From assembly GCA_033220425.1 (NCBI GenBank), contig CM065646.1, positions 627,501-691,500 of the forward strand: a DNA stretch of 64,000 nucleotides, given 5' to 3'. The translations under genes were made by a program, and so were the position numbers. Position 1 is the first letter of the stretch. The number at the start of each line of letters is the position of its first letter. Below are positions 1 through 64,000 of the stretch, piece by piece. The stretch comes from Lepraria neglecta (lineage: Eukaryota; Ascomycota; Lecanoromycetes; Lecanorales; Stereocaulaceae). Below the pieces are notes generated by a model that saw only the letters and a program-made list of their open reading frames with translations, was not told the DNA's origin and did not search any database.

Positions 1-851
1 CCGCTTATTGAGCGCAAAAAATCCAGACGGAACCCTACTCAGTCTGAATTATATTGCATCGGAGCTCTATGATAACTTAAATGCTGCGCAAGTGACTGTT
101 GCAGTCACCCTTACGTACATCATTTATCATCTCAGTGAAAACCCTATATGGCAGATTAAGATCCGCGACGAGATACTTGGCCTGCAGAGCGAAGTCAACG
201 GGTTTCCTTCTTTCGCTAGCATCAATACTGCGCCCATCCTCGATGCTTTCATCCGCGAAGTCTACCGCGTCAACCCTGGAACAGGCGGACACGCTGAGAG
301 GGCCGTACCCGATGGCGGAAAGATGTACGACGGTATATACATACCTGAAGGAGTAAGACTGTCCCCTGCAAGCCTTCTTCAATCCCAACTTTCAGCCGGC
401 AAACAGATTCGACTGACAACGCCGCTAGGTCCGCGTGACAGCCTCAACCATTGCTCTACACCAGGACGTCACCGTATTCCCCTCTCCCGGCGCGTTCGAC
501 CCTGACCGCTGGCTCGAGAAACCCCCCGAACAAGCGCGCACGCTCGACAGAAGCCTGATCCCATTCGGCTACGGAGCGCGAATTTGTGCCGGTAAATTAT
601 TTGCGACAATGGAGATTAAGCTGCTCATCGCGCGTTTGTATGTAAGGTACAGGACGCGGGTTGACCCTTTCTCTAAGACGACGCGGCAATCAATGGTCCA
701 GTGCGCTACCCACGATTCCGTCCCGAGAGGTCTAAGATGCGACGTGTCTTTCCAACCGCTCAAGCAGGGCAATAAAGGAGTCGAACACACGTGCAGATCG
801 GAACAAAGCCCAAGGACTAACGAGAAGTGGAGTTTTCCCCAGACCAAGTAG
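1..851 (+). CDS. Cytochrome P450 monooxygenase, 3' part
   Basis: A haem-thiolate monooxygenase, normally anchored in the ER and fed electrons by P450 reductase. The 5' end lies outside the window. Two exons fit: up to 352 and from 429, with intron 353-428 (GTAAGA donor, CTGAC branch site at 413-417, CTAG acceptor). The join restores YIPEG-VRVTASTIALHQD in frame. Visible landmarks are an I-helix region (NAAQVTVAVTLTYIIY), the ExxR helix (EVYR), a PxxFDPDRW segment and the haem loop FGYGARICAGK with its cysteine ligand (FxxGxRxCxG complete). The natural C-terminus should fall near 770. The frame instead runs about 26 residues further to TAG at 849-851, into the flank of the truncated reductase, as if a deletion removed the original end. 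It resembles fungal benzoate- or pisatin-hydroxylase-like P450s rather than the CYP505 fusion type; the family is not assigned. Confidence 0.8.
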
Positions 852-2571
852 CGATCTTTATGATGGCAACATTCGGCGAAGGCAAACCCACAGACAATGC
901 CCAGGATGTCTACAACTTCATTACAACTGAAGCATTCAGCCAAGGCGGAACAACGAGCGATAATCCCCTTTGCAATATGAGCTATGTGATGTTCGGCCTG
1001 GGAAACAGCACCTATGAGCATTTCAGCGCCGTTCCCACAAGATTGACGGTCTTTTGGAAAAACTTGGTGCGCAGCGGCTTTCCTAGACTGGTCAGGGAGA
1101 CGATGGAGAGAGAACGACAGAGGAGGACTTTCTGGCTTGGAGAGAGCCTATGTGGACTGCACTGATGAAGACTATCAATCTTACGGAACGCAAATCGGTT
1201 TACGAGCCTGTCTGCAATGTTACGGAAAAGCACAATTTGAGCGCGCAGTCACCTTCGATTTAACTTGGCGAGCCAAACTCGTTACGGCTCAAAGGCGAGA
1301 TGAAAGCACCATTCAGCTCGCACAACCCTTCTTTTGCACCAATCATCGACTCCCAAGAGATTTTCAATGTGCCGGATCGGAATTGCATGCATGTCGAAAT
1401 CAGTCTTCGGTCTCCTCTCGAAGCCTGACACCGTCATCGATTCAAAAGGCGTCGAGCGAACGGCTAAGGTCTCATTTCCAGTTCCCACTATATATGATAC
1501 TGTTGTAAGATACCGCCTCGAGATCTGCGTGCCAGTATCCCGACAATTCGTACACACCCTCGCTAGTTTTGCTCCCAGCGAAGCCGCCAAATCAGAGATG
1601 ATCAAATTGGGCGCAGACAAAGAGTATTTCCATTACAAAGTTACAGGCCGCCATCTCAACCTCGTTCAAACTCTCGAAGCTGTCGGAGGATGCAGCAGCA
1701 TTTGGTCCACCGTCCCATTCACAATCCTCATCGAAGGTCTCCTAGCCCTCTAACCACTCCGCTACTCTATGTCCTTATCCTTACTAGTACACAAAGATAG
1801 CCTGACGATAACAACGAAAGCCGAATCAATCCAAATCGGCGAGCCAGGTCTCGCATTTAAAGGAGTTACAACCAACTACCTCTTAGCTTTACAACAAGAG
1901 CACAACCGCACAAAAACGCCAGATCCATGTTCTCTAACCTACCAAACTCACGGACCGAGAGACAGCTACGATGGCGTCCGCATCCCGATGTACATCGGAC
2001 CCTCGACAATGAGACTCCCAAGAGACCCAACGACGCCTATTATTATGGTCGTTCCATGGACGGGTGTAGCTCCCTTCCCTAGCTTCGTGCAAGAGCATGC
2101 CGCGTTAGCGAAGGCGGGAGAGAAAGTTGGGAAGACGACTCTATTTTGTGGCTGCAGAAAGCAGAATGAGGATTTCATCTATAAAAAAGATTGAGAGGTA
2201 AGTCCTTCTATCCCTCCACCCTTTCCCAACTCCACCAACTAACCAACCCCCACTCACCCTCACACCATAAACAGGAGTACAAATCCGCCCTCTCCGACTC
2301 CTTCACGACGATCACCGCCTTCTCGCGCGCCAAAACTAAAAAGCACTACGTACGAGACAACCTTGCCCTCCACGCCAAAGAAGTCAATACGCTTTTGGAA
2401 AATAAAAGAGCGTATTTCTATGTCTGTAGTGTTGCGAGTATGGCTAAGGATGTTAGTAATTTGCTTGAGAAATTGATTGCGGAGCAGAGGGGTATAGAGT
2501 ACGATGTAGCTGAGGAGATTATTAAGGGGATGAGGGGTGTGGGGTTGTATCAGGAAGATGCTTGGTCTTAG
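815..2571 (+). pseudogene. NADPH-cytochrome P450 reductase, broken
   Basis: A relic of the two-flavin reductase that passes electrons from NADPH to ER P450s. The order of conserved blocks matches the family: FMN-domain ATFGEGKPTDNAQDVYNF and FGLGNSTYEHF near 870-1020, connecting-domain RKSVYEPVCNVTEKHNL near 1190, FAD-domain VSRQFVHTLASFAPSEAAKS near 1530-1600, GVTTNYLLAL near 1862, the NADP-binding region PIIMVVPWTGVAPF near 2037, and a C-terminal YQEDAWS. The membrane anchor and first FMN loop are missing, so the copy starts abruptly about 45 bp after the P450. The reading frame shifts several times and carries internal stops, including TGA in place of the expected TGG just before a still-recognisable intron at about 2197-2273 (GTAAGT...ACAG). 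It is a P450-linked reductase paralogue rather than the housekeeping copy, which should be intact elsewhere. Confidence 0.85.
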
Positions 2572-2928
2572 GTGTTTGTGGGGAGGATGTTTTTATTCGT
2601 GGAGGTTACTGAAGGGAATAGAAGTGGGTGGTTTTATTGCATTATCGGCGTTGATGGGTTAAGGGGGGCACTGTAATTAGATGATGTATAAGCAATTTTG
2701 TTACTCAAGCTTTTTTGATGTAAAAGCAATTTTGGTGGTAGACAATCAAGATAAATTCCAAATTACCGTAGTCAGTCAAGTTATAACAGTACGTCATCAT
2801 CCGACTCTAACCCTTAGAATTTTACAATTCCAGCTTCACATACTCTTTGAAATAAGATTTCGTTATTGCTAGCACAACAATTTTGCGAATCCCAGGCTCT
2901 AAACTCCTCTAAATGCACACAAGGAAAT
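2572..2928. other. AT-rich spacer, nothing recognised
   Basis: About 360 bp between the reductase relic and the first dehydrogenase relic. I see no coding pattern, RNA gene or repeat structure here. Confidence 0.6.
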
Positions 2929-3860
2929 CTAACCCCCATCAACAACCATACTCGTCCCCGTAATATAACTACTCCGATCACTAGCTAAAAACACAACCGC
3001 ATCCATAATCTCCTACGGCCGGGCCAGCCTCCCCATCGGCGCATTATTAATCTACCAATCCAACTTCTCCCCCATATCAATTAGTACACTTTTCTCAGGT
3101 CTCCTCACTCCTTTCCTATATACTCAAGGAGCGCAAGCTTACCAAAACTCGATACTCAGGACTCAACAACAACATATCCACAAACCCAGGGCAAACAGCA
3201 TTAACTCTAATCCCCCTCTTCGCACAATCCAGCGCATCCGTCTTCACCAAGCCCATAACGCCATACTTCAAAATAGCATACAGCCCGTCTTCAGGCATAG
3301 CGAGCAGGCCGAGGATGGAGCAGACTTCGACGATCGAGCAGCGGGAGGGACCACGTCCTCGTCTGAGCGTGCTTGTTACTTAGCCATTCATTTGAGAGTT
3401 ATAGGGATAGGGGAGGGTAGAGGGTGGAGGGACGCACAGGGAAGCCGGCAGAAGTTCTTGCTTCGCGTAACCCTCAATTCCTCCCGCTGAAAAAACTACA
3501 ACCCCTCAAATTAATCCCCAGCACTCCATCGAAATCGCTCGTTAGGGGAATCACTTGTGCCCTTAAACGGGCTCGCAATAGCTGCATTATCAACTGCATA
3601 GTCGATTCTGCTGAACTTCTCGACGGCCTTTTTGAAGCCTTCTTGTACCTCGCTTTCGGATTAGAGGTTCAGGATCACGGGGAAGAAGTTGACGGAAGGG
3701 AATTGGTCTTTTAGGAGAGATGTAGTGGAGTCGAGGCCGGCTTGGAAGATGTCGAGGCCGATTATGCGTGTGCAGCCGTCGCGGGCGAGTTGGAGGACGC
3801 AGGCTCGGCCTATGGAGGCGCCGGCGCGGGTTATGAAGGCCAGGCTGGTGATATGTTAGA
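2929..3860 (-). pseudogene. Short-chain dehydrogenase/reductase, broken (copy 1)
   Basis: A relic of a Rossmann-fold NAD(P)-dependent oxidoreductase, read on the minus strand. Its parts are in order. An N-terminal glycine-rich loop (TRAGASIGRACVLQLARDG, with G replaced by R in the TGxxxGxG motif) lies near 3790-3850. The active-site Tyr-x3-Lys is YAILK, followed by RGIRVNAVCPGFVD near 3190-3285. The C-terminal block DAVVFLASDRSSYITGTS and a final VDGG precede a stop at 2929. The frame is interrupted by stops (one at INNAPMGRLARP, where Gln would precede and Glu would follow) and by frame changes. Together with the neighbouring P450, reductase and second dehydrogenase it looks like the remains of an oxidative gene cluster. 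Confidence 0.75.
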
Positions 3861-4289
3861 GAGACGTTTTGTGCTGCAAGGAGATTCTCAAGGTCGGCTT
3901 ACCCTGGTAAATCCAAGCCCATGCTGAGTCTAGAGCGGAGTTGGTTGGGATTGGATGAATTGTAGCTGCCTCACGGTAACAGCAGCTCGCGCTGCAGCAC
4001 TGCTGTGATATAGCCATAGCAGTGGCACGACCCGTGAACATCGTGGGATGAGTACGGGCGGACTTTGAGTTTGTGGTGACTTTTGGAGGGGGTCCAAACC
4101 GTAAAATCGGACCGCAATTGTGGAGACCGGACTGATTATAAATAGAGGAGCGAAGCCAGAAAACGGTTCTCGTGCATTTGATCTTCCTTATCTATACAGC
4201 CCCCTGAGGAAAGGCGGCCGAGGCTAACGTGCTATGGTTCGGAAATGCTTGCTATGACGATGTGTAAGAGAATGGGTACCAAGGAATTC

Positions 4290-5237
4290 TCAAAGCATTA
4301 TGCCAACCAAGAAACCACCATCAACCGCAATATTTTGCCCAGTGACCCATGACGTCTCGTCTGTACACAGGAAAACGACCATGTTCGCGACATCTGAAGG
4401 CTCGCCCAACCTTGGCCAGGGCGTTATCTTACGCATCTCTCTAATGATTGCTGGGTCTCGGAAGTTGGTGCTCGCCTGAGCTGTCTTCACAACCCCGGGG
4501 CAGACAGCGTTTGATGTTGATACTGTGTTTCTCATTAGTACGGTTCCACAGCTTGATATTAGAGCGAGAAGGGGTACCTGTCTTTGGCGTGATCCAGCGC
4601 CACGTTCTTGGTCAACATTCTCACAGCTGCTTTACTGGCCGCGTAGGTTGCTTCTCGACGGATGACAGAGATACCAGCAGCCGAGGAGATATTCACAATT
4701 CGACCTCTTGCCCCAGAAACCGCGTCTATGGGTTGCTTGATAAATTGTTTGATGGCTTCTCGCATAGCTGTCGCACAGCCCTTGCCATTGACAGCCATCA
4801 TGATATCCCACTCCTCATCTGTCTCTTCTATAAATTCACGAAGAGGCCACCAAATACCCGCGTTATTGATCAAAATATCGAGCTTCGAGGATGTCTTACT
4901 AATTTGTCAGTACACTTGGATTTCTGAAGGGCACCTCAGGCTCCAAGATACCTTGATAGTAAACTTGATCAGAGCAAAGATACCGGCGGTTTTCCCCATA
5001 TTACATTTTGCGTAGAAATTTTTTCCGCCGTTGTTGTTGATAATGGTATGTGTGGGAATGGCTCTGTCCTCCTCGAAAACGTGCTACGCACATTACTCTA
5101 TCAAATCCGAGCAGACGACGTACGCACCCTCGCGTGCCAAGGCTAGGAAGACCCATACCAGACGATGCGCCTGTTACGATGGCAACTCGTCCATGTAGCC
5201 GACCAGATCCGTCAACTTTGTAAGTGGTAGGGGCCAT
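4290..5237 (-). pseudogene. Short-chain dehydrogenase/reductase (copy 2), two apparent frameshifts
   Basis: A classical SDR of about 270 residues with four exons on the minus strand, starting at MAPTTYKVDGSGRLHGRVAI (5237). The cofactor loop is TGASSGMG, the NNAG motif is LDILINNAGIWWP near 4850, the catalytic serine region is GRIVNISSAAG, the active-site YAASK is near 4640, and the C-terminus is TGQNIAVDGGF. Introns with normal splice ends can be placed between these blocks. Two single-base discrepancies interrupt the frame: one after GMGLPS near 5140, where LAREGAYVVCSDLIE continues in another frame, and one in an AAA run near 4520 just before NAVCPGVV. Either the gene is newly dead or the assembly has indels. 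It is much better preserved than copy 1, so the two decayed at different times. Confidence 0.75.
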
Positions 5238-5542
5238 GTTGGTATAGGAGGTTCGTGAATTTGTAGTGATGAGGAAAATGAGATGAGATCAAGGTATTGC
5301 AAAGGCTGTGGTCAAATGAAGAGTAAATATCAAATTCTTTAGCAGAGCATCGTACGCCAGTGAACCCAAGTGCTTAGTAAAAAAGAGTTCGGCGGAGAGA
5401 AGTGCTTTAGTGGGGGCGTGCATGTACGGAAGGTATTCGGTCTCCTGGGTCTAATCGTTTCAAGCCCCACCCGTTTCGCTCCTGCGTGGGGGCAATTGAT
5501 TGACTTTTCAGCAAGACGCGTGACATTGGAGATTGATCGCAT

Positions 5543-6260
5543 ATGATAGAGGTAGTTGCAGATTCAGTACTTCAAGCGACGAGAGGAGACCTGATATTCT
5601 CCCGTCAAAGTCTTGCATATGCACGAATAGACAAGTATCCTGGCAGCCTGAATTTGGCAATGTCTTCTTCCCCACAAGCCCTGCAGTTCATTCATGTACC
5701 TCACAGGCCTGTCCATAGCGATGTGGAGATAAACGATGATCTCGCTCCTGCACTGAGCACCCTGCTCAAGTGAGTTGTTCCTGGCTAATGGAACTTTGTT
5801 GTCGATTCATTGAGATCATCAGGAACTGATTCAGTCTCGGCATCCTGTATAGAGCACAAGGCTTGGTTGCAGCATGGCAAGGCAAAAGATACGAAGACCG
5901 CTTCACCCAGATCTTGATCCTTCTATGGGAAATCCTCGCATCAAGCCACGAATTCTTCACCAGTCCTGCATACAGACATTTTCATGATAAAATCCAGCCA
6001 GCCCTCAATGGCCGCAGCATAGTTTGGCAGTAACATGCGCTGGTCGGAACCAGCGACTTCGACAGCCTAGCTAGACTGAAGGCCATGGTAAAGGCACCGG
6101 CTATCGAAATTGCGTTGACGAAGGTCATCGAAGGGACAATATCCGGATACTACGATATCTTCCGCTCGACTATAGGTCCTATCCTGGATGAAGAACCTGG
6201 ATGTAACGGCTGGTGGTCAGTCCGCAAGTGGAAAATCCGCAACTTCAGATATTGCTAGAG
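5543..6260 (+). pseudogene. Unrecognised coding remnant
   Basis: A first segment begins MIEVVADSVLQATRGDLIF and stays open to about 5772, where CAA is followed by a good donor (GTGAGT). After a plausible acceptor near 5838 the reading LGILYRAQGLVAAWQGKRYE continues, with coding-like composition, to IQPALNGRSIVWQ. It is then broken by a stop near 6030, although related-looking codons follow (LKAMVKAPAIEIALTKVIEG). I do not recognise the family. The 305 bp to the left (5238-5542), between this and the dehydrogenase, show no feature. Confidence 0.4.
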
Positions 6261-6886
6261 AATTGGAAGTCAGTAGATGTGAGTTCTTTCTCTTTTCTTG
6301 CACGCATGTGCGCTTCATATTTGTTGCAGGGCTCCAGATCGAGTTGTCAATCTCTCTCTGACGAAAGCTAATTCCGAACAGCGTAGGCACATCATTACGA
6401 ATTCGAGAAGCGGCCGTCATTTCAAAAGTTTATTGTTGCACTCTCAGATTACTATGGGGAGTATGTAATCCCCACACATGTTGTGGAGCTGAAGCCAATA
6501 TTCTAGAAGTCTCGAAGGGGGACTGATGAGGCCTGGGGTGTAATCCAATACAATACCTCGGATTTCTGCTCTAACTTTGGAACCCCAAAGATCAATATAC
6601 CAGGCATCATAGTAATAGAATGCCAGTAATATCAACCCTGTATGATAGCTGGTCTTCATTGAAGGGGAGATGCAAGAGGGAGAGAGACACAATTAGCTTC
6701 TCAATTAAGGAAATAGAATCTAGAGTCTTGAAAATCAAGACAGCATAAGAGGCGCCCAGTTATCCTCGGTGGGAGAGCTATACATTCTCATCATTGCAGA
6801 AGGGTGTACAAGGTCTAGTGGGATTGCTTGGTAAATTACAAAAGTTCCTATTGCCGCCTAGACTACTGCCGAGACTGCTGCCTATA
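6261..6886. other. Spacer, nothing recognised
   Basis: AT-leaning sequence up to the left end of the pogo-derived element. The short open frames lack homology-like motifs or splice support. Confidence 0.5.
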
Positions 6887-7870
6887 GAAGGGTTCACCCC
6901 TCAATGAGGCACGCTAAATACGCTAATAATGCTTATATATGCAGATATTTAGGTAATTATGTTATCGCTACTACTGCAGAATCATGATATTCATGTTGTC
7001 GCTTTATAGGTCTTCTTTATCTGCCTCCTATGCCTACTAGTATATTGCTCCGCATGCTCCGCTTGCTTCATATACTCAGCATACTCCATATGCTCCACTT
7101 GCTCCATGTAATGCAGACCACGCTTGCCAACCCGTGATATAACTATCAATTGCGGCCTTCTAACTCGTTTCCTTGGTGTTGGAGGCTTCGGAGGTACGAA
7201 AAGCTCAGGGCCTATCCGCATAAGGTAATTGACCTCCTTATTATATATCCTCTCCTTTTCCTTCTTATACTTATTATACTCCTGAGTCTCCTTCTCTTAA
7301 ACCTTAGTCGCGGCCTTCTGCTCACATTCTTTAACTATATCTAGGTTTATAATCCGAGCATTACCGTAATAAGCTACTAACCTATTTGCCTTCTCCTTCC
7401 GTCGTCGATTGAGCTCTATAGACCGTGTTTGTTCAACCTGAGGCGGCCAACCCCATGCTTGGAGACGGAGGATCTATATAGCAATTGCTTGTTCTTCTTC
7501 AGGCGTCAATCGTTGTCGTTTCTCGCCATCCTGCTTCTTCGTAGCTTGCCCATAGATATAACGATCTAACGCGCCCTTTGCTAAGCTATACTGACGTATA
7601 GCCTTGCGTATCGAGAGGGTTCCTTCAGAGGTATTCCAGTTATTATAAGCGAGTTCTAAACGGACCTCCTTTAGCAAATCCAGAGGGTCTTGAGGCGCTA
7701 TGTGAGGTGGAACAGGGTCCTGAGACGTGGTATTGATAGTGGGAGGCATAATTGATAGCTATATAGGCTTTTGGGTATTGATATGTAGGTGAATACTATT
7801 CGATAAAAAATGCTGCTTACTAAGCAAATGCCTCATTGAGGGGTTTGCCTCATTGGGGGGTGAACCCTTC
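6887..7870 (-). mobile_element. Non-autonomous Fot1/pogo derivative, catalytic domain deleted
   Basis: A 984-bp DNA transposon bounded by TA target duplications (6885-6886 and 7871-7872). The terminal inverted repeats begin GAAGGGTTCACCCC and match over about 25 bp with one mismatch. Inside, on the minus strand, are the N-terminal DNA-binding part of a pogo-type transposase (7474-7749) and a basic tail rich in NRRRKEK and PRKRVRRPQ (about 6991-7420). The DDE domain that should lie between them is absent: the sequence passes from WGWPPQVEQ directly into the tail. It could move only with a transposase supplied in trans. The same terminal sequence bounds the small element at 43262-43442. Confidence 0.8.
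7474..7749 (-). pseudogene. Pogo-type transposase N-terminal HTH fragment
   Basis: About 91 residues starting MPPTINTTSQ. The Psq/CENP-B-like helix-turn-helix is visible as IRKAIRQYSLAKGALDRYIY at roughly residues 45-65, followed by RQRLTPEEEQAI, which is the usual boundary before the second DNA-binding module of Fot1/pogo transposases. The frame stops just before an I-x-RLQAWGWPPQVEQ block that remains readable in another frame. No catalytic residues are present. Confidence 0.7.
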
Positions 7871-8043
7871 TAAGGCACAAATCTGGAAACTCTCTACCTT
7901 AGGTATTTTCCTCTACATACCTAGGTACATACCGGGCGCAGATACGAAGGGCAACATTCTGACCCGCCGACGCTCAAACTCCCCTTGCCTAATTTACCTG
8001 AAGACTTGCGCTTCTTTCCAACAATTCCCCGCAATCCTCCAAT

Positions 8044-8730
8044 ATGGCCAGCCTCCTCAGGGCGATCTTCCCATGCCTCCCAATTGGCAGCGGCGAGCGC
8101 CGCATCCAACTTCCTGCGGAAACAGCGAAATACCAGCACATTTCCGAAAAGGCCGCTCTCCAACCCTCCACACGTGGCGGTAAGAAGCCGAGACTACGCA
8201 GCAACGAGGCCGCCTCGTCCATCGTGTCCGCCATGTTGGACGCCGACAAAACTGGTCCCTCTCTAGATGCCACCATTCAGTCCCTCGTTCACCAAGCTGG
8301 CGGATGGTCCGAGTATCTGGCTACAAAGATTCTCACGGCGTTGAAGGCAGTCCTCAAGGCTGGAGAACAAATGAACCCGGCAATGCAAGAGGCGTATGAT
8401 AAGGCTTGCGAAGCTGCTAAGATGATTGAAGGATATGCAGCCGATCACCCTATTGCGACGGCAGTCTTCTGTACGGTCATTGCTCTGGGAGTCTTGGTAG
8501 TGTTGGCGCCTTACGCGCTGGAGTATTTAGGATAGTGAATTGGGACCGATTGAAGGTAAGTCTCGCTCCCTGTATCGGTTCCGATGACTAAGGTACACTG
8601 ACACTGTTATTTAATACAGGTACTTGGGCAGCCACGTGGCAGTCTACGTATAGGGGCTTGGTACCCAAAAAGTCATTATTTTCCTACTTCCAGAGGCTAG
8701 GTATGACGTGGAAGCATGTATGAGAGGACC
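8044..8730 (+). pseudogene. Interferon-induced 6-16 (IFI6/IFI27)-like membrane protein, C-terminal frameshift
   Basis: The open frame gives 163 residues starting MASLLRAIFPCLPIGSGERR, with AETAKYQHISEKAA near residue 26 and a single hydrophobic helix ATAVFCTVIALGVLVVLAPY near residues 138-157. The frame ends at 8535. The usual C-terminal signature of this fungal family follows in another frame: ELGPIEG, then an intron (GTAAGT near 8556 to TACAG near 8620), then TWAATWQSTYRGLVPKKS and LFSYFQRLGMTWK, ending about 8730. A loss of about two bases near 8532 explains the break. The family is small, hydrophobic and organelle- or ER-associated in animals; its fungal role is not established. The protein may still be made in truncated form. 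Confidence 0.6.
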
Positions 8731-9378
8731 AAATACTCTCCAACGGCTTAGGCTCCAATGGATGCGGTTGCCTGGGAGAGTGGCAACTGATGTAGTTGAC
8801 CAAAGGCAGAATTTTACTCATCGCTATCTTCTGTCTCTAAATCCTTCATTAAATGCTGCCTTGTTGCTGCCTTGTTACTCCCTTATAGTCCTCTACTGCT
8901 TTATTAATGCTCGTTTATACTCTCTCTTAAAGGGACCTTACTCCCCTTCTCGAACGGCAACGGTAATCAGCAATCTCAAGCTCGAGGTATATGTAATAGA
9001 TATAGGTAGAGATATATGTACGTGTATATCTCTGAGAATTTGGCTAAAATAAGTTGTAGTCTCATTAATATTTAATAAATATGAAAAGGTTAATTAGATT
9101 ATAAAAAGAGTAGGATATAAAGGTATAATGAGACTAAAAGAATAGCAGTGAAGGGCGACAAGGTCGAGGCTAGCCGGATATGGCACGCTTTACAGGAATG
9201 TAGTAATTCACCTGCATACTAACTACGCGCATGTTGATATCATCGCTGCCCGCTAGTCCCAATTCAACCTCCATCCTAACCCCGAGGCACATCTACACTC
9301 TACTAGTCCCACATCCTCTCATACGTCTCTACCCTCACCCTCTCCTCTTTTCCTAGACTCATCCCCGACCTCTCCAAA
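8731..9378. other. Spacer and promoter region
   Basis: T-rich and A-rich tracts (about 9050-9130) and C/T-rich sequence just before the next start, typical of fungal promoters. No gene is recognised. Confidence 0.5.
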
Positions 9379-10097
9379 ATGCCAGACCTTTCCCTCCTCT
9401 GGAGCCCCGCTCCCTACCACATCCTCAGGTCCTCCCTCTCCCCCCTTCCCTTCCCTTCCCTTCCCTCCCACTCCGCATCTCATTTCACTAACACCGCTTC
9501 TCATCCAGCTACGGCACCCTCCTCGGCTCCTCCCTCTACCAATCCTTCATAAACGGCGTAGTCTCCTACAAAGCCCTCCCACGCGCCCAGTTCGCGACCC
9601 TCCAATCCGCCCTCCTCCCCATCTACTTCGGCATGCAAACCGCGCTCCCCGCAATCCTAGCCCTAACCTATCCCGGCCTGAAAACCATATCGCCAATGGG
9701 AGGAAGTGCTGAAAGTAGTGGATTAATGGGGGTGTTGGAGCCGAGGAATAGGTGGAGCGTGTTGGTACCGCTTACAACTATGTTTGTATTGAGTGCGGTG
9801 AATTTCGTGTATATTGGCCCCACGACTACGGAGGTTATGAAGAAGAGGAAACATCAGGGTGAGTGCTGTCTACTTCAGACAGGTTGGAGATAAGCTGTGG
9901 TTGCTGACTATAGGGGTTTATATTGTGTAGAGACGAGAGATGGAAAGAAATATTTTGATCCAGGGCCGAAGTCCAAGGAGATGGAGAGGTTGAACAGGAC
10001 CTTTAGTCGGATGCATGGAGCGAGTGCGTTGACGAATTTGATAAGTCTGGGGGTGACTGTTTATTATGGATTCTTGCTAGCGGAGCGGTTTCAGTAA
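9379..10097 (+). CDS. TMEM205/DUF4149-like membrane protein
   Basis: Three exons (9379-9428, 9509-9858, 9931-10097) give 188 residues, and the exon lengths sum to a whole number of codons. The protein starts MPDLSLLWSPAPYHILSYGT and has several hydrophobic segments: LLGSSLYQSFINGVVSYKAL; ALLPIYFGMQTALPAILALT; WSVLVPLTTMFVLSAVNFVY; and a last one near SALTNLISLGVTVYYGFLLA. The second and third follow the TMEM205-type pattern, ending with PTTTEVMKKRKHQETRDGKK. The first intron has an atypical GTCCTC donor and contains a (TTCCC)n tract. The family is found in organelle or ER membranes; the reaction is unknown. Confidence 0.75.
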
Positions 10098-10630
10098 GGT
10101 CCAAGGATGAGAATTGTATATATGAGAGCATGCAGCATGATTCGAGAATAGATGGGTGCTACGTATTGTATCAGTGTAGTTTATGGCTCAATGGCCTCGC
10201 ATCTAGTGCTTTACTTCGCGCTCCTACCTCCTGTTTTGATGCATTTGACGCTCAGCAGCCGGCCAAAAGGGTAACATATCTGCTGATGCCCGTGTGCAAA
10301 TTGCTCCTCGTTCCAGAATATTACCTCCAAACTCAGCATACCCTTCGGGCGAAAGTTCGCGTAATTTTGGTGCATTGGGCTCTTGTCCTTCTCTATTCGT
10401 GGCTGTTGGCACTCAAATCCGCTTGGAAACTGGCACGTTATATGCATGTGCAGCATGTGAATAGTCCCAGCTGGCAAGTCCGGAGATGGAGAAGTCGTTG
10501 AAAAGTTATCCACACTATCTATCTGGAATAGAAGACTATTGAAGTGCCGCTCAAGACGAGTTTAAACCGAAAGGCACTCGTCAGAGTATATTGTGATGTG
10601 CCCTCGCATATCATAATCTCATGAATCACA
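10098..10630. other. 3' intergenic region, nothing recognised
   Basis: Between the stop of the TMEM205-like gene and the stop of the convergent splicing-protein gene. The open frames on both strands lack motifs. Confidence 0.5.
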
Positions 10631-13324
10631 CTAACTTATCCTCTCAAACCTCTCCTTCGCCTTATCCTTCGTCCTCTCGAGGAACTCCCCATAGCCTCCC
10701 CTCGTGTTCCGCTCCGCCTCATCAACCGCATCGCCAATCTTCCCTCCTTGAGCCCCCAAGCCCACCCCCTGGACATACATATTCGTAGCTATTGGCGCTG
10801 TCATTCCAGTGCCCTGAGCTCCCAGACCTTCGCCGGCTGACCAACCCATCTTGCCAAGCAGCGAAGCACCTTTTGACGGAGCTGGAGCTGGCTCGTCATC
10901 GGCATCCTCTTCAGGCTGGCTTGCGGACTTCTTCATAGGCAGAGAAATCTTCTTAGGCCCGCCGAATGCCGCGCGTCGCTCCTTAGCTCGATCACGGTAT
11001 TCAAAAGCGTCATCCCCAGAATTCGTTGCAGCGATGCCCGCTTTGGCCACTTTGGCTTGAGCTTTAGATACTAGGTCCTCTTTCTTGAGATTTTCGCGGT
11101 GGAGGTCGCTGAGTCGCTCGTGCTTATTTACCTCAGTCTCCGTCTTGAACTGACGAGAACAAAGATAGCAGCATTTCTTCGTTAGATCAGCATAGGATTT
11201 TACAGGTGCTGTGTTGCTTTCAGAATCGCCATTCTTATCCGACGGTTGGTTGGCTTCCTGCTCAGTTTTGAGAGATACATCCGGCTTTACGCCGTGAAGC
11301 TCCGCGTGGCGATTACTCCAGAACTGTAGATGTGCCGGGGCAGTCTTTTTCTGTTTGGCGGCAGCGCTGGCTTCTGCTTTTCTCTTCTTTGCCTTGGCTT
11401 CGGCCTCTTTTCCGGGTTGCAGAAGACCTTCGTTCTCAGCAGCAGCGGCAGCTTGGTCGGCCGCGGAGCGGACTTGACCCTCGCCAGTAGTAGAACTAGC
11501 TCTCGGCGAGCCAGTAGACACGACCAACTCGCTTGCCCAAGCATCTTTGTCCCAATAAGCAAGCCTGGTAGCTGTGTTACCAAGTGGACTGAAGGTAAAA
11601 CGCTCCGTGTCCTCTGATACATTGAATTCGGGAACGAAGACACCGGCATGTATGTAGTCGGCTGTGACAGGTTTCGAGGAGATCGTAAACTTTTCGAACG
11701 AGTTATAGCGTATGAGAGCGGCCTGTGCGTCCTGCTCAGCTTGTCAGCGATCACTTGCAATATTCGACTAAGGAAGACCCACGTCAATGGTAGCAAATTC
11801 AGCAAAGCCGTATCGCCAGCTTTCGTTGCTGCGTCTATCTCGGACCAGAAGAACTCTTCGAAGACTGCCCTCTTTTGCACCAAGGTTCGCATCTCCTGTA
11901 GTCGAGGCAACCTTCGCATTGCTCTTTTTCGACGACGAGGCAGCAGGAGGTGATGACCTCCGACTTGGTTTGTAAAGCTTACCTACTCCCTTCGTAAGTA
12001 GGTCTTCTGTCACTGTAGGCTCCAGTCCTCGTAGGAGCAGGAATTGTGATGGAGCGCCGTTCGGTGAAGCATCGCTATCGCCACTGTTAAGATATTGGGG
12101 TTTCGCCGCTGCTAGTTGAGCATAGCCTGCCATGTCTAAGAATGTCAAAGCCACGTCATTCCTGAATTGCTAGATATCACGTACCGATCTGCGGTGTCTG
12201 ACATCTATGGCACTTTGTTCGGCCAGGAAAGTTGACGAATGTGCACTGTCCGATGTTTAGCGATGCCACGATGGGATAGCCAGTGATATCTCACGATTTT
12301 GCAGGTCCATTCCCCGTCCGCCTTGTCACCTCGAGGACGTTCATCCCTCTCACGACTGTAAGCTATTCGGACTTTGGCTGCTTGATCGTCATTGTCTGTT
12401 GAACTATTGCCATAAAGGTAGATCATTGGATAGTTGCGCTCCACGAAAGCCTTCGACTCCTCAAGAGTCGCGAATCGTAGGAAGCCAAAGCCTCGAGACA
12501 CTTCTGTCATTCGGTTAGAAAATGTCTACAAGGCATCTCTGGACGCTGGACGTACTAGTCTGTCGATCTTTGATGACTCGAACATCGTCGAGTTTCTCAA
12601 CATGGTGGTTCTGCTTCAACTCCTTCGAGATCTGTGAGACCAAGAATATTGCATGTCTTAGCCAGAGTCCGAAAATATATTCAAATCACACTTAGGCTCT
12701 TATAGTATTGAAAGTCTTGTATTGAGGATCGAGTTTTTGGTAGGAAGGGGTGGCCAACGTCTTCCTCTGTCATCTCGAGCATAAGTCCTTCCATTATCAC
12801 TTCTCTGCTAGGCGGGCCTCCATAGTATGGTGATCGATCTCTTCGACGGCTTGGACTCCGACTTCGGCTTCGACTTCGACTACGGCTGCCGTAGCTTGGG
12901 GATCTGTAATCTTCGTGGTCTCTGTCACGGTACGTTCTTCTGTCTTTTCCCCTTGGAGATGGCGAGCGGCCTCTTCGATAGTCACCGTAGCCTCCGTTAT
13001 CGTCTTGTCGCACCCTCATTTTACTCTCCTTGCGAATAGAAGCGCCTTTGATTTCGAATTCGTCTCCACTATGTGAGTTCCTATGTCGGTCTTCCCAAAA
13101 GCCATCATTAGCAGACGCGCAGGCTGAGCGATGTGAGTGTCCTCTTATGGTTTACCATGTGGAGGAGATGAGTAACGTTCGCGTGGCGATGGAGTCCGCC
13201 TGTATCGATTTCTGGAATATGATCTAGGATACTGGTCTTGGTACATTCTCCCGTCTCGACTACGCTGATGCGGGGCGTAAGGGTGCTGATACGCGGGCTC
13301 CCTGGGGTAGCGATTTGCAGACAT
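10631..13324 (-). CDS. RBM5/RBM10-like RNA-binding splicing protein (RS, RRM, RanBP2 zinc finger, RRM, C2H2, G-patch)
   Basis: A multi-exon gene encoding a probable spliceosome-associated protein. Reading from the N-terminus (MSANRYPREPAYQHPYAPHQ, 13324) there is an Arg/Ser tract around 12830-12880. RRM1 follows, with REVIMEGLMLEMTEED, DDVRVIKDRQ and SRGFGFLRFATLEES. A RanBP2-type zinc finger, WTCKI-CTFVNFPGRTKCHRC, is assembled across an intron near 12242-12294. RRM2 has FLLLRGLEPTVTEDLL and RYGFAEFATID. A C2H2-like finger, CCYLCSRQFKTETEVNKHER, is near 11110-11170. A G-patch (LLGKMGWSAGEGLGAQGTGM) lies near the end. This order matches RBM5-family proteins. The join across the first intron (about 13060-13155) is not clean in frame by eye, so the exact N-terminal exons are uncertain. 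Confidence 0.8.
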
Positions 13325-13492
13325 GATGGAATTGAAAGTGAGTGCTCGATGTTGCCGCCGACCGTCACTCGCTGGCGGCAAAGCCTCTCAAGCGTTTAAA
13401 GGTTTCATGAGGTTGAGAGAATAAAGAGAGAGGATAGAGGTGGTCGGTCGGTCGGTCGGTTCGAGTTGCATCCCGCGTTCACTTAGAAGTTA

Positions 13493-15621
13493 TCCCGGCC
13501 CGACGACACCTCCGGCTCAGCGACACCCTACACGAAAAAATCATCAAATTTTCAATCATGGATTGCTCTACCCACAACGCTCGTATTGATCTCGCAGTCG
13601 CTGATTTGCATCAGCAAGAGAAGCCTAATTTCAAGGCTACCGCTAGAAAACATGCCGTCAACAATACGACCTTGAAACGCCGATACCAACGCCGACAGCT
13701 GTCCAAGCAAGCTGCTTCTTCCGAATATCGCTAATACCTTACTTTCGCTTAAGAAGAGACCTTGATAGGCTTAATCAATAGCCTAACCGATCGTGGAATA
13801 CCTCCTACCAGCCAAATTGTACGCAATTTAGCACAAGAGATGATTGGCCGGCCGGTAGGGAAGAACTGGACTGGCGATTTTGTCAAGCGCTACAAAACTA
13901 GGCTCAGAAGCCTCTATCTACGAAATATCGATAGCCAGCGAATAAAAGCAGAGTATGCGCCTTTATTCAAGTAATTCTATAACTTGGTAACTCTTCCGAA
14001 GCGTTGGTTAGTTAGATTGCTAATATTCAATATAGCTAATCGCCGCTGTCGAGAAATATAATATTACCGGCGATAATATCTACAACTGGGATGAAAAAGG
14101 ATTCGTGATTGGCCAAGCAGGTACTACACAGCGTATAATAAGCAGGGAAGCCCTTGAAAACGGCCGTATTATATATGCAAGTCAAGATGGAAGCAGAGAA
14201 TTCATTAGCTTGCTTGCATGTATCAACGCTACAGGAGCTGCTCTCCCTCTATCACTCATCTACAAAGGTGAATATATACTATAAGATACATGGCTAGAGG
14301 ACTGGCTACCTAAAGATACAGCCTATTTCGCAGTCTCATCAAACGGATAGAGTTATAATACTTTAGGTCTTTATTGGCTAGAAGCAATATTTTACTATTA
14401 TATAAGCAAAAGAGCCGGAAGAGGACGTCGTTTATTGATTGTCGATGGATATAGCAGTTATATTAACCTGAAGTTCATTGATCTATATGATAAACTACGT
14501 ATTCTCGTGTTGGTTTTACCTCCATATTCAACGCATCGTTTGTAACCTCTTGATGTATCCCTTTTTGCGCCTTTAGCGTCTTATTATACTAAGGGTCTCA
14601 ATGAATTGATAATAAATAGTCTAGCTATGGTCTCTATGTCGAAAAGAGCCTTTTGGAGCGTCTTCTAGCCTGCTTGGCAGAAGGCATTTATACCTGCAAA
14701 TATCGCTTCCGGCTTCGAAAAAACTGGTATTTGGCCCTACAATCCAGCGATGACTCTAGATAAAATCACCAAGCCGACTCCGACCGAAGCCCCTTCAATA
14801 GTAAAGACACTAATAATATGTCGTGCTGTCCGCCGAGTCCAACGACAATACTATAATTAACCGAATTCACCTTTGCTTAAGAAGCTTTTTCGAGTGAATA
14901 AACGCCTTACTTCTTAGTACTCAGTAGACCAATATATTATTAAAGGCTTAATAGTATCCCTTAGGAATGAAAAGAAGAAGAGATAACGTGGTAAACGCCT
15001 TAATCTGCTTGGTGAAGAAGATTCTGGGCCTTAATTCTTTAGCCTATAGCGAGTATAAGCTGCCCGTTAATTTCAAGCTACAAAAGACGCTGAAGAAGTA
15101 CTACGACAGCAGCAAGCCCTTGATAAAAAAGCTTTAGTAGCTACTAGAAAGGCTTAAAAAGAGGAGGATAAGCTATATAGGGCAATACTCGCTACCAAAA
15201 GACGTCAACTCGCTGCAGAAGCGTTAGCCTAGAAAGCTGTAGATAAGCAAGCTCAAAAAGAGCTAAGAGAAGCAGCAAAACACTATAGCGCAGGGTAACT
15301 AAGCTTAAACAAGTAATCTATAAAGCTTCTAAAAGCTTAAAAGACTCTTAAGAAGCAAGTAAAAGGGTCTAGTCATGCTATCGTCGTATTATAAGTCGAG
15401 GAGGTGATTTCAGCTATATCTCGTGGAAGGAAGGTTTAACGCCCACGGCGCTTTGATATATAAGGATTCTGGGCTCAATCATTGTATATACACCTTCTAT
15501 CTACTATATATTTAATTCTAAACTCACCAATCGTTGCGGTTGTTGATTGGTGACGAATATGGTATTTTAATGATTTCGTCAAAAGGGTGTCGCCGGGCCG
15601 GGGGTGTCGCCGAGCAGGGAT
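13493..15621 (+). mobile_element. Fot1/pogo-like DNA transposon, RIP-type decay
   Basis: A 2.13-kb element flanked by TA (13491-13492 and 15622-15623). Its imperfect terminal inverted repeats of about 37 bp each contain two copies of a CGGC-CGACACC-like submotif (left 13493-13529; right about 15585-15621, as reverse complement). It holds one transposase gene with many stops. The element sits immediately upstream of the RBM5-like gene, whose start is 170 bp away at 13324. Confidence 0.85.
13558..15299 (+). pseudogene. Pogo-type DDE transposase, many stops
   Basis: Starts MDCSTHNARIDLAVADLHQQ. It shows the CENP-B-like N-terminal HTH (ATARKHAVNNTTLKRRY), the second DNA-binding module (GRPVGKNWTGDFVKRYKTRL) and the DDE domain: NWDEKGFVIG near 14088, SQDGSREFISLLACI, LLIVDGYSSYINLKFID near 14440, and FEKTGIWPYNPAMT near 14720. 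A likely intron runs from about 13984 to 14033 (GTAACT...ATATAG). A Lys/Glu/Ala-rich coiled tail follows. In-frame stops at 13732, 13750 and 13972, and later ones in IL*DTW, NG*SY and RL*PLD, fall where the family has Gln or Trp. That is the expected result of C-to-T change in CpA on either strand. Confidence 0.85.
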
Positions 15622-16035
15622 TACGTCTATTCTAGCGCGGGGAATTTCCGAGGCCTCCTGCTAACGGGAAAGAATTCTCGAAGCCTCAGGCTCGAAGGTA
15701 CATCCAGTAACCTTTAAGGGCAAGAGGTATTTAAAAAAGGAAGGGACAAGTACCAACTTCTCGTTACGGCCGTCGTGAGTCATGCTCTGGGCCGCTCTTT
15801 CTTCTTTCACAATCTCCTTCGCCTGGTCGTGACTATGTAAGATGACTCAATCCAATACGAGCTTACCATCAGTCCACTATTACTACTAAAAGCTCCCCTC
15901 TCGCTCATCTAGCATTTTCAAGTCCATTGAAAATCAGTGCTGCGTTTAAATTTTGCACTGTGCTACTACCGCAATCAGTTCACCTGCTCGTTGTTTCTCT
16001 TCTACAACCCATTCAAAACTACAAATTCAGTGGAG
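15622..16035. other. Promoter/5' leader of the MJ1316-domain gene
   Basis: About 410 bp between the transposon and the next start codon. It contains pyrimidine-rich stretches near 15790-15830 and 15990-16010, and no recognised gene. Confidence 0.45.
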
Positions 16036-16734
16036 ATGGCTTCCCACGGACAATCGCCTGATATTGCAGAATCGGAAGCTGATTTAGCAAACATGAGTGT
16101 AGCGTCACAAGTTCAAGATGATGACGAAATGGTGCCTTTGCAGACCACTCAGCTTGAACCAGCCGAAGACAATGGCAGCAACGATGACTCCTCAGATACT
16201 TCACTATCCCCCTCTCGAAAGCCCGCAGTCGCCAGATCCCGTGCGAAGAAATTTCGTAAAGCTGCACACCAAACCCAAAATTCGAAACCACTTCTACGAC
16301 CTGCGAAGGACATCCTCTCCCGCATTCGCCATGATCCAGCGCTGGACGAATCCGAATACGTAGTCGGCTATCACGACCGGCACGCCCCCGAACTAATGGA
16401 AATGGATGTCTCTTCTTGGAAAGGTGGAGGCGATTTTACTGACGAGGAATGGATCCCGCAGCATCGGATTGTGTATTTCCGGAGGAAGGGAGATGAGCCA
16501 GGACGAAAGGTCTGGGATCGAGAGAAGAGGCTTGATAGGCTTTTTGGGAGCGGGATCATGGATCAGCCGGACAAGCATGAAGAACCGCAGGACCAGGAAG
16601 ATCAAGAGGAACAAGGTGGTTTGAACAACGAACCAAGAGCGGTGGTCTCGGACCTACCAGATGATGCGTGTGACTCTAAGTTTCCTGAAGATGGTAGCCT
16701 AAGGCCAATTTCGACAAGGATGCCTTCCTCTTAG
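16036..16734 (+). CDS. MJ1316 (former DUF504) RNA cyclic-end recognition domain protein
   Basis: A single exon of 232 residues starting MASHGQSPDIAESEADLANM. A disordered acidic and basic N-terminal half is followed at about residues 95-180 by an MJ1316-type domain: AKDILSRIRHDPALDESEY, then VVGYHDRHAPELMEM, WIPQHRIVYFRRKGDE and VWDREKRLDRLFGSG. In other proteins this domain is associated with recognition of RNA ends and accompanies tRNA-end or 2'-phosphate enzymes. The C-terminus is Glu/Gln-rich. The start was chosen because the domain-containing frame upstream of it lacks coding character. The partner or substrate is not evident from context. Confidence 0.75.
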   Translation: MASHGQSPDIAESEADLANMSVASQVQDDDEMVPLQTTQLEPAEDNGSNDDSSDTSLSPSRKPAVARSRAKKFRKAAHQTQNSKPLLRPAKDILSRIRHDPALDESEYVVGYHDRHAPELMEMDVSSWKGGGDFTDEEWIPQHRIVYFRRKGDEPGRKVWDREKRLDRLFGSGIMDQPDKHEEPQDQEDQEEQGGLNNEPRAVVSDLPDDACDSKFPEDGSLRPISTRMPSS

Positions 16735-16977
16735 ACTCGAACATAGGTCTCAAGTTCTATCTGTCAAGCCAATGACTATCAGACTCGCTAGGATGAGCTC
16801 TTACGGGGAAAACTACTGTTGAATTGGTTTCGTATAGAGTGCATCCTTGCGTTATCAGTGCAGATCACAGCATGCGCAAGTAGCGAAGGCCCGAGGCGCA
16901 TTCAGACTCTAGAAATAATCATTCGTTATCGACACATACTTAGTACCCACTTAGACACGCTATGCAAGTCATTATTG

Positions 16978-18818
16978 TCAGGCTTCTTCATGTTCGTACT
17001 CGGGTGGCCCAGCATCGTGATGCTCGATCTCCTGCTTGGGGCGAACATGAGGTGTTTCGGGAATGAGATTTCTGACTCGCTCAATGAACTTCTCGCGCAG
17101 ATACCGCTGACACCACCATCCCAAGTACGTCACACAAGCCAAGAAGATTAGAGCGATGTAGCCAGCTCGGTTCCACTGCCAACTCGACTGCCTGTCGTCC
17201 TTGGTATCGCTAGCAAGGGAGATTGTCGTGCGGTCAAAATTGGATGCACACCAGCAATTCTCGAAGATACCGGTGATCTGCATGAGTGTGCCAGCGAATG
17301 TAGTAAACATGGCGAAGATCCAAGCAGGCACAAGGACGAGGATTGAGACCAACATTCCAAGCCATTTTGATCTTAGACCATCAAGCCAATTATGATCTTC
17401 CCAGTATTGGTCATCATGAGCAACCTTGAAATGACTCCACGCAGACAGTATGATGAAAACGAACTGAGCACCGGTGTAGACAAGTATGGTTAGAGCACGA
17501 CAGCCTATGCCAGGCGCTGGAGTCGTATATTCAATCCAGAAGGCTAGCGCACTAGGGAAAAGAATTAGAAGGAAGGCCACGAAGGTGAGGAAAATCCAGC
17601 CTTGTAATGTCAATTCGATATTGTTGCGGAACCAAGGTTGCTTCCATGCTGCAGTCCGTCGAAGCCAGCTGGCCTTGCTCTTGCCTCTGTTCCATATCGA
17701 CACGGGCTCGTACCTTGCACGGTAGCTCGGCGAAAGTCTGGACCATGCTTCCAATCGTGCTTGGACCCTGTCTTCGAGCTCGGAGTGTTCGCTAGCATTG
17801 CCGAGCCGTTGTTGGAAGCTAACCTTGATTCTTCGCATCTTCACAATCGCTGCCGCTGTGCTAGGATTATTACTGGCCAGCAGACATGCGCTGATGGCTG
17901 CAACGTGGACGATGTTCATCCACCAGATGCCGAAAGCGAGTGCTCTGGCCGTATCGTGATCTCCTTCGGCGTTGTGAAGAGTCGCAACGTTGTAGACGAA
18001 AGAGCCGATGTAGAGCAGTATTGGAGCACCAACAGCAGCCCCAAAAGGATACTGACAATCTAGCATGGCGCGCAAATGGATCCCTGTCTCCTCTGGTCGT
18101 TCATCGATATCCAAAATGTGTCCCACCTCTTTCTGCGGGTCAGCCGGCACCCCTTCTATTGCTTGGTTCCCGTTGGTGACTGCAATTAGAAGCTGGACTC
18201 GTTGACGCTTGGTGAGGCCTTGGGGCTGTTGCCTACCGCGAGGCAGATGAGAGCTTTCTAGATATCGTATGATGCTGAAATCTAAAACGACTTCCAGGAG
18301 CCCGCTGAAGATGGATGGCCCTGGAGCTATCATGATCGTGAACACCCACAGAGTGGTATCCATGATCACAATGAGGCCTGCGAAGACCAGAGATAACAAG
18401 GCCTGGAGCCAGTCGTTGAGATGATTTAGGTGGAAATCAAAACACCAATTGGGTGGCTCAAGAACCAAACGTCGGGGTATTGTCATACTGAATATACCGC
18501 CGGTAGAATGTACTGAATGAGGGGCATTGCCCACACATTCGTGTCGCTTGGCGGCGATAACGCGTATCCGGAGCAATGTTGTCGACACCACCAGGTCGGG
18601 ACTGAGAAATCGGGAGCCGGTGGCTTGCCTTCGGCAGGCGTTTGACCGCATGAGTAGTTGTTGGGTGGGAGCAGCAGGGTACCCTGGTTGTATGCTTCCA
18701 CAGCCAAGTCGCAACACTGCGTCCCTGACCCTGGTCCGGCGGCAACCAAATGAAAGGAGAACAAGGCTGATATGATCAAAGCCTTCATGTTGAAGGTTGA
18801 GACCATGAGTGACGACAT
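16978..18818 (-). CDS. Polytopic fungal membrane protein with signal peptide; one apparent frameshift
   Basis: The N-terminus has a cleavable-looking signal (MKALIISALFSFHLVAAGPG, start possible at 18818 or 18788). A Cys-rich luminal stretch follows, with CCDLAVEAYNQG, NNYSCGQTP and WWCRQHCSGY. The second frame, from TIPRRLVLEPPNW (about 18485) to the stop at 16978, adds about 500 residues with roughly eight hydrophobic helices, for example WLQALLSLVFAGLIVIMDTT and GWIFLTFVAFLLILFPSALA. The C-terminus is acidic and His-containing. The two parts are joined out of frame by one base at about 18488-18495 (PLIQYILPAV next to FSMTIPRR), so there is either a one-base deletion or an assembly error. 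I know this as a recurrent uncharacterised ascomycete membrane family; no reaction can be assigned. Confidence 0.65.
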
Positions 18819-19743
18819 CCTAGGTAAAGACTAAAGAAGTGTGATCGTAAATAGCAAAGTCCACGAATCGTTAGATGCTTAAATAGAATGACAAGCAGAA
18901 TATTAGAATAGTCAAAAGCCGGGCTGTCCAGAGTTTTTATAATTCTAGCGGGTCGAGTGCCAGCATGATAAAGCAATCAAAGGTGAACCTAGCTAGCAAG
19001 ACCCGATGCACAGCCTATCTACTCCAGAAAAGATGGTGGATGGGTGTCACACCGGCATCAGGACCAATTGCACAGAGTCGAGACACAACTGAAAGCTTCA
19101 ATGATGGGTTTATCGTGTGAAGGTGTCGAAGCCACAATCAGTTTTCTGCCATGTGAATACGTAAATGCCCTTATCGGATCAATAAACGATGAGTATTCGA
19201 AAAGTGGCGGGGCTCCCAAGTCAGATAACCACCCACAATTGACGAGGCTGCAGCTTGCTACGCTGGCCAAGGCCGCTTTGAAAGGCATCATCAGCCTATT
19301 GGCTCGCAGCGCCGCTCAGGCCGCCGATGCAGCTTGTTTATATCGTTGAATTGCATAGGGGTGTAAATCCCTGCCAATCTTGGGAAGGACGCTCGCTTCG
19401 TGACAATAATGCCTCTCCTAGCATTCGACAATGATGGTCTGATGACGTCTCATCGCAGGTACAAACAAAGTCTAGACGTTCAAGTCACTAGATGAGGCAG
19501 GTGGACATATAGCAACTTTTAATCGATCCAGTAGATGTCTATACGAGTTGGAGGACGTTTGATTCGGGAAGAGGATTGGAGGCGAACTTATTCGAGGACT
19601 TTAATAAGGTAGTAACGTTTTGATTGGCTGACGGTCACGTGGCTCCGCGAAAGGGCTTGGCGCGTCTGCCTTTTCATTTCTAGCCCTCGAACAGATGTCC
19701 ATCTTTCGCATCCCACTATCGCGCTGGTAGAGACGACCTCGTC
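18819..19743. other. Divergent promoter region between membrane-protein gene and KU80
   Basis: About 925 bp separate the two outward-facing starts. The open frames inside (for example 19044-19349) have no motif support. No repeats were recognised. Confidence 0.5.
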
Positions 19744-22404
19744 ATGGCAGACAAGGAGGCGACGGTCTACATTGTAGACATGGGGAGCTCAATGGGCGAA
19801 ATACGCAATGGGCGGAAGGAGTCCGATCTTGATTGGGCTATGACCTATGTATGGGAGAAGATTACAAGTACAGTGAGTACCAGTATAGCCCAACGCTCAG
19901 GAACTATTACTAATGTTCGAAGGTAGCCACAGATCGCAAGGGTGCCCAGCTAGGAGTCATTGGCTTGCGTACAGATCGTATGGTCCAGATCAATCATCAC
20001 GTCTCCAAATATTCACATCCAGTCAGGAACCGAGAACGAATTGGACAAGGAAGACAGCTTCGAGCACATATGCGTGTTGCAAGAGATCGGCCAGTGTGTA
20101 TGCCATACATCGGTCAGGGCTATGGCTAATGGCTTCAAGGGTCCTGCTACCGGGTTTGAAGGAATTGAGGTCGAAGGTCAAAGTTAGCAACACTCACGAT
20201 GGCGACGGTACCTATGCCCGCCAATCCTAAAGTTGAATTGATGCTGATGGATTCAGCCATATCGGCTATCGTCATTGCTATCCAGATGATCACGAAGCAC
20301 TGCAAGAAGCTCAAATGGAAGAGGAGGATTGTACTTGTGACGGACGGTCGAGGCGAGATTGATGCTGATCCGGATGGTGTAGCGGAGATATCGAAGAAGA
20401 TTAAGGAGGACGAGATGGAGCTCGTTGTCGTGTAAGCGGGGACTGGGGGAGGCATAAAGCATGGTTGCTGACAACCTCTAGCGGTGTTGATTTTGACGAC
20501 CTGGATTACGGCTTCAAGGAAGAGGACAAGGACTATGATAAGGTGATAAATTTGGAATGATTACGCCATGTACCTGCTAACAGCTCATCGTCAGGCTACC
20601 AATGAAACCACGCTCAAAGCTCTCGTCGAGGACTGCGACGGCATCTTCGGCACCATGCAACAAGCCATTGAAGAGCTTGGTACCCCACGACTGAAGATTA
20701 CACGGCCAGTACATTCGTTCAAGGGCCAGCTCACCCTTGGGAATCCTGGAACCTATGATTCGGCTCTATGTATCGATATCGAGAGATACCCAAGAGTAAT
20801 GATACGAAAACCGCTCACAGCAAGCCAATTCGTCCAACGGACTGACCTCTCAAACGGCCATCACAGCACACAATCGTCTAATACAGTAATGCCGGATGCG
20901 GATGATCCTGGGTCTAGCGCAGCTCAAGCGGATCCAAATGGCTTGACTTCTGTGAAGAATGCACGGACTTACCAAGTCACCGATGAGGATGCTCCTGGAG
21001 GCAAGCGAGACGTCAGCAGAGATGATCTTGCCAAAGGCTATGAATTTGGACGGACCGCTGTGCATATCAGTGAATCTGATTTGAATGTCGTCAAACTGGA
21101 GACACAAGCCGGCCTTGAGATCATTGGGTTTGTAAATTGGTCGAACGTAAGTGTCTTCCCAAATATTACACTATTTTCATTCGTCTCTGACAAGACTTAG
21201 TATGATCGGTACATGAGTATGTCCGTGTCATGCGTGATAATCGCCCAGAAAACAAATAGTAAGGCCATCATGGCGTTATCGTCACTGATCCATGCTCTTT
21301 TCGAGCTGGAGTCTTATGCTATCGCGAGATTGGTGACGAAGACAAATAAGGAACCTGTGATGGTGCTACTTGCACCATCAATCGAGGTTGACTACGAATG
21401 TTTACTCGACGTACAACTCCCATTCACGGAGGATGTCCGCTCATATAGATTCCCACCATTGGATAAAGTCATAACCGTTTCTGGGAAGGAGATCAAGGAA
21501 CATCGAAACCTACCAGATGATGCCTTGAGCAAGGCCATGAGTGATTATGTCGATCGTATGGATCTCTCAACTTTTGGAAAGGGCGATGAAGGGTATGTAT
21601 GACTCGATGAAAACCTCCGTTCCTGAACTTACCCGCTTACAAATCGTAGAGAGGAGGCAGAGTACATGCCCATGGCTGACACCTACTCCCCCATATTGCA
21701 CCGCATCGACCAAGCCGTACGATGGCGAGCCGTGCATGCTAACGAGCCGGTCCCTCCTGCGTACGAGATATTGACAAGGTACTCCAAACCACCAGAAGAG
21801 CTCGTAGCAAAAGCCCAACGGCAGCTAGAGAAGCTCGTAGCCGCTGCAGACGTCAAAAAAGGTCAGATATTTCACACATGCACGGGCCCCTCAATGAATA
21901 TTCTAATATCCGACAGTCCCGCCAAAAACCCAATCCCGCAAACGCACCCGCAACGCAATCACCCCCCTTTCCGGCCTCGACGTCACCGCCCTCCTCGGCT
22001 CCAACCCCAAGAAAGTAAAAATCACACCTGAAAACCCCATCCCCGAATTCAAGCAAGCACTCGACATTGCCGACGGTGTTGATGGCATCCGCGACGCGGC
22101 TCAACAACTCGCCGCAATAATCAAAACACAGATCAAAGACAGTTTCGGCGATATAGCATATCCACGCGCAGTAGAAGAGTTGGGGGTGCTAAGGGAGGAA
22201 TTGATGGATCTGGAGGAACCAGGGATTTATAACGACCTTATTAAGCAGTTGAAAAAGAAGTTGCTTGCGGAGGAGTTAGGTGGGGATCGGAGAGAAATGT
22301 GGTGGGAGGTGAGGAAGAATAGGTTGGGGTTGATTGAGAAAAAGAGCTCTGAGGTTTCAACAGTTGATGAGGAGGAGGCGAAAGCTTTTCTGCTATCTAA
22401 ATGA
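19744..22404 (+). CDS. ku80: KU80, ATP-dependent DNA helicase II subunit 2
   Basis: One half of the Ku heterodimer that binds DNA double-strand ends for non-homologous end joining and also acts at telomeres. Ten exons keep one frame: 19744-19872, 19923-19977, 20027-20093, 20140-20207, 20257-20431, 20482-20542, 20595-21146, 21201-21592, 21650-21861 and 21917-22404. The N-terminal vWA-like domain starts [18 protein letters not shown]. The Ku beta-barrel core contains [31 protein letters not shown] and YDRY. The C-terminal arm has [20 protein letters not shown], then the Ku80 C-terminal helical region ending [18 protein letters not shown] and [20 protein letters not shown]. Intron 3 (20094-20139) is only 46 nt. 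Skipping it gives a false frameshift, whereas splicing restores [17 protein letters not shown]. The gene appears intact. Confidence 0.93.
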
Positions 22405-22497
22405 GTCATGAATCTATGACGCGTGCCGGTCTTACTTTGGTCCTCCTTTTTGCGGTGCTTTGATCCGCTTTCTCTCATGGCCATGCTGTCTACCATC

Positions 22498-23432
22498 TCA
22501 CCAAAGCCCAACCATCTGCATTCCACCTCCCACCACGCTCCCCGTAAACGTACACAGCCCCTGCCACCACCCATACACAAACCCAAACGGCAAGAGCGTC
22601 GGGAATTTATCTAAAGGAACAACATCTGGCAGAAGAAACCCTCAGTTAGCAAGCATGAATACCAACAATTGGAGGCCATCTAAAGCATAAAGCTGGGAGC
22701 AAACACTGCTCCTATCTGATTTGTATGCCCCAAAGGCTGAATTGAAAGACATGCATGTTGGAAATGGGAAGAGAGGCTTACCATACTGCCTCGAAATATA
22801 ATATTTCCCGTCCCTCTTATCCTTCACAAGATCCAGCACCGTAATAATCTTCACCCGCTCAACATGCAGCAGGCCAAACGGCACAAAGCTAGCCGATACA
22901 CTCTCCTCCAATTCTACCACTGCGCGCGTGTTTTCTAGATCGATCGTAATGTCTGAACAGAGCAGTGATATGTTTAGCTGATTTGGGAGGGTTTCAGATA
23001 TCATCGTAGGATACGTACTTTGAAAGTAGATCTTGACGTCTTTAGTAAGCACTTTGTAAACGGCGTAGACTTGTTTAATCGTCTCTCTACTATCGGGAGC
23101 GGATTTGATGTTTACGATTGGATGGAGGAAGGATGCTGTGGGGAGGAAACTGGTTGCAATGTTGTTAGATACAACGGATCTATAAATTGGAGAGAATCCA
23201 CGGGGACGAAATCCAGAAGTTTGGATGATGAATTGGTTACTCTTGATAGATATCATGGAATTTTTTTTCTTTTTTCTTTTTCTTGGAACATAAGAAACTG
23301 TCCGGAATTGCAAGGTAGAGTTTAAGGAAAATTGACATACTGTTTGTCCACAGTGGCTTTATGTAGCACTGGATCATCGTTCTCGGTGAGGTTGAGGATT
23401 ACTTGCTTCAACTCTTTGTACGGAACATCCAT
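22498..23432 (-). CDS. SigF-like NTF2-like domain protein
   Basis: Four exons (23432-23341, 23149-23019, 22952-22782, 22625-22498) give 173 residues with a whole number of codons. It begins MDVPYKELKQVILNLTENDD. The cone-shaped NTF2-like fold is suggested by HFLPTASFLHPIV, IKQVYAVYKVLTKDVKIYF, VELEESVSASFVPFG and KIITVLDLVKDKRDGKYYIS. It ends PTLLPFGFVYGWWQGLCTFT plus a glycine-rich tail ending GLW. The pattern matches the small SigF-like NTF2-like family common in ascomycetes; no enzymatic role is known. The first intron is long (191 nt) and holds a T-rich tract. The gene is convergent with KU80, with 93 bp between stops. Confidence 0.75.
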
Positions 23433-23795
23433 TTTGTTCGCTTTGATAGTGTGTGGGTTCAAGCGGCTGTTACGCTATTGCTCTTCTAATGCTCAGTTAG
23501 ATGCTACATTGTAAAGTAGGTAGAAGTGCAAGCTACGTTGAGGAATGATGACATGTTTATCCGAACACTCCCAAGATGTCGGCTAGGACGGAAGTAGAAA
23601 GTTAATTGCTGCACAGACATTGTCCAATCAACTACTAGAGCATGGAAGAGTTTCTTTGTTGGCAGCACTCATTGCTTCGTAATAGCATAACTATGTATGG
23701 GTATCATCTAAACACAATGAAATCGCTCGGATAAATGCATCCCTTGGTCGTGCCACCACGTGCTGAGTATTCCTTTTCAGCCTGAGCCAAACCCA
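23433..23795. other. Promoter of the NTF2-like gene and 3' end of the hydrolase gene
   Basis: About 360 bp. No feature is seen apart from ordinary fungal intergenic sequence. Confidence 0.45.
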
Positions 23796-26054
23796 TCATG
23801 TCCCTCTTTCCTCAACCCACCCCTCAATTCTCTCCGCTACACCTCCAACGAACTCCCGATACCGTTCCCCATCCACAAAAAACAACCCACAATGCGCTCC
23901 GACCTCATCAACGCCAGGCATGAAGACCCTAACCCAGCAAGGATCAATCTGTCCATTGATTTGCGGAGGCAGCATGCAGAATTTCTTATCCCTTTTCGGC
24001 TTCTCAGGCCGTGCTTCTTCACCATCCATCTTAGAGATTTCAGAATCCGTCTTGGTAAGAGAAGCTGTATCACTCTTGTTGACCAGTTTTTGGGCTTCTT
24101 TCTCTGCTCTCAATCGCTCCTTTTCAAGGCGCTTCTGTTCTTCCTTTTCGTGTTTTGTTAGCTCTTTCTCCATCCGTTTCTGTTCCTCTTTTTCTTCCTT
24201 CGCTCGCTCTTTCTCGCCCTTCTCCATGCCCTTCATCTTCTCCTTCTCCTCAGCCTTTAATTGCTTCTCCTTCTCCTTTGCGGCATTCTTCTCTCTTTTC
24301 TCCAGAAATTTCTGCCTGTCGCTGATGGCCTTTTCTCGATCTTTGACGGCTCGTTGGTAAGCTTTGACTTGACGAGCGTGTTCTTTCTCGGCGAGTTTGC
24401 GGGTGTCTTTGTCTGTGTAAGGCGTAGGATCGAAGGCCGGGGGCTCTTCCGGGGCTGTTGGTAGTGGGGGGAGAGCTGCGTCTTTCAGAGATGAAGCCCC
24501 ATCCACTGATGGAGGCTTTGAAGGGCCAGAATTTGACGTGGCGGTAGAGGTAGTGGGTTTGAGGGTCGATGGCTCGTTCTTGCCTCCGGCTTCTTCCTCG
24601 TCGTCTGTAACTGGAGCCGCGTCGATGTGTTTCATGGCCTGGCTGGCGTCAGACATCGCACCCTCATCATCGGTATGGCCATCAACTGAAAGGATATTCT
24701 TTTCAGGGACTTCAGTATCCTCTCCAGTAAGTCCTTCGCCGTCTGGCCCCTCGACAGAGATCCTTGGACTTAAGGGTGGAGACCGGGTGTCCACTGCTTC
24801 CAAGCTCGTACCCTGCATTTGCTCTTGTATCTCTGAAGTTCCATCCTCTAGCCCTCCCGTTTGAACTCTAGACGAGGGAGTCGACTTTGGCTTCTTTGGT
24901 CTTCCAGTGCTCGCAGTGTAGTAATTGACAAATCTAACCCTTCTCGAGTCATGTAATTCGAGATCTTCCAAAGCTCTCAACTTCTCATATCGATTCTTTA
25001 AGCCTTTGTAGTCGGCCATAGCTCCCCCAAACTCGAGATGTGATTTAACATATGCTTGTGTAGCTTTCGTTAAACCGTCTGAATGCTTGTTGATGAAATG
25101 CATTGCATTAGCCCAGCCAGTACGTTGCGGTAGGCGTATGTCATTAGGGAACGGCGGATCGTAGTTGGGATCTTTGGTTGGTAGATCGAAGGATGTGGCT
25201 GAAGACGTGGAGATAGTGGTGGTTGAGTTGGTCTCTGTTGGCATCAGTCTTGTCGTGGAGCCGGCATCAGACCCAAAGTATGCAGACGCTGCAGCAGAAC
25301 CTGCCTCCCCATTCGCGGGCGTTCCCTCCTGGCCTTGGCTTCCTGTCCTTGCTTCCGTAGGCTTCGGAGCCGGCGAGTCTGGCGCTGGCTTGAAAAGACT
25401 GCCCAGTCCACTAGCAATAACACCAGGATGCATCCCAAGAAACGGCGTATCGAAGTCGATAGTTCCCAGTATACGGTGCTTTTCCAACAGGGCTACTTCT
25501 GCAGACAGTATACCTCCCATGCTATGTCCCAGGAGGATGACATCTGTATCTTGGCCTTCATGAGGTCGCAGCCACTCGCTCAACCCATCCCTCGCAAACT
25601 CGATATGTTTCCGACTCTTGTACTTCGGATAGATCTTTGTATGAACAACATGCGTTCCCTTTCCCTCCTCTCCCAACTTCACCGTCACGAGATTATGCAC
25701 ATGAGCCGGGAAGCTCTGGAAGCTCGTTTCATTTCCCATGAATCCATGAATATAAACCAACAGTAGCGTTCGCTTGCCATTTCCCTCGGTAGACTGGTGT
25801 GGCACGAGCGATTCTGTAGATGAACGGCGAGGATCTTGAGAGGACCAGGAGTGCGAGAGAGGCTGTGAGTGGTATGTTGGTGCGGTCTCGGTGTAGGGTG
25901 GTGGCGCGTCGAGCGTGGTGGGGTCGTCGCGGAGAGGGAGGGGAGGGGGTACACGGCCTCGGGGTGGAGGTGGTTGCTCTTCTCCTGGTTGGGGGGTTCG
26001 GTTGCTGGGGCAGTAGGTGGTGGGGAAGGGGTTTTGATCAGCTTTATGGCCCAT
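23796..26054 (-). CDS. DUF676-type alpha/beta hydrolase (lipase-like) with coiled-coil
   Basis: A single exon of 752 residues starting MGHKADQNPFPTTYCPSNRT. A Pro-rich N-terminus (residues 1-90) precedes the hydrolase core: LLLVYIHGFMGNETSFQSFP holds the HG oxyanion element (about residue 100), and VILLGHSMGGILSAEVALL contains the nucleophile elbow GHSMGG (about residue 178). After DFDTPFLGMHP comes a long disordered segment. A Lys/Glu-rich coiled coil at about residues 560-690 follows (KEKEKQLKAEEKEKMKGMEK), and then a short conserved C-terminus (INGQIDPCWVRVFM). Fungal members are thought to act on lipids or to be membrane-associated serine hydrolases. The acid and His residues of the triad are not certain by eye. 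The frame is intact throughout. Confidence 0.82.
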   Translation of the reverse strand: MGHKADQNPFPTTYCPSNRTPQPGEEQPPPPRGRVPPPLPLRDDPTTLDAPPPYTETAPTYHSQPLSHSWSSQDPRRSSTESLVPHQSTEGNGKRTLLLVYIHGFMGNETSFQSFPAHVHNLVTVKLGEEGKGTHVVHTKIYPKYKSRKHIEFARDGLSEWLRPHEGQDTDVILLGHSMGGILSAEVALLEKHRILGTIDFDTPFLGMHPGVIASGLGSLFKPAPDSPAPKPTEARTGSQGQEGTPANGEAGSAAASAYFGSDAGSTTRLMPTETNSTTTISTSSATSFDLPTKDPNYDPPFPNDIRLPQRTGWANAMHFINKHSDGLTKATQAYVKSHLEFGGAMADYKGLKNRYEKLRALEDLELHDSRRVRFVNYYTASTGRPKKPKSTPSSRVQTGGLEDGTSEIQEQMQGTSLEAVDTRSPPLSPRISVEGPDGEGLTGEDTEVPEKNILSVDGHTDDEGAMSDASQAMKHIDAAPVTDDEEEAGGKNEPSTLKPTTSTATSNSGPSKPPSVDGASSLKDAALPPLPTAPEEPPAFDPTPYTDKDTRKLAEKEHARQVKAYQRAVKDREKAISDRQKFLEKREKNAAKEKEKQLKAEEKEKMKGMEKGEKERAKEEKEEQKRMEKELTKHEKEEQKRLEKERLRAEKEAQKLVNKSDTASLTKTDSEISKMDGEEARPEKPKRDKKFCMLPPQINGQIDPCWVRVFMPGVDEVGAHCGLFFVDGERYREFVGGVAERIEGWVEERGT

Positions 26055-26872
26055 ACTCAGGCGATATGTGCTGCCAGAGCACGGAGATGGGGTAGAGAGA
26101 GCGGGATGCGGTGTTTTCTTTTTTTGAGTGGTGAGGTCCGAGTAGCATTGGTAAAATTTGGACTTCGGCGTAGCACGTGGGTTGTAACACTCTTGAAAAA
26201 AGAGTTACACATATTTGAGCACGCAGGGATGATGATTGACTAATCAACTGATTGAATTCGTATGACATTCGCAGCATGGTATCTAGCTAAACCACAGCCG
26301 CTGCTAAGCCCACAATATCCCCTTTTCCACGACTGATCCTCGCTCTCCAGGATGCATGCCTCCTCTGATTAAGATACATCCATCGGAACTCTCCTGTTTT
26401 TTTTGGTTACTCGCCAAGTATCCTATCCCAAGCCTCTCCTTGCAAGAAATTTGAAAACCGGATGCTATGACCTGCAAAATGCACGATAGAGCTAGGTAGT
26501 GTGACAGCGTAAGGTAGTGGTGTGACCGGCCACGCGTAGGTGAAAAGATGCTCGCTTGCTCAAGGGCACCAAAGGAAAATGTCAACAGGATGGCGAACTG
26601 CTGGCTCGGCCGGTACATTAGACACGTAGAACCTCCCCTTCGTTAATGGACCGTATGCGAAAGACATGGCGTGAGACCTTCGAAGGTCTCGGTAGTAATT
26701 ACAGCGGCCGAGGATAGACCGTTGGTTGTGGAGAAGATCACTGATATTTCTCCGTTGGATTTTGAAAAATTAGTTACACAAGAAAGCGCGGTTGGCAGCA
26801 ATAGTCCAAAACCTCGAGTATTGGTGTAAATATAGACAGTAGAAGTGAAGTCGACGTTTTGGGTGACCAGGT
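26055..26872. other. Intergenic region upstream of the hydrolase gene
   Basis: About 820 bp between the hydrolase start and the 3' end of the membrane-protein gene. The open frames present lack motifs. Nothing else was recognised. Confidence 0.45.
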
Positions 26873-29038
26873 TCAAGGTGGTGTTGTGTCTTCCCTAAAT
26901 CTGGACCCTCGTGAGCCATCTTGACTAGGATGACTTCGCCCGAGGCCATCCCTGACCCGAGGGAATTCAGCTATTGGTCCGGGTGGACCTCGCGGGCGTG
27001 GTGAGGGCTGTTGCGGAGGGCGAACTGGGACCTGGCCTGGCTGATTGATGACTGGTGTACGTGCGGGACCAGGCCGCATATTTGCTACCTCATCTCGTTG
27101 CGGCGGGCTCCCAGTGGCAGCTGCTAAAGGCGCGATAGTGGTAGGTGAGGATGAAAGAGGAGAGCTGGAGGACTCGGTCTTCTCAGTGTCCGGCACGACA
27201 CCGCCATAGAAGCCCTGGGAATCGCGGTAAAAGGACGACCCTGACAGAGAACGGGACGGAGAAGGTTGAGAAGGCCTTAACCCAGGAGTGAGGCCGGCAA
27301 AGGGTCCTTGACCTGGTGCCACGCCTGGGCTTCGTTGAGTGGAAGGAGGTCCAGTTGAACCAGTAGAGGGACCGGCAGTGTTATCACCATAGCCGTCGCC
27401 ACCAGCTGCTAGAACTGATGGGAGCTTTCTCCCAGAGATCTTCTGGAAGCCACGCTCGCTAGGTGCTGTATCTGTTGTGGCTGCGGTCCGAGCTGTTTGA
27501 GACGAAAGGGGTCTCATACGTCCAAGGATGCCACCGACGATAGGTGCAGTACTTGATCGTTGAGTCATAGTACCACTACCACTTTGTGGCCCGCTTCCCT
27601 GGCCAACTGTTTGAGGGAGTGGGGGCGAGATGATCCTTCGCTGGCCGGATTTGTTTCTTCGCCTGCGGAAGAAGAGGAGAATGAGCATGAGTACCAATGC
27701 CAAGCCGGCAACTCCACCAACGATCCCTCCAACAAGCACTGGCGTCGGGGGTGCGTTGTCGTTTCCTGAACCACTCCGTGAGCTGGAAGTCGGTGTAGCA
27801 GCAGTGCTAGTACTCGAGCCACCTATGCCAGCGGCCCCAGCACCACTATTAGATGCCGCAGTAGCAGCAGACGCCGAGGACTGGCTTGCGAGTGACGATG
27901 ATGCGGATGCATTGAGGGTTGTAGGTGTGGCGGCTATTCCAGAACTAAGAGACTGGCCGCTTCGTGTAGATGTCATAAAGCCGCTGAGAGTGGAAGCTGG
28001 TGCGGCCGTAGAAGAGATACTAGCCATGGACGCCTGCGATGCCGTAGACTCTGCAAAAAGAAATGCTATGGCACTCGATTGCGAGCCGAGGCTACTCAGA
28101 CTTGATGATACGGCAGCACTTGAACTCATTGAGGTAGCTGTTGGTTTTATTAGCTGGAGCCCAAGACAAAGCGCCTGATAACATGACTAACCTGACATGG
28201 TGGAGTTACTAGCCGGACTAAGTGTGTTTGCTAATGGATTCGGGGTGGGAGAAGGGCTCGGAGTAGATGAGAAGTAGGATGAGGAGCCCGTAGAGGATTG
28301 GGGAGTCGACGGTAAGGGCGTTGAGGGCGATGAGAGAACTTGCTGGGAACTAGGCTCAGGGATGTTCATGGGACTTTGGCTCGCTGCAGCAACATGTCCT
28401 TCTGGTGTAGCGCTTGGAGCTGCGGACTGAGGTACAGAGTAAAGCTCATTTGCTATAGCTTCTTGTGTTTGAAGTGCGGCAGTTCTTGCTGACGATGCTT
28501 GAATAGCTGCCGGGGGGACGACCGAGCCAGGAACAAAGTTGTTGACATTGGGAGTGTTGGCGGAATTTGACGTATGGGCCGGAGGAGTGGAGGTATCGGT
28601 GACATTGACCTCACCCACCCCAGGCACGTTAACGGTCCCAGCTGCTGACATTGGCTCGACTACATGCGAGACAATGTTTTTGCCATCGCTGACGTCGACA
28701 GCCACCATAGTGGTAACCGGCTTAGCCGTTGGTTGAACTCCATTGTAGACTGGTGCTGAGACGAGCTGCCGGCGCCGGAGTTCTGTGGGTTGTTTTTCTA
28801 AGGCTTCTGATGAATCGTGAAGGCTCTGAACTTCTTGACGAGAAGGTTTTAGAACATCAAAAGCTTGGTCTTCGTAGGGTGGGAGCACGATCTTGGGTAA
28901 GTTTGGCATCTCTTTCTTGCTTGACTGACCCAAACTCCTTGCTCGCTGTCTGCCCTGTTGAAAGCCATAGCGTCCGGCTAGGTCATCGAACTGCTCGACA
29001 TCTAGCTCAACTTTCCGCCTCTTAAATGGATGATACAT
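26873..29038 (-). CDS. Ser/Thr-rich single-pass membrane protein
   Basis: Two exons joined by a short intron between about 28130 and 28190: the donor follows TMS-G (GTTAGT), the branch is GCTAAT, and the acceptor is CCAACAG before ATSMSSSAAV. The product is about 700 residues. The first 280 residues, from MYHPFKRRKVELDVEQFDDL, are followed by a long Ser/Thr/Pro/Ala region. One transmembrane helix, VLVGGIVGGVAGLALVLMLI, is followed by a basic stop-transfer RRRRNK. The C-terminal tail is Pro/Ser/Gly-rich and presumably cytosolic. The architecture resembles fungal wall-stress sensors of the Mid2/Wsc type, but there is no obvious signal peptide or WSC domain, and the N-terminus is Arg/Lys-rich, so sensor function is only an analogy. 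Confidence 0.7.
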
Positions 29039-30859
29039 TGGACCCTTGGTCCGAGGTCCACGAGTGGTGTAGCTATACGGGGAAAATGAATGTGTGTCAG
29101 CAGTTTATGTGCTGTCTGTGGTGATTAAAATTCTGATGTATAAATTGGTTGAACTGAATAAGCATTGGTGCCTGGTCGATTGCGCTGAAAGAGAAAGGGA
29201 TAGGGATCTCGCTGTGACGTTCGCCGGAACGGGCGTGATGCCCTGTGTATGAATGACTGTGGTGTTCCTGGTGGATGGATACAACGTCTTTGTGCGGACG
29301 TGGTCGCTCTTTGCGATCGAAGATCAGCTTCGACAGCGTTGTAGTATTGTGTATGCGTCTTGTAATGAGTGGCTGCCAGTCATAGACTGACGGGATTAAG
29401 ACTGATTGAGCTGTTCAGAGTCAGTCCTACCCACATTCTTGGGCATCTCGGAGACCCACCTGTGTTCTAAATTCGCATTATTGATGTGTTTTCTCCTCCC
29501 AAAGCTGCTGAGGGTCACTATCGAGTGTGTATGGGGCGTGATTGTATGTTGGTGGTTGTCGTGTGGATTGTTGTTCGAGGAGCGTTCCACCTCCCCTTGG
29601 ATTGCGACCAGTAGATTATGCACCTCTAGACTTCTTGCAGAGCTGCGCCCCTTCCTTGCTCAGTTGACACCTCACAGCTCTTACAACCACGACACCGCCG
29701 ACTGCTCGGGCGTGCCTGGGACTTCACGATTTGGCGCAAGCTTGGGGTTGGAAGAAGGAACAAAAGAAAAGGGCAGAGGATCTGGGCTGGTTCATTATTG
29801 GTCGGCTCAACGAGTAACTCGTATGGGGACAAGCGTGGGTTTTTAGTGTGGCCGCGGGTCCTCTATCCTTGTCTAGTGAAATTACGAGGGACCAAAGATA
29901 GGACCTTAAATGAAAGGCGGAGATGAGATTTACAACAATAACAGCTGAAAGCTGAGCGCTTGAATGCTCAGCAGCCTGTGGGATGTCGCCATGGCGATGG
30001 CGAAAAGCTCTTCTACGGACGCTGTTCCTATTCACCACCTTGAAAGCCGTGAGGCACAACGGATGTACGGAGGAAAGAGCATCATTGGCAATACGAAACA
30101 GCAAATGACCCACACTCGTAACGAAACCTCTCGAAAATCTCCACCTGTGCCACACCCTCATCAACCTGTAACCAATCTCCTGGTTCTCCCTTGTAGATAT
30201 CAGCCGAGCCGCTCACTTGTGGGGAAGGTTGTTGGTTCTTTCTCTACGGAATCTCGGTACGAGCTACTACTACTATGAAATTTGAGCTCTGAAAGATTGT
30301 TGTTGTTACCTACATTATTGTTCAACTACGTCAAGCTTGCTTACCTAGTTCATTTGCTAAGAGGCTTGCCTATCGAGCTGTCCATTGAAGTGAATAGTGA
30401 AGTAAGGTGACAGCCACGCTCCTTATCCCCAAACGCATAGCCTATTATACTCAAAAAAAACGTGCAATTTACCTATACTTCACTACTGGGTGCTTATCCG
30501 ATTACAACAGCAAAAGATCCGGCAATAATCCGATGAATAAGTGAATACTCATCCTAAATTTCCTAGAGACTTTTACTGCCATAAATCATCATGTGGGCGA
30601 AGACTCGGAAAGATCCATCAACTCTGTCAGTGATAAAGGGGGGGTGCTCAAAGAGATAACTGTATCCACGATCTTATGTGTCCCATCGCCACTCGCGTCT
30701 ACTGCTTACTCTCTCTCTCTCTCTCCGCATCCAACCCACTGGTATATGACCTGTTAGCGCTCCTCTAGTCATTGGTACTAAAGAGATCTGCCGCTGTTGT
30801 CCTTGAGTATGTACATCCCATGTCCCAACAGCAGGAAGGGTCAAAACCCAACCGAACCC
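29039..30859. other. Long intergenic region with CT microsatellite
   Basis: About 1.8 kb upstream of the membrane-protein gene. A (CT)n tract lies at about 30709-30725 and an A8 run near 30454-30461. No convincing coding exon was found on either strand. It may contain a long 5' leader. Confidence 0.5.
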
Positions 30860-30869
30860 AAAAAAAAAA
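30860..30869 (-). terminator. Pol III T-run terminator
   Basis: Ten consecutive T on the minus strand, starting 9 nt after the 3' end of the tRNA-like unit. This is the standard RNA polymerase III termination signal and supports transcription of that unit. Confidence 0.6.
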
Positions 30870-30877
30870 TAGATATT

Positions 30878-31026
30878 GCTCAAACTCAGATTCGAACTGA
30901 GGTCTTCAGGACTTATCACCCAGACGGATGTCCAGCAAACCAGAACGGTAGCATTGAACACCCACAGGCGTTACCTGGCCCGGACAGTTTGGATACCTGA
31001 CGTGCTGACCACTACACCGTCTGAGT
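30878..31026 (-). tRNA. tRNA-like Pol III gene with about 78-nt insertion in the anticodon loop; anticodon not assignable
   Basis: On the minus strand a D-arm/A-box (GTGTAGTGGTCAGCAC, about 31002-31017) and a T-arm/B-box (CTCAG TTCGAAT CTGAG, about 30885-30901) are both clean. The anticodon-stem halves TCAGG (30996-31000) and CCTGA (30906-30910) pair but are separated by 85 nt, i.e. a 7-nt loop plus about 78 nt of intron. The acceptor halves ACTCAGA and TTTGAGC pair at six of seven positions (A1-C72 fails). The segment after the 5' anticodon stem contains TATCCAAACTG, reminiscent of a CCA (Trp) loop, but position 33 would not be U in the simple fold. It is a real tRNA gene with a large intron, a tRNA-derived pseudogene, or another Pol III RNA. 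Confidence 0.45.
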
Positions 31027-31806
31027 TGCCTGAGTCTGTTTTCCTGAATGGGTGGTTCTTGTAAGACTACTCGTAATTGGCGCAGGGCCATCATGCCTCT
31101 ATTGGAGCTCTGGAACGTACTGGGCGCAGTATCAATAATGGCATTCTACATTAGAGTCAACGGCTTTAACTGCATTAATTGTTAGCTGCATCAAATTGAA
31201 GCGATATCAGAACTCGTATTTCCCGTATATGCAATGCCAATGACAGGGAAAACCCCCTTCCGGCGTATCATCTAATCTCTTATACAGCTTTGACCGTTCC
31301 AATTTTCGGCTATAAAATCAATTGGAGCGGATTCGTAGCAAGCTTGGCTCACAGATGCGATATGCGATACGTGCAATCACGAAATCACACTTCTTTACAG
31401 GCATCTCTGGAAAGAAATGGAGAAAGAAGCTTAATTACGAGGACGTCCATTTTCTGAAAGGGGTCTCAAGAGAACGCTTCTGTTTGCAGGGCAAGCTGTC
31501 AGGAAGATTGATGTGGTTAGTACAGCGTGTAAACACGGGTTTCAAGCCAACCAAGTTGATCAACGTCGAGCAAGTGCAGATCTTCAACGAAGCTTGTTAG
31601 ATAGCAGTCTAAGGTTTAGGAACGTTGGGGTTCGGCACCACTATGACTGCCATTTAGTTTGCTAGTCTCGGGGAGCGTCACAAGTTGCACGAAGTGACCT
31701 CTTTAATAGTAGTTTCTCATTACTATCGTACACATTGATACACTGGCGTCCACATAATCATGTAGACAAAGCGGCTTCAAGACCAAGAAAAAAGGCTTCT
31801 GGCTAA
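31027..31806. other. Spacer, nothing recognised
   Basis: Sequence between the tRNA-like unit and the stop of the PHD-finger gene. One open frame (31322-31600) begins only at a TTG codon and shows no family motif, so it is not called. Confidence 0.45.
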
Positions 31807-34136
31807 TCACTTCTTCCCGAGCTTGACTTTGCAGTCGGGACAATACCATTTCTGCCTCCTTGGCGGAGACTCCTTCAAACCTACACAATCGAAGTGGAAC
31901 CACTCTCGCTCGCACTGGAGTGGAATGTCAGCGTAGATAACAACGAAGCATCAGAAGGAGTTCCGCTTACATTATCGTTCTCGCACGCAATCATGTCTCC
32001 AAAACTCACGTCTCCGCAAAGACAATACCTAGGCTCATCGGGATCAATTTCCTCACCCGCCATTGCCTCATCTATTTTAGTCGCGTTCTCTTTGTCTTTA
32101 GCACTTGCATTGTCGGCTACCCTCTTCTTCTTCGGAGCATGCTGTCGTTTGCCTACACTCACTGCAGGACCATCTTCGTGACTTTCAATCATGGCACCTG
32201 GCGCAGGGCGCTTGCTTCGCCTTCCAGCTGCTGTGACGACTGCGACCGGACTTGGCAGCGGAGCAGGGGTATTGCTCTTGCGACGAGGGTGCTCACGAGT
32301 ATTTGTTGCTGGTGTTGGGTCAACAGAACCTCGGCGAGTAGCTGTCCGGGTAGCTGTACGTGGTGATGCCAGGACTGGCTCCGGCGGCGGCTCCGCAGGA
32401 CCTTTCAAAGTTAAAGAGACACGCCGAGGACGAGAAGAGGTTGCGGTAGAGGTTGTGGCCGCAATGGTTTTGGGAGTGACCGCTTTAGGTTTTTCAGGAG
32501 CTGCCATGACCGGGGTTGCCGGTGCAGGCGTGGACTTTCGTACAGGTTTTGAGGGTGATGGAGCAGGGGGAGCAAGAGGTATTGTGGACGTCACCGTTTC
32601 GGTTGTGACATTCAGCGGCGCAGGTCGAGCGTGTTCTCTCTTTTGCTTTTTCGAGGAAGGTTTGGTTGGTGAAGGAGCAGGTTCAACCTGTTTAAGAGGC
32701 AGCTCTGATTTAGGTGTCTCGTCTCGCTTCCTTTTCTTCGCGGAAGACTTCGTGGGGTCTTTTGGCTTCGCAATCTTATCCTTGGGAGTATCTTTACTCT
32801 TAGGCAGACTGGCACTGACAAGGGGGCTTTGTATTGCTGGTCCGGGCGGCTTGGAGAACAGCTCCTTAAATGTGCTTCCAAGACTACCCAACTTCTGGGC
32901 TTCCGATTCCAACTCCGCAGCTCGTTCGCGTGCTAATATCTCCCTCTTCTGCTTCTTAGCCTCATTCAGCTTCATTCCCCTGTTCTCAAGTGCCGTCTCT
33001 CCCAATCCCAACTTCTCAGAGCTTATCTCGCCTGGTAACAGTGGTCTTCCTGGTTCTCTATGGGCGATATCATCCTCGTCAAGGAAGTCTTCCCCAGTCT
33101 CCTCCGCAAGTCTCATTGCCTTTTGGTAATAATCAGGTCCTCGTTTCGCATCGGTCAATTCACGTCTGATCATTGTCTCGCTAGGTGTCCAAATGGCATT
33201 CTTCTTCATCCTCTTCCGTAACTTCGCCATCTCCCACTCGGTGAGGCGCATCCAGGGCGCATGCTTGCTACCTGGCTTAGGATCTGGTGGTGGTGGAGTC
33301 AGTAGTGACAGTGCATTACTTGTCGATATCCCAGCGACGGAGCTGTGCACATTCGTTCCCACGGCGCCAGGCGGCCGAGGCGCTCGAGGGACCTTGGGAA
33401 TCTTCAGCTTCGGTACCTTTGGAGGCTTCGGAGGCCTTATCCGGGCTGGCTTGCGCGACCCTCCAACACGAGATGTAGGCATTGGAATGGGTGATGGCGG
33501 TACTGATTCCCAATCCGAATCTGTGAATGGAAGTGGAGAATCCGGGTTTGGTGGTGGAAGTACTTCACCAGGCACTGTGATTTTGCGGCTTCGATACCGC
33601 TTTTCAGGTTTGGCTGAAAATCTCCCTGCAGACGCTGCAGCCCTTGCGCCATCAAGCCGTAGAGTAATTCGCGGAGGAGGCGTTTTGCGAGCTGCTTGGG
33701 GAGACCTTGGTACTGGAGTGGGGTCTCTCGAGGGCGGTTTTGGCAAAGCACGTAGTTTGGTTATGATACTGGTCAAACGGTTGTAGTGACGATCCACCAT
33801 CTCGAACAGGCGTGTTGCCTCGCCATGGGCAGATTCGCGACAGCTTATTGCGTAGTCCAGGTTGTGAGATATGTCGTGTCGCAGAGCTTGGGCGCTTTGC
33901 CTCTTATTGGGTGGTAAGGATGGTAGCGACCCATATTCCTTCGAGAGATCATGTACGGCGCCAGCTGCTGCAAGGTAGGACTCATCGAGGTTGCCGATGA
34001 GAGTGAGGGATCGTACGAGGTCGGAGGGGAGGTATTCGGTGTAATCGAGGAAATCGGTGACGGTGTGTTGAGCGTCTGGATCCTCAGGTGGATCTCTTGT
34101 CATTACATCCATGGCTGAAGCCATGACTGAAGCCAT
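31807..34136 (-). CDS. ING-family PHD-finger chromatin protein
   Basis: Two exons (34136-31971 and 31914-31807) give 757 residues. The N-terminal ING helical domain includes [31 protein letters not shown] and [21 protein letters not shown] long disordered Lys/Pro/Ser/Thr-rich middle follows. The C-terminal PHD finger begins [20 protein letters not shown] and continues across a 56-nt intron with [13 protein letters not shown], ending [13 protein letters not shown]. All Cys4-His-Cys3 ligands appear present. ING proteins read H3K4 methylation through this finger as subunits of histone acetyltransferase or deacetylase complexes (NuA4, NuA3, Rpd3L in yeast). Which complex applies here cannot be told; the long linker resembles Pho23/Yng2-type fungal proteins. 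Confidence 0.85.
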
Positions 34137-34734
34137 GTTGGCAAATTGTTGGATTGGCCTTGCGTCTGATATCGCGGAGGAAGTTGGTGTTAGAGGTAGA
34201 CGTGAAGGTGCCTCTTAAGCACGAACTGTCGTAGCCCTAACCCTAGTCTGGACAAGAACGATCGTTAACCACCGCATTCATGATCACCAGCAGTCAAGTT
34301 GCAATCATTCAGTAAAGCTGTAGTAGAAAGGCTCTTGAGAAATGAAATGCCGGTTGCCAGGATATCTTTGTGCCAAGGCTTCAGTATCGGCTTCACTGAT
34401 TGCTCTGCAATCTTTGTCAAACCTCAAGAATTCGTAGACATCCAAACTTCAGACTGAGTCACTCAAGGCCTTCCTACTCACAGCTCTACCTTCGCCTTCT
34501 CAAACACCCAGCAAATTACATTTACAGTCAAATGTAGTCAATTCATTGGACATCTTCCGAAGTAATCGTCCACTGATTCCAGGGTTCCTTCCCTGTGACC
34601 ATTTTCATTATCCTCACTTCGCGCCGCGAATCTTCATCACTTCATCGTCCATTGCCCACAACTCTACTGCCTCAGAGCGTCTTTAGTACATCCGTTCTTC
34701 TCTTTTTGAATCCTTCACTTCATCATCATTAAAC
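34137..34734. other. Divergent promoter between the PHD gene and the exonuclease-like gene
   Basis: About 600 bp between two outward-facing starts, with pyrimidine-rich stretches before 34735. A CCCTAACCCTAG near 34231 resembles a telomere-type repeat but is a single short copy. Confidence 0.5.
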
Positions 34735-37556
34735 ATGGCAGACATGAAAGTCGGTCAGCTTGCTGGCGAGGAGGACAGATTCTGTCCATTCGCAGCTGTT
34801 AACAAATGGCCATACAAACATTTGTATGGGAAGGAGTCTGAGGAAGTCTCCAAGAAGTACTTCGCCTACGGAGAGTTCAGAAACCGAGGGTGGACTGTGT
34901 AAGTTGCGTTCTACCTTACTTACCGCTGTGCTTGCTCGCACTATTTCGCTTCCCGTGAAGATCAGGTCCGGTCAAGTAGATTCATTCGGTTATTCATGTG
35001 TACAGTGACTGGACACTACATCGTCTCCGTTCCTTCAATAGTTTTGATCAACACCATCCAGCTGACACTTCTAGCTACTACATTCGCACGCTATTAGATA
35101 CTTCTCCTAAACCGCTCCTACTGACACCAAAGTCTGAAGTGCATGCTTTATTCGTCGAGATTTTCGAAACCCTAGGTGTCCACGCCGACTTCCCAGACGT
35201 TTGGAGCCACCCAGGATTTGACATTGGGTTCCAAGAAGAGGGGAAGCCCCCGGCCGCGCTACCTTGGCCGTTTGACCAACAATTGCAGTCTGGACGAACT
35301 CGAAGAGATGATTCCTGAAGAAGGCTCCGCGTTGGAAGAGCCGCAAAACGTGGAAGACTGGTCATTCCCAGCTTTTCGCCGCAAGATGGAGGCAGCTATT
35401 TTGGCAGGGAAGGCCAAGAACAGAGCGGCAAACGAGAAAAAGAGAAGAGATCGAGTAAGTACACTTTATGGGGGCCTCACCGCCCAATTCGTCCATCGTG
35501 CTCCTAGAGAGCCTTTTGTACCCTATCTTCTGCTCCCGAAATCCTATCTTGGCTCAAAATCAATCCTTCAAAGGGCAATGCTGACTCCGAACTCTGCAGG
35601 TGATCATAAAACGAGGATGGTGTGCACATTTGAAGAGGACACAATGCTATCTCGGCATCCGTCCTCGCGGAACAGCGAAAAAAGAAGAATTTCATGCGGA
35701 TCACAACCACACCTGGGAGCAATCCCAAGCAGCTCAGGCCGCATACGAGCAAGCAGCAGGGATTAGACTCCCGAAACTTATACTAACAAGTGCTGCCCCT
35801 TACTCTTTTCACCAGAATGTAGTTTTCGTCTGTGTGGATATCGAGGCCTACGAAATGGACCAAACGAAGATCACCGAAATCGGTATTTCGACGCTGGATA
35901 CACTAGATCTCATCAACGTTCCCCCAGGCGAAGGTGGAGCTGAGTGGATGAAGAAGATTCGGTACGTACAAGGCGGGGTCTTTCTTTTCGAATCCAAAAC
36001 ATTATAGGAGTCCTGAAACATGTTGCGAGAGCATGAAGTCTGCCTGTAACCCATGAATATGTCTCACAACAACGTCTGGTATCCGTAAAGCGTAATTACT
36101 GACCCGAGAACCTGCGCAGCGCTCGTCACTTCAGAATCGCGGAATACGCTCATCTTCAAAACCGTGTGCACATCGCTGGGTGTGCTGATAATTTCCTAAA
36201 GCGGTTCGGGACCAGCGAATGGGTCTCGATCAATAATGCGCCACAAGTCGTTGCGTCCTGCTTCCGTCATCCTTTCTCAGCACCAGGGCAATACACGCCA
36301 TTCCCATCGAAAGCCGACATGATTGGGAGATGTGGTTTTGACAAGCAGCTGCTAAGCCAGTACTTACCACCGGTCAATGATAATCAGAAACGTAACGTCG
36401 TCCTTGTCGGTCACGAGATCAAATCAGACATCGAGTACCTCCGCACTATCGGCTACGACGTGACAAACCTGTCCAACCTTCTCGAAGCCGTCGACACAAT
36501 CGACCTGTACAAAGCCGTGAAGCACGCTCCAAATACCCCTAGCCTTGGAACCGTTCTTTTGGAAATAGAGCTGACGGGTTGGCACCTTCACAACGCCGGC
36601 AATGACGCTGGCTACACTATGGAAGCCCTGATTGGCCTTTCTTTCGCGGCACTGACCTTCACCCACAAACCTGCTCCAGATCCGGAGAGATTAGGCGCTG
36701 CTGCAGCCGAAGCCCAGGTAAGTCTTTCTGTTCTGGATTTACTTATACCTGCTTTGTAATGCGATTGGGCTCGAGACATACTTTTCAAGAGTGAAAAGGG
36801 CATTTTGCCCTCTGTTTGCCCCCCAAGAGTTTTTTCCATAATGCAATTATGCTGATGCTGACTTTGAAGCACTAAACAGGCCCGCCTGATTGAAGAGCAA
36901 GAAGATTGGGAAATCGCAGACGAAGAAGGCGGCGATGGCGGCTCCGCTGTTCCCCTCGCCAGCATCAGCGAGATGAAAGCCCAACAGTCTTTCGCCGCAG
37001 GCATGAGACGCGCGAACAAAGCCGAGGAGAAGGCAAATCAGAAATACTACGATGACAAGAAGAGAGGCACTATCAGTGGCTACAAGGGGAATCATGAAGA
37101 AGATTTCATGTCGTTGAGATCTTCTGGTAAGCATACTCCCCAGACTTTTCGTTTCTCAGTTGTCTCGCAATTGGACTTTCAATCCGTGTTCTAAGACATT
37201 TACCCTTTGCTCACTCGCTGGACGTACCTTGCGACACCACTCCATATAACATGAGCAGGTACTGACCATGGGACTATCTAGTGGTGGAAAATGGCGAGAT
37301 CAATTACCACGTAGCGGACGAGAAGACGATGCGGGAAATGGCCCTGAACCCGAAGGCGATGGAATACACCCCACCGTACCTTCGAGGCATGTCCAAGAAT
37401 GACTCAAAAGCCAAGCAGGAGTCTGGGGAGGAGAATCATATCGATCTCGATGGGGACAAGGACGGCGGCGTGCCATTGCCGAAGGCGCCCTTGTCTAAGC
37501 AGGCGAAGAACCGACTGGCGCAGTTGGATGACGATGATGACTATTTCACGATCTGA
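34735..37556 (+). CDS. Gfd2/YDR514C-like DEDDh-type RNase H-fold protein
   Basis: A multi-exon gene starting MADMKVGQLAGEEDRFCPFA. The first exon is 34735-34898, with further introns near 34899-35005, 35455-35600, 35960-36119, 36718-36879 and 37125-37281. The C-terminal half carries an RNase H-like exonuclease fold. VVFVCVDIEAYE supplies Asp and Glu, LVGHEIKSDIEYL the second Asp, and HLHNAGNDAGYT the His and last Asp of a DEDDh site. Acidic and Lys-rich tails follow, ending LDDDDDYFTI. Fungal members include yeast Gfd2/YDR514C. RNA 3' processing is plausible but unproven. Within exon 2 the frame changes by one base at a five-C run (35247-35251): GFDIGFQEEGK before it, RPRYLGRLTNN after it. 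Everything else reads cleanly, so an assembly indel is a good alternative to real damage. Confidence 0.78.
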
Positions 37557-38143
37557 ATTTGCGCGAAATCATTTGGCACTTTGCCTCCAAGTGCTGGGAG
37601 CTATGAGAATTGTAAGCAAGCGAGCTAGGCATTCGAAGGGTCTTCAAACTGACATTGCTCAAGCTTTGAGGGCGCGGGTTTACGAGACATGCAAGCATTG
37701 CAGACGGCGAAAGAGAGATGGTATTGCATCTAGTATCTAGCGATTCTAACAATAAGAAATAACACATTCTCGAATAGAAACATCCCCCTTTCTACCCCTT
37801 TTTATCCAGTGTTGCAGCTCAACGCATGATACGCCGTCCCATCTTGAAGAAGTAAATCCTCCGAATGCAAGTAAACGCAACCACAGGAAATTTTTTGGAA
37901 TAAACCACTCCTTCAACTCAAGACCATGCAGAGAATGACTGATAACACCTCTTGCGCCTTATACTCTGTCATTTGTGAGCGCATGCAAAAATGGTTTTCT
38001 GGGCGAATATGGACGAGAAGTGAAAAAAGAAACGAGTAGTAACGTGAAGGGTTCGGTGCCGTGCAATAGATTGTGTTTTGCTGTTGTTATCCTGTATAGA
38101 AGTCACGAGTGATAGTCGTTGTGGTGGGTTACGACCGAAGGAC
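37557..38143. other. 3' intergenic region between convergent genes
   Basis: The exonuclease-like and forkhead genes converge here. No further feature is seen. Confidence 0.45.
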
Positions 38144-40423
38144 TCAAGATGAGACGCCATTGGAGGCACCATTGCTGCGCTTTTGATGATACGAGCTGAT
38201 TTTCGTGAAGCCCCTGAAACCAGATTATTAGAGACACACTCGCTCCGAAGGAGTGCGGAAATACCTACCTAGTAATGTCAATACCTCCATCCTCGTCTTC
38301 TCCAGGCCCATGTCCATTCTGGCTGCTCGCGAAGCTGTTTGCTGACTTTCCTTTCCTCGTCGGGCTATCAACACCAACCCCATTCGCAGCAGGCGGTGGG
38401 CTACTACTCTGCAACTGCGTCGTATCACCAGCAGTTCCATTCTTCATCGGACTAATCTCTGGCCAAGGTTGCGCCGGGGTGCTATTGATGCCGTGATACG
38501 TCCAGAAAGGCGCAGGGCTGCTGTCGGCCATGTGGCTGGTTGGAAGCTTAGCAGTATTTGGCTGCGGTACGTTGAGGTTGTACGGTCTAGGCGCTGGCGT
38601 CTGCATTGGCTGGTCGTGGGCCCAGGCTCCGGATGTTAGAGTTGGCGAAGTATCCCCGGCTGTGAGATGACCATTAGCGCGACGTCTTGGCATGGGAGAT
38701 GTTTCGTCGGAAAGTACTGGAAGAGGACCCTGAGTGGGTGCGTAGGCCGGGTAGGGCCTTTGAGGGCCGCGGGTTGGCGTGTACGATTCCTGAGCCGTGG
38801 GTGGGTAGGAGGACAGAGGTGGGGTGCGGGAATTTGGAGACGACTCCAGGTGGCCATTGGTGTTGACTGGGAGGAAGCCGCTTGAATTGGGATGACCTGC
38901 TGGGGAGCCTGGCGCAGATGAGATGCGTCCTCCACCTTTGCTGGCGTTCTTGTTGGCGATTGCGATTGTGTTCTCACGCTGGTCGGCGACTAGTGCCCAT
39001 TTCATGCCTTTACCGGGCTCGTCCGGACGCCGAGGGACCTTTTCGAAACCTTGGTTGAGGGAAAGATTGTGGCGGATTGAGTTCTGTCATCCATCAGCTA
39101 TGAGATTCATATACGAGATTTCGGTACTACTTACCTGCCATCCCGAGTTGATCAATCGATAGTAAGCGTAATGGTCCTTGATCCAATTGTATATGCCGTT
39201 CAAGCTGAGAGATTGATCCTCCGTGGATAGGATTGCCCAGGTTATCATCGAGGCATAGCTGCATGACGGCTTGATATCTTTAGAGCTGTCCAGTGAGTAG
39301 TCTATCTGCTCGGTCGATTCCATCATTATCCCGCGCTTGTACCCAGGCGATCGCCTCTTGGCCGAGCCTGTGTTGATTGCGCGCTTTGGTGGCGAAGGAC
39401 TGGGTGTGACAGGCCGGGCCATATTGGCTGGTGCAGGAGCAATTGCCGGTCGCCCACCATAGTACGACCCTGCTGGCGGATAGTAAGGACTGTAAGGATG
39501 AGTTCCGGCTGCGGGCGCTGGTAGAGGAGCATCCGGCTGAGCAGCAGCAAGATGGTGACGGCTTCCTAGTTCTTCATCAAGACCCTCGTTGTTCTGGTAG
39601 GAAAGCATCCTGTCCTTGAACATTTGATGGATCTCAGGTTTGCCGGTTGCTGGTTGCCACAGCATCTCAGTCCCTGAAATAGCAATCACAGCTCCATTGT
39701 TTATGGTGACTGATTCCTGCCTCTTAAGGAACCTGTCATTGACTTTCACGCCGTTACGCCCAAAGCAGTGGACCTGCCATATGTTGTCCGATTGGCTATA
39801 TCTGAGCTCGCCATGTGTCCTTGATACAACTTTGCTTGGCCCAAGATCAATATGTATCTGTGGATCCTCCGTGTTTGGTTGTGCGGAGTCAGCACCGGCC
39901 GTAGTGCTCTGCCTTCCCAGAGGTTCTGGGGCGCGCCCGAAGAAAATGTTGACGTCGGTAACATAGTACGTCCAGTCTTTGCCGGATATCTTCGCATAGG
40001 CATTGACCTTGTCCTTGCCATATTTCTTTTCGCAAATAGCATTCGAGTGCTCTTGTGCCACAGCGACTGGTTCTGCTGCAACATGCAAATAAGGTATTAG
40101 CATGTCGGTGTCGTGGGTGTTCTGCTCATCATCGTCGACAGCTGTCTCATCATCTGACTCTTCCGCCTGTGTCTCGGCAGCATCTTCATTTGGGGTCGTT
40201 TGGCGAAGGCGGCGTCGAGGCGGCGCAGGCCCAGTGTTGCTGGCCTGAACGTGTATTAGCTGAGTGGTCACCACGAATCACATGCTCAATAGCAGCTTAC
40301 CTTTCTCTTCTTTGTTGCAGGAGCAGGCCGAGGTCTATGAGGGATTGGAGAGGACAGGTCCGCGGCGCGGGTATTCGCAGTCCGCTTGCGTTCGCTCCTC
40401 CGAGTAGTGGGCGGGGATGACAT
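38144..40423 (-). CDS. FHA-forkhead transcription factor (Fkh1/Fkh2-like)
   Basis: Four exons (40423-40301, 40244-39135, 39083-38269, 38213-38144) give 705 residues with a whole number of codons. It starts [20 protein letters not shown]. The FHA domain, at about residues 105-230, includes [31 protein letters not shown] and [14 protein letters not shown], and binds phosphothreonine partners. The winged helix is [20 protein letters not shown] and [15 protein letters not shown], continued across an intron by [19 protein letters not shown], then KGMKWAL. This FHA-plus-forkhead pair is the signature of fungal Fkh1/2 factors controlling cell-cycle and developmental genes. The short last exon is inferred: a GTAGGT donor coincides with the first stop (38265), and splicing gives [13 protein letters not shown] to a stop at 38144. 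Confidence 0.88.
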
Positions 40424-41630
40424 GGTGGTTTCGGGTCGGAGCTAGAAGTAGATAGAGTCAGTAAAGGTCTGAACGGTATTGGACAAGACATCGAGTATGC
40501 TAGCGGCGAACAAGATGCGCAATGCGTTTATGTGTTGTCAGGCACGGTGCATCATCCCGGGTGCTGGTACCTACGTCAGAGTTTATCGGAGGGACGTACT
40601 GTAAATAGAGATACTTAAGCGAGCGTGCCAATAGCACAGGATGCTATGATAAGATGATGCTCATGCAGTGGTTGATGCGATATGGTGGGAAGTGATGGAG
40701 TGGGTAAGATGTACGAATCTGCAAGAGGTGGCCGTCGGCCGTGGTTGGTAATTCGGTCCCTTGAGAATGTCGATTAAAAGTAAAGAACGCGTGCCGTTAC
40801 GCGAAGTTCTTGACTTCCGATATTGCTGTTTGTGTACGAGTTGTAGAGTATTTGTTTGTGTACGATGGCAGATTATGTATGAAGGAGAAAATTCTGCTGG
40901 GGCTTGTATTTGTGGGAAAGAACCTTCACATGGCAGGCCTATCGTGGGTTTGCTCTTTGCCTACGCTAACCTGATTGGCTAAAATCTTCAATAAACACTC
41001 GCCAAGACTCGAAATTCCATTGGTCCTAGACACTTCCTTGTGATTCGTTTGAGCAATATACATGGGGCCGGAGAGCAGTGAATAGGGCACTCTATGTGTC
41101 GCAACTATTTTGATATAGCAAGATATTCACAAAGTCTTTGTTAAACATCCGTGGATAACACAGGACTGTGGCCGGCTCGATTGCCAGAATTTTGTTTGTC
41201 CGCAATCACTTGATAGTGTGCAAGCCTGTGAAACACGCTGTTCCAGAGGAGAGACACTTCTAAACGGTCACTTTCAAATTCTCGCTCTTCTGCCTCTGCT
41301 CTGTTCATGCTTGATTGTTTATGGGGAAAAGTGGACCCCAACAAATCGGCGCCATGGTATGAGCAAGTTGTACTGTCTGGGGATTGAAGAATTTTTACCG
41401 CCTCCGACGCATGGCCGCTGCTTGACCGCAAATGGCTTATCCTTTTGTGAAGAGATCTGTCGCCAATGAGTGGAACAGAGTCCACTGGAATCAATTCCCC
41501 TTCACTCTAGCTTTCTAGCGCATCGTGTACAGGAACCAATGTCATTTGCGTCCTTCCTCGGCGTGCTCGAGTGATGCAAGGGAATTGATAAGCCTTGCAA
41601 AGCAGGCTCGTGTTCTATCAAGCCTGTCCT
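40424..41630. other. Intergenic region upstream of the forkhead gene
   Basis: About 1.2 kb of promoter and 3' sequence between the forkhead start and the DBP8 stop. Its length suits a regulated transcription-factor gene. No coding region or RNA gene was recognised. Confidence 0.5.
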
Positions 41631-43196
41631 TCACTCCAACTTCCTAATCTTGCCCCTAGTCCTATTGCCCTTCACATCCCTTCCCTCCTCAATATCGAGC
41701 AGCGCAATTCTCTTTCTTTCGCCCACATCCTTGAGCCCGTCCCTGACAACTCTCGTCTCAATATTTACACCTTCCTCCTCGTAAGATTCCAACTTCACCC
41801 CGATCCTTGCCTCAATCGCCAGAAATAGTGCTACATCTCTCTGGCCAACCAACGTAACTGCATCTCCCTTCTTTCCTGCTCTTGCTGTTCGCCCAACTCG
41901 GTGGATGTAGTCATCTGGATTGCGCGGGACGTCGTAGTTAATTACAAGATCCACTTCTGGTATATCCAGACCACGACTCGCAACGTCTGTGGCGACCAGT
42001 ATGCGAGCAGCAGAGGCACGGAAGCGAGCTAAATTATCTGTGCGTTCGCGCTGGGGAAGTAGGGAGTGTAGAGACGTGACTCGATGCTCGAGGAGGCGGA
42101 GGAGACGCTCGAGGAGGTTCGCAGTTGCGGTACGGTTGCAGAAGATAATTATTGATTTCTTGGCTGCGTTACGAGCTGTGAGAAGGAGAATGTGGAGGTA
42201 GGTTTCGCGATAGGTGAGGGGAACTTGGAGGTACGTCTGTTTGAGGGTTGGAGGGACAGCGAGGTCGGAGGTGTCAACTTCGCAAACAAATATCGGTGGT
42301 CTGCCTTTGCCCCGCGGAAGGGACTTGAGCGCCATTACTTCTGGTGTTAGTGTAGCTGTGAAAAGACATGTCTGTCGTTCTTGAGGAGGCGGTAGAGCAT
42401 TTAGACATGTCTCGACGTCTGGAAGCATGCTGCCCGGTCCAGAAGCCAGTAACCGGTCTGCCTCATCCAACACAACAACTTTGACACGGCATAATCCCAC
42501 AATTGTATCCTCACCGGATGTCTGAATATGATCCGCCAACCTTCCCGGCGTAGCGATCACAACATGTGGCCGTCTCGAAAGCGCAAGAGCCTGCGGTCTC
42601 ATCTCCGTCCCACCAGTAACAAGTATCGGTTTCAGCGACTGGGGTGCCGAAATCGCCTTGATCTGCTCGAATAATTGTAGAGCCAGCTCCCTCGTAGGCG
42701 TAAGTATAACCGCATATATGCCCACTGGATCCTCCGCCCATTTCTGCAGTATCGGCACCGCGAATGCCACTGTCTTTCCGCTACCTGTTCTGCTTCCTCC
42801 TATGACATCCTGCCCTTCTATTATCTTGGGTATACACCCTTTTTGAATGCCTGTAGGCCGCTTGATCTCCATTGCTGCTAGGGAGGCAATGAGCCATGGC
42901 GCGACGTCCAAGGTTGCGAAGCTTGCTTTTGAATCGACGACCTTGCCATTGCTGATGGTTGGGTGCTCGATCTCTCCTGGATTTGTGGATGGCTTGTCGG
43001 CTTTTCTGGGCTTGATGCGAGATGTTATAGACGGTCCTGAAAGGGGGGGTTTTGCTACTGAGGCATCTGATTCGGGGGATATCCTCCGCCTTTTTCTAGA
43101 ACTGTCATTATCGATCTTCTCGTATGACTGGGACGTACTGCTGGAGGATGCGTCCGAAGCCTCGCTATCAGAAATTGAAGAGCGTGAGGTAGACAT
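41631..43196 (-). CDS. dbp8: DBP8, DEAD-box ATP-dependent RNA helicase
   Basis: A single exon of 521 residues starting [20 protein letters not shown]. An acidic/Ser N-terminus precedes the helicase core: Q motif ([13 protein letters not shown]), Walker [23 protein letters not shown] in [14 protein letters not shown], motif III as FTATLTPE (TAT instead of the commoner SAT), [20 protein letters not shown] and [10 protein letters not shown]. Sequence and length match Dbp8/DDX49, a nucleolar helicase needed for 40S pre-rRNA processing with Esf2 in yeast. The ATPase and helicase motifs are complete. A 181-bp MITE ends 66 bp upstream of the start codon, inside its probable promoter. Confidence 0.95.
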
Positions 43197-43261
43197 TGTT
43201 AGATCATAGATTTTGGTGTGGGGGAGAATTTGGCTTCGACTCGGGTATCGAAATTGGCATA

Positions 43262-43442
43262 GAAGGGTTCACCCCCTAGTGGGCTATACTCCCCAATGGG
43301 CCACTCTTAGGGCTGAAGCCCGTAGACCCCGGGAGAAAACCCCTAGAGCTCGTCCGTCATGCCCTAAGCCGATAGGTTCCGGGGATAAACTTGTTGCCTA
43401 AGCAATCAGCTCGGGTTTGGCCCATTAGGGGGTGAACCCTTC
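43262..43442. mobile_element. MITE sharing termini with the 6887-7870 pogo derivative
   Basis: A 181-bp element flanked by TA (43260-43261 and 43443-43444). Its terminal inverted repeats GAAGGGTTCACCCCCTAG...GGGGTGAACCCTTC match over 23 bp with one mismatch. The first 14 bases equal those of the pogo derivative at 6887. The interior has no coding capacity and contains a smaller GGGCT-AGCCC palindrome. It lies between DBP8 and the zincin gene. Confidence 0.85.
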
Positions 43443-43768
43443 TAAGTGATACGAAGAGCGTTTGAAACGCCACAAACTGGCATCAACAAGTCACGTGTAA
43501 CTGTAATCATAAAGACAGCGAGATGCTGGAAAAGCAGTGTTGTTGGGTTGACTGATCCTGTTGCCAGGCGGGCGCTGTATTTGGCCCAAGATCGTTGTGT
43601 GGATCTGAGTCTGGTGCATCTATGTACATGTCTAAGAATAAATATGTAGGGGTAGGTAGTATGTGAATAGAATCGAAAGCCTTGGAGCCCTGGATCCATG
43701 GTCCTGGAGCCAATACAATAACATCCACTCCACGTGCCGTGCTTGTTAAAGAAAGACGTGCTAGCGAC

Positions 43769-45787
43769 TCAAACGGGGATAATACAACTCACGCCCTTGT
43801 CGTGCTCACTGCACTTTCCGTCCTTCCCAGTACTTCTAGCGATGTCGATATAAGTGTTCCCATACTTAACATGGATGTTGTCCAGATTGTAATCCGCAAC
43901 ATCCCCAGCGCATGCATGGCCAGATTGAATACTAAGCCCATACTTAGCACCAGTAACCGAAGGCTCCCACTCTTGCCAATCATCTTGTTGATGCGTCTTG
44001 CAATCGATAAAAATTATCTCCACTGGTATGGAAGCCGGTTCCGTTTTGCGTGAACACTTGGACCTAGGAAGGCGTAATCGTTTTAGTATACATACATAGA
44101 TCGGGAGATTGGGTAGGAGCAAAAACTTACGGTAGCTGGTTGAATGTCCTTTTGGGGTATCGCAAGGTTGGCATCACCAGGTGCGAGCCTTTTTTCGTTC
44201 GACCGTTTGGTCCTTATGGGCTGGTCGCGGGACGGTAGGATGAAGAACTCAAGTTGACCACTGGCGACCGGCCCGTTTGGTCCTGTCCATGTACCTATGG
44301 AGCGCGTCAGTGGCTAAGTCAGCTAGTGGGGAAACCCATCTAGTGACTCACCTGGTGGAGCACCACCTCCTTCAGGGGCATTAGTATCATCCGGTGCATC
44401 GGCGTCGGCGACGAGTTTATTATACTCATCTGTGGTAAGGCTGGAATCGGGGTAGAGGAGAGGCGAGTTGTCATCTGTGAGGCCTAGGCCTTTAAAGCTC
44501 CAGTCTTCCTTCGTAGCATCGTACCCCAGATCGGCATCTTTGTAGTCCGCGCTACCGGCGTCAAGGTCAGGTAGTTGTATGAAACCCGCGCCGCAAGCGG
44601 CATCGATAGTGAAGCCACCCTTCGGATCGGGCGCAGTCGGAACATCACCCAGCTTGAGCTGTTCCTGGAAATATGCCACTATAAAGGTTCGACTTGTTAG
44701 CGCCGACAGATAACGCGAATCGGGGTATAGGAACTTACTGGTACCGGCAGTTGCATAGGCATCAGCTAGAAAGAAACTTGTCAGCAATCTTTTAACGGTG
44801 TGTCTTTGGGGAAAGCGGCCGTGAGTAGGTCCGTATGCATTCAAAAGCTACTGCGGGCTCCCAGGAGGGGTACTAATCTGGAAAGACTTACGTGCGTACA
44901 TTGATGAAGCCCAGAAACTTGTAGTATCACTCTTAAACTGACCGCCTTTACATCCCTTGTCAGCTGCCAACGCTTTAAGCTGGCTAACTTGCCAAAGGTC
45001 CGGCATCACGCCAGTGTATCGAGTCTCGTTAACCAGCTTGGGGAAATGCATCAATTCGTGGTAGTAGGTTTGACCGTAAGTGTTCCAGTAGTAAAGGGCA
45101 TCATCTTTTCTATGATGGCCAGACTTCACATTGGCGATAATTTGAGCCGCGGCCTGCTTTTCCCGATAGTATCTAGGGCAAAATACGATGTTGTACGAGT
45201 CCTGCTTAGAGAGTAAGCGAAAGAAAACAAGTGTCTACAAGACGTTTTGGGAGTACCCACGTGAAACCACCCTTTCACAACGAAAGAATATGCAAAGGTA
45301 TTGAAAAAACAGGCAGAAAGTTCTCTGTTCCAGGGAGATCTGCCGTTTTTCTCTTTGCAGTAGACATATAACCAAGACTGAGGCCAGACCCAGTTGCTTT
45401 GGTGTACTGCGACGTTGTTCTTCTGTGCAGCTATGAAACGTTAGAGAGGGGGGATAAGAGAGACATAACAAGTATCAATAAGTATAGCAACATACTTTTA
45501 ATAGCATCGCTATATGGCTTGTCTTTACTATCAGTACCCATGTACATGTCGAATGCAGGTTGCCACTTCTTTCCAGGCTTCCAGTTCAGGGCTTCTTTAG
45601 CTATGGCGAGATGATCCCTCCAAGCTGAAGCCTCGATCATCTTTTCGCTGTCGTCACAGTCGTAAAGATACCTTTTAGCATATTGTGGAGAAAGTGTGGG
45701 CTGAGGGTCGGCTCGACGGTCAAACACTAATGCAAGCGCTGGAGAAGCAAGCAGCACAACGAATGGCAGGAGTCCGAGGATTTTCAT
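43769..45787 (-). CDS. Secreted HEXXH metallopeptidase-like protein
   Basis: A multi-exon gene starting MKILGLLPFVVLLASPALAL, a clear signal peptide. Exon blocks in order are YDCDDSEKMIEASAWRDHLA with NWKPGKKWQPAFDMYMGTDS; a block between about 45430 and 45262 (KNNVAVHQSNWVWPQSWLYV); VFCPRYYREKQAAAQIIANV; YYWNTYGQTYYHELMHFPKL, which holds the zincin motif HELMH near 45055; and then ITIDAACGAGF-like and acidic segments down to 44323. A further exon near 44130-44290 and a last block IFIDCKTHQQDDWQEWEPSV end near 43769. A GTGAGT donor sits just before that stop, so another 3' exon reading VDVIVLAPGPWIQGSK (about 43660-43720) may belong. The layout resembles fungal lysine-specific or deuterolysin-like secreted metalloproteases. 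The third zinc ligand is not identified. Confidence 0.65.
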
Positions 45788-46082
45788 TGCGTTTAGGTTG
45801 CGGAGAGACGGAGCAGGAATGCTGATCAAGAAAGTCCGCCAAAATGAGCACTGTAACACAGTGCTTCTGGACTCTGTAACAGTGCTTCTGGACTCATGTA
45901 TTGATTCTTATGGATCTACAAGATGGAGCGAGGCCCATAAGGGGCACTGCGCTTAGCGTGCCTGCCACCCACCGTGCCTGCCACAATAGTATAGTATTAT
46001 ATTAGAGAGGTTATAGTAATAGGAAGGTTAGGATTAAATATATTAGTACTACATCGCGCTTTCCCAAAAGTTTCTGTCATTA

Positions 46083-46169
46083 CAGTCGATTGCAAAACCA
46101 TTGGCGGGAACGCTAAGGCACTTTCGGGGTACCCCACCACACACCAAATTCTGGTGGCAGAACGGGTAT
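46083..46169. repeat. Left terminal inverted repeat of the 4.0-kb element
   Basis: Begins CAGTCGATTGCAAAACCATT. It matches the reverse complement of 49987-50073 over 87 bp, with mismatches at about positions 69 and 81. Confidence 0.9.
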
Positions 46170-46309
46170 ATAGAAAGTGCTGCGTTGTCTCTGCAGTAGT
46201 GCTCATGTAGTCTTCCTAAAACGGCAAAGATGAAGCCGCCAGTGCCCCATATATGGTGTTTTGTCTCCCCCCGCGCTCGTAGACTGTAGACCTCATTGTC
46301 GCTGTCGCT

Positions 46310-46675
46310 ATGGGCCCCAGAAAGCGTCGTTCCAGTACGTTTGACAGGTATGCTGCCGTCGATAGAGAGCCTGCTGTCGCCCAGACACCTCGCCGTCTGA
46401 CCCTGAAGCCTCCTGCCCCTGCTGCTGCTGCTGCTGCCCCTCAGACACCTGGACGTCTGACCCTCAACCCGCCAGCCCCCCCATCTGGACGGCTGGTGCT
46501 GAAGCCACCCCAGGCGCCTGAGCAGGCTGAGAAGCGTCCACCGCCGCCCAAAAAGGATGGCAAGGCAGCTCCTCAACGAGCTTTGAAGCCAGCTGCTAAG
46601 AAGGCCTCTAAAAAGGCTTCTCAACCAGCAAAGCAGCCCTCCCCAGAGCCCGAGCAAAGCCCCCCTGTAGTATAG
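46310..46675 (+). CDS. Pro/Ala/Lys-rich small ORF inside the 4.0-kb element
   Basis: 121 residues starting MGPRKRRSSTFDRYAAVDRE. Imperfect repeats of TP-RRLTLKPPAP type, a poly-Ala run encoded by GCTGCTGCT repeats, and a Lys/Ala tail occupy the whole length. It is highly basic and disordered. It ends just before the 680-aa frame, and I could not find a frame-compatible GT-AG join between them, so it may be a separate peptide, a 5' exon with an unrecognised join, or untranslated leader. The repeated PPxP and basic composition would suit nucleic-acid binding. Confidence 0.45.
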   Translation: MGPRKRRSSTFDRYAAVDREPAVAQTPRRLTLKPPAPAAAAAAPQTPGRLTLNPPAPPSGRLVLKPPQAPEQAEKRPPPPKKDGKAAPQRALKPAAKKASKKASQPAKQPSPEPEQSPPVV

Positions 46676-46683
46676 ACGGATCT

Positions 46684-48726
46684 TTGCATGCTCCCCGTAC
46701 ATTCCACTCAAGTATGCCACCGCCACCTGTCTCGTCTAGCCTCTTTTCAAGCCAGCAGTCGTCCTCAGCGCTATTCCTCAGGGCAAGAGCTCAGAAGGCA
46801 ATTGATTTGGTGCCAGATACACCGTCTCGAACGTCTATAACCTCATTTCGACATGATCTGCTCGATGAGGATGACGATTCTGATGGAGCTGGGCCCGAGA
46901 CTCAGTTATCCAACACTCAGACGTATTTCGATACCCAGCAGCCCCAAATAAGACGCCATTCGTCTGAAAGCCTGTTCGTAGGCGTCGAAGGTGAATCGAA
47001 TAAGAGGTGGACGCAGGCTAGGAAGGAGATATCTCGTAGGGAGGACGTTTTCGGTGAGAGTGAGGAGACTCCAAAGGATGTCGATAACTCGCAGTCTACG
47101 GCTGGTCAGCAATCCCACGGTTCTACTACAAATCAGAAGAAGGGGAAGGCAAATTCGATACACCTGGATAGTGAGGACGAGCTCGAATCGCCAGGACGTG
47201 TTGCTTTTAAATATAAGCTTGCTGTCAGGTCATTCTGGGAGAAAGACATCCAAAGTTCGATTATTCGCAGCCAGACCTTCCGGGACTATACTGTCGATGG
47301 CAGTAACGACATTCTTATTAGAACTATGCATAATCAGCAGAAGGAATTCGCCGCTAAATGGGCTATAGAGAGAGGCCACGCCTGCTTTCGTGTCTCAGTC
47401 CAAGCAACACCATTTTATGAGAAGCTTACAGGGCCGAATCGACGTTCTACCACCGCCGAGACGCAGCAGGACTGGTATAGTGTTGAAGACGAGCTTCGGG
47501 AGTGGCAGAAGGACGGAAAGAAGGGCCTACAGGTGGACCTTATATACCATTGGGCCCGTAACAGCACGGGGGAGATCCCCGTAGTTGGCAAAGCAGCTGA
47601 GAAGAAGCCTGGGACGATTGTTTCAGGAACAGCAAGAGGCTCTACACATATCCCAACTAATAGGCTTCTTGGGGAGATGGATGAGACGAATGCAGGGGAG
47701 CCTTGGAGGCAAAAACAACAGGAAATACACAATCGATGGGCTTGCAAAAGTTCTATATGCAGCAATACGGGCCACTATTGCTATTTGCATAAGGGCGAGC
47801 ATATACCCTTCCTTCCAAGGCAGTCGAAGATGTGGGCAGTTGCTATCCTAAGAGATACTACAGGTCGAATAAGTGACGACGAGCCTCCTGCGTCTTTACT
47901 TGTTGAACTACAGCAGACGCAGAAGAAGGAGGCTCGTAAAGAAAAGAGACGACATACCACTGAGACACCAACACAGCCTACAACTACACCTGCTTATCCT
48001 ACTATAGGAGGGCAGTTTGGACAGCCACCGCCTTTGTATCCCTACGGATATAGCTTCCAGCCTGGCTTTCAGCCACTGATATCAGGGCCCCAGTCGCTGA
48101 GAGACACGAGAACGTCAGATCTGATAAAAGAGCTTCGCTCTAGAGACGTGGATCCAACTGAGACAACTACTCGACCCCCTCACTCGATCTCTCGCTCAGT
48201 CACAGCAACACCAGGCCTCTCGTCCTATCGAAATAGCAGCCCTGTCGAAGGCGAACTAGCCGAGTTCGTTGGATGGTTAAGCAAAAAGCACCCTGAATAC
48301 ATAAAAGCATATGAGGAGGCTAAGGACGAGCTTATGGATCAGGGCTATACTACAGATATCATACAAGCCTGGAAGAATGACGAGCATGAGGAGCAGTGGC
48401 GTAAGCTTGGTATTAAGCCTGGGATTGGCCGCCAATTGGCTAGAAACGTCAGTAAATGGGGCCGTGAGAGGCAGGTTCAAACGACTCTTCATGTTGGAGG
48501 TCTAGGAAGAACTCTCCCATTATCGCCATCGCGGCAGCGTTTAGCAAGCAGGCCTCAGCAGACGTCCTATAAGCAGGGACATATAATTCCGTCTGTTGAG
48601 ACGAAAGCTTATGAAGATGAGACCCAGGATGATGACCCGGATATATACGATCTATACGGTGGAGCGAATCTTAGTGATTCAGACTGTTTTGCAGAGACTC
48701 AGCTGGAGACTCAAGCAAAGACCTAA
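46684..48726 (+). CDS. Unknown 680-aa protein, second gene of the 4.0-kb element
   Basis: An uninterrupted frame starting MHAPRTFHSSMPPPPVSSSL (a second ATG at 46714 is equally likely). Residues 1-170 are Ser/Asp/Glu-rich and disordered. Residues about 175-330 look globular (VAFKYKLAVRSFWEKDIQSS; FAAKWAIERGHACFRVSVQA). A compact Cys/His motif CKSSICSNTGHYCYLH at about 353-368 (C-x4-C-x6-C-x2-H) could bind zinc. A Pro/Tyr-rich linker follows, then a helical block near residues 520-590 (GWLSKKHPEYIKAYEEAKDE; IKPGIGRQLARNVSKWGRER). I recognise no named family. Its position inside the terminal repeats makes it part of the element: an accessory transposition protein or cargo. Confidence 0.75.
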   Translation: MHAPRTFHSSMPPPPVSSSLFSSQQSSSALFLRARAQKAIDLVPDTPSRTSITSFRHDLLDEDDDSDGAGPETQLSNTQTYFDTQQPQIRRHSSESLFVGVEGESNKRWTQARKEISRREDVFGESEETPKDVDNSQSTAGQQSHGSTTNQKKGKANSIHLDSEDELESPGRVAFKYKLAVRSFWEKDIQSSIIRSQTFRDYTVDGSNDILIRTMHNQQKEFAAKWAIERGHACFRVSVQATPFYEKLTGPNRRSTTAETQQDWYSVEDELREWQKDGKKGLQVDLIYHWARNSTGEIPVVGKAAEKKPGTIVSGTARGSTHIPTNRLLGEMDETNAGEPWRQKQQEIHNRWACKSSICSNTGHYCYLHKGEHIPFLPRQSKMWAVAILRDTTGRISDDEPPASLLVELQQTQKKEARKEKRRHTTETPTQPTTTPAYPTIGGQFGQPPPLYPYGYSFQPGFQPLISGPQSLRDTRTSDLIKELRSRDVDPTETTTRPPHSISRSVTATPGLSSYRNSSPVEGELAEFVGWLSKKHPEYIKAYEEAKDELMDQGYTTDIIQAWKNDEHEEQWRKLGIKPGIGRQLARNVSKWGRERQVQTTLHVGGLGRTLPLSPSRQRLASRPQQTSYKQGHIIPSVETKAYEDETQDDDPDIYDLYGGANLSDSDCFAETQLETQAKT

Positions 48727-48775
48727 ATCTATATATAACCTAGATTGCAAGCTTTCCCTCTTATTATATACACAA

Positions 48776-49860
48776 TTATATGTCTCCTTCTTCCTCGTCT
48801 GACTCCTCTACTTGTCTGACTGCATTATTGATGCCCTCATATTCGATCCCTGCTAAGCGGAAGAGATTGCCTGCATCGGGCCATGGATCTTGAGCCTCTA
48901 CCGCTAAGTTTAGAAATTCTCCATATGTATTATCTGTTGCAAAGAGCTCTCCAATGTCCTGATGTCTCTTCATCCAAGCCTTCAACACAGCGAAAGATGT
49001 CTCAATAGGGTTCAAATCTGGCGAATATGGAGGGAGATATTCGAGCCGAACGCCTGCTTCCTGGCACATCTCTGTCAACTCAGAGTTCCAGTGTATCTTG
49101 CAATTATCCATTATAAGTACAGACATAGGACCGCCGCTTTCGTATGGAGTGCAATGAGGGAGGATTCGATCTCGGACGAATTCGTTGAACATCGCGGCGG
49201 TAATGGGCCCCTGGTATATTATCCAATCGATATAACCGTCGATTGTAAAGGCAGGTAATAGACTCCATCTCTTATTCCTCTTGAGGTTCTGTATAACTGC
49301 CGGTGTTCTTCCTAGAGGTCCCCATCCAAATTTTCGATCCCCTGAGTACTGTTAGCAAGCACCAGCCAATCAGAAGAGATCTCACCTGTACGCTCACAAG
49401 CAGCGCTCTCGTCCAGAAATATAAGCTGGTCAGCTCGCCAATCAGAGAGCTTGGTGAACCAGTAGTCTCGGAGCTCTTGGTTGCGTTCCTTAGCAACCTT
49501 GCGGCACTTCTTTCGAGACCAACCAATGCGTGTAAGAGCTCTCCAGATTGTAGCCTCATCAACCTGGACATCAAATTCATCCAGGAGGAAGAACGCCATC
49601 TCATCCAGATAAGCCATAGGACGTTGCTCCAAATACGCCAAAAGCTCTTCCTCGTACACTTGGTGCAGAGCCCTTGGCCTCCCACCGCGGTTCTCACTGG
49701 GTATATACACCTCTCCATATATCCTCCAGCTTCTCCTCATACGCTGTAGTGTCCGCAGGCTAACATCATATCCACCAAGCAGAATGGTGTCGTTATCGAA
49801 ACCGAGCTCAAGCTCTCGCTGAATAGCAGCCCTGGTGTATGGGTCTATAGGTAGGACCAT
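48776..49860 (-). CDS. Tc1/mariner-type DD34E transposase, apparently intact
   Basis: Two exons (49860-49386 and 49341-48776) joined over a 44-nt intron give 346 residues. It starts MVLPIDPYTRAAIQRELELG. The N-terminal HTH domain includes LGGYDVSLRTLQRMRRSW. The DDE_3-type catalytic domain has LIFLDESAACERTGDRKFGW (first Asp), SVLIMDNCKIHWNSEL (second Asp) and LPPYSPDLNPIETSFAVLKA (Glu), with 34 residues between the second Asp and Glu. Also typical are TPAVIQNLKRNKRWSLLPA and DGYIDWIIYQG. The enzyme would cut and paste the element at TA. No internal stop or frameshift was found. Confidence 0.88.
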
Positions 49861-49986
49861 AGTGGACAGCGAGGGAGGTGGTTGTGGGCAAGCAAAACAC
49901 CAAGGAATGACGTCTACAGGGCCTCACTATTGCCTTTTTGAGAAATGTTCAATTGCATCTACGGTCTACAGTACAGTCCTCCCTAG

Positions 49987-50073
49987 ATACCCCTTCTGCC
50001 ACCAAAATTTGGTGTGTGGTGGGGTACCCCGAAAGTGCCTTAGCGTTCCCGCCAATGGTTTTGCAATCGACTG
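49987..50073. repeat. Right terminal inverted repeat of the 4.0-kb element
   Basis: Reverse complement of the left repeat with two differences. It is followed by the TA target duplication at 50074-50075. Confidence 0.9.
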
Positions 50074-50179
50074 TAGCGTCACAGCTAGTTCGGCGCGATC
50101 AGCAGGCCGCAGCCAAATCAGGGTCTGTCAATTGCGGGCCGAGAAATCAGCAGGATCAGCAACTAGAACTACAGTTCTA

Positions 50180-51503
50180 GGACAAAAGTTTCCGCGGTTC
50201 GCCCCACCAACTTTTTTACCCCCCAGTTCAACTTATTACTGCACTACTAACTCAAGCGGAGATAGCTTGTAACTTTGCATAGTAATTATATAGTATATAT
50301 ACAAGGTTTCTCCGGTCGCATTAGTAATCTAGTATCTAGTATACCAGCCCTCAGCTGCAATACATGCTGCAACCCTCCGGGGTATACTATTTACTAATTT
50401 CTCTAATAGGTCCTCCTCAACTAGGTGCCAGGCCCTTTCCAAGGCGTCCTATAGGGCGTCTTGAACGCTATCAGTATCCCCACCAACTTGCTCGATATCG
50501 GGGCGCACCTCGTAGACCAGTTGCTTCAGGCGGAACCAGAGGTGTTCAATAGGGTTTTGATCCGGGCTGTACGGAGGCCATTCCAGCACATCAACCCCCA
50601 TATCTTTAAACCACCGGCGTACCACGTGTGCTGTATATATAGGGGCGTTATCCTGCATAAATAGCAGCCCGGGTTCCCAGATCTGGGGTATATTTTCTTC
50701 TAAAACCTCAATATAGGACGCCGCCGAATAGCCTTGCCTCTGGGAGGTCATATCGCGTACCATTCCGTGTAGATTACTCCTATTACGGCCCCAGAAAGCT
50801 GCCCAGACCATAACACTAACGCCCTTACCCTTTTTATAGGGGTTAATCATCTCCTTATTCTATTTTTCGTGGGGGAAGCGAAATACCCATACGGGTGACT
50901 TTCCGGTTCCACGCTCCGCTGAACACTCATCTGACCAGATAACTTTACGCCACTGTTCCAGCGTCCAGCGCTCCCTCTCTAGGCACCAGACAAGCCGTTT
51001 AGCAGCTACCTCCGGGGTAAGTAATGGGCGCTTCTTAGCACGCCAATTGGTAAGTCTATAGGCCTCGAGCTCGCGATATAGGGTTTTTTGGCAGCAGGTG
51101 AGCCCCGCCTGTAATTTTAGGGCTCTGTAGGTAGTCTTCGGTTCCCGGCGTACAATTCGTATCAGCTTGCGTCTATCGCGTTCAGATAATACTTTAGGGC
51201 GGCCCTCGCGGGGTATTAACTGCCCTTGGTAGCGCTGGAGGTCGAGGTCTCGGGTATATCTCACAGTTGATTCGGGTGTCTTAAAGTGCTTTTGTATATA
51301 CCAGGGTGATACTCCGGTACCGAGCTGCCCTATAATAATTCCTCTCTGGTACGGTGTTAGGTCAGGGCCCTTAGGCCGATTGCTACTTATAGGCCCCAGT
51401 GGTCTGCGAGGCATTGTTTTATAGGGGTTGAAAGTTGAAGAGTTGAGGCCTGCGCGTCGCGAAAAACGCGATTTTTCGCGAAACCGCAGAAACTTTTTGT
51501 CCG
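50180..51503 (-). mobile_element. 1.3-kb Tc1/mariner-like element, lightly decayed
   Basis: Flanked by TA (50178-50179 and 51504-51505). The terminal inverted repeats read GGACAAAAGTTTCCGCGGTT on the left and, reversed, CCGGACAAAAAGTTTCTGCG on the right, so they are diverged. Inside is one transposase gene on the minus strand. Just within the right end a hairpin-forming TCGCGAAAAA/TTTTTCGCGA repeat is present (about 51456-51480). Only 104 bp separate it from the 4.0-kb element. Confidence 0.8.
50449..51414 (-). pseudogene. Tc1-type DD34E transposase with one in-frame stop
   Basis: About 321 residues starting MPRRPLGPISSNRPKGPDLT. HTH region LTPYQRGIIIGQLGTGVSPW, then TTYRALKLQAG, the first catalytic Asp in VIWSDECSAERG, the second in LLFMQDNAPIYTAHVVRRWF, and Glu in WPPYSPDQNPIEHLWFRLKQ. 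The DD34E spacing is preserved. A single TAG at about 50860-50862 interrupts HEK*NKEMINPYKKG, where CAG (Gln) is the likely ancestor. The rest of the frame is open, so the copy died recently or would need only read-through; nothing else is visibly missing. Confidence 0.8.
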
Positions 51504-51741
51504 GTAGCTGTATAAGCCCCAAGCAGCCCCAAAAATTATCCCCCGAAGTTACATGACCGCGCGCAATGATTGCGACACTGCGACACCATAAGTACCCTGG
51601 GGTAGCTACGGGTGTCACTTCCACGAGAATTTGGGCCCAATCGCACGATTCCGGGGTCCGTTTTCAGCTGGTGTTGATGGTGCTCCGGGGGAGTCGCTGC
51701 CGTCGATATCGACGATCATAGAAAATCAACCTTTTGCTTAG

Positions 51742-51763
51742 TCAGCAATCACGTGATTGCTGA
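51742..51763. repeat. Perfect 22-bp palindrome centred on CACGTG
   Basis: TCAGCAATCAC followed by its exact reverse complement GTGATTGCTGA. Several GCTGA/TCAGC words occur in the next 120 bp. It may be the end of a lost element or a bHLH/bZIP-type E-box. Confidence 0.6.
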
Positions 51764-52220
51764 ATACTTGCTGATCATGCTGGACCTATCAGTGGGCGCT
51801 TTTTGCTGATCCCGCTGATAGACTAATTTCAGCCCTATCCGCGCGTCCAGCAAATCAGAAGTTCTCAGCAAGATTTGGGATATTTATAGACAAGTGCGTG
51901 CCCGTAATCTTCACAGAAGATTACCGTAAAACGGCTATATCTCGCTTGTTTTATACTCTATTTAGAGAATTGAAGCGAAATTAGAAAGCCCTCTATTTAT
52001 AGTATATTTTTTATATATAAAGTTAAGTCCTAACCCTAATGTATTAAAAGTTATTAAGGATTTAGTAAATTAGTGCTTCGGGGGAGGCTGCGGGGGTGGC
52101 TGTGGGGGGTAGCTTTAGGTTACTCCGGAGGCAAAAGCATGTTTTTTGAGCTTTCCTTAGCTAAATCTTAGCCAAATTTTAAAATTCGAACTGCGTTGGA
52201 AAGCGCATGTTTGGTTCCAG

Positions 52221-52532
52221 AACTTATGAAATTATCTCGATATCATATGACGTATGTGGCGCGGGGTATCGCTGCGAAGAAGTTGCGGTACGCATTCAAC
52301 TAGGTCCGGGGGCGCCAAGCTCAATGCTTGGCATTTGCCACCGAGCTCGCGCTGCAAAACATGGCGAAAACGCTTCTTTTGCTCATAACTATTGCGTAAA
52401 TGGGCCGATTCTAAGAATTCTTGATGCGCAAGCAAGCTAATGATTGACTCCATAACTTATGAAATCATCTCGATATCATATGGCGTATGTGGCGCGGGGC
52501 ATTACTGCGAAGAAGTGCGCAGCGGATTCAAC
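52221..52532. repeat. Two direct copies of an about 80-bp block
   Basis: Copies at 52221-52300 and 52454-52532 share AACTTATGAAAT, ATCTCGATATCATATG, CGTATGTGGCGCGGGG and TGCGAAGAAGT. Many differences are transitions (ATTATC/ATCATC, ATGACG/ATGGCG, GGTATC/GGCATT). The spacer is unrelated. They probably belong to an old transposable-element fragment. Confidence 0.6.
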
Positions 52533-53379
52533 TTTTGGTGGTTGAAGGCGCTAGCCGAGAGAGGAAATGCAGCTCTAAAGGGATGTTCTAATTGGCTGCA
52601 AGTGCGGAATTGCTCCGAAAGTCCTCATAATCTGTTATTAGAAGAAAGGCCCCACGTCGCTCAGGATAAGTAGGATCGTGGGTATTTCGACGGAGGTTCG
52701 AATTAGGATCGTCTTGATACTGCCTAATCCAGTCTCGAATCGTTGATCGAGGTATACTAGTATCTTTGTGGATTCGTTTACAGCCCTTGCGATTGACGAA
52801 ATGCTCGTGGATAACGATACCATGCTGGGGGGGTATGCCGCTTAGCCTGAGGGATATGACTCGATTATGACGATATAGCTAGTTGCGATGTTTGGAAGAA
52901 ATGCCGGAGAGTGCAGGATCACATATAAATTTTGGTGGGGGGCTCGGTTCTTCTCCGCATTTGGCTTGGGCGGGCTACCCACGAGGGGACTAGGGAATAG
53001 GGAGGCGAAGGAATACGCTAGTAGTAGCGTGGGTACCAGACTTGAAGTTGCGCATACATGCAGAGTTTTCCACTAGCGTAATCCTGAATCCTTCACAACC
53101 TCATCTCCCCCTCCTCCGCTCACTTCCTTACTTTGGCATCAGACATCTGTAAACCAAGCAGCTCTGCTACAACACAGAATGCACAGCATGACAGATTAAT
53201 GCAAGGCTTAGAGAATCCTCAATCATTTTCACTGCCCCACGAACATTGTCTGCCTTACAGTACTTAAGCTACGTCAATCAGCCAACAGGAGATCTCGACT
53301 CGTGAACGTATCGCAGCATCAATTCATACCGTCAATTCTGTCGCCATAGTTTATTATCAACAAGCTCCGCAGAGTAACA

Positions 53380-54613
53380 ATGATCCTTATTAATCTATTC
53401 ACCGTTGCGGCGACAATCCTGAGCCTAGTTGTACCCCTGTGGTCTACATGGATCATTGATTGTGAAAGATGCGGCATCGAGCACGTATTGAAATCTCCAG
53501 CTATTGGAATCGATATAAATTCGGAATCCTTGTTTGTCGAATAGAATCCCATTTCATATACTAGTGCTGACCGTTTGCGGTAGGACTGCAGCTATCAAGT
53601 ATGCTGATGGGACGCTCTCCCAGCTCGCGAGAGTTCCGGCAAGCGACGAACTCCGAACGTTGATGCAAGAATGGGCAAAGGACCCAATAGCCCTTTCTCC
53701 ACAGTACGTTCTGTTAGCGTAGAGAAGGCGTCTAGTCGTCTTCTAACTTACCCTGCTCCTTTTTAGGGATGACGCACCCGAGAGTGGATCGGTGGATGGG
53801 GATCCTCTGACCCCGGAGGCGGATATCCTTTACAAGCCGCTCAAGGCACTGATCGACCAAAGCTCTGCACAACTCCCAGGGCTAGATTTACATCATCAGT
53901 ATTACGCCCTTTCTCTCCCCCCATTCGTTCATAACCGGCATTTTCGTCGCGCTCGACAAGCCGCCCGCAAGATAGGACTCAAAGATACCCAAATCGGTAT
54001 GATCGGCCATAGCGATGGAATAGCGCACATGATGTACAACGCGATGTATTGCCTCTATCATGAGCACCCGCATAACCCGCTCTGCTTAACAAACGAGCTC
54101 GAGAACAGCGTGTTCGACTCTCTCGTCATCGATTACACCTCCTCTTTCCTCACCGTCACTTGGCAAGACACTTATGGTCCCTTCTCTCTACGCAAAGGCG
54201 GCTTTGTCGATGCTAACCTAGGTGCACGCTTACCTCGCGATTGTCAATACTGGGTCGCTATGGAAGAAAGTATCGCCTCCCTCGTGCACTCTATAAATAG
54301 AGCACGCGACAAGCTACCTCCCCCCGGTCTACATGGTAATCAGCTTATTTTCTTAGGTGAGCTCGGTGCGGATGCCTTGCTACGGAGTTTTCTACACGAT
54401 GCCTTTACTGGGACTCCATTCGACTTTGACAATGTTGTGATACATGATGCTTTCGACCCGGTCTTTGCCAGTGCTTTGAGCGCTGCTGGTGTCGAAAAGG
54501 CAGTCATGGACGCTCCCGAGCCGTATCATTGCCTACAACAAGGCGAGTGTGAGGAATTGCGAGAGAGGGTTTATGAGGAGGCAAAACGTAGTAATATAAA
54601 GAATGAACTCTAG
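53380..54613 (+). CDS. Membrane-anchored Hsp70/actin-like ATPase-fold protein
   Basis: Three exons (53380-53531, 53584-53703, 53767-54613) give 372 residues with exact phase agreement. The N-terminal MILINLFTVAATILSLVVPL is a membrane anchor or signal. The first nucleotide-binding element of an Hsp70/actin fold is suggested by SPAIGIDINSESL-TAAIKYADGTL, and later ones by DSLVIDYTSSFLTVTW and LIFLGELGADALLRSF followed by VVIHDAFDPVFASALSAAGV. The order matches the phosphate-1, phosphate-2 and adenosine-binding positions of the superfamily. Pezizomycotina have many such lineage-specific proteins of unknown role, often secreted or membrane-bound. The peptide-binding half of true Hsp70 is absent. 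The first donor (GTTTGT) is weak but gives the only good frame. Confidence 0.65.
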
Positions 54614-57600
54614 TTTCGAATGTGACTAGTATCATACCTGCGGCTTGCGAAACCTGTCTCTGGTAGCTGTGCCATCTCAGTTGGCTTACCGCGAGGACTG
54701 CAACTGCAACGAGCAAAAAGGCCAAGAGGGGTACTTTCACGATATGTTCGTTCCGCGCAGCGAACTATACTACTTTACGATTTTACGTCGCCAATATGCA
54801 GCACCTTATGTGAAGTAACACACCCACAGACCTCTGCCAGGACTCTGAATCACACATCAGTATGGATTGGAAGCCCAACAACCGATTCCAGGATAGCCAA
54901 AATCATCAATAAACACCCTCGCAGGGCAGATACCAACAACAACGACGGAGCTGATAGCAGATTAGCGCTTCGCTACCGCGCGGGATTGGGGACAGCAAGC
55001 TATTATGTATGTTTAGGCTATACCTGCTTTTTGAGGCTTTACCTGCTTGTTGGAACTGTTCAGGCGGCGGTCAATAGGACGCCGATTTGCTGTCGCTCTA
55101 CTTTCAGGAAGATGCATTGTCCAAAGAAGGGCCGGCGGGTGGAGTGATGGATGATCAACTACTCCCTATAATCCACATAATGCACGTCGAACCTACTTCT
55201 GAGATGTCCGAGACTTCTCACCAAGGCTTGCTCTCTAGAGGATGTATGGTCGAGGGGTCTTGTATCGCTAGCGTACCCAGGTCAAGCTGTTATCGCGCAA
55301 TTATACTTGCGTTGTGGTATTGAACGGAGATGGAATGCAAGCTTACGTCGATACCTTGCCTACTTGGCGAGTACGGATATTCATAAGGGAATGACGTCCC
55401 ACCTCATGTGGCTACTTTTTTTGTTCACTCAAGACGAGTCTGTCGTTGGCGTCTCATTGTGCAAGAATAATTTGATTTATGCTAATTGCCTCTTTGCTTG
55501 CTTCCCCCGGCTAACATTTGTTGAGATACTCGCTCCGCCGTGGTCAACTTGTGCTTTAGTGCCGATTACTTCGTGTTTATGTCAGGCGTTGACTTCTTTG
55601 TTAGTGTCCCTAGTGTTGATCGCTCGTCGTCGGGCGCAGGGGTTGTTGACCTTCTCTAACTCTTTGTACTTTTACCTGCACTTTTACACTCCGTGTCCTC
55701 ACACTCCTCATGCTCTAAATATACGCACCTTGGCCCTCACTAAAACCAAGTCCGAGGTCACGTGTTGTCGCGATATATATCTAGGGATGCGAGGATAGCG
55801 CTTTCCCTAGAAAAGTAAGAATACTAAAAGATGTGAGATACTTGGCGCACTGCTCCCTTTCTTCCACTCCGAACAATATCAATTATACTGTCTAGGACAT
55901 CTTCTATCTTTCTTTCATCACAAAATCGCAATAAAGATTGCAGGGTCACTTATGTCTATTGCAGCTTTATGTCATGCTATCATTCCTACTCGCGTTATGA
56001 GCTACTCGTTGATACCATTCTTTGATCCTTTCACCAGGTCATTAAAGCATCAAAAACACTATTGCTGTTCAAAGCGTAGCATCTTCGCATTTACGAAACA
56101 TTAAGAGTCTTATATCATTATTCACTAGCTACGTTGGAAGCTCGCCTCGCTTCTTCCAATTCAAAGTGGCCACACAATGGGCAGTTCCATCCAAATTAAA
56201 TCACTGGCGTCGGAGAAGACCAATTCTGGATGTGAACGAGTAACTAATGCCTTAATTGACTCCAGAGACTAAGCCAAATCCCTCGCCAAAATATCCCCTT
56301 CTTCCAATTCGACACGAGCTGGTACTTTACCACCAATAGTCACTTCCACTTCTACAGCATCTCAGGCCTTTCATTAGATGAATACCTACGTCCGAAGCTT
56401 CCTCTGAGATTGCTGTCACTAACGTCGCTATCCATAAACCTCACTGTCGTGCAGCACGAGCATATTTTTTTGTCGTGGTTGGTCGAAGCTTCTTTTTTGT
56501 ATCCCATCAATGGCGGAAGGGCTTGTTTCAGGGGTTACCGAGGTTCAGCCGGCGTATTTGCAACACCAAATTCCTTCAACTTCTTCCACTATATAGCACT
56601 CATAATCCACTATTAAGCCTCCAAACTGCTAGAATGCCTCGCAATCGTTGCAGGCAAGAAGGTCACTTAGCCCGCTGAGAAACGGAAGACTCTAGGAGAG
56701 TTATCAGTCAATACGGTGCAGAGTGTTAGGCTGGATCGCAAGCGCAAAGAGTCGGTCCCAAAGAGTAGATTTGGCTGCAAGCTTTGCCGCATCTCTCTAT
56801 GCAATCATAAAAAATATTGGAATAAGTATAAAGGCTATTCAATAGAAAAATACATAGTGGTGTTGATAATTCGTCGATTTGCAACGAGCCCTTGCCTCCG
56901 CCATCGATGGGATAGGATACTAGGGGGATAGAAGTAGAGAATGTGTCCAAAAGACCTTAGAAGAGGACTGTGGACAGTAAAAGTATCTGGTAGAGTCTGA
57001 GTCCAGGTAAGCGATGAGTTCAGGAGTACAAAGGATCGCGATCGCCGTGGAATTCTCTTCGACTGGGTCGGTGGCGTTGGAGCTGCGTCGGGGGCAGACT
57101 TTCGAGAGAGACGGTTAGTATGAGTCGACAGCAGAGGGGAATGAGGCAACAAAGGGACACCGGGCGAAAGAAAAGGGTGAGGGAAGGTGAAGAACAGATA
57201 GAAGACGTGGCAGGGACGGACGGTATTTCATGCCTTGCGAATAGTACCGTGGCCTGGCACATGTATTGGCATTGCACGTGATGTAGTCAAAGGGTCGGGC
57301 GATGTTAAGCTGCCTGATTGAGCCGCATAGCCAGTGGGATGTGCTCAATCGTGAATGTACAGCAGTGGTTGGTGGTCTAGCAGGCGGGCGCCAACGAAGG
57401 CAATTGAAGCCGGGCCCAAGGCAACAATTTCAGGCTTCGGCGTGCTGCGGCTCTGCACTGCTCCCCGAAGCTCACCTTGGCTCAGGCACGGCTCAGGACA
57501 CTCACCACTGGCTCACCTTAGAGCAGCCCTCTGCTCACTTTCGAGGCTAGAAGCGGAAGGGGCAGAAATTTCTCGTGATCATGTCTACAGAGGTAGACCT

Positions 57601-58314
57601 TACCGCCGCCGATTTCAAATAGGAACGTTAGTATTATATAGTGGAATGTCTGGCGGTGCCCCTAGCACTAAGCCTAAAGCGGTTAGCGTATTATTTCACC
57701 GGCCTAAGCGCGTGAAAAGTCTGTTTACTTGTGCAAGCGACTCTATAGATTTAGCAACTCATGTAATATCAACATCGTTCTTCTCATACGAGCCTATTAG
57801 CTCGCCCAAATGCTAAAGTTTCCTGGCATGTAGGTGGAGGTTGTGACGTTATAGACAAATAGGAGGAGAACTAAGCGTGATGCTCAAGATATGTGTGATA
57901 GCGATTTCGTGATGAAGGTATAAAGTCATGAAGGATCTCACTTGTCTGACGGCAATGCCGATAAGCACCCAGCTGGAAATATCTCAAATTGAGAATGAAA
58001 AGAAAGGGTAGTTAGAGTAAGGGCGCTTCGAGATCGATCTTGGCAATTCATAGCATAGATCAAGCGAAGCGTATTGTGTTGAGCTTCCAAAGGGCACAGC
58101 CGCTAGTGGGCGTCACGTGCAACACAAATAACATGACTTCCATAGTGTTACCGCCTTGACACGCTGTACACAAGTACTCTGCTTATCACGTCATAACATG
58201 CTGCTTACTGCAGCATTCAGATTAGTACGCGAATCCCTATGTTTGAACTTTGAGTGTCACTGACGGTCCCTAATAGACCGAAAGTGTCCCACAACAGCTT
58301 CTGAAGTATGCGGT
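54614..58314. other. 3.7-kb gene-poor region
   Basis: T-rich open frames (for example 55307-55798) and a C/T/G-rich stretch (57380-57550) have no family motif or splice support. Apart from the possible fragment at 56130-56380, I see no gene, RNA or transposon ends. Confidence 0.5.
56130..56380 (-). pseudogene. Short coding-like remnant
   Basis: On the minus strand a coding-like stretch reads AVEVEVTIGGKVPARVELEE then GDILARDLA. After a stop it continues SLESIKALVTRSHPELVFSD and LIWMELPIVWPL. Composition and alternating hydrophobics suggest a former gene. No family was recognised and both ends are undefined. Confidence 0.25.
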
Positions 58315-61300
58315 ATGGAGGATGCATTTTTTGAAAGTCGGCCGAGGGAGCTTGACCCTCTCGACGAACAGTGGCTCGAAAATCACAGGACATTCTTAGA
58401 TTTGAAGAGGCTTCAACAGATATGGGATGAGTATGATTGTCCACATACTTTCTTGACGACACCAGAACTAAGAATGTTGTCAGTGATGGTTTCAATGAAT
58501 ATACGAGACAAAATCTAGCATCCAGTAAACAGGATGAGCCCAGCGCTCGGACATTGGTACACAGCTTTATTCAAGACACCCGACGCGCCTTCTCCTTGCA
58601 GCTCAGTGAAATCCAAGATAAAGCCATTGGGCTGGAAAGTCCGCTTCTCCCTCGCACATTTCTTGATCATGGACCTGCGATACGGCCCGTGTTAGCTACC
58701 AAAATAATTCGGTGCGTCGACGATCTCTCCAACATGCCTCTACAATATCCAGAAGTCCCACAGATCACCAAAGAAGACATCATCTCAGCTATAAGAGACC
58801 TGTTTGAGGAACGTCGAGCTCTAACATCAGAAGCTGGGCGAAAGCAACGGCCACTCTCATGGATATTACTGCGCGATACTATTGGCTCACGGTTCTTCTA
58901 TAAATCTGGAACACGACGTGGTTCAGTTGCATCGCAGATCGTCTACGAAGACGTCTCAGACTGTTTCCCAAAAGCCTTTTGGGATGCACAACACACGTGC
59001 TTGGATCCAAAAAAGAGGGAGGCATTCAAAGTTGTCGACCCTGAGCTTGTCGAAAATAACTTAGAGCTCCTGTTCTCTAGAGCTGCTCTTCGCAAATTTT
59101 CAGGATCCAACACTTTCATCAAAATCCTTGCTTGTCTCTACGGCCGCTATCGAGAGCACTTTGCCAAGTCACGCTACAAAGTACTGTATCAGAAAATCAA
59201 ACAAGGGTCCAAGCTGGCTGAAGCTTGTTTCTTTAACGACAAAGTCACAGGGCAACGACGGCAACGCGAGGTAAAGGTCGGCATCTATTACTCGACAACA
59301 GGGTTTGATGGAGACAGCTCTGAATCTGATACCGAAGAACCTTCGTCAGACATTGAGCCACAGAAAGATATGGCCAGGTGTGCCAGGAATTCAAGTCGGA
59401 ACTGTAAACGGCTTCGGGACAGAATCCTTTCTAAGTTCCATCCAAGCGAGGCCGTGAGCCTTTTCGAGGCGTCCGGTCTGTCCCAAGTGAACCAGCACCT
59501 TCTCCATGAATTGAAGTCGTTCGCCAGGAGGATCCATAGCTCTGTGATTCCTGAAGTCGAGAACGAGGACGAGGAAATCACGCTCCTATACCTCTGCCAG
59601 GCGATCGTTGCCCTGGCGCGATGTGGCCAATTCTTGGCAACAGACTCCAATACAACCGGCATTAAAGTTCAGGATATCATGTCTCTCCTTCCCGGCCACG
59701 CTATGACAGCAGCTGCTTTTCACTTCACGGTTTCCTCTTCAATTGCTCTCAGAGCAACTATGACCGTTTCCATTGTTCCGCCTTCTCTGGTGGCAAAATG
59801 CCTGTCCAACTCCACCCCTACCGATTATGGGCAATTGGCAGGTTATTTCTGTCCTTTGGACTTCAAGGACGAGTATTACGTGCCGAGAACGGTAATCATA
59901 CACGACATTAATAGTTGTTGTGCTTTGGCCGTCTGCGAGGTAACAACTGCAAAACGGCATCACACTGAGAACACAGGAGAAACTCGTGTAAGTACGACGT
60001 GCGCAATAGTCACTATCTTCAGCAGATCCATGGAAGACAAAGACCGCACAATTTTTGAGCAAACCCTTGAGGGGTTGCTCAAAATTGTGTTTCCAGAGCC
60101 GCTTGACCCTACCACTTTAAGCATCCCCGTGAGGAGCGCTTGGTGGACCCTTGCTGATTCCCCTGCTACCGAGATAGTGTGGAGAGAATCCTTAGAGATC
60201 ACGCCAGCCTGTCCGAATGATGCTTCACTGATACTCATCCATGCTGTCTTCGGCATATTAGGGCACGTTCGAAGAAGTACACTGGGTTTACTTATGGGAT
60301 GGGAGTCCTTTCGCACTGACGGACCCCAGCCACTTCCACTCACTCAGCATCCTGTTAATATAGAGAACGCTCGCCGCTTAGCTTCGTCCCAAGTCAGCGA
60401 GTTTTTGGAACGGGAGACTCGCCTTGACTGCACTTATGGGCGAATGGCTTCAAAGGGAATGGAAGGGAAAAAGGACTCTGAGCCAGCCGGGCTGTCTAGC
60501 ACAGATGATGAAGAAGCTCAGGAATTTGTTGAATCTATTTCCAACAGCGACATCAATCAGCATGTAGAGCACGATCCTGCGGCTTTCGAGGAAAGTGAAC
60601 GATATGGATTAAATGGGCGTTTCCAGAAGCTTGCCGATCCCCGGCTTGATTCCCCGTCACATCCTCGCTTTCAGAAGCCTTTTGCAAATTTACCGAAGGT
60701 GAAATATGATTTGCGTGAGACGAACAATGAGGCTTGTATCTCTGATCGTATCAATCAGCTCCTTACGCAGGAGGAGCTTGACTTTTACAAGTACACCGCA
60801 GAGAGAGACAATATCATAGGAGATGCTTCTCAAAGGATGACTCACATAGTCGATGACAATAGTAGGTGCGCCGCGGCCATTCAGTAGTGATTTCTATAGA
60901 CCCAGGTGCAGGCTAAGGGGCTAAAAATGATACACCGCACTGACTAGCGTATAGGCAATCCTCAGAAGTGGCATCCTGCTGTACTTAGACACAGGCGTCG
61001 TTTCGGTGATAAACTAAGGATCAATGCTTCTCTTATGTTGAGCTTCAACAACTATAAAGAAGCGGCAGCGAGCGGTTTCTCTACAACATATTGGCAATGG
61101 AGTATAGCCAATGCGCTGAGCTCGGAACGCGAAAGGATTGTTTCAAGATGCACTAACCTGCGCAACCAATCGTTGGACATCCAATTCGTCTTAGGCCAAG
61201 ATGAATTGACAGAAGAGCTTCTTGATAAACTAAGAGAAATTGACGTCGACAATCCAACGACAACCGGAGACTACAACACCTGTTATCTTTGTATTGTCTT

Positions 61301-64000
61301 TCTACCTTCCGAGCTCCCTGGAGCATCTCGATTCAAAATCATCCTATACTTTGGCAGCGCGACTTCAGAACTTGGTGAAGCCAGTCGCTTGAGGACACAT
61401 GAATTGATAATGGCAAAAGGGCATAAAGAGATTTTGCCGCTACGTCGTTTGGACGATAATTCGAGGTATCAGCATATATCTCTCTTCCACGAAATAGCGA
61501 CTTTGCCGGGCGCTATTCGCAAGTTCTGTGCCGTTCATAGGTTTCCTCAAATCCAGAATAACTCGCTAGCAGCCATGGATGCGAAGATCTTGGCTTATGA
61601 GTGCGAAAATATCTGTATCATTTCTATGGGCAAATTGAGCCTTGGCTCCCGCCGGAACGGAAATTCCATTCTGAGAAAGCTATGCGGTGACTTAACGAAT
61701 TACTTCAGAGAGGAAAGACTTGAGCCAGATTTCAGGCATCTATTTGACGTTGCCAACCGTTGTCAGCCCATGACACAACCGCTTCAGGCGCCATTCTACA
61801 ACTCAAGAGGAAAGGAGATATATGACAAATTATCCGTTTTGTGGCTCCAGACTTGTAAATTGTCGCTATCGCTTGCTGAAGCTGATCGTTTGCTCAAGGA
61901 ATTAGAGGGCGACAGCTTCGACCCATTGGAGCTCTCTCCCGGGGCGCTCTACAGGAAGCGTCTAGCTATTGTTTTCAGGTACGCTGCCCTCCTTCGCAGT
62001 AAGGGAGAAGTCTACCAATATCGAGGTTATCGAGACTACCGACACCACGTTGTTGCCGCTGCAGGGGTTATTCGATATGCCCACTCAATTGGTTGTGCTC
62101 GTGGACCTGACGCTAATGGCATCTACTTCATACGTCCTCTGGACATAGATTGGCAACAGGTTGCCCTTGAAGCGAGACATCTACTACCAGAGGAAACATC
62201 AAAGTTAACTGAACAGCGTCTGCGACGAATGTGGATAGATGATTTTTCCATGTTTCGTGGAATCGCTCGTCAAGCGATGGTTAAGGAAAATTTTGAATTC
62301 TTACGAGGTAATGGAAGGATCTGAGATCTAAAAATTTGGCTAATTGGGTGACTTAGACACGTTCTTAGGGGATTTCACCAAGCTTGATGTTAGCAATCGA
62401 AAAACTTTCATGCCAGATTTTGTTTACAAGCGAATTCAGCAGATTGCTCGCGCGAAAATTTATGAAGAAGCTGCCTCAAGATCGCCCTCATTCGTTCAAT
62501 GGGAAGGTGAAAGATCGATTGTCAAAAGCGGAGGTCTCCAGAGGATCCAAAAATCGATCTGCTGGAGTGTAAAGTCTCAGCTACAGCGCGACTATCGACA
62601 TAGCGCTAAATCTTTTGACGCTGTATGGCAGAGTGAATTGGTGTCCTCCGTCATCCTGGTCCAATACTCAAAATTGGCTTTTGTCCTTTCCAAGGGCTAT
62701 GTAACCCCGGATGCTTGGGAAGCCTGGAGCGTGCTACCAGCGTGGATGCCCCCAGAGACGTCCCTCTTTCATGACAATCAAATGGATGCCAGAACGCAAG
62801 ATGAGGGGCGGTCAGGTTCCAGTAGTTCCTTGGTATCAACTCCGCAGGATGTTTTAGACACTCTTGCGGAATTGCAAGCGAGGTACGATGCGAGGGCATG
62901 GAACAATCAGCCCCGGGAGGTGGAAGAGCAAAGCCTGGAACATCTTGCGCACGCTTCTGGATCTAGGGGTACGAACAAAGGAGCATTTGAATGGCTGCAA
63001 GAGCGTGTGTCCATCAAGGCCATTAAGTCATGCTTTGCTGTTGGTGAGCGGGCTGTTGCACGAAGAGAAGCAGAAAAGAAACCTGAGGTTTCAGACACCA
63101 CGTCGGCGATCTCCAGTCTCTCAATGATTCAACGCGCACAGCAACAGGGTAAGAGAAGTGCTGGCAGAAAAGAGACTCGGGGAGCGCCAGCAAGACTAGA
63201 AGATCCTAAGACCAAGGTCATCAAAACAAAATATTCAAGGGGAAAAAACGGTTCAGAGACTCCGCCAGATTTGAAACATCTTGAGAAGAAAAGTAGACAG
63301 CAACGGAAGGCCCCTCTCCAAGAGAATGAGTCGAAGGCAATCTGTAGACCAAAAAAATTCAATAGGTCCATCGAAGGTGGCGTGAACCCCCTTATGGAAG
63401 ATAGGCCACTAGTAGTCTCGCCCATTCGATCGCTACGTCAAGAGACCATAACCCAATACCTGATCCGGTTGCATTCCCTCCTCCCAGACCAATGCCGCCA
63501 AATCAACAGTGAGTATCCCCTATGACGACAATTGTCCGATTACTAACACGCCAATGCAGGCAAAGAGGATCTCGAGCTTCTTAACATCCTTGCCTTACGA
63601 TCGGACAGCGAAAGAATTACATTGGCGAAGGAGCTAGTGGCGAAACACAATGACAGTAAATTCAATCAATGGCGTTTTCTAGAGCGCTACGTTTGGGATC
63701 AGCCTGTTACGAAGGTATTCGCATCAGGGCTCTACAGAACGTTAAATTGGAATGATGATTCTAATGGTATGTACTGATCAACCTGTTTATCGAACAATTC
63801 GGGCCTTTCTAATGAATATGGCATCAGAGCCCTTGTTTCGCATCCTCAGAGAGGAACTCTGCCGAACGACCGTGCAGTCGACTGATGACATTGCTACAAT
63901 CAACGCTCTCCAGCCATTCGCGCCCAAAGCTATTGAGAAACGAAAGCAACTTGTGTCCGAGTTTTCGAAGCGAGTGGATTTGGATAGTGGATTAATAGAC
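58315..64000 (+). CDS. Very large uncharacterised multi-exon protein, possible GIY-YIG-like segment; 3' end outside window
   Basis: Six exons keep one frame: 58315-58430, 58484-60861, 60955-62307, 62357-63508, 63560-63766 and 63828 to the edge, at least 1,793 codons. Every junction is GT-AG with agreeing phase (for example GTATGA...TCAG, GTAGGT...ATAG, GTAATG...TTAG, GTGAGT...GCAG). The start is MEDAFFESRPRELDPLDEQW. The first about 830 residues look globular with no known motif. At about residues 935-1040, YNTCYLCIVFLP, then IILYFGSATSELGEASRLRTH, resembles a GIY-YIG nuclease pattern (YxGSAT, R-x-x-H). After about residue 1330 the chain is charged, and it becomes helical again near the edge. 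Read exon by exon it could be taken for three genes. No stop interrupts it, so it appears intact and under selection. Function unknown. Confidence 0.7.

What the first reader, a model, noticed from the sequence alone, without database searches (positions are those of the whole stretch)
46083..50073. Mariner-like transposon carrying an intact second gene of unknown function
Seen: TA duplications, 87-bp terminal inverted repeats with two mismatches, an intact two-exon DD34E transposase on one strand, and an uninterrupted 680-codon frame on the other strand, convergent, both inside the repeats. Established: Tc1/mariner elements normally encode only a transposase and are 1.3-2.4 kb. Inference: this is an enlarged lineage with a conserved accessory protein, or a cargo capture, and it moved recently.
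Basis: partly seen in the sequence, partly recalled or inferred. Interest (0 to 1): 0.82.

Follow-up and report, generated by a model that had tools for sequence, protein, structure and literature searches.

The report
Two-gene Tc1/mariner transposons in lichen fungus
A jumping gene in the lichen fungus Lepraria neglecta carries, besides its usual transposase, a second conserved gene of unknown function, and three distantly related families in the same genome share this two-gene layout, so the second gene looks like a long-standing part of the element and not a recent passenger.

Summary
In detail: TA duplications, 87-bp terminal repeats with two mismatches, a two-exon DD34E transposase and a convergent second frame. 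One correction: the second gene is 805 codons, uninterrupted in two sister copies. The window copy has one C fewer in a C-run, leaving 670 codons after ATG (true mutation or assembly error, undecided).

The element belongs to a recently amplified family (A): six copies identical but for that C, each at its own TA. Decisive: two further families, B (11 copies with identical, stop-free second genes) and C (one intact), with transposases 47% and about 36% identical to A's, have the same layout and homologous second proteins. 35 of 49 second-gene loci have a convergent transposase within 1.5 kb, including all 18 matched full length without stops. Foreign homologues exist. Older copies are decayed by RIP-like changes; the other changes suggest weak purifying selection.

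So this is most simply an old two-gene IS630-Tc1-mariner lineage, not cargo capture. The second protein (zinc-like CCCH motif, helical C-terminal domain) matches no Pfam family above its cut-off. I infer a DNA-bound, self-associating transposition cofactor; no call tests its function. Multi-gene relatives are known in ciliates.

The parts
46081..46082 (.). TA target-site duplication, left
50074..50075 (.). TA target-site duplication, right
46083..50073 (.). complete 3,991-bp element, family A
   Evidence: (this copy is G000:C1:673583-677573; 96 matching pieces in the genome)
46083..46169 (.). left terminal inverted repeat, 87 bp (similarity continues to about 100 bp)
49987..50073 (.). right terminal inverted repeat, 87 bp
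46138..46153 (+). 16-nt subterminal motif shared with family B ends (15 of 16 matches) at nearly the same distance from the end (56 against 57 bp into the element); candidate protein-binding site (inference)
   Evidence: 0 of 200 shuffles reach the score
46310..48726 (+). ORF2 gene (805 codons in copies L005/L006); in the window copy split by a 1-nt difference in the C-run that starts at 46660
47206..47556 (+). ORF2 alpha/beta region (P0003 residues 300-416; low confidence in the A model); in the C-type relative it models as a beta-grasp/PB1-like domain (weak match)
47743..47802 (+). ORF2 zinc-like motif C-x4-C-x6-C-x6-H (P0003 C479, C484, C491, H498; C479 and C484 invariant in the 13 aligned homologues, H498 nearly so)
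48253..48486 (+). ORF2 C-terminal five-helix domain (P0003 residues 649-726, pLDDT about 89), possibly SAM-like
49386..49860 (-). transposase exon 1 (helix-turn-helix region, first catalytic D)
49342..49385 (-). transposase intron, 44 bp, GT...AG (predicted)
48776..49341 (-). transposase exon 2 (DDE_3, D-34-E)

Best explanation
Shown: the element is a recently active member of a lineage of two-gene IS630-Tc1-mariner transposons in a lichen fungus. The elements read have TA-flanked terminal repeats of about 90-134 bp, a DD34E transposase gene, and, convergent with it and usually ending about 50-150 bp away, a conserved gene (ORF2, about 650-805 codons). Most simply, the pairing is older than the split between families A, B and C. 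Inferred (about 50%): ORF2 protein is a non-catalytic transposition cofactor made by the element. Its basic or long-helical N-terminus and zinc-like module hold DNA or chromatin, perhaps the long ends, and its beta-grasp-like and C-terminal helical domains self-associate and bring ends and transposase together. The DD34E transposase does the cutting and joining at TA. Promoters near the two ends would express the convergent genes separately.
For: Copies: six that differ only by one C, each at its own TA site. Empty site: the joined flanks match 38 other dispersed repeats whose matches all span the insertion point; one (C1:5948870-5948979) has no net indel, the other 37 differ by a net 8-10 nt at a place I could not read. 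Family B: 91-bp ends at 100%, transposase 47% identical to A's (E 4e-105), convergent ORF2; ORF2 matches at 100% without stops in 11 loci; the two elements read whole, L059 and L060, are identical over 4,051 bp. Family C: 134-bp ends at 97.8%, intact 340-aa transposase, convergent 677-aa ORF2. ORF2 homology by profile comparison: A-B probability 97.3, E 1.7e-11; B-C 96.0, E 4.9e-9; A-C 74.4, E 2.7e-5. Pairing: 35 of 49 ORF2 loci have a convergent transposase within 1.5 kb, including all 18 matched full length without stops; none of the 14 unpaired loci has a transposase in any orientation within 4.2 kb. Foreign homologues: P0002 (88%), P0005 (72%), P0006 (38%), P0007-P0014 (48-60%). A and B ends share a 16-nt motif at the same depth. 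With RIP-type changes set aside, 8 of 8 comparisons of ORF2 with older copies for which z was computed show fewer amino-acid changes than expected (z from -0.48 to -3.00).
Confidence: 0.75

Rival explanations
1. ORF2 is an anti-silencing protein: it protects new copies from RIP, methylation or heterochromatin and plays no part in cutting or joining.
For: The host or its ancestors mutate these elements in RIP fashion: in L008, 148 of 201 differences are C>T before A or G>A after T. The six youngest A copies carry none. Transposon-borne TET/JBP dioxygenase genes exist in several fungal DNA transposon lineages (PMC12730594; title, start of abstract and one passage seen).
Against: Older copies with ORF2 were mutated anyway. 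No enzyme domain is recognised. Unmutated young copies are explained equally well by youth or by loss of sex.
Confidence: 0.22
2. ORF2 is a self-encoded regulator, for example a repressor that binds the ends and limits copy number.
For: Basic N-terminus and zinc-like motif; a shared subterminal motif in A and B ends; four copies with a broken ORF2 are as young as the two with a whole one.
Against: Retention in three old families, one at 11 recent copies, is less expected of a repressor.
Confidence: 0.13
3. Recent capture of a host gene as cargo.
For: The element is 3,991 bp against the usual 1.3-2.4 kb with a single ORF (PMC4188875, passage seen).
Against: The same pair recurs in families A, B and C with deeply diverged proteins; foreign homologues, seven of them on contigs close to element size. 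The one candidate for a stand-alone gene is C6:346970-348616, a 33% relative of the C-type.
Confidence: 0.02
4. Two nested or fused elements that happen to move together.
For: Family A is itself a mosaic: synonymous divergence between L005 and L009 is 0.13 in ORF2 but 0.58 in the transposase, so halves have been exchanged.
Against: No second set of ends between the genes; similar convergent spacing in most pairs, 51-146 bp in 33 of 35.
Confidence: 0.02

Closest known systems
IS630-Tc1-mariner superfamily (Tc1/mariner), DD34E members
   Same: TA duplications, terminal inverted repeats, DDE_3 transposase with D-34-E, IS630 model match.
   Different: Typical elements are 1.3-2.4 kb with one ORF (PMC4188875, passage); these are about 3.6-4.05 kb with a second, convergent gene.
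Ciliate Tec and TBE elements (Tc1/mariner relatives with extra genes)
   Same: DD34E transposase plus further ORFs; TBE has about 80-bp ends and a zinc finger protein, Tec has one ORF in complement (PMC7325037, passages).
   Different: They have three ORFs; a Tec ORF encodes a site-specific recombinase. Homology to ORF2 was not tested; host kingdom differs.
Tc1-OP1 of the yeast Ogataea parapolymorpha
   Same: Oversized fungal Tc1 element (5,659 bp, 169-bp ends) with about 680 aa of unidentified serine/proline-rich 'domainX' beside the transposase (PMC9977792, section 8 read, other passages).
   Different: domainX is fused to the transposase in one ORF and the triad is DD40E. Whether domainX is related to ORF2 was not tested (sequence not held).
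Two-gene cut-and-paste superfamilies such as PIF/Harbinger (transposase plus DNA-binding protein)
   Same: Division of labour between a transposase and a second DNA-binding protein (PMC3562529, passage) is the model proposed here.
   Different: Different transposase family; different target site and Myb-like second protein in Harbinger (both recalled); ORF2 has no Pfam match above a cut-off.

Membership tests
IS630-Tc1-mariner superfamily | DDE/D transposase of the DDE_3/IS630 type | tested here: met
   A: DDE_3 2e-17 for exon 2, IS630 140.6 bits over cut-off 100. B: DDE_3 5.7e-29; C: DDE_3 1.3e-29; C: IS630 129.7 bits.
IS630-Tc1-mariner superfamily | catalytic spacing D-34-E (Tc1-like) | tested here: met
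   34 residues between D237 and E272 in A; B and C counted by eye on the translations.
IS630-Tc1-mariner superfamily | insertion at TA with TA duplication | tested here: met
   Window copy and 5 of 5 other young A copies; paralogous sites spanning the insertion point; C; both B elements read whole, L059 and L060.
IS630-Tc1-mariner superfamily | terminal inverted repeats | tested here: met
   87 bp with 2 mismatches in A, 90-91 bp in B, 134 bp in C.
IS630-Tc1-mariner superfamily | usual size 1.3-2.4 kb with a single ORF (typical, not defining) | tested here: not met
   3,991 bp and two genes.
Tec/TBE ciliate elements | three ORFs, Tec with a site-specific recombinase | tested here: not met
   Two genes; no recombinase match in Pfam scans. 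Homology of ORF2 to their extra proteins: not tested.
Tc1-OP1-like elements | domainX fused to the transposase in one ORF | tested here: not met
   Separate convergent genes. Sequence homology to domainX: not tested.
PIF/Harbinger two-gene transposons | Harbinger-type transposase and a Myb-like second protein (Myb recalled) | tested here: not met
   Transposase matches DDE_3/IS630; no Myb match for ORF2.
SAM-domain proteins (ORF2 C-terminus) | SAM fold | tested here: inconclusive
PB1/beta-grasp proteins (ORF2 middle domain) | PB1 fold | tested here: inconclusive

The most novel reading that the evidence does not exclude
Fungi harbour an ancient clade of genuinely two-component Tc1/mariner transposons in which a dedicated, element-encoded zinc-motif scaffold protein of a new family is needed for, or greatly helps, transposition or evasion of silencing. 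This would be a counterpart outside ciliates to multi-gene Tc1/mariner elements, and it has stayed hidden because ORF2 is annotated as a host 'hypothetical protein' (e.g. OEA41_008219).
Probability: 0.45. Interest if true: 0.75.

Novelty: new variant of a known kind. Interest (0 to 1): 0.6.

Why it matters
Tc1/mariner elements are the textbook one-gene transposons. A lineage that has kept a second gene through deep divergence makes it testable what a Tc1/mariner element gains from a helper (end binding, targeting, anti-silencing or control). It also supplies recent copies to test: 2 of family A with a whole ORF2 (6 if the C-run difference is an assembly error), 11 of B with stop-free ORF2, and 1 of C. 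Practically, these ORF2 genes are annotated as host hypothetical proteins (P0001, P0004), so they can inflate gene counts in fungal genomes.

Tried and rejected
Rejected: an intron joining the 121-aa and 670-aa ORFs. Two copies and the foreign P0002 read straight through. Not excluded but unsupported: ribosomal or transcriptional slippage on the C-run of the window copy.

Rejected: recent cargo capture and unique host gene.

Led nowhere: viral contig scans with ORF2 of A, B and C (0 relatives). PDB sequence searches with ORF2: no match for A alone, chance-level hits for the profiles; the A transposase found only weak rows (TnsB fusion E 0.014, Sleeping Beauty E 0.63). Foldseek: no hit at E <= 0.001 for either model; superantigen and kinesin rows are read as chance fold resemblance. 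Pfam and NCBIfam for ORF2: only rows below their cut-offs (PLA1 E 0.11; CBM_5_12 E 0.076 for P0006; TrlF E 0.028 for P0008). The bacterial promoter and terminator scan was at chance level and does not suit a fungus. Literature searches for a two-gene fungal Tc1/mariner gave only Tc1-OP1 and the ciliate elements as multi-protein precedents among the listings and passages I saw. Passages of PMC3441728, PMC4112212, PMC5872316 and PMC9594970 had nothing on it. The library is open-access only; Repbase was not available and may hold such elements.

Dropped rows were cross-hits between families, other pieces of the same place, or short or weak fragments (among them C2:2512544, C3:2104295, C5:241176 and C1:3404053); they were not counted as misses. 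The searches behind them score only their best candidates, so counts are lower bounds.

The first selection estimates (ratios 0.5-2.3) mixed in RIP-type changes and are not used as evidence; results with those set aside are. L007 and L008 (8 and 12 such ORF2 changes) were too few for a z.

Full report
WHAT IS THERE. The window lies in a 42.0-Mb, 11-contig genome. Database names of proteins identical to its ORF2 genes give Lepraria neglecta, a lichen-forming ascomycete. The element spans 46083-50073 between TA dinucleotides. Its ends match over 87 bp with mismatches at positions 69 and 81. On the minus strand a 346-aa transposase is encoded by two exons with a predicted 44-bp GT-AG intron and a D-34-E triad; it matches DDE_3 and the IS630 model above its cut-off. 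On the plus strand a 704-codon open frame (670 from ATG) ends 49 bp from the transposase stop codon, convergent.

CORRECTION TO THE SECOND GENE. Copies L005 and L006 differ from the window copy by one extra C in a run of C; there the upstream 121-aa ORF and the 670-aa ORF are one ORF of 805 aa. The outgroup copies L009 and L010, read by eye in the alignment, keep the same frame across this point, and the foreign homologue P0002 (795 aa) reads through it. The window copy (fetched again as L004), L001-L003, L007 and L008 have the shorter run. Whether this is a real frameshift that spread with the element or a homopolymer error in the assembly cannot be decided without reads.

RECENT MOVEMENT. 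Six copies (the window copy, L001, L002, L003, L005, L006) are identical over 3,991 bp except for that C; each sits at TA in its own flanking sequence. Older copies are 98, 95, 89 and 85% identical (L007-L010), and there are many fragments. The joined flanks of the window copy match 40 places: two are the flanks themselves, and the other 38 are dispersed repeats whose matches all span the junction, i.e. related sites without the element. One, C1:5948870-5948979, aligns without net insertion or deletion; the other 37 differ by a net 8-10 nt whose position I could not read.

THE SAME LAYOUT IN TWO MORE FAMILIES. Searching the genome with ORF2 also found weakly similar loci (34% over about 95 residues) with open frames of about 650 aa. 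These are family B: 91-bp ends at 100%, a 328-aa transposase with a predicted 61-bp intron that is 47% identical to A's (E 4e-105), and a convergent ORF2. ORF2 of B matches P0004 at 100% without stops in 11 loci. Two of the 11 elements were read whole (L059, L060) and are identical over 4,051 bp; a third, L058, read in part, has a 2-nt length difference upstream of P0004's start. A more distant transposase (36% identical) led to family C: 134-bp ends at 97.8%, an intact 340-aa transposase and a convergent 677-aa ORF2. Profile comparisons link the three second proteins: A-B 97.3% (E 1.7e-11), B-C 96.0% (E 4.9e-9), A-C 74.4% (E 2.7e-5, over the zinc-like motif).

PAIRING COUNT. From hand-picked rows (see Tried and rejected) I merged 49 ORF2 loci and 62 transposase loci. 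35 of 49 ORF2 loci (A 12 of 17, B 18 of 25, C 5 of 7) have a convergent transposase within 1.5 kb, 33 of the 35 at 51-146 bp. None of the 14 unpaired loci has a transposase of any orientation within 4.2 kb. All 18 loci matched full length without stops (6 A, over the 670-aa frame; 11 B; 1 C) are paired. The unpaired loci are mostly broken pieces. The notable exception is C6:346970-348616, a C-type relative (33%) with a long frame, one stop and no transposase found within 179 kb; its surroundings could not be fetched. 27 of 62 transposase loci have no ORF2 detected: fragments, more distant families, and a C-type copy (C4:2915967) whose ORF2 was not found.

HOMOLOGUES ELSEWHERE. Three database searches, which collect only relatives sharing short exact words, gave beyond the host's own proteins one A-type (P0002, 88% identical), two B-type (P0005 72%, P0006 38%) and eight C-type proteins (P0007-P0014, 48-60%). 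Six of the eight C-type contigs are 3.1-3.6 kb long and P0006's is 4.0 kb, close to the element lengths, as expected if repeats collapse in assemblies (inference). No source names were given and no DNA was available, so adjacency to a transposase in these genomes is untested.

SELECTION. Old copies are decayed in RIP fashion: in L008, 148 of 201 differences are C>T before A or G>A after T. With RIP-type changes set aside, ORF2 shows fewer amino-acid changes than expected in 8 of 8 comparisons of L005 with older copies (L009 z -2.66, L010 -1.20, the C7:4.69-4.71 Mb copy -0.48, L014 -3.00, L017 -2.87, L011 -1.73, L012 -2.43, L013 -1.79). These share ancestry and are not independent, and four are short of z = -2; L007 and L008 had too few such changes for a z. 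The transposase is more constrained (z -6.17, -5.67, -4.56, and -1.68 on 98 codons). Stronger evidence of constraint is that long open frames with the same conserved positions persist between families: across 13 aligned proteins C479, C484, G488, G496 and W509 are invariant and H498 nearly so.

MOSAIC ORIGIN. Between L005 and L009 synonymous divergence is 0.13 in ORF2 and 0.58 in the transposase, whereas L009 and L010 differ about evenly along the element. So the two halves of family A appear to have different histories, joined by recombination near the gap between the genes.

MECHANISM, committed. Shown: two genes, shared ends, joint amplification, recurrent pairing in one genome. Inferred: the transposase cuts and joins at TA; ORF2 protein is a non-catalytic cofactor that binds DNA or chromatin and self-associates, helping end pairing or access (about 50%). 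Anti-silencing (about 22%) and self-regulation (about 13%) remain open. The frameshifted young copies, if real, imply that ORF2 is either dispensable or can act in trans.

AGAINST WHAT IS KNOWN. Tc1/mariner elements are described as 1.3-2.4 kb with one ORF (PMC4188875, passage). Multi-gene relatives are known in ciliates (Tec, TBE; PMC7325037, passages), and a yeast Tc1 carries an unidentified ~680-aa domainX fused to its transposase (PMC9977792, section 8 and passages). My open-access searches showed no report of a convergent two-gene Tc1/mariner lineage in fungi; Repbase and subscription journals were not searched. Hence: new variant of a known kind.

Noticed in passing
window 46660-46665 and loci L001-L010: The C-run that breaks ORF2 is six C in the window copy, L001-L003, L007 and L008 but seven in L005/L006; an assembly error, a real frameshift or slippage could explain it. 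Family B shows a similar 2-nt length difference near its ORF2 start in L058.
   Followed up: partly
L007-L010 against L001-L006; 11 B loci: Old A copies are RIP-like mutated, the six young A copies are not, and ORF2 of 11 B loci is uniform. Lepraria is recalled as a sterile genus; RIP acts in the sexual cycle (recalled), so the contrast could date a loss of sex or of RIP before the recent bursts (inference).
   Followed up: partly
L005 against L009/L010: Mosaic element: ORF2 half with synonymous divergence 0.13, transposase half 0.58, i.e. exchange of the transposase half between sublineages.
   Followed up: partly
L023, L024, L025, L026 (G000 C5:184k, C1:3342k, C6:546k, C6:1490k): Four dispersed, mutually alike repeats (80-94% identical) carry the same transposase piece with the same internal deletion (HTH part joined to a C-terminal part, catalytic middle missing). 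Possibly another element that captured a DNA-binding fragment.
   Followed up: partly
G000 C6:346970-348616: C-type ORF2 relative (33%) with a 589-aa open frame, one stop and no transposase detected nearby: candidate stand-alone copy.
   Followed up: no
window 50449-51414, minus strand: Remains of a different Tc1/mariner-type transposase lie about 375 bp from the element, and the element sits inside a ~125-bp dispersed repeat present in at least 38 other places.
   Followed up: partly
G000 C4:3906263-3906348: An 86-bp stretch resembling an element end in both orientations directly abuts the L002 copy: a tiny non-autonomous derivative or nested ends.
   Followed up: no
L054 (G000 C2:2511044-2514448): Decayed remnant with weak similarity to B ORF2 (24%) and an upstream ORF whose proline/lysine-rich start resembles that of A: perhaps a fourth family.
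   Followed up: no
P0001, P0004: Transposon ORF2 genes are annotated as host hypothetical proteins (OEA41_008219, OEA41_007204, OEA41_004226).
   Followed up: no
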